Virus record (IMG/VR): IMGVR_UViG_3300027865_000042
Coordinates: 1-25,695 of that record
Direction: 5' to 3' (one strand)
Length of the DNA stretch: 25,695 bases
From: a virus
The notes beneath the pieces were generated by a model. The model was not told the origin of the DNA. It made no database searches and was given only the letters and a program-made list of their open reading frames with translations. Positions within the stretch are counted from its first letter, which is position 1, and each line of letters opens with the position of its first letter. Both the position numbers and the translations under genes were made by a program. Below, in pieces: positions 1 through 25,695 of this stretch.

Positions 1-726
1 AGAATCCCGCATCTCGCCTATCTGGGAAGAGCCTAACGCAAAGCCTACCTGGGAAGACTCCCACATCTCGCCTACACGGGAAGAGCCCCACATCTCGCCT
101 ACCTGGGAAGAATCCCGCATCTCGCCTACCTGGGAAGAATCCCGCATCTCGCCTATCTGGGAAGACTCCCGCAGCTTACCTACCTGGGAAGAATCCTGCA
201 TCTCGCCTACCTGGGAAGAGCCCCGCAGCTTACCTACCTGGGAAGAATCCCGCATCTCGCCTATCTGGGAAGAGCCTAACGCAAAGCCTACCTGGGAAGA
301 ATCCCGCAGCTTACCTACCTGGGAAGAACTCCACATCTCGCCTACCTGGGAAGAATCCTGCATCTCGACTACCTGGGAAGAATCCTGCATCTCGCCTACC
401 TGGGAAAAATCCCGCATCTCGCCTACCTGGGAAGAGCCCCGCAGCTTACCTACCTGGGAAGAATCCCGCATCTCGCCTACCTGGGAAGAATCCCGCAGCT
501 TACCTACCTGGGAAGAATCCCACATCTCGCCTACCTGGGAAGAATCCCGCATCTCGCCTACACGGGAAGACTCCCACATCTCGCCTACCTGGGAAGAATC
601 CTGCATCTCGCATACACGGGAAGACTCCCACATCTCGCCTACCTGGGAAGAATCCCGCAGCTTACCTACCTGGGAAGAGCCCCGCATCTCGCCTATCTGG
701 GAAGAGCCTAACGCAAAGTCTACGTA
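1..726 (-). repeat. 27-bp in-frame tandem repeat array (about 27 copies)
   Basis: On the plus strand the unit reads like CATCTCGCCTACCTGGGAAG plus seven variable bases. Copies are strictly 27 bp apart, with no spacers and no indels that break the frame. The array encodes the SSQVGEMRD repeats. It reaches the left edge, so the true copy number is unknown and may be collapsed in assembly. Confidence 0.95.
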
Positions 727-1161
727 TTCGTTTAATACCAAAATATCAACTTTCGCTTTACCTGCCAAGCCGATTATTCCTTTTGGTAGGCGCTTATACG
801 TACCACTATACAAAATACCTGGTAGATCGGCAATTCCTTTTTTTGCCAGGTATTCAACAACATCTACCCAGTCGGCGGGCAGATCAGTTATTCGCTTTCC
901 CTGCTCCCAAGCAATCAATTTATTTCGCAGGGCCTCATAACTACTTTGCACTTCCCTTGGCACTCTATCCAATCCGGTGTTTAATAATACCGATATATTA
1001 TCGCTTGTAAAAGGCGGCAATATCTTCACCACCCAATATTGTTGTCTATCATTATTACAAAGCTCGCCGTTGAAAAGATCTACGATTCGCTCATGAGAAT
1101 TAGTCAGATCATGAACAATTTCACCGTCTTGCTTGATAATTGCCGAGAAAAACCCACTCAT
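1..1161 (-). CDS. 9-residue tandem-repeat protein, partial (C-terminus beyond left edge)
   Basis: This leftward frame is open from an ATG at 1161 to the left edge (387 codons, no stop), so the protein is incomplete. GGGAGG lies six bases before the ATG. Residues 1 to about 145 form a non-repetitive domain beginning MSGFFSAIIKQDGEIVHDLT. After NEYVDFALG the rest is about 27 copies of a 9-residue unit, consensus SSQVGEMRD, with variants SSQVGKLRD, SSRVGEMWE and SSQVGFALG. Val/Ile at unit position 4 and Met/Leu at position 7 are nearly fixed, while the last two positions vary (RD, RG, WE, WD, QD). Such regular spacing suggests a solenoid or fibrous fold, but that is inference. Similar short-repeat proteins occur in gut-associated phages and bacteria. 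Function is unknown. It has its own strong promoter and is the last gene visible in the leftward block. Confidence 0.85.
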   Translation of the reverse strand, partial: MSGFFSAIIKQDGEIVHDLTNSHERIVDLFNGELCNNDRQQYWVVKILPPFTSDNISVLLNTGLDRVPREVQSSYEALRNKLIAWEQGKRITDLPADWVDVVEYLAKKGIADLPGILYSGTYKRLPKGIIGLAGKAKVDILVLNEYVDFALGSSQIGEMRGSSQVGKLRDSSQVGEMWESSRVCEMQDSSQVGEMWESSRVGEMRDSSQVGEMWDSSQVGKLRDSSQVGEMRDSSQVGKLRGSSQVGEMRDFSQVGEMQDSSQVVEMQDSSQVGEMWSSSQVGKLRDSSQVGFALGSSQIGEMRDSSQVGKLRGSSQVGEMQDSSQVGKLRESSQIGEMRDSSQVGEMRDSSQVGEMWGSSRVGEMWESSQVGFALGSSQIGEMRDS

Positions 1162-1210
1162 AGCTTACCTCCCAATATCAAATGAATTTCGTTAATTGCA
1201 GTATGTATGT

Positions 1211-1239
1211 ATTCTACCATACACCATAGACTGTGTCAA
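1211..1239 (-). promoter_or_regulatory. Strong sigma70-type promoter for the 9-residue-repeat gene
   Basis: On the minus strand, TTGACA (1239-1234) is followed by a 17-base spacer and TAGAAT (1216-1211). The -35 is consensus and the -10 is one base off. Transcription would start near 1204, giving a leader of about 43 bases with GGGAGG ahead of the ATG at 1161. The -35 box contains the stop codon of the upstream gene, so this gene can be expressed separately. Confidence 0.75.
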
Positions 1240-1655
1240 GGCAAAAAAGTCATTGAATAGCCCAAACCATTCAATTCATTTATTAAATTTGCACATTCAT
1301 CGACGGTAGGTACTTTTCCGCCGACTAACCAATACGATGCCGTAATACCGTGTTGTCCGCAATGCGAGTACGATTCGCAATACCTGAGACCTGCCCCAGG
1401 TATCCAAGCACGCCCACGGATATCAGTAATGAAATTTAAAAACAAGGCACACACCTCACCGTTGATCTTACGAAATTTCACAGTTACACTGACTACACTA
1501 TCTAAGGCTGACTGCCCCAGCTTTTCCGCACTCTTGAATTGCTTTACCATTTCAGCCACGGCGTTGCCCAGCGGCGAAGGATTCTCCACAGGCAGCTCCT
1601 CGCACAATAAGAGATCATCAACTGCCTTACTGAATTCTTTTTTCGGATTTAACAT
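1236..1655 (-). CDS. Hypothetical protein, 139 aa
   Basis: The ATG at 1655 is preceded by a perfect AGGAGG seven bases away, so the start is secure. The N-terminal third is charged and helical (MLNPKKEFSKAVDDLLLCEE). The C-terminal part, from about residue 56, is beta-rich and contains cysteines near RYCESYSHCGQHG and a closing segment TVDECANLINELNGLGYSM that looks like a short helix. I do not recognise the family. A TATAAT on the minus strand (1685-1680) ahead of it has no good -35 partner, so its promoter is uncertain. Its stop codon lies inside the -35 box of the next leftward gene. Confidence 0.7.
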   Translation of the reverse strand: MLNPKKEFSKAVDDLLLCEELPVENPSPLGNAVAEMVKQFKSAEKLGQSALDSVVSVTVKFRKINGEVCALFLNFITDIRGRAWIPGAGLRYCESYSHCGQHGITASYWLVGGKVPTVDECANLINELNGLGYSMTFLP

Positions 1656-1732
1656 TGTTTTATCCTCCTAAGGTTTATGATTATAAGTAGCGGTTTTTTC
1701 GGTCTTCCTGTCCGTGTCATAACGACACAGCC

Positions 1733-1950
1733 GCGTTAAATATGCGTTAAATATGCGATGCGCTTCTATTGCGCGTTAAATATGCGATGCGCTTCTATTG
1801 CGCGTTAAATATGCGATGCGTATTTAACGCACAGGCAATGCACGTTAAATGTGCGATGCGCTTCTATTGCGCATTGCTTGTGCGCTAAATGTGCATCGCG
1901 CTTCTATTGCGCTTCTATTGCGCATTGCTTGTGCACTGGTTTAGCGCATT
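1733..1950. repeat. 29-bp direct repeats and inverted repeat in non-coding DNA
   Basis: A 29-bp unit beginning GCGTTAAATATGCGATGCGC and ending TTCTATTGC starts at 1744, 1773 and 1802, the third copy being partial, followed by degenerate copies to about 1950. The 9-mer CTTCTATTG recurs six times. Positions 1802-1811 (GCGTTAAATA) and 1821-1830 (TATTTAACGC) form a perfect 10-bp inverted repeat around TGCGATGCG. No convincing gene lies here. Copies touch one another without spacers, so this is not a CRISPR array. Confidence 0.85.
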
Positions 1951-2040
1951 GTGACATATATTCGTGTATCACACACAATGCACTGCCCATTATCGGAAAA
2001 ACGCCGCTGCGCCGGGCGCTAAGTCATTGAAATATAAGGG

Positions 2041-2369
2041 CGGTCCATTTGTGTCCATTATAGCGTCCATTATATTGCTCTGAAACCGTTGGTATCACTC
2101 ATATTGTCCATTAGTCCATTATATTATTAAAAGCAGGTAATATAATATGATATATATGGTAGTATAGTATATAGTACTATATTACGTGAGGTTATAGGAT
2201 TTTGGACGTAATGGACGCGAGTGTAAATTTTCCTTTTTCTTTTCAAATAGTTACGCCGCGTCCATTAAGCAAAATAATGGACGCATAATGGACACAGGGT
2301 CTAGTACATGGACACAGACCGCAAATAATCGTTAAAAATCAAAGAGTTACAAAATACCTTAATGGACAC
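2041..2369. other. Candidate origin or control region: GTCCATTA site array around an AT-rich core
   Basis: The 8-mer GTCCATTA is exact on the plus strand at 2053, 2065, 2106, 2114 and 2260, and on the minus strand at 2209-2216, 2275-2282, 2286-2293 and 2360-2367. Near copies lie at 2043 and 2306-2313. Left of the core (2122-2200) all copies point one way; right of it all but one point the other way. The core is almost pure A/T and includes the 12-bp palindrome TATAGTACTATA (2170-2181). Iterons plus an AT-rich core are typical of replication origins, but no initiator gene is in the window, so operator or packaging roles remain possible. With the repeats at 1733-1950 it fills the gene-free stretch 1676-2398. 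Confidence 0.55.
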
Positions 2370-2398
2370 TTTGTGCGTACGCATCGCAAAAATTCACG

Positions 2399-2752
2399 TT
2401 AAATATGCGTTAAATGTGCGATGCGCTGGAAAATTGCTTTATACGCTGCATAAGCTAGTTCGAGTGTAGCTAGTGCTTCGGATGCGCTATCTATCTCATG
2501 CGTATCTGCATTGTAGTAGCGCACTTTGTAGTGCCTTGGCTGATTGGCGAATATCTCGCTTGTGATGAAATAGTTCCCTCGTAACAGCTCCGATTCGATA
2601 TGCGATTGGAAAAACCCCATTGTGTTGCAATCGAAGAAATGAAACCCTGCGGCTTTGTGGTTGGCTTTTACTTGTGTCATAGTTAACGTATTGCTCACGT
2701 ATTTTTCATTTCCTTGGCTGAGTTCGGTTATTGATGTGTTTTTTGAATGCAT
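2399..2752 (-). CDS. Small phage/plasmid-type protein with FF-TMGFF and YFITSE motifs, 117 aa
   Basis: The ATG at 2752 follows TAAGGAG by six bases. Residues about 35 to 66 contain AGFHFFDCNTMGFFQS and YFITSE. This pattern recurs in small uncharacterised phage and plasmid proteins, which I recognise only by memory of the motif, and function is unknown. The first eight residues, MHSKNTSI, are identical to those of the pentapeptide-repeat protein just upstream, because both genes begin in copies of a 36-bp repeat. The start lies 25 bases inside the upstream gene, so translation is probably coupled. The last residues (RIAHLTHI) and the stop codon are encoded by a copy of the GTTAAATATGCG repeat found at 1733-1950, so the original C-terminus may have been replaced. 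Confidence 0.75.
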   Translation of the reverse strand: MHSKNTSITELSQGNEKYVSNTLTMTQVKANHKAAGFHFFDCNTMGFFQSHIESELLRGNYFITSEIFANQPRHYKVRYYNADTHEIDSASEALATLELAYAAYKAIFQRIAHLTHI

Positions 2753-3663
2753 GGAGAACTCCTTAGCAGATTAGCGCCTCGCAGGTCTGCGCCTCGCAGG
2801 TCGGCATAACCCAGTTTAGCATCTTTCAATTGCGCATCTTTCAGGTTTGCGCCTAGCAGATTAGCGCCTCGCAGGTCTGCGCGCTCCAGGTCGGCGCATT
2901 CCAGGCGAGCACCTTTTAGGTTGGCATCTCTCAGGTCGGCGCCTTTCAGGTTACTCCATAGCAGATTAGCGCCTTTCAGGTTAGCATATTCAAAGTCAGC
3001 ATTTTCCAGGTTAGCGCATTCCAGGTCAGCGCCTTCAAGGTTAGCGCCTTTCAGGTTTGCGCCTTTCAAGTTAGCAGCCTCCAGGTCAGCGCGCTCCAGG
3101 TCGGCGCATTCCAGGCGAGCACCTTTTAGGTTGGCATCTCTCAGGTCGGCGCCTTTCAGGTTAGCGCCTTTCAGGTCGGCGCATTCCAGGCGAGCACCTT
3201 TTAGGTTGGCATCTCTCAGGTCGGCGCCTTTCAGGTCGGCGCCTTTCAGGTCGGCGCCTTTCAGGTCGGCGCCTTTCAGGTTAGCGCCTTTCAGGTTAGC
3301 GCATTTCAGGTTAACGCCTTTCAGGTTAGCACCTTTTAGGTTAGCACCTTTTAGGTTAGCACCTTTCAAGGTAGCGGCTTCCAGGACCGCATCTTTCAAG
3401 GTAGCGGCTTCCAGATCAGCGCGCTCCAGGTCGGCGCATTCCAGGTCAGCATATTCAAAGTCGGCGCCTTTCAGGTCGGCGCCTTTCAGGTCGGCGCCTT
3501 TCAGGTTAGCGCCTTTCAGGTTAGCGCCTTTCAGGTTAGCGCCTTTCAGGTTAGCGCCTTTCAGGTTAACGCCTTTCAGGTCAGCATATTCAAAGTCAGC
3601 ATATTCAAAGTCAGCATATTCAAAGTCAGCATCTTCCAGGATTGATGTGTTTTTTGAATGCAT
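2728..3663 (-). CDS. Pentapeptide-repeat protein, 311 aa
   Basis: The ATG at 3663 follows TAAGGAG by six bases. After an 11-residue leader ([11 protein letters not shown]) come about 58 uninterrupted pentapeptides of the A(D/N)LKG type, with variants [15 protein letters not shown] and ADLRD. The C-terminal tail [10 protein letters not shown] is out-of-frame read-through of the next gene's start region. The pentapeptide family folds as a right-handed quadrilateral beta-helix with four repeats per turn, so about 14 turns are expected. Some members mimic DNA and bind gyrase (Qnr, MfpA), but most are uncharacterised. Nothing here identifies a target: the repeats are unusually uniform and no dimerisation domain is seen. 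The opposite strand is also open, only because of the repeat composition. Confidence 0.92.
2730..2765 (-). repeat. 36-bp direct repeat, copy 1 (RBS and start of the 117-aa gene)
   Basis: Identical over 36 bp to 3641-3676. Read leftward it contains TAAGGAG, the ATG and the MHSKNTSI codons of the 117-aa gene, and in another frame the end of the pentapeptide protein. Confidence 0.95.
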
Positions 3664-3676
3664 GGAGAACTCCTTA
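3641..3676 (-). repeat. 36-bp direct repeat, copy 2 (RBS and start of the pentapeptide gene)
   Basis: Identical to 2730-2765. Read leftward it holds the stop codon of the 51-aa gene (within TAAGGAG), then the ATG and MHSKNTSI codons of the pentapeptide gene. The two copies are 911 bp apart and bracket the whole repeat array. Confidence 0.95.
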
Positions 3677-3829
3677 TCGGTATATGTGAGAATGTTGTTG
3701 TACGAAGCGGCCGCAATGATTACATTTAGCTTTGAAAATTCCTTTCTTTCTTATAAGTTTTATTGATGTCATGCGCTTGTCAGGCCCACATCTACAGGAA
3801 TAAGTATATACCTTAATGTATGATTCCAT
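3674..3829 (-). CDS. Small zinc-ribbon-like protein, 51 aa
   Basis: A short leftward frame starts at the ATG at 3829, preceded by GAGGT at six-base spacing, and ends with TAA inside the TAAGGAG of the pentapeptide gene. The protein begins MESYIKVYTYSCRCGPDKRM. Cys12, Cys14, Cys36 and Cys39 form a CxC...CxxC set that could bind one zinc ion, with basic residues between (KLIRKKGIFKAK). Tight coupling to the next gene and a matching SD favour a real gene. Its role is unknown; such knuckles often bind nucleic acid or protein. An in-frame TGA lies just upstream of the ATG, so no longer start is available. Confidence 0.65.
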   Translation of the reverse strand: MESYIKVYTYSCRCGPDKRMTSIKLIRKKGIFKAKCNHCGRFVQQHSHIYR

Positions 3830-3875
3830 TGTGCGACCTCATTTTCTCCTCCAGTTTTCCCGGGAATCTGCCTCG

Positions 3876-3959
3876 TCAGCGCCGGGAGATTGTCCCCGGT
3901 CGGACCGCTCGGAGGCGGTTTCGGCTAGATGCTTTCCTCTTCTTTTGAGCTGCCGACAT
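3876..3959 (-). CDS. Possible very small basic peptide, 27 aa
   Basis: The ATG at 3959 follows a perfect AGGAGG by six bases. The peptide, MSAAQKKRKASSRNRLRAVR plus seven residues, has no acidic residue and would bind nucleic acid if made. The same DNA is GC-rich and can form small hairpins (for example CCGGGGA with TCTCCCGG), so an untranslated leader structure is the alternative. It would be the first gene of the leftward operon. Confidence 0.4.
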   Translation of the reverse strand: MSAAQKKRKASSRNRLRAVRPGTISRR

Positions 3960-4141
3960 TTCTATCCTCCTATAGTTGTTTGAAGTTTATGTTTTGATAA
4001 TTATTTGGTAAGCTTATCACTTCCTTTCTGGTTTTGTTATATTGCATGTATCATGCCAAACTCAAATCCTTTGATACCAAGGGTATTTGGATCAAATAAT
4101 CGGGAATCGGGGACCGAATCAGGATAATTAACCCTACACAT

Positions 4142-4170
4142 AGTGTACTGCATACGGTGTGTATTGTCAA
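4142..4170 (-). promoter_or_regulatory. Leftward promoter of the accessory operon
   Basis: On the minus strand, TTGACA (4170-4165) is followed by a 17-base spacer and TACACT (4147-4142). The start would be near 4135, leaving a leader of about 175 bases before the 27-aa frame. That leader contains the inverted repeat TATTTG-GAT-CAAATA (4084-4098), an ATACC/GGTAT hairpin (4074-4086) and a possible 25-codon leader frame (4047 down to 3970) with no SD, whose stop overlaps the next SD. The stretch 3960-4225 otherwise holds no gene. Confidence 0.6.
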
Positions 4171-4192
4171 ATATTTTTTACATTTATTTGAC
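4166..4192. promoter_or_regulatory. Inverted repeat between divergent promoters, candidate operator
   Basis: GTCAAATA (4166-4173) and TATTTGAC (4185-4192) form a perfect 8-bp inverted repeat with 11 bases between. The left arm covers most of the leftward -35 box and the right arm most of the rightward -35 box. The same half-site occurs as TATTTG-GAT-CAAATA at 4084-4098. A dimeric regulator could control both promoters here, but none is identified in the window. Confidence 0.5.
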
Positions 4193-4216
4193 TTCTATAA
4201 GGTTATGCGGTAGAAT
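4188..4216 (+). promoter_or_regulatory. Rightward promoter, apparently giving a leaderless mRNA
   Basis: TTGACT (4188-4193), a 17-base spacer and TAGAAT (4211-4216) make a good sigma70 promoter. The expected start (4222-4225) falls at or just before the ATG at 4226, and no SD sequence lies between. Confidence 0.65.
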
Positions 4217-4225
4217 TATAGCATT

Positions 4226-4684
4226 ATGAGTGCACCGCCTACTGGAAATCAAATGTCGGATTTGATACAGATCGGAGTGTTTGCCATGCATCAAATGGGT
4301 ATGACTCCGAACGCTATTGCCACCACTGCGGGTTGTGCTCGTACTACGGTTGTAGGTATCCTCAATAATGCGGAATTAGTACGAAAATACACAAATCACG
4401 AGCTGGTAAGTAAGTTAAAAAAGGCGTTCCCAGACCGCATTTTCGCCAAATGCAGCGCAGCTTTGGAGTCAATTGACCTGGATGACGCGTCGATGTCACA
4501 AATGCAACGTGCAACGATATTCGGCATCCTGTTTGATAAACATAGGTTGTCGGAGGAGCGCGCTACGCATATCGTAGATTATGGCTCATTATCGCAGGGC
4601 GTGATAGATATCGATGCAAAAATCCATGCATTAGAAGAGAAATTGCGGCTAAAGAACGTAACTCCTGCTATACCTGGCGCGTAG
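4226..4684 (+). CDS. Helix-turn-helix protein, probable small terminase subunit, 152 aa
   Basis: Residues about 25-48 (GMTPNAIATTAGCARTTVVG) fit a helix-turn-helix. The segment MQRATIFGILFDKHRLSEER (about 93-112) resembles the helical oligomerisation region seen in many small terminase subunits and terminase-associated HTH proteins. Small terminases bind the packaging site and hand DNA to the large subunit. The large-subunit gene is about 2.7 kb downstream on the same strand, with small genes between, which is consistent but not adjacent. No SD precedes the ATG and the promoter's -10 box ends ten bases before it, suggesting leaderless translation. An internal ATG at 4253 (MSDLIQIGVF) is an alternative start with only weak GGA upstream. 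A transcriptional regulator is the other possibility. Confidence 0.6.
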   Translation: MSAPPTGNQMSDLIQIGVFAMHQMGMTPNAIATTAGCARTTVVGILNNAELVRKYTNHELVSKLKKAFPDRIFAKCSAALESIDLDDASMSQMQRATIFGILFDKHRLSEERATHIVDYGSLSQGVIDIDAKIHALEEKLRLKNVTPAIPGA

Positions 4685-4686
4685 TT

Positions 4687-4714
4687 GCGGCGCCACGGTG
4701 TAGCGCCGCTTTCT
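4687..4714 (+). terminator. Probable (partial) terminator hairpin after the HTH gene
   Basis: GCGGCGC (4687-4693) pairs perfectly with GCGCCGC (4703-4709) across a 9-base loop, followed by TTTCT. The T tract is short, so termination may be partial. The rest of the gap to 4863 holds three 8-10 base repeats ending in TTGC and the palindrome GCATTATTTAATGC (4835-4848) just before the next SD. Confidence 0.5.
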
Positions 4715-4863
4715 GGTAGTGTGTGCTGCTGTATTTTGCTATACGTTGCTACATGTTGCAGCGGGGCCGCGGGCCAAACGGTATGTGAGATGTGTTGGTA
4801 CATAGCGATGTGGCCTTGAAATTTTTTAAAAAATGCATTATTTAATGCGAAAGGAGTTGCATA

Positions 4864-5073
4864 ATGGAACAAGTTGATAATTGGCGCGCTCGGTCCTCAG
4901 GTATGCGTTGCGACACTTGCATATCGTTTGTGCCTAAAAAGTCTGACTCGGTAGATGTTCAGGGTAAAGATGTAGGTCGTTGTCGTAGGCACGCACCTAC
5001 TATGACCGGCTTTCCTGTAGTATTCCCTTCTGATTGGTGCGGTGACCATAAAATCGACGAAACCCGCATTTGA
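4864..5073 (+). CDS. Small cysteine-rich (zinc-binding) phage protein, 69 aa
   Basis: The ATG follows AAAGGAG by seven bases. Cys16 and Cys19 (MRCDTC), Cys40 (GRCRRHAP) and Cys59 (FPSDWCGDHK) are a likely zinc site, with the histidines as alternates. The closing FPVVFPSDWCGDHK pattern occurs in small uncharacterised phage and prophage proteins. The function is unknown. The next gene follows after 13 bases, so they are probably co-translated. Confidence 0.75.
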   Translation: MEQVDNWRARSSGMRCDTCISFVPKKSDSVDVQGKDVGRCRRHAPTMTGFPVVFPSDWCGDHKIDETRI

Positions 5074-5086
5074 AGGAGATCACCCA

Positions 5087-5353
5087 ATGACACCACGGCA
5101 AAAACGCGAGGCACAGTTGAGAAAAGAGTGTGCGGAAATGCGTGATGAAAAACAAATCCCCGCAACTGCGGTGCGCGAAGCCTTTATACTGCTGCGCCAG
5201 GCGATTGACACAGATCCTGTGCTGCGTGAGGAACTAACTGCAAGATTGTTCGGGTATCTCAACGGCGCTAATGTTACTGGAGATAGTCAGCGGCGCGAGA
5301 CATGCCGCCGAGCTGTGGATATTCTTTTTTCTCCTCCGCATGGCCCTGCATAG
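5087..5353 (+). CDS. Hypothetical small helical protein, 88 aa
   Basis: The ATG at 5087 is chosen because GAAGGAG lies just upstream; the frame could open at 5042, inside the previous gene, but with no SD. The protein begins MTPRQKREAQLRKECAEMRD and is charged and helical, with AVREAFILLRQAIDTDPVLR in the middle. No family is recognised. The last bases of the gene start an 8-bp inverted repeat (CATAGAGG 5349-5356, CCTCTATG 5397-5404) spanning the short gap that follows. Confidence 0.65.
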   Translation: MTPRQKREAQLRKECAEMRDEKQIPATAVREAFILLRQAIDTDPVLREELTARLFGYLNGANVTGDSQRRETCRRAVDILFSPPHGPA

Positions 5354-5423
5354 AGGACGAACATGTGATTATCTAGTAATGCGCAAAAGTTAAAGACCTC
5401 TATGATTAAAAACCTTTTTGGTG

Positions 5424-5429
5424 TATAAT
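5424..5429 (+). promoter_or_regulatory. Possible promoter -10 (TATAAT) before the small membrane gene
   Basis: A consensus TATAAT lies 20 bases upstream of an ATG with its own SD. No good -35 box is found at normal spacing (TATGAT at 5401-5406 is the best), so it would need an activator or be weak. Confidence 0.35.
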
Positions 5430-5449
5430 ACATCGGTAGAGGTGGTAAG

Positions 5450-5602
5450 ATGTCAAGAATCAAAATCAAAAAGGGCCGCGGCTACATAGGCGACCAAAAG
5501 ATAAAATACCCTGCCGGATTCAGGCTGGTATATTTCTTTGCGGTTGTTGCTGAATTGGCGCTCTACGTCGCAATTGCGGCAGGGCTATACAATATAATAT
5601 AA
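5450..5602 (+). CDS. Small single-span membrane protein, 50 aa
   Basis: The ATG at 5450 is preceded by AGAGGTGG at short spacing. The basic N-terminus (MSRIKIKKGRGYIGDQKIKY) would stay in the cytoplasm, followed by one hydrophobic helix at about residues 24-46 (LVYFFAVVAELALYVAIAAG) and a short tail ending NII. Topology and size would suit a holin-like, superinfection-exclusion or virion-associated peptide, but nothing decides between them. It lies alone between two intergenic gaps and just ahead of the structural genes. Confidence 0.6.
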   Translation: MSRIKIKKGRGYIGDQKIKYPAGFRLVYFFAVVAELALYVAIAAGLYNII

Positions 5603-5633
5603 TTTTCTACATCTAGCGTTAAGGAGTCGTTAC

Positions 5634-5924
5634 ATGCCAAGAGATAAGATTTATGGGGACAATCCTTTAGCTGGCACTGATTTTCGTAAAGGGCGTCTAC
5701 AATTGGAAGATTATCGAAAAAAGCGCGCCGAGGCTATGCGTCGAAAGGCGCAAAGTAAACCGCCTGTCCGCACAGCCCCTAAACCGCCTAAGCACCCAAC
5801 ACCACCTAAACAGCCGCCCGCTAATAGCCAAACACGGCCACGCGCAGTTAAACCGAAGGGCACTATACGTATAAAAAAAGCTGACTCACTGAATTTTAAA
5901 GTAGATAAGGCTTATGGAGGATAG
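5634..5924 (+). CDS. Basic proline-rich hypothetical protein, 96 aa
   Basis: AAGGAG precedes the ATG by seven bases. The N-terminal part is charged (MPRDKIYGDNPLAGTDFRKG). The middle, about residues 43-75, is Lys/Pro/Thr-rich and probably disordered (KPPKHPTPPKQPP). The C-terminus ends NFKVDKAYGG. The strong positive charge suggests nucleic-acid or scaffold contact, which is inference. It starts the structural run, three bases from the next gene. Confidence 0.65.
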   Translation: MPRDKIYGDNPLAGTDFRKGRLQLEDYRKKRAEAMRRKAQSKPPVRTAPKPPKHPTPPKQPPANSQTRPRAVKPKGTIRIKKADSLNFKVDKAYGG

Positions 5925-5927
5925 CTG

Positions 5928-6299
5928 ATGGGTGATTCTTTAGTATTACTTGGCGCCGCGACGGCAACAGGCGCCGGGCAAAGTAAGACGCTTCCTGTAG
6001 ACACCAATGATCATGTATTTGACGTATCGGTTGTCGATGCAGATACGTCAATATCTGCACTTAGTGTAGCCATCGAGGTAACCTTAGACGGCCAGGCTAT
6101 CAACGATGCCAATGCGAAATGGGCACAATTGACGTCTCATACATTCTCTGCTGGTGAATTGACTGCATTGCTGGCTGTGTTTGTTAAATTAGATGTGCCT
6201 TGTGTCAGAATTCGCGCGAATATTCTCACTGCAACCGGCATTGGCGCAGGAGATACGGTAACTGTCCGCCATCGGGGGCGATACATGGGGAGACCGTAA
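5928..6299 (+). CDS. Beta-rich hypothetical virion protein, 123 aa
   Basis: The ATG follows GGAGG by seven bases. The sequence is made of alternating hydrophobic strands (HVFDVSVVDADTSISALSVA; TVTVRHRGRYMGRP at the end) with few charges, as in small beta-sandwich virion decoration or fibre proteins. No specific family is recognised. Its TAA overlaps the ATG of the fibre-like gene (TAATG), so the two are translationally coupled. Confidence 0.65.
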   Translation: MGDSLVLLGAATATGAGQSKTLPVDTNDHVFDVSVVDADTSISALSVAIEVTLDGQAINDANAKWAQLTSHTFSAGELTALLAVFVKLDVPCVRIRANILTATGIGAGDTVTVRHRGRYMGRP

Positions 6300-7396
6300 T
6301 GGCAGAGCCGGTTACTATTTACGGGAGTCGGTCACTTGACGGTGACTTGGATGCAAAAGGATATGATATTCTTGACGTAAACGATATCGCTGTTGATACG
6401 ATATCGAGTGCTGACGGAACTTCAGTACATGTTCTTTTAGGTTCTGATGCCGGAGACGACTTCATAGTTAATACGGATAAATTTGTCGTTGAAGGGGATA
6501 CAGGTCGTATCGGTATCGGCATACTGACTCCTGGCGTGGATTTGGATTTACTTGGGGTCCATGTCAGTGGTGTCGGCATTGCTCGATTTAAAGGAAGTGC
6601 GAACGCAGGGTTTATGACACTTGATACTACGACTGAGGCAAACGGCGAATCTGGTTTTCTTCTTGCTACTGGTGGAGTATTGACCGGGCAAATCGGCGTT
6701 GTGGAAACGCAAGGCGCTGTATATATACGCAATCGTCTATTTTCGTCAACTGTAAATTCCATAGTGTGCGATAATGCTGGGGATGTAGATCTTCGGGGTC
6801 ACGTGAATATAGGGCGTGGCGACGCAGATATCGATTATTCGCTGACATTCGACGGTGAAAATAGCAATGGTATAATCACATGGAAAGAAGATGAAGATTA
6901 TTTTGAGTTTGCAGACGCTGTGATTTTCGCCGGTGAGGGCTCAGGTTTAGCTTTCGGCGGCATTTCGGTAAAAGATAATGGTGTAGCCACAGCATTCGGT
7001 GGCACCGGCATCGCGAATAAGACACAAGTGCTTATTTTTGGTGTAGACGATCCGAGCAACAACACTACACCTGCCCATGGAACTGACGACATTACCATTA
7101 CAGTTGCAGGTAAGTATTTTGCATGTGTGACTATTTCGGCTACAACGGCGGAGGGCGGTTCGGATGAATACGGATTTAGTTTGTGGAAAAATAACGGGGA
7201 TACGGAGTTTACTAATGTCCACGCACATAGAGTATTTGGTGGTGGCGCGGGGGATGCAGGTGCTATCGCACTAAGTGGTATTGTGGATTTGGCTGTTAAT
7301 GACACTATAGAAGTGTGGGCCTGGAATGAAGATGATACCGAATCGATAGTTATTGATGATATCACTCTTTCTTTATTCATGCTCGGAGGAACATGA
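6299..7396 (+). CDS. Fibre-like virion protein with C-terminal C1q/TNF-like domain, 365 aa
   Basis: The ATG at 6299 overlaps the previous stop and has GGGGAG six bases upstream; the frame extends further but inside the preceding gene. Residues 67-79 (DTGRIGIGILTPG) match the GRIGIG-TP motif seen in many phage fibres and in beta-solenoid surface proteins. From about residue 240 the pattern ITVAGKYFACVTISATTAEG and the ending ITLSLFMLGG resemble C1q/TNF-like jelly-roll domains, which usually trimerise and bind ligands. A fibre or head-decoration role is inferred. Its position upstream of the large terminase, far from the tail genes, is unusual. The stop overlaps the terminase start (ATGA). Confidence 0.65.
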   Translation: MAEPVTIYGSRSLDGDLDAKGYDILDVNDIAVDTISSADGTSVHVLLGSDAGDDFIVNTDKFVVEGDTGRIGIGILTPGVDLDLLGVHVSGVGIARFKGSANAGFMTLDTTTEANGESGFLLATGGVLTGQIGVVETQGAVYIRNRLFSSTVNSIVCDNAGDVDLRGHVNIGRGDADIDYSLTFDGENSNGIITWKEDEDYFEFADAVIFAGEGSGLAFGGISVKDNGVATAFGGTGIANKTQVLIFGVDDPSNNTTPAHGTDDITITVAGKYFACVTISATTAEGGSDEYGFSLWKNNGDTEFTNVHAHRVFGGGAGDAGAIALSGIVDLAVNDTIEVWAWNEDDTESIVIDDITLSLFMLGGT

Positions 7397-8895
7397 TAGA
7401 TAGTCAAGAGACAGCAGCCTTAAAAGATAAAAAGGGTATGTTGGAAGAACTCGACTCTTTAAAAAAGAAAAAGGCGTCCCTTTTATATCAAATAGAGGAT
7501 TATCAGAAAAATAATGGTAGTGAGTTTTTTGAGCCTCTAACATACCAGCAGCAACTTATTGACCTTATGTGGCTAGGTAAAACAAGATTGTTACTGCAAG
7601 GTTCGAATCAAATCGGTAAAACTATGGTCGGTGCGGCGTTAGTGGATTCCTGGTGTAGAGGTGTGCAGGCATGGGACAATCGCACCAGTATATTCAATGG
7701 TGCGCCGACTAAAGGACGTATTATATGCACTGACTGGCCTCACCATGCAGCGAAGGTAATTGTGCCGAAATTGCAGGAGATTATACCGAAAGGATCGTAT
7801 ACCACTAAAAAAAATAATCATGGGGTCGATTCGGACTGGCTATTCCCTAACGGATCTACGTTTCAACTTATGACTATTAAGCAAGATACTCAAAGTCATG
7901 AATCAGATACATTGCATTGGGTATGGTCCGACGAACCGTTGCCTATAGAGAAATATGGAGCCAATTGCCGCGGTCTTGTACGCAATAGCGGCGTGTATTT
8001 GTTGACGTTAACAGCGGTAGGCAAGGAATCCTGGATGCTTGACAAAATCGCTATGAATACAGGCAAGAATTACGGGTGTGTAACCCGTGTGCCTATGCGA
8101 GCGAACACACATCTTACTGAAGAAGCTATAATTCAGTTTGAAAAGGATCTTCCGGACAGTGAGATTCCTGCCAGGGTATACGGCGAATGGCTGCAATTAA
8201 CCGGCATGGTTATTAAGCAATTCGATAGCGCTATTCATGTAGTCGAGCCATTTGAGGTCCCTCTTACCTGGCCGGTAGTTCCGTTTATTGATATTCATTT
8301 AAATAAACCTCAGGCAATATCTTTTTATGCTTGGGACCCTTACCAGCGAGAATATCAAATTGATGAAATATGGGATAATCTTTCGCCGGAAGAAATTGCC
8401 CATGCTATTTTAAAAAAAAGACGCGATAATGGCTGGAATATTGTCGAGTGCGGCATAGATCCTCTTGCGAAAGGAGATTCTGCTTATTTGAAAAATCGGT
8501 ATGGAGATGTATCCGACACCTTTACTATAATAGCGGATATTTTAAGCCCCCAAGGCATTGAATTATTCGCTGCCAGCAAAGACAAAGATTCTGGTATTCG
8601 CAATATTGAAATGCTGTTGAAAGGCATTAATAAGATGCCTTCTTTATATTTCTTTGACGGGCGTACAGAACAATCTTTATGGCAGCTTCAGCGGTGGATA
8701 TATGACGATGTCGGCATACCGTTGAAAAAAGATGACCATTTTCCTGAAAATTTATATCGCAGTACGTTGTTAGATAGCGGCTCAAAAACACAAAAAGTAA
8801 TTGCAGTGCCTGGGCACTTGAATCCTGATATTGATTTTGCAGATTTTGTTGACGCAACCATGCCGCGAGGCGGCCAAGGATCTTATATGGGGTAG
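7393..8895 (+). CDS. terL: Terminase large subunit
   Basis: This is the DNA-packaging motor: an N-terminal ATPase translocates DNA into the prohead and a C-terminal RNase H-like nuclease cuts it. Residues 70-77 (GSNQIGKT) are the Walker A loop; 174-181 (LHWVWSDE) are Walker B with the catalytic acidic pair; 203-210 (LLTLTAVG) fit the coupling motif. RVYGEWLQLTGMVIKQFD (261-278) is the usual junction to the nuclease. Asp300 (PFID) and Asp356 (CGIDPLAKGDS) are probable metal ligands. The first 45 residues form a lysine-rich coiled coil. At 500 aa the length is normal. GGAGGA precedes the ATG, and the portal gene begins two bases after the stop. Confidence 0.95.
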   Translation: MIDSQETAALKDKKGMLEELDSLKKKKASLLYQIEDYQKNNGSEFFEPLTYQQQLIDLMWLGKTRLLLQGSNQIGKTMVGAALVDSWCRGVQAWDNRTSIFNGAPTKGRIICTDWPHHAAKVIVPKLQEIIPKGSYTTKKNNHGVDSDWLFPNGSTFQLMTIKQDTQSHESDTLHWVWSDEPLPIEKYGANCRGLVRNSGVYLLTLTAVGKESWMLDKIAMNTGKNYGCVTRVPMRANTHLTEEAIIQFEKDLPDSEIPARVYGEWLQLTGMVIKQFDSAIHVVEPFEVPLTWPVVPFIDIHLNKPQAISFYAWDPYQREYQIDEIWDNLSPEEIAHAILKKRRDNGWNIVECGIDPLAKGDSAYLKNRYGDVSDTFTIIADILSPQGIELFAASKDKDSGIRNIEMLLKGINKMPSLYFFDGRTEQSLWQLQRWIYDDVGIPLKKDDHFPENLYRSTLLDSGSKTQKVIAVPGHLNPDIDFADFVDATMPRGGQGSYMG

Positions 8896-8896
8896 T

Positions 8897-10627
8897 ATGG
8901 CAAGGAATCAAAATAAAGAAGAGTTTTTTGAGCTAATGCGGAAACGATTTCAAGAGGCGGAAACAGCGGAAAATGAGAATCGTATTGCGGCGATGGATGA
9001 TTTAAGATTCATCCATAACTATGAGAATGCTCAATGGCCTGTTGCAGATCAGGCAAGCCGCCAGGCCGACAGAAGGCCTATGCTGACTCATAACTTATTA
9101 CGCAAATTTTTGCGCTCGATGCTGGGAGCTATGCAACAGACTAAACCTGGGATTGTTGTTAAACCGGTCGATAGCGAGGATGACCTAATTACTGCGGAGA
9201 TTTATACCGATTTAATTCGCCAGATAGAAAAAGATATTGAATCGCCTGCTGAACAGGCATATAATAAAGCGTATGAAGGAGCTGTGGGCAATGCTTTTGG
9301 TTATATAAGAGTAGTGGCCGGATTCGTTGACGATACGGGATTTGATCAAAAAATACAAATTCGAAGGGTGGAAAATCCTTGGACTGTGCTTATGGACCCT
9401 GGGCGCAGTACTTTTTTAGGTACAGACCAAAATTATTGTTTTATCAGCAGCACAATGGATCGCGACGCATTTCATGAAAAATATCCTCGTGCTAGCCCTG
9501 GCGACGATTGGCAGACTATGGGGGACACGTTTGAAAAATGGTATGGGGAGGATACTGTACGAATAACTGAGTATTTCTGGGCAGTTCCGGTTACCAAAAC
9601 TATAGCTATGCTAGAAGACTTGTCAGTGATCGAACTAACAAATGTGATTACTCCCCGCGTGATAGAAGAGTCCGGGCATCGGATCGTACGTACTCGCACA
9701 GTACAGACTAAACGATATATGTGGGCAAAAGTATCAGGCCAGGATATATTAGAACCTGTGCGCCCGTGGCCAGGTAAGTATATACCAATTATACCGGTAT
9801 TCGGCGACGAAGTGAATATTGAAGGAAAGCGGGTTTTATTTTCCTTTTTCCGGGATGCGAAAGATCCGCAACAGATGTATAATTTTTGGCTGAGTGCAGC
9901 TACTGAGATAGTTGCACTATCCCCGAAAACACCGTATATAGGCACAGCCCAGCATTTCAAAGGTTTTGAAAGCTTATGGCAAAATTCAAATATTAAAAAT
10001 TATGCGTACTTACCGTATAATGCAGATAAAAATACAAAAATACCGCCTACCAGACAAAATGTATCTCAGGTGCCTAGCGGACATATCACTATGATGGGTA
10101 TTGCACAAGCCAATATTATGAATACTCAGGGGCAATACGAGGCATCTTTAGGTGAGCAAGGGAACGAACGGTCTGGAAAAGCGATATATGCTCGGCAAGA
10201 TGCGTCAGCCAGAGTGACTTTTTCTTATCTAAACAATTTTCACCAATCGTTATTGCTTGTAGGACATATTTTGACAGACCTTATTCCTCACATATACGAT
10301 ACAAATCGTATAGTGCGCCTACGCGGTCCGGAAGATGCTATGAGATTTTTCGAAGTTAACACCCCTTATTTTGACCCAGTTACAGGAACTGCTAAAATAG
10401 CTCATGATTTGTCACAAGGAAACTTCGATACCGAATTGGATATTAGCCCGGCACAGACCTCGCGTCGCGAAAGAGCTGTTAGAGATATGATCGAGATGGT
10501 TCAATATATACCCGATGCCGGGCCGCTAATCGCCGATCTAATTGTAAAAAATATGGATTTCCCAGGCGCACAGGAAATTGCGGATCGCCTGAAATCGGCT
10601 TCTCAACAACCACAACCGCCTCAATAA
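8897..10627 (+). CDS. Portal protein, P22-type
   Basis: The portal forms the twelve-subunit ring at the unique capsid vertex through which DNA enters and leaves. The sequence (576 aa) shows an acidic helical N-terminus, DLRFIHNYENAQWP, then MLTHNLLRKFLRSMLGAMQQ, VENPWTVLMDP and STMDRDAFHEKYP, as in the P22-like portal family. The C-terminal helical part (NERSGKAIYARQDASARVTF, then the LLVGHILTDLIPHIYDTNRI segment) matches the crown/stem helices. P22's portal is 725 residues; the C-terminal barrel extension appears absent here. The ATG at 8897 is preceded by GGGG and sits two bases after the terminase stop; an earlier in-frame ATG lies inside the terminase gene and is unlikely. Confidence 0.93.
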   Translation: MARNQNKEEFFELMRKRFQEAETAENENRIAAMDDLRFIHNYENAQWPVADQASRQADRRPMLTHNLLRKFLRSMLGAMQQTKPGIVVKPVDSEDDLITAEIYTDLIRQIEKDIESPAEQAYNKAYEGAVGNAFGYIRVVAGFVDDTGFDQKIQIRRVENPWTVLMDPGRSTFLGTDQNYCFISSTMDRDAFHEKYPRASPGDDWQTMGDTFEKWYGEDTVRITEYFWAVPVTKTIAMLEDLSVIELTNVITPRVIEESGHRIVRTRTVQTKRYMWAKVSGQDILEPVRPWPGKYIPIIPVFGDEVNIEGKRVLFSFFRDAKDPQQMYNFWLSAATEIVALSPKTPYIGTAQHFKGFESLWQNSNIKNYAYLPYNADKNTKIPPTRQNVSQVPSGHITMMGIAQANIMNTQGQYEASLGEQGNERSGKAIYARQDASARVTFSYLNNFHQSLLLVGHILTDLIPHIYDTNRIVRLRGPEDAMRFFEVNTPYFDPVTGTAKIAHDLSQGNFDTELDISPAQTSRRERAVRDMIEMVQYIPDAGPLIADLIVKNMDFPGAQEIADRLKSASQQPQPPQ

Positions 10628-10637
10628 GGATGGGAAA

Positions 10638-11729
10638 ATGCCAGATAAAGTAATGGTCGAAGATAGCCAAGCTGGGGAAGCGACCGCCCTGGAAACGCTC
10701 ATGCAGACAGGATTAGAGGTCGAAACTGACGATACTCCAAGAGACTCGTCAGAACCTGAGGAAGCGACCGCCTCCGAAGAAGAAAATGCAGTAGCAACCC
10801 CCTCAGATAGTAGCGCTGACGCTGACGCTGACGCTGATGCTGACGCTGACGCTTTGCCAGCGACTGAGGACGGTAGTGCTGAGAGTGATGCCAGTATTAA
10901 CGAAAAGACTACTGTCGGAGATGACAGCACATCAAAGAGCAAAGAAAAACCTGCACAGAAAAAGCATAAAACAGGGTCTGCGCGATTCCATGAGGTAACC
11001 GCTCAACGATATAAGGCAGAAGCTCGGGCTGACGCAGCCGAAGAAAAGTACCAAACAGCATTGGCAGAGCTAAATCAGTTGAAAAACCCTAAATCATCCG
11101 CAGGAAAGCAGTCTAAACCCAATAAACTGCCTATGATGCCGACAAAAGAGTCTGTGGAGTTTGACGACGAACGTTATGCAGCAGTGGTGAACCAGTACCA
11201 GCAGGATATGGAAGCATACAGGGATTATCGTCAGGAAGAACGTGTTCTAACCCGTGAAGCGGTGCAAGCGAAGCGTGCGGCGGATATCGCATACAACGAG
11301 GCATCTGAAGCGATAGAGAACGTTTTTTACGACCTTCAAGATGCGTATAAAGATGCTAAAGGACCTGATGGCAAGTTATTACGTCCTGACTATGCGCAAG
11401 TTTGCTTCTCAAATCTTACGGTGCAGCCTGCGGTAGAGCAAGCTATTAAGGAAAGTGAACATGGTCCTGAATTACTGTATCATATAGGAAAGAACCCTGA
11501 TTTAGCAGCTAAGCTCTTATCCATGAGCCCTTCTCGCGCAGTAATGGTTTTAGGATCGATTGATGTTGCAGGAAAGATGTCTGCTGCGTATCAAAGAAAG
11601 GGATTGTCCAATGCGCCTAAGCCTATAGACCCTCTTGGAAATGCAGGACGATCCGGAGTTTATTCTAACGTTGAAACTATGCCCATGGCTGATTTTATGC
11701 GACAACAAGAAAAAGACTACTATGGGTAA
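10638..11729 (+). CDS. Probable scaffold protein, 363 aa
   Basis: Position between portal and coat, strong acidity and predicted coiled coils identify this as the assembly scaffold of the prohead, expected to leave after assembly. Residues 1-100 are acidic and low-complexity, including (Asp-Ala)6 from six GACGCT/GATGCT units (10818-10853). A Lys-rich stretch (KSKEKPAQKKHKTGSARFHE) is followed by long helices (YKAEARADAAEEKYQTALAE; YRDYRQEERVLTREAVQAKR). The C-terminal region (VMVLGSIDVAGKMSAAYQRK) would be the coat-binding end by analogy with P22, which is inference. A weak GGATGGGA precedes the ATG. Confidence 0.85.
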   Translation: MPDKVMVEDSQAGEATALETLMQTGLEVETDDTPRDSSEPEEATASEEENAVATPSDSSADADADADADADALPATEDGSAESDASINEKTTVGDDSTSKSKEKPAQKKHKTGSARFHEVTAQRYKAEARADAAEEKYQTALAELNQLKNPKSSAGKQSKPNKLPMMPTKESVEFDDERYAAVVNQYQQDMEAYRDYRQEERVLTREAVQAKRAADIAYNEASEAIENVFYDLQDAYKDAKGPDGKLLRPDYAQVCFSNLTVQPAVEQAIKESEHGPELLYHIGKNPDLAAKLLSMSPSRAVMVLGSIDVAGKMSAAYQRKGLSNAPKPIDPLGNAGRSGVYSNVETMPMADFMRQQEKDYYG

Positions 11730-11754
11730 GCGAACTAGTAAGAAAGGTTGAATT

Positions 11755-12942
11755 ATGCCAAATTCATTATTGACCCCTACAATCATAGCGCGTTATGCGT
11801 TATTTCATTTAACTAACAACCTTGTAATGGCCCGGCTTGTATATCGAGACTATGAGCAGGAATTTAAGAAAATCGGTGGTAGTCTGACTATTCGCCAGCC
11901 GGTAAAGTTTTCTGTTTCCGATGGAGCCACTCGTACAAATCAGGATGTTACCGAGAATAGCGACACGTTTACTGTAGCTACTCGACGGCATGTATCTTGG
12001 CTATTTTCTACGGAAGACCTGACTATGACAATAGAGCGTTATACGCAGAGGTACATCAGACCGGCTATGATAGCTTTGGCTAATGATGTGGACTCGGAAT
12101 TATTGGGTCTGTATAAGGACGTGTACAATGTCCGGGGAACGCCGGGAACAACGCCAGCGTCTTTCCTTGCTTTAGCCAATTGTGGTGAACGCCTGGAGGA
12201 AGAAGCCTGTCCGCAAGATAGGCGAAATGGCGTGCTGAATCCCGCAGCGAATTGGGCTATGGCTGATGCATTAAAGGGCACATTTTACAAAACTCTTGCA
12301 CATGATACTGTGCGCAAAGGGTTTTTAGGACGTGTTGCTAATATTGGCCTTAACATGGACCAAAACGTTAACAGGCACACTACCGGAACGTTTACTACAG
12401 GGAGTACACCGTTGGTCAATGGCGCTTCTCAAACAGGCGCTAGTTTGATAACTAATGGCTGGGCCGCTGCCACAGCTGTCATCAAACAAGGAGACGTATT
12501 CACGATTGCAGGTGTAAATGCGGTTAACCCTGTTACTGGTGACGATCTAGGTTATTTACGCCAATTCGTAGCCACTGCGGATGGCTCCAGTGATGGCTCA
12601 GGAAATCTGACCATCTCGGTTTCGCCAAGCATTACCGCCACAACCGCCTATAAAACGGTTACTGCCAGTCCAGGCGACAACGCTGTGATCACCATGGTAG
12701 GCACCGAAGCTACTGCGTATCCGCAGAACTTAGTGTTTCATCCGGAAGCTTTTGGATTGGTGATGGCTCCATTAGCTTTGCCGAAAGGAGCTGTGTTCAA
12801 AGCTCGCGCCACTTATCAGGGTATATCTGTTCGAATCATCAATTATTACGATGGTACGAACGATAATGATGTTATACGGTGTGATATTCTTTTTGGTACG
12901 AAAACACTGAGGCCGGAACTCGCTTGTAGACTTGTTGGATAG
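11755..12942 (+). CDS. Major capsid protein, P22 coat-like
   Basis: At 395 aa this is the shell protein, with the P22 coat-family pattern: N-terminal MPNSLLTPTIIARYALFHLT, then GGSLTIRQPVKFSVSDGA, then the spine-helix region NDVDSELLGLYKDVYNVRG, and a C-terminal EAFGLVMAPLALPKGAVF beta segment. These match the HK97-fold coat proteins of the P22 group. Residues about 195-310 (from HTTGTFTTGS to TEATAYPQ) are an inserted, threonine-rich beta domain, as in P22's I-domain. AAGG precedes the ATG. The gene is followed by a promoter and hairpin that separate it from the next structural gene. Confidence 0.93.
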   Translation: MPNSLLTPTIIARYALFHLTNNLVMARLVYRDYEQEFKKIGGSLTIRQPVKFSVSDGATRTNQDVTENSDTFTVATRRHVSWLFSTEDLTMTIERYTQRYIRPAMIALANDVDSELLGLYKDVYNVRGTPGTTPASFLALANCGERLEEEACPQDRRNGVLNPAANWAMADALKGTFYKTLAHDTVRKGFLGRVANIGLNMDQNVNRHTTGTFTTGSTPLVNGASQTGASLITNGWAAATAVIKQGDVFTIAGVNAVNPVTGDDLGYLRQFVATADGSSDGSGNLTISVSPSITATTAYKTVTASPGDNAVITMVGTEATAYPQNLVFHPEAFGLVMAPLALPKGAVFKARATYQGISVRIINYYDGTNDNDVIRCDILFGTKTLRPELACRLVG

Positions 12943-12969
12943 ACAAATACAAGCAAAGTAAGGTATAAT
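12940..12969 (+). promoter_or_regulatory. Internal promoter after the coat gene
   Basis: TAGACA (12940-12945), an 18-base spacer and TATAAT (12964-12969). The -35 overlaps the coat stop codon. The expected start near 12977 lies about four bases before a strong hairpin, so the mRNA would start with a stem-loop. Confidence 0.55.
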
Positions 12970-12980
12970 AACTACATACA

Positions 12981-13013
12981 AATCCCGGAGGGGTGTCAGA
13001 CCTCTCCGGGATT
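12981..13013 (+). promoter_or_regulatory. 5' stem-loop immediately upstream of the SD of the decoration-like gene
   Basis: AATCCCGGAGGGG pairs with CCTCTCCGGGATT (13 bp, one G-U pair) across loop TGTCAGA. AAGGAG begins at the next base and the ATG at 13026 follows. No T tract follows, so it is not a standard terminator. It could stabilise the transcript end or tune translation. Confidence 0.75.
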
Positions 13014-13025
13014 AAGGAGTCCGCG

Positions 13026-13919
13026 ATGGGATCAATATTTAATATGCGTGTCGAGAATGGCTTAGACGCTACCGATACTGAGCTGAATTTATTGGCATCA
13101 GTGACCGCAGGACAAATGGCTGTTGGCAAGGCTGTTGTGATGGGGTCAACAAATGGCCTGGTAGCTTCTCGCAGTGCAGGAGCATACGGCTATGGGTTTG
13201 ACATCGATGGGGACGCAGTTTTCGCAGATGCCGGGGCTGCAAGAAAATCCTATGTGATGCAAGTTTCTGCTTGGAGAGATTCAGCCTATGCAGTAACGGG
13301 GGACAGCAATGATGCTATTTTAAAATTAACCGGGAATAATGAAGCTGCTAACGACGCTAATTTTATACTCCGTGGAGTAAACGCCTCAGTCAATAACCGA
13401 GATGGGGGCACTCTGGGCAGGATCGAGCATTCCTTTGGTACTCAGAATAAATCCGGGGGGACTTCACCCATTATTATGGGCATAACAGTCACTGCCGAAA
13501 ATTATGGTACCTGTGCAGACCTGTTCGGAGGCATCGATGTTCTTTTGAAAAATGAGGGTGCTGTAGCGACTACTGAATTCGGTGTGCGCATCAGGAATGA
13601 GAATAATTCGGTCGCCGATGCTGTGGGGGCTGGACTTCTTTTTTCGGATACCGGCGCGAATACAGGCTTCGATTATTTGATCGACGGCAACGGCTCTTCG
13701 GTGGTTGTCGCCGACATTCGGCTACAAAACGCCATGGTCATCAATAATGATGAAGCTGATCGCATCCTGTTTGGTGCGCTCATTGGTGTGTGTAACGACA
13801 ACTCTCCTGCGAGCAATGCGCCATCAGGTGGTGTTGTTTTATACTTCGATGGTACGAATCTGATGGCCGTCAATGATGCGGGCAATACCGCACAAATCAA
13901 CAGCGGAGCGTTCTCATAA
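13026..13919 (+). CDS. Probable head decoration or structural protein, 297 aa
   Basis: The start at 13026 is set by AAGGAG at six-base spacing; an upstream GTG in frame lies in the hairpin. The N-terminus DTELNLLASVTAGQMAVGKA matches a motif common in phage structural proteins found after coat genes. The rest is glycine-, asparagine- and aspartate-rich and beta-predicted (GDAVFADAGAARKSYVMQVS; ADAVGAGLLFSDTGANTGF), and it ends VVLYFDGTNLMAVNDAGNTA, as in capsid-surface or fibre proteins. No catalytic motif is visible. The role is inferred from position. Confidence 0.7.
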   Translation: MGSIFNMRVENGLDATDTELNLLASVTAGQMAVGKAVVMGSTNGLVASRSAGAYGYGFDIDGDAVFADAGAARKSYVMQVSAWRDSAYAVTGDSNDAILKLTGNNEAANDANFILRGVNASVNNRDGGTLGRIEHSFGTQNKSGGTSPIIMGITVTAENYGTCADLFGGIDVLLKNEGAVATTEFGVRIRNENNSVADAVGAGLLFSDTGANTGFDYLIDGNGSSVVVADIRLQNAMVINNDEADRILFGALIGVCNDNSPASNAPSGGVVLYFDGTNLMAVNDAGNTAQINSGAFS

Positions 13920-13946
13920 GAGTCGCGCTGCAAAAGGGAGGTGCAC

Positions 13947-14141
13947 ATGGTACTTGATAACGAGATTGATAAAAAGCGATTGATGCACATAATCGCTAGT
14001 TTTCAGTTTGCGGGCCCTTACAAAGATGTTGGTCCAGCAGTTAAGCAATTAGATGCTTTGACGCTAAAAGTGGAGCAGGCACAAATAAAGCAAGAACATC
14101 CGGTTGCACCACTTAAACATGCACTTCGGGAGGTCAAATAA
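13947..14141 (+). CDS. Hypothetical small protein, 64 aa
   Basis: The ATG at 13947 has GGGAGG five bases upstream; a GTG six bases earlier overlaps that SD and is less likely. The protein begins MVLDNEIDKKRLMHIIASFQ and has one amphipathic helix, then QLDALTLKVEQAQIKQEHPV, which may form a short coiled coil. It is not recognised. It ends two bases before the next gene. Confidence 0.55.
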   Translation: MVLDNEIDKKRLMHIIASFQFAGPYKDVGPAVKQLDALTLKVEQAQIKQEHPVAPLKHALREVK

Positions 14142-14143
14142 CA

Positions 14144-14812
14144 GTGAATACCGCTTTAATTAAACAAACCGCTACACCGCCGCCTCCACCTCCAATACAT
14201 GTGCGACACCCTGTGCATGGGCATAAAGTGGCCCCTGCGGATCAGCTAGCCGTTCTTATATCTGAGGGATGGGTTAGGCTGGTAGATCCTACATGGCTTT
14301 ACCATCCTGCGAGAGGTGCTGAGATATTTGACGCTTGTGAGGAGGAAAGCTTGTCAGCCGACGGCTGGGTCGATACTCCGGCGAAATGCGAGTCTCACGG
14401 TAGAGGAGCTATTTCGGTAACAGGCAGCTCGCAAGTAGGCATTGTGCCCGAAATTGATCCGGCAAAGTTGCTGCAAGCGAATACGGCAGCTCTTGAATTG
14501 TTAAAAAATGAAGGCTTGAGCAGAGCAGCTTTGATGCGTAGATTAGGCTTAAACGATAAAAATACCACTGAGCGTAATCAATTCAAGCCTATATATGAGG
14601 CGGTATTTGAGTTTTACCAAGGGCAGATTTGGCGCCAGGGTATGAGTTACTTTTTTACCCGAGAGATCGCTGCATCTGCCAAAGATCAAGCAGCCACCCA
14701 GGCTCAAGCGCAGACTACCGCAATACAGCAACCTTCATGTATCCGTAAAGACTTCCCTTCGGAAGAGATCGAAATGGTTGAAGGCGAAGGTGAGTGTGAT
14801 GGCAAGATCTGA
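14144..14812 (+). CDS. Hypothetical structural-cluster protein with HPxxG motifs, 222 aa
   Basis: It starts with GTG, ten bases after GGGAGG. A polyproline stretch (TPPPPPPIHV) leads into HPVHGHKVAPADQLAVLISE and later LYHPARGAEIFDACEEES, followed by ADGWVDTPAK. The last motif recurs in phage proteins encoded near head genes, often as a repeated HPxxG...GWV module. The middle (LLQANTAALELLKNEGLSRA) is helical and the end is Gln/Ala-rich and acidic. Position between the decoration gene and the gp4-like connector suggests a minor head or connector component, which is inference. Confidence 0.65.
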   Translation: MNTALIKQTATPPPPPPIHVRHPVHGHKVAPADQLAVLISEGWVRLVDPTWLYHPARGAEIFDACEEESLSADGWVDTPAKCESHGRGAISVTGSSQVGIVPEIDPAKLLQANTAALELLKNEGLSRAALMRRLGLNDKNTTERNQFKPIYEAVFEFYQGQIWRQGMSYFFTREIAASAKDQAATQAQAQTTAIQQPSCIRKDFPSEEIEMVEGEGECDGKI

Positions 14813-14814
14813 CA

Positions 14815-15534
14815 ATGGCTGCGTCTAATACAGCACAATTGCTTATCCAGGGCGCTATAAGGTTACTTAAAGGTCGCCGATACCGTGTCGGGAATCAAGA
14901 TTACGGGATCGGTTTGACTGCGCTTAATGATCTTATAGCGTCGTGGAGCCTGGCGAAGATAATGGTGCCTTATGCTATATCTGAAAATTTCCCTACAGTT
15001 ATAGGCCAAGTTGCGTATACTATTGGACCGAGCGGGGATATCAATACTGTAAGGCCTACTAAATTATTGCCGGGGACATATATACGGGATGCGAGTGATA
15101 TCGATCATCCCGTAGATAAGATAAGCCGAGAAAGATACAATTCAATTAATACAAAAACAAGCACTGGTCGTCCGAATCGAATTTATTATGATCCTGTGTT
15201 TCCAATAGGAACCTTCTATTTCAATAAAGAGCCTATAGCGGTTGAAACAGTGTATATTGATTCTTTAAAGCCGATAACTGAAATATCGGATATGACTGCG
15301 TCACTGGCGCTGCCATCGGCATATCGGTTAGCGTTGAAGTTTAATTTGGCTATTATGCTCGCTCCCGATTACAATGATATAAAAATACCTCAGATAGTTG
15401 CTGAAGCTGCCGATAGCAGCAAAAGAGCGCTAGGGTCTGCGAATTCGTCAGAACTACCCGAATCGCGTATGGACCCTGCGCTGCTGGATACTACAGGCGT
15501 ACTTACAGAAGCTTCTTTTGAGGCAGGTAAATGA
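14815..15534 (+). CDS. Head-tail connector / tail accessory protein, P22 gp4-like
   Basis: In P22, gp4 binds the portal ring to close the filled head and carry the tail. This 239-aa protein shows the family's features: an N-terminal helical pair (LLIQGAIRLLKGRRYRVGNQ; ALNDLIASWSLAKIMVPY), then the strand-rich QVAYTIGPSGDINTVRPTKL, then HPVDKISRERYNSINTKTS, GRPNRIYYDP and FYFNKEP, and a C-terminal helix (SAYRLALKFNLAIMLAPDYN). P22 gp4 is shorter (about 166 residues). A weak SD suggests coupling to the upstream gene, and its last four bases overlap the next start (ATGA). Confidence 0.88.
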   Translation: MAASNTAQLLIQGAIRLLKGRRYRVGNQDYGIGLTALNDLIASWSLAKIMVPYAISENFPTVIGQVAYTIGPSGDINTVRPTKLLPGTYIRDASDIDHPVDKISRERYNSINTKTSTGRPNRIYYDPVFPIGTFYFNKEPIAVETVYIDSLKPITEISDMTASLALPSAYRLALKFNLAIMLAPDYNDIKIPQIVAEAADSSKRALGSANSSELPESRMDPALLDTTGVLTEASFEAGK

Positions 15535-16598
15535 GATTAGCTGAACTTATAACAGAAATAGGTTACGACCTCGATAGAACGTCAATTGACGATCGAATAA
15601 AATTCTGGATACAACAAGCGATAGATATGGTGTATGCTGCGCTACCTAAAAAAGAACGCCAAAGGTCAGCAACTATTACAGTCGTTACAGGGGTGCAGGA
15701 AGTTAACACACCTTCCGATTTTGGCGATTTTGACACTATCTACAATAGCGCAAAAGAGCCTTTAGCTTACTTGACACCGCGGGAATTCTTTGCTCCAGAT
15801 AAAAATCTTGCATCCGGAACGCCTATAGAATTTACTTATTGGAATAATCAAATACTATTTTCACCTGTTCCAGATGCTAGTACGGCGCACACCATCAATT
15901 ATTTTTTGGAAAAACCAAACGTGTATGTACATAGTTTAACGATGAAGCATTACGTGTCAATGTCTGCACATGTTCAAGTTTATGTCGATGAAGACGGGTT
16001 TGCTGAAGGCGAAGGTAAGTTACTGTTCGTGTCCCCAACAACTACAGATGCAAAAATACAAGTGCAAACAGCAGACAGCCACAGACATGAAGTGATTGTC
16101 TACCATGACGTTGACGCCGCGACGAAGGGCACCCCATGGTACTTTGCCGAGAAGGCAACAAACGCCTATGAGCGAAATTTTTTTCTGTCCCCGACTCTTT
16201 CAGATACGGTTATTCGAACGGCAAATACTCGCCGACACCATCATTTCCTTAATTTTATACATAATCCAGACCCAACAAGTCACCCGGACGGCAATAATGC
16301 AGCGGTATATGTAGACGAAGATGGGCTAGACAGGAGCCTTCGATTTGGTTACATTTCTCCGACAACTACAGCTACCACGGATAATGAACTCATTCATGAT
16401 GCAGATAACGTCATTCCCGGATTAATTGAACTATACCATTCGGCAGTATTCGAATTCGCCATGGCTAAAGGACATCGGTTTGATAAGAGACATGACCGCG
16501 CGGCAGCTCATGAAACAGCTGCGGGAGTGATTATGGCGTTCATATTGGGAAATCCTGCAAACGCAGTCTCAACCGTGAGTAACCAGACTGATGACTGA
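15531..16598 (+). CDS. Adaptor-like connector protein with an inserted double beta module, 355 aa
   Basis: The N-terminus (MRLAELITEIGYDLDRTSID; WIQQAIDMVYAALPKKERQR) and C-terminus (IPGLIELYHSAVFEFAMAKG; HDRAAAHETAAGVIMAFILG) look like the two helical halves of small phage adaptor or tail-completion proteins, linked by strands such as PLAYLTPREFF and NNQILFSPVPD. Between them, about residues 135-300, sits an insertion with two related units, VYVDEDGFAEGEGKLLFVSP and VYVDEDGLDRSLRFGYISP, each followed by TTT. This probably forms an exposed beta domain. It overlaps the gp4-like gene by four bases and the next gene by eight. Confidence 0.65.
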   Translation: MRLAELITEIGYDLDRTSIDDRIKFWIQQAIDMVYAALPKKERQRSATITVVTGVQEVNTPSDFGDFDTIYNSAKEPLAYLTPREFFAPDKNLASGTPIEFTYWNNQILFSPVPDASTAHTINYFLEKPNVYVHSLTMKHYVSMSAHVQVYVDEDGFAEGEGKLLFVSPTTTDAKIQVQTADSHRHEVIVYHDVDAATKGTPWYFAEKATNAYERNFFLSPTLSDTVIRTANTRRHHHFLNFIHNPDPTSHPDGNNAAVYVDEDGLDRSLRFGYISPTTTATTDNELIHDADNVIPGLIELYHSAVFEFAMAKGHRFDKRHDRAAAHETAAGVIMAFILGNPANAVSTVSNQTDD

Positions 16599-17253
16599 AG
16601 ACTTTTATGCTTCTTTTGATAGCAGTCTCAATGCGGATATACCGGCAGCGTTGCCTCCGGATACGATAACTCGTATGGGTGTTGATAATACATCCTATAT
16701 AGTCGGCGGTGGGAGTTTAACATGTACACATGCCACTCAGGCCGGTTCTTTGATATGGGATGGTTCTTTTTCATCGGTGCATCGCAATGTAGGCCAAATA
16801 GTTTTTTGGCATCGAGCGCCCCAGACAGGCGGTAATGCTCGCGTCGATTATAGTAAGCCTGTAGCCGACGCTAGAATTGAGGTGCGCAGGCTCATCAATA
16901 GTCCTGCGGGGAATAACTCGTATAATCTCACTATGAATAATGCGATAGGAGGCCCTGTTATTAGTATGACAGGCGTGCTCGCATCGTTAAGTAGCAACTG
17001 GCAGCGTATCAGACTGCTATGGCGGTGGAATGACCCAAGCGGATATACAGCGCTGTACCAGGATGATGAATTAGTTATTTATAGTACAGCAGGCAACACT
17101 CAAACACGGGCTTTAGGTGTCTTCAATACCAGGATCATACTCGGACTATCTCCGAATGGGAATATGGATGAATTCTATGTGTGGGACTCCCTAGCTCCTC
17201 GGAAACTAACTTTAGGTGCACCACTAGGACTCCCTAATGCACTGGGACGCTAA
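16591..17253 (+). CDS. Lectin/glucanase-fold (concanavalin A-like) virion protein, 220 aa
   Basis: The pattern NWQRIRLLWRWNDPSGYTAL, YQDDELVIYS and ending MDEFYVWDSL is typical of concanavalin A-like/LamG beta-sandwich domains that bind sugars or polymers. The front half (SLTCTHATQAGSLIWDG; QIVFWHRAP) supplies the other strands. The whole protein is about the size of one such domain. No catalytic glutamate pair of a glucanase is evident. It may let the virion bind surface glycans, but this is inference. It starts eight bases inside the adaptor gene and its stop shares bases with the next ATG. Confidence 0.6.
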   Translation: MTEDFYASFDSSLNADIPAALPPDTITRMGVDNTSYIVGGGSLTCTHATQAGSLIWDGSFSSVHRNVGQIVFWHRAPQTGGNARVDYSKPVADARIEVRRLINSPAGNNSYNLTMNNAIGGPVISMTGVLASLSSNWQRIRLLWRWNDPSGYTALYQDDELVIYSTAGNTQTRALGVFNTRIILGLSPNGNMDEFYVWDSLAPRKLTLGAPLGLPNALGR

Positions 17254-17681
17254 TGCAAGGACCATTTTACTTATCAGACCCAGTGGCAGAGAGTCGCGAG
17301 TTTGCCTTTTTCCTGGTAGACATCAATGATTTAGCAACACCCGAAACCGTGGAAGCTGGCGGCCAACCTCAGATACGGAAGCCCGGTGAAACTTCCTGGA
17401 CAAATACTAACAATACTTTGGTGCATATAGGCGAAGGTCATTACATAGTCACACTTGACGTAGACGAAATTAATGTAGTAGGCTTATTCGGTATTCGGTA
17501 TAAATCTGCGAATACAGCAGAGTTTCAAGATATTGGCATAGTGACTGCAACAAATAGTGAACTGTTAAATTCTATGGAGACAACGATCCGAGACGTACAA
17601 GCTCGATTGCGCACTGTGGAAGCAATAGTACAGGAGCTTGCTAAAGAAGTCGAAAAAACCGTTTTTGAGAGCCCCCTATAA
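17253..17681 (+). CDS. Beta-domain plus coiled-coil virion protein, 142 aa
   Basis: It starts at TAATG, overlapping the previous stop. Residues 1-97 form a beta-sandwich-like domain (REFAFFLVDINDLATPETVE; PQIRKPGETSW; EGHYIVTLDVDEINVVGLFG), similar to small domains found beside phage tail fibres. Residues 105-138 (LLNSMETTIRDVQARLRTVE and on to VQELAKEVEK) form a coiled coil, probably trimeric. The stop overlaps the start of the tail nozzle gene. A short fibre or an adapter carrying the lectin-like protein is a plausible role. Confidence 0.6.
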   Translation: MQGPFYLSDPVAESREFAFFLVDINDLATPETVEAGGQPQIRKPGETSWTNTNNTLVHIGEGHYIVTLDVDEINVVGLFGIRYKSANTAEFQDIGIVTATNSELLNSMETTIRDVQARLRTVEAIVQELAKEVEKTVFESPL

Positions 17682-19204
17682 TGGCCGAACCTGCTCAACG
17701 ATTGAACTTTCTTGGCGGCATGAATCGCCAACCCTTACAAGGTGAGGGACAAGTGAAGCTACTTACCAACGCACGACCTCTCGTTTCAGGTGGGTTGCAA
17801 GTAAGATACGGCCAAAGTTTATATGCGTCGGTAGGCAGTGACCCAACTATAGGTAATATCCGGTATCTTTTCGCTTACCGAACTGCGGCACTAGGTACGC
17901 GCCTATACAGTATTCGGCACACGCCGACAAGTAATAAATTCTTTGACAATACTACCGAGATCACAGGCCCGACACTCGTGAGTTCGGGATACATAGATAT
18001 GGTCGAGGGACGCGGAACTATATTTTTAACTAATGCAGAAACTCATAATATACAATACCATGTTCCGGGAACATCTGTGCGGGCGGAAATAACAAATTCC
18101 TTCGCGGGCGAGGAGCTACCTTTGTGTAAATTCATCCAGGTGTACAGGAATCGGTTGTATGCCTGGACCAGCAAGGGTCTCCGATATACCAACGCAGGCA
18201 TATATACAACATTGCCTGCACTGCATTTCGCAGATCTTAATCTAGTAAAAGTCCGCGCTGAAACTGTTGAGCCGTTTGGTCTTGGTGTAGGCGAAGATCT
18301 TTTAGTAATGTTTACTTTAGATAGCTATAATATTATGATGGGCGTCCCAGGTAACGAAGGCGCTCGCGGATCATATACGTTGAAAGAGTATTCCGGAATT
18401 GGCTGCGGAGCGCCGGATACAATATCGTCGAAAGGGAATATGATTATATGGATCGATACTGAACGCAGAGTTCGCATGCTAAAAGGTCCGGTTATACATG
18501 ACTTAGACCCAAATGATTCTGTGGCTGAGTTCTTGCATGCCGCAGATAATTTGGAAACTGCGACAGCCCGGATTCTTGGGCGCGAAATATGGGTCTCACT
18601 ACCCAAAAGCGGTTCGGCTGTTGACCGGAGAATACTGGTATATGACCTATTTTTTGAAAAATGGGTTGCAGAATTTACCGGCATTGAAGGATATGCAATA
18701 GCTTATTTACCGGAGATCAACGCTGTATATGTTGGCGCCCATACGGGAGGCTACATATGGCGACAAGCTAATGGGAATTATAAACCACTCACTGATTCAG
18801 GTGCTTTGATACCATTCGAATGGATAGATGGTCAGCTGGTTTTTGGCACTTTGTGGCATAAGAAAATATTCGAAAAGATCTTGGTCGCGTACAATCTGAG
18901 CGCCAGCGAAACGTTGAACTTCTCATATGCGACCAACGGAATAGACAGTTATACCAGTTTTGAATTGAATGGCACAGTAACACAGCCAGCTAGTAATTGG
19001 GGTTCTGATAATTGGGGCGCCGCTACATGGGGAGGCAATCCTGGGATGGAATCCACAGTGTTGAGGCCGAAAACGCAAGAAAAAGTGCGAGCGTATTCAA
19101 TGAGATTGAAAGTATCGGGGGATCTAAGTGGGGGCACTGTGATTTACGGTGCGAAAGCCTACGCTGAAGAATTGGACCGTGACGGCGAATCTGATATAAT
19201 ATAA
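17681..19204 (+). CDS. Tail nozzle / packaged-DNA stabilisation protein, P22 gp10-like
   Basis: The 507-aa protein begins MAEPAQRLNFLGGMNRQPLQ and has the repeated beta pattern of a propeller or nozzle: FAYRTAALGTRLYSIRHTP, YRNRLYAWTSKGLRYTNAG, GMIIWID-type strands near MIIWIDTERRVRMLKGP, and KWVAEFTGIEGYAIAYLPEI. This fits the P22 gp10/T7 gp12 class, which forms the tail tube tip below gp4 and keeps DNA inside. A Trp-rich stretch (SNWGSDNWGAATWGG, about 438-452) near the C-terminus is distinctive. Its position three genes after the gp4-like connector agrees. It overlaps the upstream stop (TAATG). Confidence 0.8.
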   Translation: MAEPAQRLNFLGGMNRQPLQGEGQVKLLTNARPLVSGGLQVRYGQSLYASVGSDPTIGNIRYLFAYRTAALGTRLYSIRHTPTSNKFFDNTTEITGPTLVSSGYIDMVEGRGTIFLTNAETHNIQYHVPGTSVRAEITNSFAGEELPLCKFIQVYRNRLYAWTSKGLRYTNAGIYTTLPALHFADLNLVKVRAETVEPFGLGVGEDLLVMFTLDSYNIMMGVPGNEGARGSYTLKEYSGIGCGAPDTISSKGNMIIWIDTERRVRMLKGPVIHDLDPNDSVAEFLHAADNLETATARILGREIWVSLPKSGSAVDRRILVYDLFFEKWVAEFTGIEGYAIAYLPEINAVYVGAHTGGYIWRQANGNYKPLTDSGALIPFEWIDGQLVFGTLWHKKIFEKILVAYNLSASETLNFSYATNGIDSYTSFELNGTVTQPASNWGSDNWGAATWGGNPGMESTVLRPKTQEKVRAYSMRLKVSGDLSGGTVIYGAKAYAEELDRDGESDII

Positions 19205-19217
19205 GTGGAGAAAAAAT

Positions 19218-19898
19218 ATGGCTGCATTAGATAGCGGTAGCTCAGATTATAATAACGACACTCTGGATACGGCAGGTACCGCTGAGTCTGCGTCTACGCT
19301 TACCGACTGGGCGCGGGCAAACGGTATGACCGATGCCATTTTGAAGATACAAGCCAAGCTAGGTGTTGCCTTAGATGGCAACAAAGCTGATTTAGCCACA
19401 CGTCTTTTGGTAGCGATGGATGCCGATGGGCTGCTTAAGCTATCTGATGTGATCCAGATGCAGTATGCGACAGATAACGCGGTAAGCGCCGCGCTTACCA
19501 CTAATATACCCTTCGACGATTCTATCCCCCAAATTACTGAGGGTAGCGAAGTTTTAACCCAAGCTTTCACACCGAAAGCGGCGACTTCAATTTTAGAAGT
19601 CGCCGCCGAATTACATCTAAGCGCCGCCGCAGCGGAACACTTAATAGCGGCGCTGTTCGTCGATACCACTGCGGATGCCTTGGCTGCCGTCGCTGAATAT
19701 GTTGGCGCAGCGGATAGTGTAGTGGTTGTGAAATTAAGATATTTAGTGGTGTCCGGATCGACAAGTGCAAGGACTTACAGAATACGAGTAGGTACGGCAT
19801 CTCAGAATGTAGTATTGAATGGAATTGTTACCGGCCCTGCGCGGCGGTTTGGTGGTGTGCTTATATCGAGTTTAAGAATAACCGAATGGCAAGTATAG
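19218..19898 (+). CDS. Tail-fibre-type protein with C-terminal receptor-like domain, 226 aa
   Basis: GGAGA precedes the ATG. Residues 1-75 are helical and small-residue-rich (ILKIQAKLGVALDGNKADLA). From about residue 80 the sequence follows a known phage-fibre C-terminal pattern: QMQYATDNAVSAALTTNIPF, DDSIPQITEGSEVLTQAFTP, then strands ending RFGGVLISSLRITEWQV. This domain is usually found at the end of fibres. Here the protein is short, with no long shaft, so it may cap another fibre or be a head-surface protein. The cluster contains no longer classical tailspike. Confidence 0.7.
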   Translation: MAALDSGSSDYNNDTLDTAGTAESASTLTDWARANGMTDAILKIQAKLGVALDGNKADLATRLLVAMDADGLLKLSDVIQMQYATDNAVSAALTTNIPFDDSIPQITEGSEVLTQAFTPKAATSILEVAAELHLSAAAAEHLIAALFVDTTADALAAVAEYVGAADSVVVVKLRYLVVSGSTSARTYRIRVGTASQNVVLNGIVTGPARRFGGVLISSLRITEWQV

Positions 19899-19908
19899 GG
19901 GACACTTA

Positions 19909-20109
19909 ATGGCGCGAAGAAAGCACCGCAATGTAATGAGGGAAACAACGGCCATGGAGCAAATTGGCGGTCAGAAGGGTATATATCGATTCCGACCGGA
20001 GTATGCGTATATGACAGGTGGTTTTGTACGGGATGCGCAGGGAAATAAAACTCAGAAAACTAAACGTGTTGTACCTGGATCGGCGTTTAAGAGAAAAAGG
20101 CGTACCTAA
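19909..20109 (+). CDS. Small basic hypothetical protein, 66 aa
   Basis: AGGGG lies seven bases before the ATG. The protein is strongly basic (MARRKHRNVMRETTAMEQIG at the start, FKRKRRT at the end) and could bind DNA inside the capsid. No family is recognised. It lies 11 bases before the polyglycine gene. Confidence 0.6.
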   Translation: MARRKHRNVMRETTAMEQIGGQKGIYRFRPEYAYMTGGFVRDAQGNKTQKTKRVVPGSAFKRKRRT

Positions 20110-20120
20110 AGGAGCTTACT

Positions 20121-21104
<984 letters not shown>

Positions 21105-21114
21105 GGGGAAAACC

Positions 21115-22737
21115 ATGCCGTTTGAGAGACCGAAAAAAGATTTCTTTGAACGAGAACGCGAATTGTACAAGTCGATACCGTTTGGTGAAGGCTTGGATGA
21201 AAACCAGATTATGTCCACAATTCGTCGTCAGGATGAAGAACAGGCAGCCGCTGAACAACAACAACAACAACAACAGCCAATGGGGGGCCCTTCGGATGCT
21301 GAAGACATCCTGGAATTTATGACTCGTAATGAAGATAAGGTAGCCCAGCTGGAGCGGGAATCCAATATGGAGCCAGGGAGTATTCGAAAACAATTTGAAG
21401 AGCTGGATAGAGCTGCTAAAATAGAGGCTGACGAACAGGAAGCGGTGGATTTCGAAAATGCATCCAATGTTAACATATCTCCGGAAGTAGCTGCCCAATA
21501 TGCAAAAGCAGCTGGGTTTGATATACCTGCGTCCCATATACCTGAAGCGCGTCAAGTGATGTCACGAATGACTAAAACACGCCGGGATACGAAGTTAGAC
21601 GCCGATACGAAAGAAGTATCCCTTAACCAAGACAAGAACTTGCTGAATCAAATCGTATTGCGGTCTACAACTCAGAATGGTAGGCGCGGCGTAGCTGTTA
21701 CTGGTGAAACCTCTGGTGGTCGAAGAGCGGAGGAGCTGCGCGGATTCGAAAGCGAGCCTCTTGCCCGAAAACCGACCGGGGAAGAGACAGCGATAGGAGA
21801 GGAGTCAATAATTGACCCCCAAGGTCGTGAAGTGACACGACAAGCTCTGTCGCCGCCAGGCAGATTCTTTCCTGAACCGAAAGACACGCCTCAACGTGAT
21901 ATAGAACAATTCCTTAATACGTTGGAAGACGAAACCACTTTACTCGGCGGTGCTGCGGGACAACGCGATGTAGAGGCACAACGTCAGCGTAACGCAATAC
22001 GTATTGCTGGATTTAAAAACCAAATGGATCAACGGACTGTTCTGAAACCTGGAGAAGAGATTTTTGAAACGGGACCGGGCGAGGCTAAGCGGCTTGGAGG
22101 CGTGGCCTCGTTACCTCCAAGAGGTGTGGGAGGTGTAGGACGGGCTCAGGGCGACGAACTTAGTGAACTGACAGCTGGTGCGAAAACACAAATACAAAAA
22201 GAAATCCGTGAGTCACGGGGGCGATTTCAGGAGTTCGCGAACTTAGCAAAAGATCCCCGATTCAAACCGGAAAATAATTTGACGTATTATCGAGCTGGCC
22301 TAGCTAAGTTCGGATCTTTTTTAGATGAAATATCGCCGAGTATATCAGGCGCATTTAATTTGCAAGATAACATTACGGATTTTAATGAATTCAAAGCGCT
22401 CACAGAAAACATGTTTACTTCCTGGCGTCGCGCCGTAACCGGCGTCGCATTTCGACCGGAAGAGGAAAAAGCTCTGCGGAAAGCATTCCCTTCAACGCAA
22501 GACGGCCCCACAGCGTACAAAGCCAAATTGAACGCTGTGCAGCAATTAAACCGGCGCATTGTAGCGAGACTGCAAACGTACCGGCCTGGAGATAAGATCG
22601 ATGTATTGAGCGAGTTAGCCCGGGCGCAATCTGAGCGTAAAATCCCTGACGATGTCGCTGCACAGATATTCAAATCGGTAGGGGGCAATAAAGCGATGGC
22701 TCGGCAACGGGCCTTAGATATGGGTTATACCCTGTAA
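21115..22737 (+). CDS. Probable ejection (internal virion) protein, 540 aa
   Basis: GGGGAA lies just before the ATG. The N-terminal region (MPFERPKKDFFERERELYKS) is charged, followed by a Gln7 run (six CAA and one CAG, 21256-21276). The middle 150-340 is low-complexity, polar and probably disordered. From about residue 355 a helical domain follows (ELTAGAKTQIQKEIRESRGR; FGSFLDEISPSISGAFN; MFTSWRRAVTGVAFRPEEEK; GPTAYKAKLNAVQQL), which resembles C-terminal domains of phage internal or DNA-injection proteins. The last residues GGNKAMARQRALDMGYTL look like a short tail signal. Function is inferred from position and composition. Confidence 0.65.
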   Translation: MPFERPKKDFFERERELYKSIPFGEGLDENQIMSTIRRQDEEQAAAEQQQQQQQPMGGPSDAEDILEFMTRNEDKVAQLERESNMEPGSIRKQFEELDRAAKIEADEQEAVDFENASNVNISPEVAAQYAKAAGFDIPASHIPEARQVMSRMTKTRRDTKLDADTKEVSLNQDKNLLNQIVLRSTTQNGRRGVAVTGETSGGRRAEELRGFESEPLARKPTGEETAIGEESIIDPQGREVTRQALSPPGRFFPEPKDTPQRDIEQFLNTLEDETTLLGGAAGQRDVEAQRQRNAIRIAGFKNQMDQRTVLKPGEEIFETGPGEAKRLGGVASLPPRGVGGVGRAQGDELSELTAGAKTQIQKEIRESRGRFQEFANLAKDPRFKPENNLTYYRAGLAKFGSFLDEISPSISGAFNLQDNITDFNEFKALTENMFTSWRRAVTGVAFRPEEEKALRKAFPSTQDGPTAYKAKLNAVQQLNRRIVARLQTYRPGDKIDVLSELARAQSERKIPDDVAAQIFKSVGGNKAMARQRALDMGYTL

Positions 22738-24341
22738 TGGCTGATATCTTCGATCAATTAGAGCAGCAGCAAAGCGGCGGTAGGCAGCTGCCCGGCACAG
22801 TCGCAACCAGTGGGGATATCTTCGATCAATTAGAACAGCAGCAAACAGCTCCTCCAGGAGAGCCCTCGATACCTCTAACTGAAGTAGTATCAGGGGCGCT
22901 GCGAAATTTCCCAGAAAGTACCTCCCAGTTTGCAAAGGTCGTAGCCGAACCGTTTACAAGTGTTGAAGGATTTGTCAATACTGCTAAAAGTATCGGAACC
23001 CTCGCCCAAGGACTTGTACAGTACGCTATCCCAGGCGACCATCCGTCGGAAAAGGCTGTTGAAGCTGTCGGGAAGATGTATGCCGGCCGATTTGGTGGGT
23101 TAGAGAATATTAAGCGCACCTTGCGAGATGACCCTGTAGGCTTTATGGCCGATCTGTCGTTTTTCTTAGGTACTGGTGGGGCTGTCGCTGCGAAAGTCGC
23201 GGGTGCTGGGAAAGTAGGTCGCGCAGCTGCCGCTGTAGGGCGTGTAGGCAAAGCTTTAGATCCTGTACGTATTGCAGGGACAGTAGTGTCTGCGCCGATT
23301 AAGCTCGCGGGCAAGATAGGTAAACAAGTCATCGGGAATATGGTAACCGGTGTTGGTGCTGAGACTATCAGCAAGGCATTCGACCGGCCGCCGGATTTCG
23401 TAAAAGGCCTGACAGGTAAAACTAATATGGAAGATGTGCTGCGTAACGCAAAAGGCGGCCTCAGCAGCATGAAGGATGACCGCGCAATTGCGTACACAGC
23501 ACAGTTAGCTAAGGTAAAAGCTGCATCGAGAATAATTGACATGGGGTCGATAAAAACAGCTATGCGGAAGAACTTAACTAAGAATTACCAAGCAAAAATC
23601 GACGGTGCAGGCAACTTAGATTTAGCCAGCTCAGTATTCCCGGATGCAGTGCAGAGCGATGTGCAGAAAATATATAAACTGGTTAATGAATGGGATGCGA
23701 CCCCCGGCAACACCGCACCTATCGGGCTGGATACATTAAAGCGAAGACTTGATGATTTCTTCGTACCTTCGAAAAATAGTCGTGCGTTTGTGACAGGCTT
23801 GCGTAACGAAGTAAAGAATAAACTTACTGCCAACGTAAAAAATTACGCTAAAATGACAAAGGATTACGCCGAGGCTTCGGATATCCTGAATCAAATAGAA
23901 AAGGGTCTCGCCCTCGGAGATCGTGGGTCTATGGACTCAGCTATCCGAAGGCTATCTGCCGTAATGAAAGAGAATAATGAATTCCGAAATAGCCTTTTAG
24001 GTAAGCTTGAAGTAGCTGCGGGAACTGATTTTCGCGCCCAGATTGCAGGGATTCAAATGCAGAAAATGTTGCCCCAAGGATTGATAGGCAGATTAGCTGA
24101 TGTTGGCATAGCGACCAATATACTACAGAAAGGTATTATGGCTACCGATCCGGCATTATTCGCCGCGTTAATGGCAACCTCTCCCAGAGTTATGGCTACG
24201 TTTTTGAATGTCCTCGGTAAAGGCTATCGTGGTTCCCGCGCAGTATACCGGGGTGCTGCCGCGGTCACGCCAGGCAGCTTTCAACTAAGTCGAGCAGGTT
24301 TAAAAGCTGAGCAATCGCAACAGCTTGCAGAATTGGAATAG
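22737..24341 (+). CDS. Probable ejection (internal virion) protein with DIFDQLEQQQ repeats, 534 aa
   Basis: The start overlaps the preceding stop (TAATG). The motif DIFDQLEQQQ occurs twice, at residues 3-12 and 27-36, the DNA copies being 72 bp apart. A similar motif often opens phage internal proteins. Residues about 136-205 are small-residue-rich and hydrophobic (MADLSFFLGTGGAVAAKVAG; KLAGKIGKQVIGNMVTGVG), suited to membrane insertion during DNA ejection. The rest is helical (YLAKM-free regions such as LTANVKNYAKMTKDYAEASD). In P22-like phages the last three tail-cluster genes include ejection proteins, which fits. It is the last gene of the rightward structural run before the hairpins. Confidence 0.65.
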   Translation: MADIFDQLEQQQSGGRQLPGTVATSGDIFDQLEQQQTAPPGEPSIPLTEVVSGALRNFPESTSQFAKVVAEPFTSVEGFVNTAKSIGTLAQGLVQYAIPGDHPSEKAVEAVGKMYAGRFGGLENIKRTLRDDPVGFMADLSFFLGTGGAVAAKVAGAGKVGRAAAAVGRVGKALDPVRIAGTVVSAPIKLAGKIGKQVIGNMVTGVGAETISKAFDRPPDFVKGLTGKTNMEDVLRNAKGGLSSMKDDRAIAYTAQLAKVKAASRIIDMGSIKTAMRKNLTKNYQAKIDGAGNLDLASSVFPDAVQSDVQKIYKLVNEWDATPGNTAPIGLDTLKRRLDDFFVPSKNSRAFVTGLRNEVKNKLTANVKNYAKMTKDYAEASDILNQIEKGLALGDRGSMDSAIRRLSAVMKENNEFRNSLLGKLEVAAGTDFRAQIAGIQMQKMLPQGLIGRLADVGIATNILQKGIMATDPALFAALMATSPRVMATFLNVLGKGYRGSRAVYRGAAAVTPGSFQLSRAGLKAEQSQQLAELE

Positions 24342-24352
24342 AAAAAAGGAAG

Positions 24353-24419
24353 AGGCGGCCACGGAAGCGGAACAACGTAAGAGAGGAGGTAACTCACGTC
24401 GCCGCTAGCCGGGCCGCCT
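24353..24419 (+). ncRNA. 67-nt structured RNA element with a Shine-Dalgarno-like apical loop
   Basis: AGGCGGCC (24353-24360) pairs with GGCCGCCT (24412-24419), CGG (24362-24364) with CCG (24409-24411), AGCGG (24366-24370) with CCGCT (24402-24406), ACGT (24375-24378) with ACGT (24396-24399), and GAG (24381-24383) with CTC (24393-24395). That gives 23 pairs and leaves loop AGGAGGTAA (24384-24392). No start codon follows the AGGAGG at a usable distance, and no T tract follows the stem. It is either a 3' end structure or a small RNA; no known family is assigned. Confidence 0.5.
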
Positions 24420-24444
24420 ATTTGGTAGGAATAAAAGCGGCACT

Positions 24445-24465
24445 AGACACTTTTTTGAAGTGTCT
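24445..24465 (+). terminator. Stem-loop in the gap before the membrane-protein gene, possible terminator
   Basis: AGACACTT pairs perfectly with AAGTGTCT around TTTTG. The sequence after the stem is GCATATATATATTAT, AT-rich but not a T run, so termination is uncertain. Confidence 0.35.
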
Positions 24466-24497
24466 GCATATATATATTATACCTGATAGGCATCTAC

Positions 24498-24728
24498 ATG
24501 TCAAATGACCAGCAACACGAACTCTGGGAATTTATCGGCGCAGCTAAAACTCGTTTCGAATCTGGAGATAAAAAATTCGATGAACTAAAAACGATGCTAT
24601 CAGATCTTATTGACGAAGTGCGCACATACAACCAAAAGGTAGACAACCATTTGTGGCTGCATGCGAGAATAAATAAAATAATCGTAACAGCTATATCGGC
24701 TTTGATAGCAGTATTTTGGCCTCAATGA
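24498..24728 (+). CDS. Small coiled-coil membrane protein, holin/XhlA-like, 76 aa
   Basis: The N-terminal 55 residues are an amphipathic charged helix (FESGDKKFDELKTMLSDLID), followed by one hydrophobic segment at about 58-74 (NKIIVTAISALIAVFWPQ end). This order matches phage XhlA-type proteins that work with a holin in lysis, though many small phage membrane proteins look alike. GATAGG is a modest SD. The endolysin-type peptidase gene runs toward it from the other strand and the two coding ends overlap by seven bases, so lysis is a reasonable guess. Confidence 0.6.
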   Translation: MSNDQQHELWEFIGAAKTRFESGDKKFDELKTMLSDLIDEVRTYNQKVDNHLWLHARINKIIVTAISALIAVFWPQ

Positions 24729-25105
24729 TAGATACACGACAACTTTTCAGAATACGACCAAATCACGCTTCCTGGCTTATCAGGAGCGGCGTCAAAATGT
24801 AAAAAACTATATGCGACGCCAAAACGCGTGATACCTGTGCGCATGGCGGCAGTCATTAATAGGTACCTGTCTCTATTGTTCGATATCTTTACATCCACAG
24901 CGAACCCGCTCATGTGCGCCGATGTTTTTGAGGCACCAGGTAACGTCGCGTTGTACAAAGCACAACGATACCCACTGTTAATGATCATAGGCCGACCGTA
25001 TAGTGCCCTTACATCCTCTAAAATTTGCAGGAATGCGGAGTTAATACCTTCTTCGCCGCAACAGGAACAGTCAAGTTCATGGCTACGAAAATGTTTAGAT
25101 TCCAT
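24722..25105 (-). CDS. M15-type D-Ala-D-Ala carboxypeptidase/endopeptidase, probable endolysin, 127 aa
   Basis: Zinc peptidases of this family (Peptidase_M15_3 type) cut peptidoglycan cross-links. Residues 62-71, SAHMSGFAVD, give zinc ligands His64 and Asp71; FLHFD (101-105) gives the third ligand His103. NSGYRCALYN (43-52) is the usual substrate-side segment. At 127 aa it is a single catalytic domain with no signal peptide or wall-binding domain, so it would need a holin. The ATG at 25105 has GAAAGG upstream on the minus strand, and an imperfect-free 13-bp hairpin lies just before that. It is convergent with the membrane-protein gene. Confidence 0.9.
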   Translation of the reverse strand: MESKHFRSHELDCSCCGEEGINSAFLQILEDVRALYGRPMIINSGYRCALYNATLPGASKTSAHMSGFAVDVKISNNRDRYLLMTAAMRTGITRFGVAYSFLHFDAAPDKPGSVIWSYSEKLSCIYH

Positions 25106-25118
25106 AATGAACCCTTTC

Positions 25119-25154
25119 TTGGCCTCAGAGCCAATTAAAAAGCTCTGAGGCCAA
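25119..25154 (-). terminator. 13-bp perfect hairpin between the PA-repeat gene and the endolysin
   Basis: TTGGCCTCAGAGC (25119-25131) pairs perfectly with GCTCTGAGGCCAA (25142-25154) across a 10-base A/T-rich loop. Read leftward it is followed by AAGAAAGG, the endolysin SD, not by a T run, so it may stabilise or separate transcripts more than terminate them. For rightward transcription only TTTAG follows. Confidence 0.5.
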
Positions 25155-25160
25155 TTTAGA

Positions 25161-25695
<535 letters not shown>

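Follow-up and report, generated by a model that had tools for sequence, protein, structure and literature searches.

What is the function of a short, gene-free region in which many copies of one octamer surround an AT-rich segment? The origins of most environmental phages are unknown. The DNA analyzed (the window) comprises 25,695 bp, positions 1 to 25,695 of the virus record IMGVR_UViG_3300027865_000042. This record is an unclosed contig, and its terminase, portal, and coat protein genes (Table 1) identify it as a fragment of a P22-like tailed phage. The array of sites is located 6.5 kb upstream of the portal gene. A previous sequence-only reading had interpreted it as an iteron origin or a multi-site operator. 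We estimate a probability of about 0.7 that the array is the replication origin of this phage, or an essential initiator-binding part of it.

The nine exact and two near copies of GTCCATTA that had been counted in about 330 bp were confirmed (2043–2367). The exact copies all lie within 2053–2367 and occur nowhere else in the window, in which 0.76 copies are expected by chance. The region was also correctly described as free of genes, because only unsupported ORFs of less than 60 aa are present between the flanking ORFs. The clustering far exceeds chance. The maximum number of copies of any 8-mer per 330 bp was 4 in 200 dinucleotide shuffles of the non-repetitive DNA of the window, and the largest 8-mer cluster was 4 when positions 1961–2400 alone were shuffled 2000 times. 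With a weight matrix, the nine sites scored 14.5–19.8, the best score outside the array in the whole window was 13.3, and no comparable site cluster was detected elsewhere in the window. When aligned on the minus strand, the extended site reads TAATGGAC[AG]C; the flanks beyond the 8-mer are variable, except for a C at the second base past it.

The sites are irregularly spaced (8–95 bp) and are present in both orientations. The exact copies left of the AT-rich core all point the same way (4 plus, 0 minus), and those on the right are mostly reversed (1 plus, 4 minus; Fisher p = 0.048, or p = 0.015 when the near copies are included), as had been claimed. Because of these p values, the mirror orientation is modest evidence when taken alone. 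The single plus-strand copy in the right set is located at 2260.

Table 1. Coordinates of the site array, adjacent elements, and genes of the window.
Feature	Position	Strand	Remark
Exact GTCCATTA, plus strand	2053, 2065, 2106, 2114, 2260	+	
Exact GTCCATTA, minus strand	2209, 2275, 2286, 2360	-	
Near copy GTCCATTT	2043–2050	+	
Near copy ACATGGAC	2306–2313	-	
Weaker site TTTTGGAC	2200–2207	-	
Left site set: GTCCATTT 2043 (near) and GTCCATTA 2053, 2065, 2106, 2114	2043–2121	+	
Right site set: TTTTGGAC 2200 (weak), TAATGGAC 2209, 2275, 2286, 2360, and ACATGGAC 2306 (near)	2200–2367	-	
Inverted site pair GCGTCCATTAAGCAAAATAATGGACGC inside the right set	2258–2284		Direct reading
AT-rich core, 77% A+T	2122–2199		Candidate unwinding element
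Second repeat array, 29-bp unit GCGTTAAATATGCGATGCGCTTCTATTGC, unrelated to the sites	1733–1960		Strongly structured
ORF, 139 aa	1236–1655	-	No family match
ORF, DUF7447 family (PF24239; phrog_4655)	2399–2752	-	Not a replicase; stop codon abuts the array
Terminase large subunit	7393–8895	+	Identifies the phage
P22-like portal	8831–10627	+	Identifies the phage
P22-like coat protein	11755–12942	+	Identifies the phage

The AT-rich core that had been noted between the two site sets is real, and it overlaps the 80 bp with the lowest stability in the window, which start at 2101. A second array, built of a 29-bp unit, precedes the sites, and the same repeats are partly present on their right (2395–2420); therefore, this family lies on both sides of the site array. 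It folds strongly as single-stranded DNA and may serve as an accessory element of the origin, or it may be a mobile repeat. An Rfam search gave no match.

The site array itself might be a product of local duplication with no conserved function, since the window is rich in several kinds of repeats and no close relative was found to carry the motif. However, the sites are exact over 8 bp while their flanks and spacing vary, and duplication would have carried the flanks along. Moreover, the sites are placed in both orientations around the least stable DNA. We regard such an origin of the array as exceedingly improbable.

The nucleotide skew is compatible with a replication start at this position. 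The cumulative GC skew of the contig has its minimum at 1668 and is nearly flat to 4200, but it is confounded by gene direction and repeats. The G-C skew at third codon positions, measured on the plus strand, is negative in the gene at 1236–1655, left of the array, and positive on the right, both in two leftward genes and in the adjacent rightward genes. The sign change at the array fits a bidirectional start independently of gene direction. It is only suggestive, given the small numbers, the repetitive nature of the pentapeptide gene, and the near absence of third-position skew from the left repeat gene.

We compared the array with those of other phages by a criterion that is blind to genes: any 7-mer with at least 8 copies in 400 bp, on both strands and with irregular spacing. 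The window passes this criterion with ten copies of AATGGAC in non-coding DNA (2043–2367). Among the loci selected for a PrimPol-RepA replicase, 8 of 11 passed, and only 2 of 86 loci (1.06 Mb) selected for a P22-like portal and none of six other phage records did so. All ten arrays are located at the 3' end of a PrimPol-RepA-type replicase gene, where they either overlap the stop codon or begin within about 20 bp of it; the two from the portal-selected loci (L137 and L169) lie at the replicase stop codon. This tight association of arrays with replicase genes in other phages is directly observed. In a slightly different scan, the array of another portal-selected locus (L128) was found 14 bp past the replicase stop. 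A separate blind scan for 8-mer clusters picked the window array, the origin octamers of P4, and the array of L033, a P22-like relative in which the sites are located at the end of a PrimPol + AAA_25 replicase gene. Phages picked solely by homology to the L033 replicase mostly carry an array at the replicase 3' end, with different motifs: CGTGACA (Rhizobium phage 16-3 and RHph_X2_25), GTATAAA, CTACAAA, TGGGACA, and CGGTACA. The right halves of the motifs are alike (CCGGACA, TGGGACA, CGGGACA, and ATGGACA; ATGGAC[AG] in the window).

Arrays were lacking in L052 and L054 among the 11 replicase-selected phages, with L053 being ambiguous, and in L166 and L112 among the portal relatives with a replicase match. 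The association is therefore strong but not universal. At the class level it may already have been described; our literature search covered open-licence papers.

The distance from the array to the start of the portal gene is 6.3 kb in L033, 3.6 kb in L051, 6.4 kb in L128, 6.3 kb in L137, 3.8 kb in L169, and 3.2 kb in L175, compared with 6.5 kb in the window. In L175, which is also P22-like, a mirrored TTGCCTACA array (2700–3060) surrounds an AT-rich segment just upstream of TerS/TerL, and its 8.5-kb contig contains no replicase, as in the window. L175 is a close architectural match to the window. A centromere-like partition site (parC/tubC type) of a plasmid prophage was also considered, as sites of the parC type sometimes consist of a promoter flanked by two clusters of short repeats. 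However, no partition gene was recognized among the proteins examined near the array, and in relatives the arrays at the syntenic position go together with replicase genes, leaving this function very improbable.

A second search, again blind to genes, was made for mixed TGTCCAT arrays. They were found directly 3' of replicases with a VapE domain (L077, L079, L088, L089, and L091) and of AAA_25/PrimPol replicases (L094 and L084). In L077, L079, L088, and L089, the sites flank a segment of 67–76% A+T, on the same plan as in the window. In L085, the array is located beside a run of DnaA boxes, and a VapE gene is 2.3 kb away. In three further phages (L093, L087, and the phage of L076/L082), the array of TGTCCAT sites is next to a Phage_integrase gene. 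These cases speak against an origin, and because of them integrase arm sites are the best-documented alternative: the array would be an attP, in which arm-type binding sites of a phage integrase likewise flank a crossover core on both sides. However, the contig has no match to Phage_integrase, the flanking ORFs are not integrases, and ARAGORN detected no tRNA gene in the window. In addition, a typical attP carries fewer than the eleven sites found here. An attP is thus quite unlikely, although arm sites are, together with a multi-site operator, one of the two main rivals of the origin reading.

In the case of an operator, a regulator bound to the sites would control a promoter in the AT-rich core or the leftward genes. 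On the minus strand, hexamers that resemble a promoter overlap with the left sites. In several Acidobacteriaceae, TAATGGAC sites make up a three-site operator-like element ahead of an AbiEi-like/AbiEii-like gene pair; therefore, the motif alone is no proof of an origin. However, the Acidobacteriaceae elements have 3–4 sites in about 60 bp, compared with 11 in 330 bp here, and the closest gene in the leftward direction begins about 390 bp from the sites, with another repeat array in between. Large arrays are almost absent from the 86 related phage loci, except beside replicases. An operator is therefore unlikely. In the Acidobacteriaceae (L061, L063, L064, L065, L066, L070, and L071), repeated GTCCATTAGTAATGGACATGGCATAATAATGGACGC-like elements lie by the gene pair and are probably its operator. 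The names of the pair, which was read in L063, come from reading the sequences and not from a family search.

Judging from these sequence comparisons, a replication origin is the best-supported reading, favored over its rivals by how many sites there are, by the core, and by the position. The array–replicase comparison, including the relatives with P22-like portals, supports the first half well of the earlier interpretation, but "iteron origin" in the strict sense does not apply because the spacing is irregular and both orientations occur. Classical iteron origins (Rep_3 type) have regular direct repeats of about 20 bp. An origin based on DnaA boxes does not fit, as the window contains no TTATNCACA box.

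The layout is nearer to those of P4 ori/crr and of the PICI/SaPI origins. In the latter, two sets of short repeats surround an AT-rich region in non-coding DNA, a layout described as common to PICIs and as present in no other known bacterial replicon (PMC6092414, PMC7581432). The window has both the two short-repeat sets and the AT-rich (melting) region between them. In the PICI/SaPI class, replication is driven by an initiator that attaches to the repeats; an initiator acting on the window array would have to be encoded outside the contig. However, the PICI/SaPI origin is located immediately 3' of the initiator gene, whereas the ORFs adjacent to the window array are not replicases and the contig is a fragment. 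Furthermore, the PICI/SaPI elements are satellites, while the window derives from a P22-like tailed phage with a different motif and one reversed copy in the right set. Because the layout agrees and the adjacency to a replicase gene does not, we liken the array to the PICI/SaPI class, in whose manner it may work, and do not place it in the class.

The ori/crr of P4 (NC_001609) resembles the array in its octamer sites (type I repeats) of mixed orientation and irregular spacing. The P4 ori has 6 octamers in about 104 bp, which is below the 8 copies of the gene-blind criterion. P4 has the motif GGTGAACA in two separate elements (ori and crr), whereas the window has more sites, of GTCCATTA, around one core; no alpha-like gene was recognized in the contig, which leaves the array outside the P4 type.

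The arrays of the PrimPol-RepA/VapE set (L033, L046–L051, L055, L137, L169, L077, L079, L088, and L089) share with the window short non-palindromic sites in both orientations and a right half of the GGAC/ACA type. The P22-like members also share the range of distances upstream of the portal, and the VapE arrays share the AT-rich segment between the site sets. However, these arrays stand beside their own replicase genes, whereas the window array has no replicase within 25.7 kb of an incomplete genome, and the tandem spacing of the PrimPol-RepA arrays is tighter (9–10 bp).

In the pRN1 minimal replicon, an origin element is located directly 3' of the PrimPol-helicase gene (PMC4234260). pRN1 uses a 100-nt stem-loop, whereas the window core folds weakly (z = −1.63); a pRN1-like stem-loop in the core was therefore rejected. 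The PrimPol of NrS-1 recognizes an 8-nt priming site, TTTGGTTA, for which a role in setting the replication start has been proposed (PMC8718748), and its likeness to the window lies in the 8-nt recognition sequence.

On the origin reading, the initiator would be encoded by the phage and would most likely be a primase-helicase replicase of the PrimPol-RepA or VapE/P4-alpha type, whose gene would lie in the missing part of the genome. It would bind the TAATGGAC[AG]C sites to the left and right of the core and assemble on them, possibly in the form of two opposed oligomers, and would then melt the AT-rich core, from which bidirectional replication could begin. Because the replicase is missing from the contig, we infer the type of the initiator, and the array stands apart from an initiator gene; this position counts against an origin, as do the flanking genes with no replication annotation, a spacing looser than that of the PrimPol-RepA arrays, and the failure of the searches to find a close relative with the same motif. 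The initiator gene for which the sequence-only reading had advised a search is absent from the incomplete contig, in which no replicase was recognized (no VapE, Prim-Pol domain, or alpha-like gene). The only AAA_25 signal in the contig is a sub-threshold match within the terminase. As the contig contains no integrase, VapE, or Prim-Pol domain, the replication module appears to sit in the missing part.

We tentatively suggest, at somewhat less than even odds, that tailed phages with fused primase-helicase replicases (PrimPol-RepA and VapE) share one origin design and that this P22-like phage has an origin of that design separated from its replicase. The 3' end of the replicase gene would carry short sites that are one-sided and occur in both orientations; their left half would evolve fast, their right half would be of the GGAC/ACA type, and they would often surround an AT-rich core. 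If so, the layout regarded as private to the PICI satellites would be general in phages, which bears on where the satellites obtained their replicons. If arrays of this kind can be found blindly and linked to the type of replicase, sequence alone could suffice to predict the origins of thousands of uncultured phages.

Genes of the contig run leftward left of 3.7 kb, and the structural genes run rightward. The best portal relatives in the viral collections searched are about 40% identical. The 139-aa ORF left of the array has no homologue in phage records. AlphaFold models of two flanking or nearby proteins, made without an alignment, had pLDDT values of 39 and 63 and were too poor for use. The DUF7447 protein and the neighboring pentapeptide-repeat protein (2399–3663, minus strand) share their first residues, MHSKNTSI, as if the 5' end had been duplicated. 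At the left end of the contig (1–705), a 27-bp repeat occurs 26 times in a minus-strand reading frame (SSQVGEMRD-like repeats). The right end (25588–25695) consists of GCAGGA repeated 18 times, and CGG repeated 26 times codes for poly-glycine at 20165–20242. Repeats probably interrupted the assembly.

No close relative with the motif was found in the viral collections by searches with TerL, the HTH protein, the DUF7447 protein, or motif patterns; none of the three proteins led to a useful relative. Triple occurrences of GTCCATTA in IMG/VR were mostly coding repeats, and the exact mixed site pattern had no occurrence there. Matches to the mixed pattern in GTDB genomes were chance matches and operators, and plasmid records gave no match. 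L017 has a noncoding array upstream of terS and was set aside, as this phage has a DnaB-type primase-helicase. In L025, ten tandem 29-bp units with TAATGGAC are present at 6518–6787, at the end of a 38.5-kb virus contig, and the opposite end of this contig encodes a Prim-Pol protein.

Follow-up and report, generated by a model that had tools for sequence, protein, structure and literature searches.

How does repeat DNA that carries neither a start nor a stop codon of its own come to be read as a gene inside a phage operon? This question is raised by a 25.7-kb viral contig (hereafter the window, i.e., the whole stretch of 25,695 nucleotides that was analyzed), which contains a P22-like head module identified in Pfam by its portal (PF16510, E 2.4e-155) and coat (PF11651, E 2.2e-54) genes. 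On the minus strand of this contig, a 51-aa ORF (3674..3829) is followed by a 36-bp segment (copy 1, 3641..3676), an 875-bp pentapeptide-repeat array (2766..3640), a second copy of the same segment (copy 2, 2730..2765), and a 117-aa ORF (2399..2752).

The 36-bp sequence TAAGGAGTTCTCCATGCATTCAAAAAACACATCAAT is present twice on the minus strand (3676-3641 and 2765-2730) with 100% identity and a spacing of 911 bp, and these are its only two copies in this record. Identity ends abruptly on either side of both copies, which are flanked by CCGA and CCTGG (copy 1) and by CTGC and AACCG (copy 2). Since the longest direct repeat in 50 Markov resamples of the window (repeat tracts masked) reached only 13-17 bp, the 36-bp pair is far beyond chance. 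Both copies contain the SD AAGGAG, a spacer of 6 bases, an ATG, and the codons of MHSKNTSI, and it is there that the 311-aa pentapeptide-repeat ORF (2728..3663) and the 117-aa ORF start. At 3674-3676, precisely where copy 1 opens, lies the TAA stop codon that terminates the 51-aa gene (after the residues HIYR). It overlaps the SD that follows it, and the array continues in frame from the eight codons. Copy 2 is read in a second frame as well, in which it encodes the last 10 codons of the array gene, and the stop codon starts on the final base of copy 2 and is completed by the two that follow. Copy 2 thus ends the array gene and starts the 117-aa gene, and therefore the two genes overlap by 25 nt. 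Virtual removal of the array together with one copy yields an ordinary operon junction, composed of the stop codon of the 51-aa gene, the SD, and the start codon of the 117-aa gene. The descriptive part of the original prediction is thereby borne out, both in the coordinates and identity of exact 36-bp direct repeats holding the SD, ATG, and MHSKNTSI codons of both genes, and in the expectation that removal of 911 bp would leave the 51-aa gene followed by the 117-aa gene with the same signals.

Between the two copies, the array consists of 58 units of 15 bp with the consensus A(D/N)LKG. Its register is strict, with leucine or phenylalanine at the central position in every unit and alanine in 55 of the 58, and the 311-aa ORF matches PF00805 in Pfam with an E-value of 5.2e-94 (307.6 bits). 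Because copy 1 supplies the start and copy 2 supplies the end, the array DNA is left without a start or stop of its own, and it likewise has no cap or terminal domain. Exact internal repeats of 30-75 bp are found within the array, the one of 75 bp at a spacing of 210 bp, and all the spacings are multiples of 15 bp. These repeats show that recombination inside the array was recent.

The AlphaFold2 model of the 311-aa protein, obtained without an alignment, was a beta-solenoid with a mean pLDDT of 83.9 and strand positions every 5 residues. Values of pLDDT below 50 were obtained at residues 1-6 and 300-311, i.e., those coded by the 36-bp copies, and at the internal residues 177-180. The predicted fold, and this prediction only, corresponds to the quadrilateral beta-helix. 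Foldseek searches with the model retrieved pentapeptide solenoids, both natural and designed, the closest being designed or cyanobacterial, and matches to MfpA (2bm4, E 1.3e-8) and QnrB1 (2xty, E 1.2e-9) were among them. The gyrase-binding proteins MfpA and Qnr share the pentapeptide solenoid predicted here, and proteins of this type typically dimerise via C-terminal helices (PMC10886550). Such dimerisation helices are absent from the 311-aa model, which contains no helix at all and in which the predicted C-terminus is a disordered, repeat-derived tail. Low-complexity similarity of this kind between a model and MfpA/Qnr is no evidence of gyrase binding. Expression within the same operon, as a rod-like beta-solenoid, is probable, and the protein may be a DNA mimic directed at a host enzyme that binds DNA.

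The best reading of this arrangement is that the array would have been captured, or have grown, at the operon junction through recombination driven by homology or microhomology, with duplication of the 36 bp. Specifically, we propose, with a probability of about 0.5, that DNA made up purely of pentapeptide repeats was turned into a gene within an operon of a P22-like phage, by recombination at a gene junction that was duplicated in the process. It is from the anatomy, the frames, the exact repeat, the bare array, the clean empty-site junction, and the internal duplications, all of them present in the sequence, that we infer an order of events and a recombination route. The ancestral order was likely the 51-aa gene, a single 36-bp junction (stop/SD/ATG), and the DUF7447 gene, as the 117-aa ORF is annotated. 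A fragment of an array would have been joined in frame after the first eight codons, while its other end would have been joined to the SD of a second copy of the junction via the short homology CTA[A/T]GGAGT. The event itself could have been the integration through the 36 bp of a circular or intermolecular recombinant, or else template switching. In this way the array would have acquired the SD and start of its neighbour, which would have retained a copy for itself. The resulting repeat pair would leave the array prone to one-way loss, which is not a regulated switch. This reading is favoured by the abrupt limits of the 36-bp identity, the stop codon with which copy 1 starts, the bare array, and a predicted solenoid that ends at the copies.

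The joint between the array and copy 2 is consistent with a short homology of this sort. The 18 bases across it (2775-2758), GCTAATCTGC on the array side and TAAGGAGT on the side of copy 2, recur within the array at 2970-2953, where units 44-45 (GCTAATCTGCTATGGAGT, 2953..2970, minus strand) differ from the joint by one mismatch (17/18 identical). Given the ten shared bases before the joint, the chance that at least 7 of the next 8 also match is about 0.001, according to a simple count for a match that was noticed post hoc. The match marks either a short homology through which the array and the SD were brought together or a remnant of the joint, a copy of which entered the array. Short stretches of homology are substrates of phage Rad52-like recombinases (PMC3945230). 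The internal exact repeats, the excess of tandem repeats across the contig, and the 17/18 match at the joint all point to recombination within a repeat-prone region.

In a rival reading, no foreign DNA was inserted and the array grew in place. The junction would first have been duplicated with little sequence separating the two copies, and this intervening sequence would then have expanded by slippage and unequal recombination to 58 units. This origin would agree with the near purity of the array, its recent exact internal repeats spaced in multiples of 15 bp, and units 44-45, which could be a relic of the array/SD joint copied in during growth. It would also agree with the richness of the contig in tandem repeats elsewhere. 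Tandem repeats as a whole make up 7.6% of the contig, whereas the 79 loci with related coat genes have a median of 0 and do not exceed 2.8%. However, the units vary at their outer positions (K/E/R, G/C/Y/D), whereas the alanine and leucine/phenylalanine of the core are conserved and their codons differ by synonymous changes. This pattern resembles that of an older array selected at the protein level. In addition, the GC content of the array (0.55) is above that of the contig (0.47). We thus regard growth without foreign DNA as rather unlikely. Two results count against capture: apart from the microhomology, matches to the 36-mer are not in excess within the array, and viral contigs searched for a donor array contained none, yielding one distant pentapeptide gene only.

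Relatives with an empty or a filled site were sought in several datasets. Only one close contig was found (L004; 78% identity in the coat and 66% in the terminase), and the site is not included in it. No record with the site was retrieved from viral contigs queried with the 117-aa protein, the terminase, the coat (single sequences and alignments), the 25-bp core of the repeat, and the array protein, nor from genome contigs queried with the terminase and coat alignments, and the nucleotide search of a phage collection with the head genes gave no match. Among 80 loci found by the coat alignment, no DUF7447 gene, array, or 36-bp segment was present, which is weak evidence because many of these loci are short or end before that upstream region. 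Records very near the window may be missing from the searched sets. Since no relative with an empty or a filled site was found, the polarity of gain or loss is derived from the anatomy.

Another explanation suggested originally was an on/off switch. The 36-bp copies would recombine, with loss of the array in part of the population and a change in the coupling of the DUF7447 gene. The geometry permits it, since the repeats are direct and exact and both neighbouring genes would retain their signals after deletion. Nevertheless, deletion between direct repeats is one-way, no inverted arrangement is present, and the search of viral contigs retrieved no record carrying the repeat. Moreover, the cassette holds no recombinase, and Pfam and PHROGs named none among the scanned proteins of the window, which are a part of the ORFs of a contig that is itself a fragment. 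Because loss is one-way and no recombinase was named among those proteins, the switch is unsupported, although not refuted, and we consider it improbable. The anatomy of the site is unusually clean, and insertion of a cassette by start-site duplication, the other origin put forward in the original prediction, is plausible, as the bare array, the duplicated start signals, and the clean virtual empty site fit it well.

Even less probable is a repeated regulatory leader, kept identical by a protein or RNA with both translation starts as its target. Start leaders are repeated in another locus (L099) too, which has SD/start repeats of 51 bp and 22 bp. Against this, the sequence occurs here in two copies only, and its identity covers third codon positions and stops abruptly. 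Furthermore, copy 1 has no stable structure (z 1.16) and copy 2 none that is significant (z -1.12), and a shared RNA hairpin at both starts was rejected on these values. Least probable of all is an assembly artefact by which short reads were misjoined in the repeat tract, since despite a repetitive array on a contig that starts and ends within repeats, the longest exact repeat (75 bp) and the flanking pair (36 bp) are below ordinary short reads (read length assumed) and the frame is open across all 58 units.

A point against capture comes from the 117-aa gene itself, which matches DUF7447 (PF24239; phrog_4655) with 63.1 bits, versus a curated cut-off of 24.1. DUF7447 homologues begin at approximately residue 19-21 of the window protein, residues 2-20 are predicted to be unstructured, and a GTG is found at residue 19 (2698-2696) with AAGGA located 12 nt upstream. 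The 117-aa gene may thus not need copy 2, and if this GTG is the native start, the 36 bp need not have been the start of the 117-aa gene. The SD, ATG, and MHSKNTSI codons of copy 2 are present as originally described, but that the gene relies on them has become less certain. In both proteins, the residues encoded by the 36 bp may be an appended part. For DUF7447, no structure was matched at an E-value of 0.001 or less, and its relatives were adjoined neither by a homologue of the 51-aa gene nor by a pentapeptide gene.

Ten pentapeptide genes of other phages for which the ends are annotated, those of the P22-like phages g341c and ST160 among them, are built differently: every end was non-repeat, and the longest start-segment repeat nearby was 9-13 bp, versus 36 bp here. 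Gene 37 of the Salmonella phage g341c and Orf232 of ST160 belong to the same repeat family and also derive from P22-like phages. Unlike the 311-aa gene, however, they encode proteins that begin and end with non-repeat sequence, and their start segments are not duplicated. Exact repeats of at least 20 bp carrying the SD and start of two ORFs amounted to four cases, the present one included, in 1.18 Mb of loci, a small and non-random sample. Duplicated start segments are thus uncommon but not unique.

The closest known parallel is found at gene ends. In Cluster I mycobacteriophages, gene 68 of Island3 shares a 3' end of ~50-60 bp with its upstream neighbour, gene 67, and Brujita has one copy and no gene 68; recombination between the Island3 copies, in either direction, was proposed by the authors, who likened them to the short conserved boundary sequences of phage mosaicism (PMC3029335). 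As in Island3 and Brujita, the extra gene in the window is flanked by a direct repeat made of a gene boundary. On the other hand, the repeat of Island3 consists of 3' gene ends while here it is a stop/SD/start segment, the cassette here is a bare pentapeptide array, and a one-copy relative is known for Island3 alone. Lambdoid phages, in turn, are described as having short boundary sequences at gene borders where modules could recombine (Clark et al. 2001; Susskind and Botstein 1978; both as cited in PMC3029335). Those sequences are known from comparisons between phages, whereas the pair described here lies within one contig. A literature search for a duplicated ribosome-binding-site cassette found no direct case. 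With a gene lying between direct copies of a gene-border sequence, the present locus is a variant of the boundary-repeat cassette, in which the repeat is a gene-start segment and the cassette a bare array.

The locus would be a near-fresh example of a phage gaining a translatable gene that lacks its own ribosome-binding site, start, and stop, at a place where loss is also easy. Should relatives confirm an empty site with one copy, the locus would clearly represent the birth of a gene through duplicated start signals, and the idea of boundary sequences would reach beyond gene ends to gene starts. Otherwise, it would be a repeat-rich region of a repeat-rich phage. Only tentatively do we suggest a wider rule, by which a single recombination event could turn a bare repeat array into a functional phage gene, duplicating the stop/SD/start junction of a neighbour so that the array itself would need no start, stop, or cap, and the same homology would permit its later loss or movement.

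Repeats of other kinds were observed along the contig and in the loci compared. The first 800 positions contain a 27-bp tandem repeat in about 25 copies on the minus strand, translated as a nine-residue repeat (SSQVGEMRD type) in a 387-aa ORF (1-1161) that runs off the contig and has no Pfam match. The intergenic region at 1700-2450 holds many imperfect copies of GCGTTAAATATGCGATGCGC and of GTCCATTA/TGGACAC motifs. Low-complexity coding tracts are found at 20165-20242 (polyglycine), 25588-25695 (Pro-Ala, at the contig end), and 10814-10853 (Asp-Ala), and such tracts together with the arrays give the tandem-repeat content reported above, the highest among the loci compared. Elsewhere, a pentapeptide array of the Vibrio phage CP-T1 (L113, 4000-4195) has no annotated gene over it, and the 51-bp exact repeat of L099 (5076-5126 and 5994-6044), which carries the SD and start of two different ORFs, is a second duplicated start leader. 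Finally, a 31-bp repeat with one mismatch (22743-22773 and 22815-22845) doubles the residues DIFDQLEQQQ in frame, 24 codons apart, near the N-terminus of the ORF at 22737-24341.
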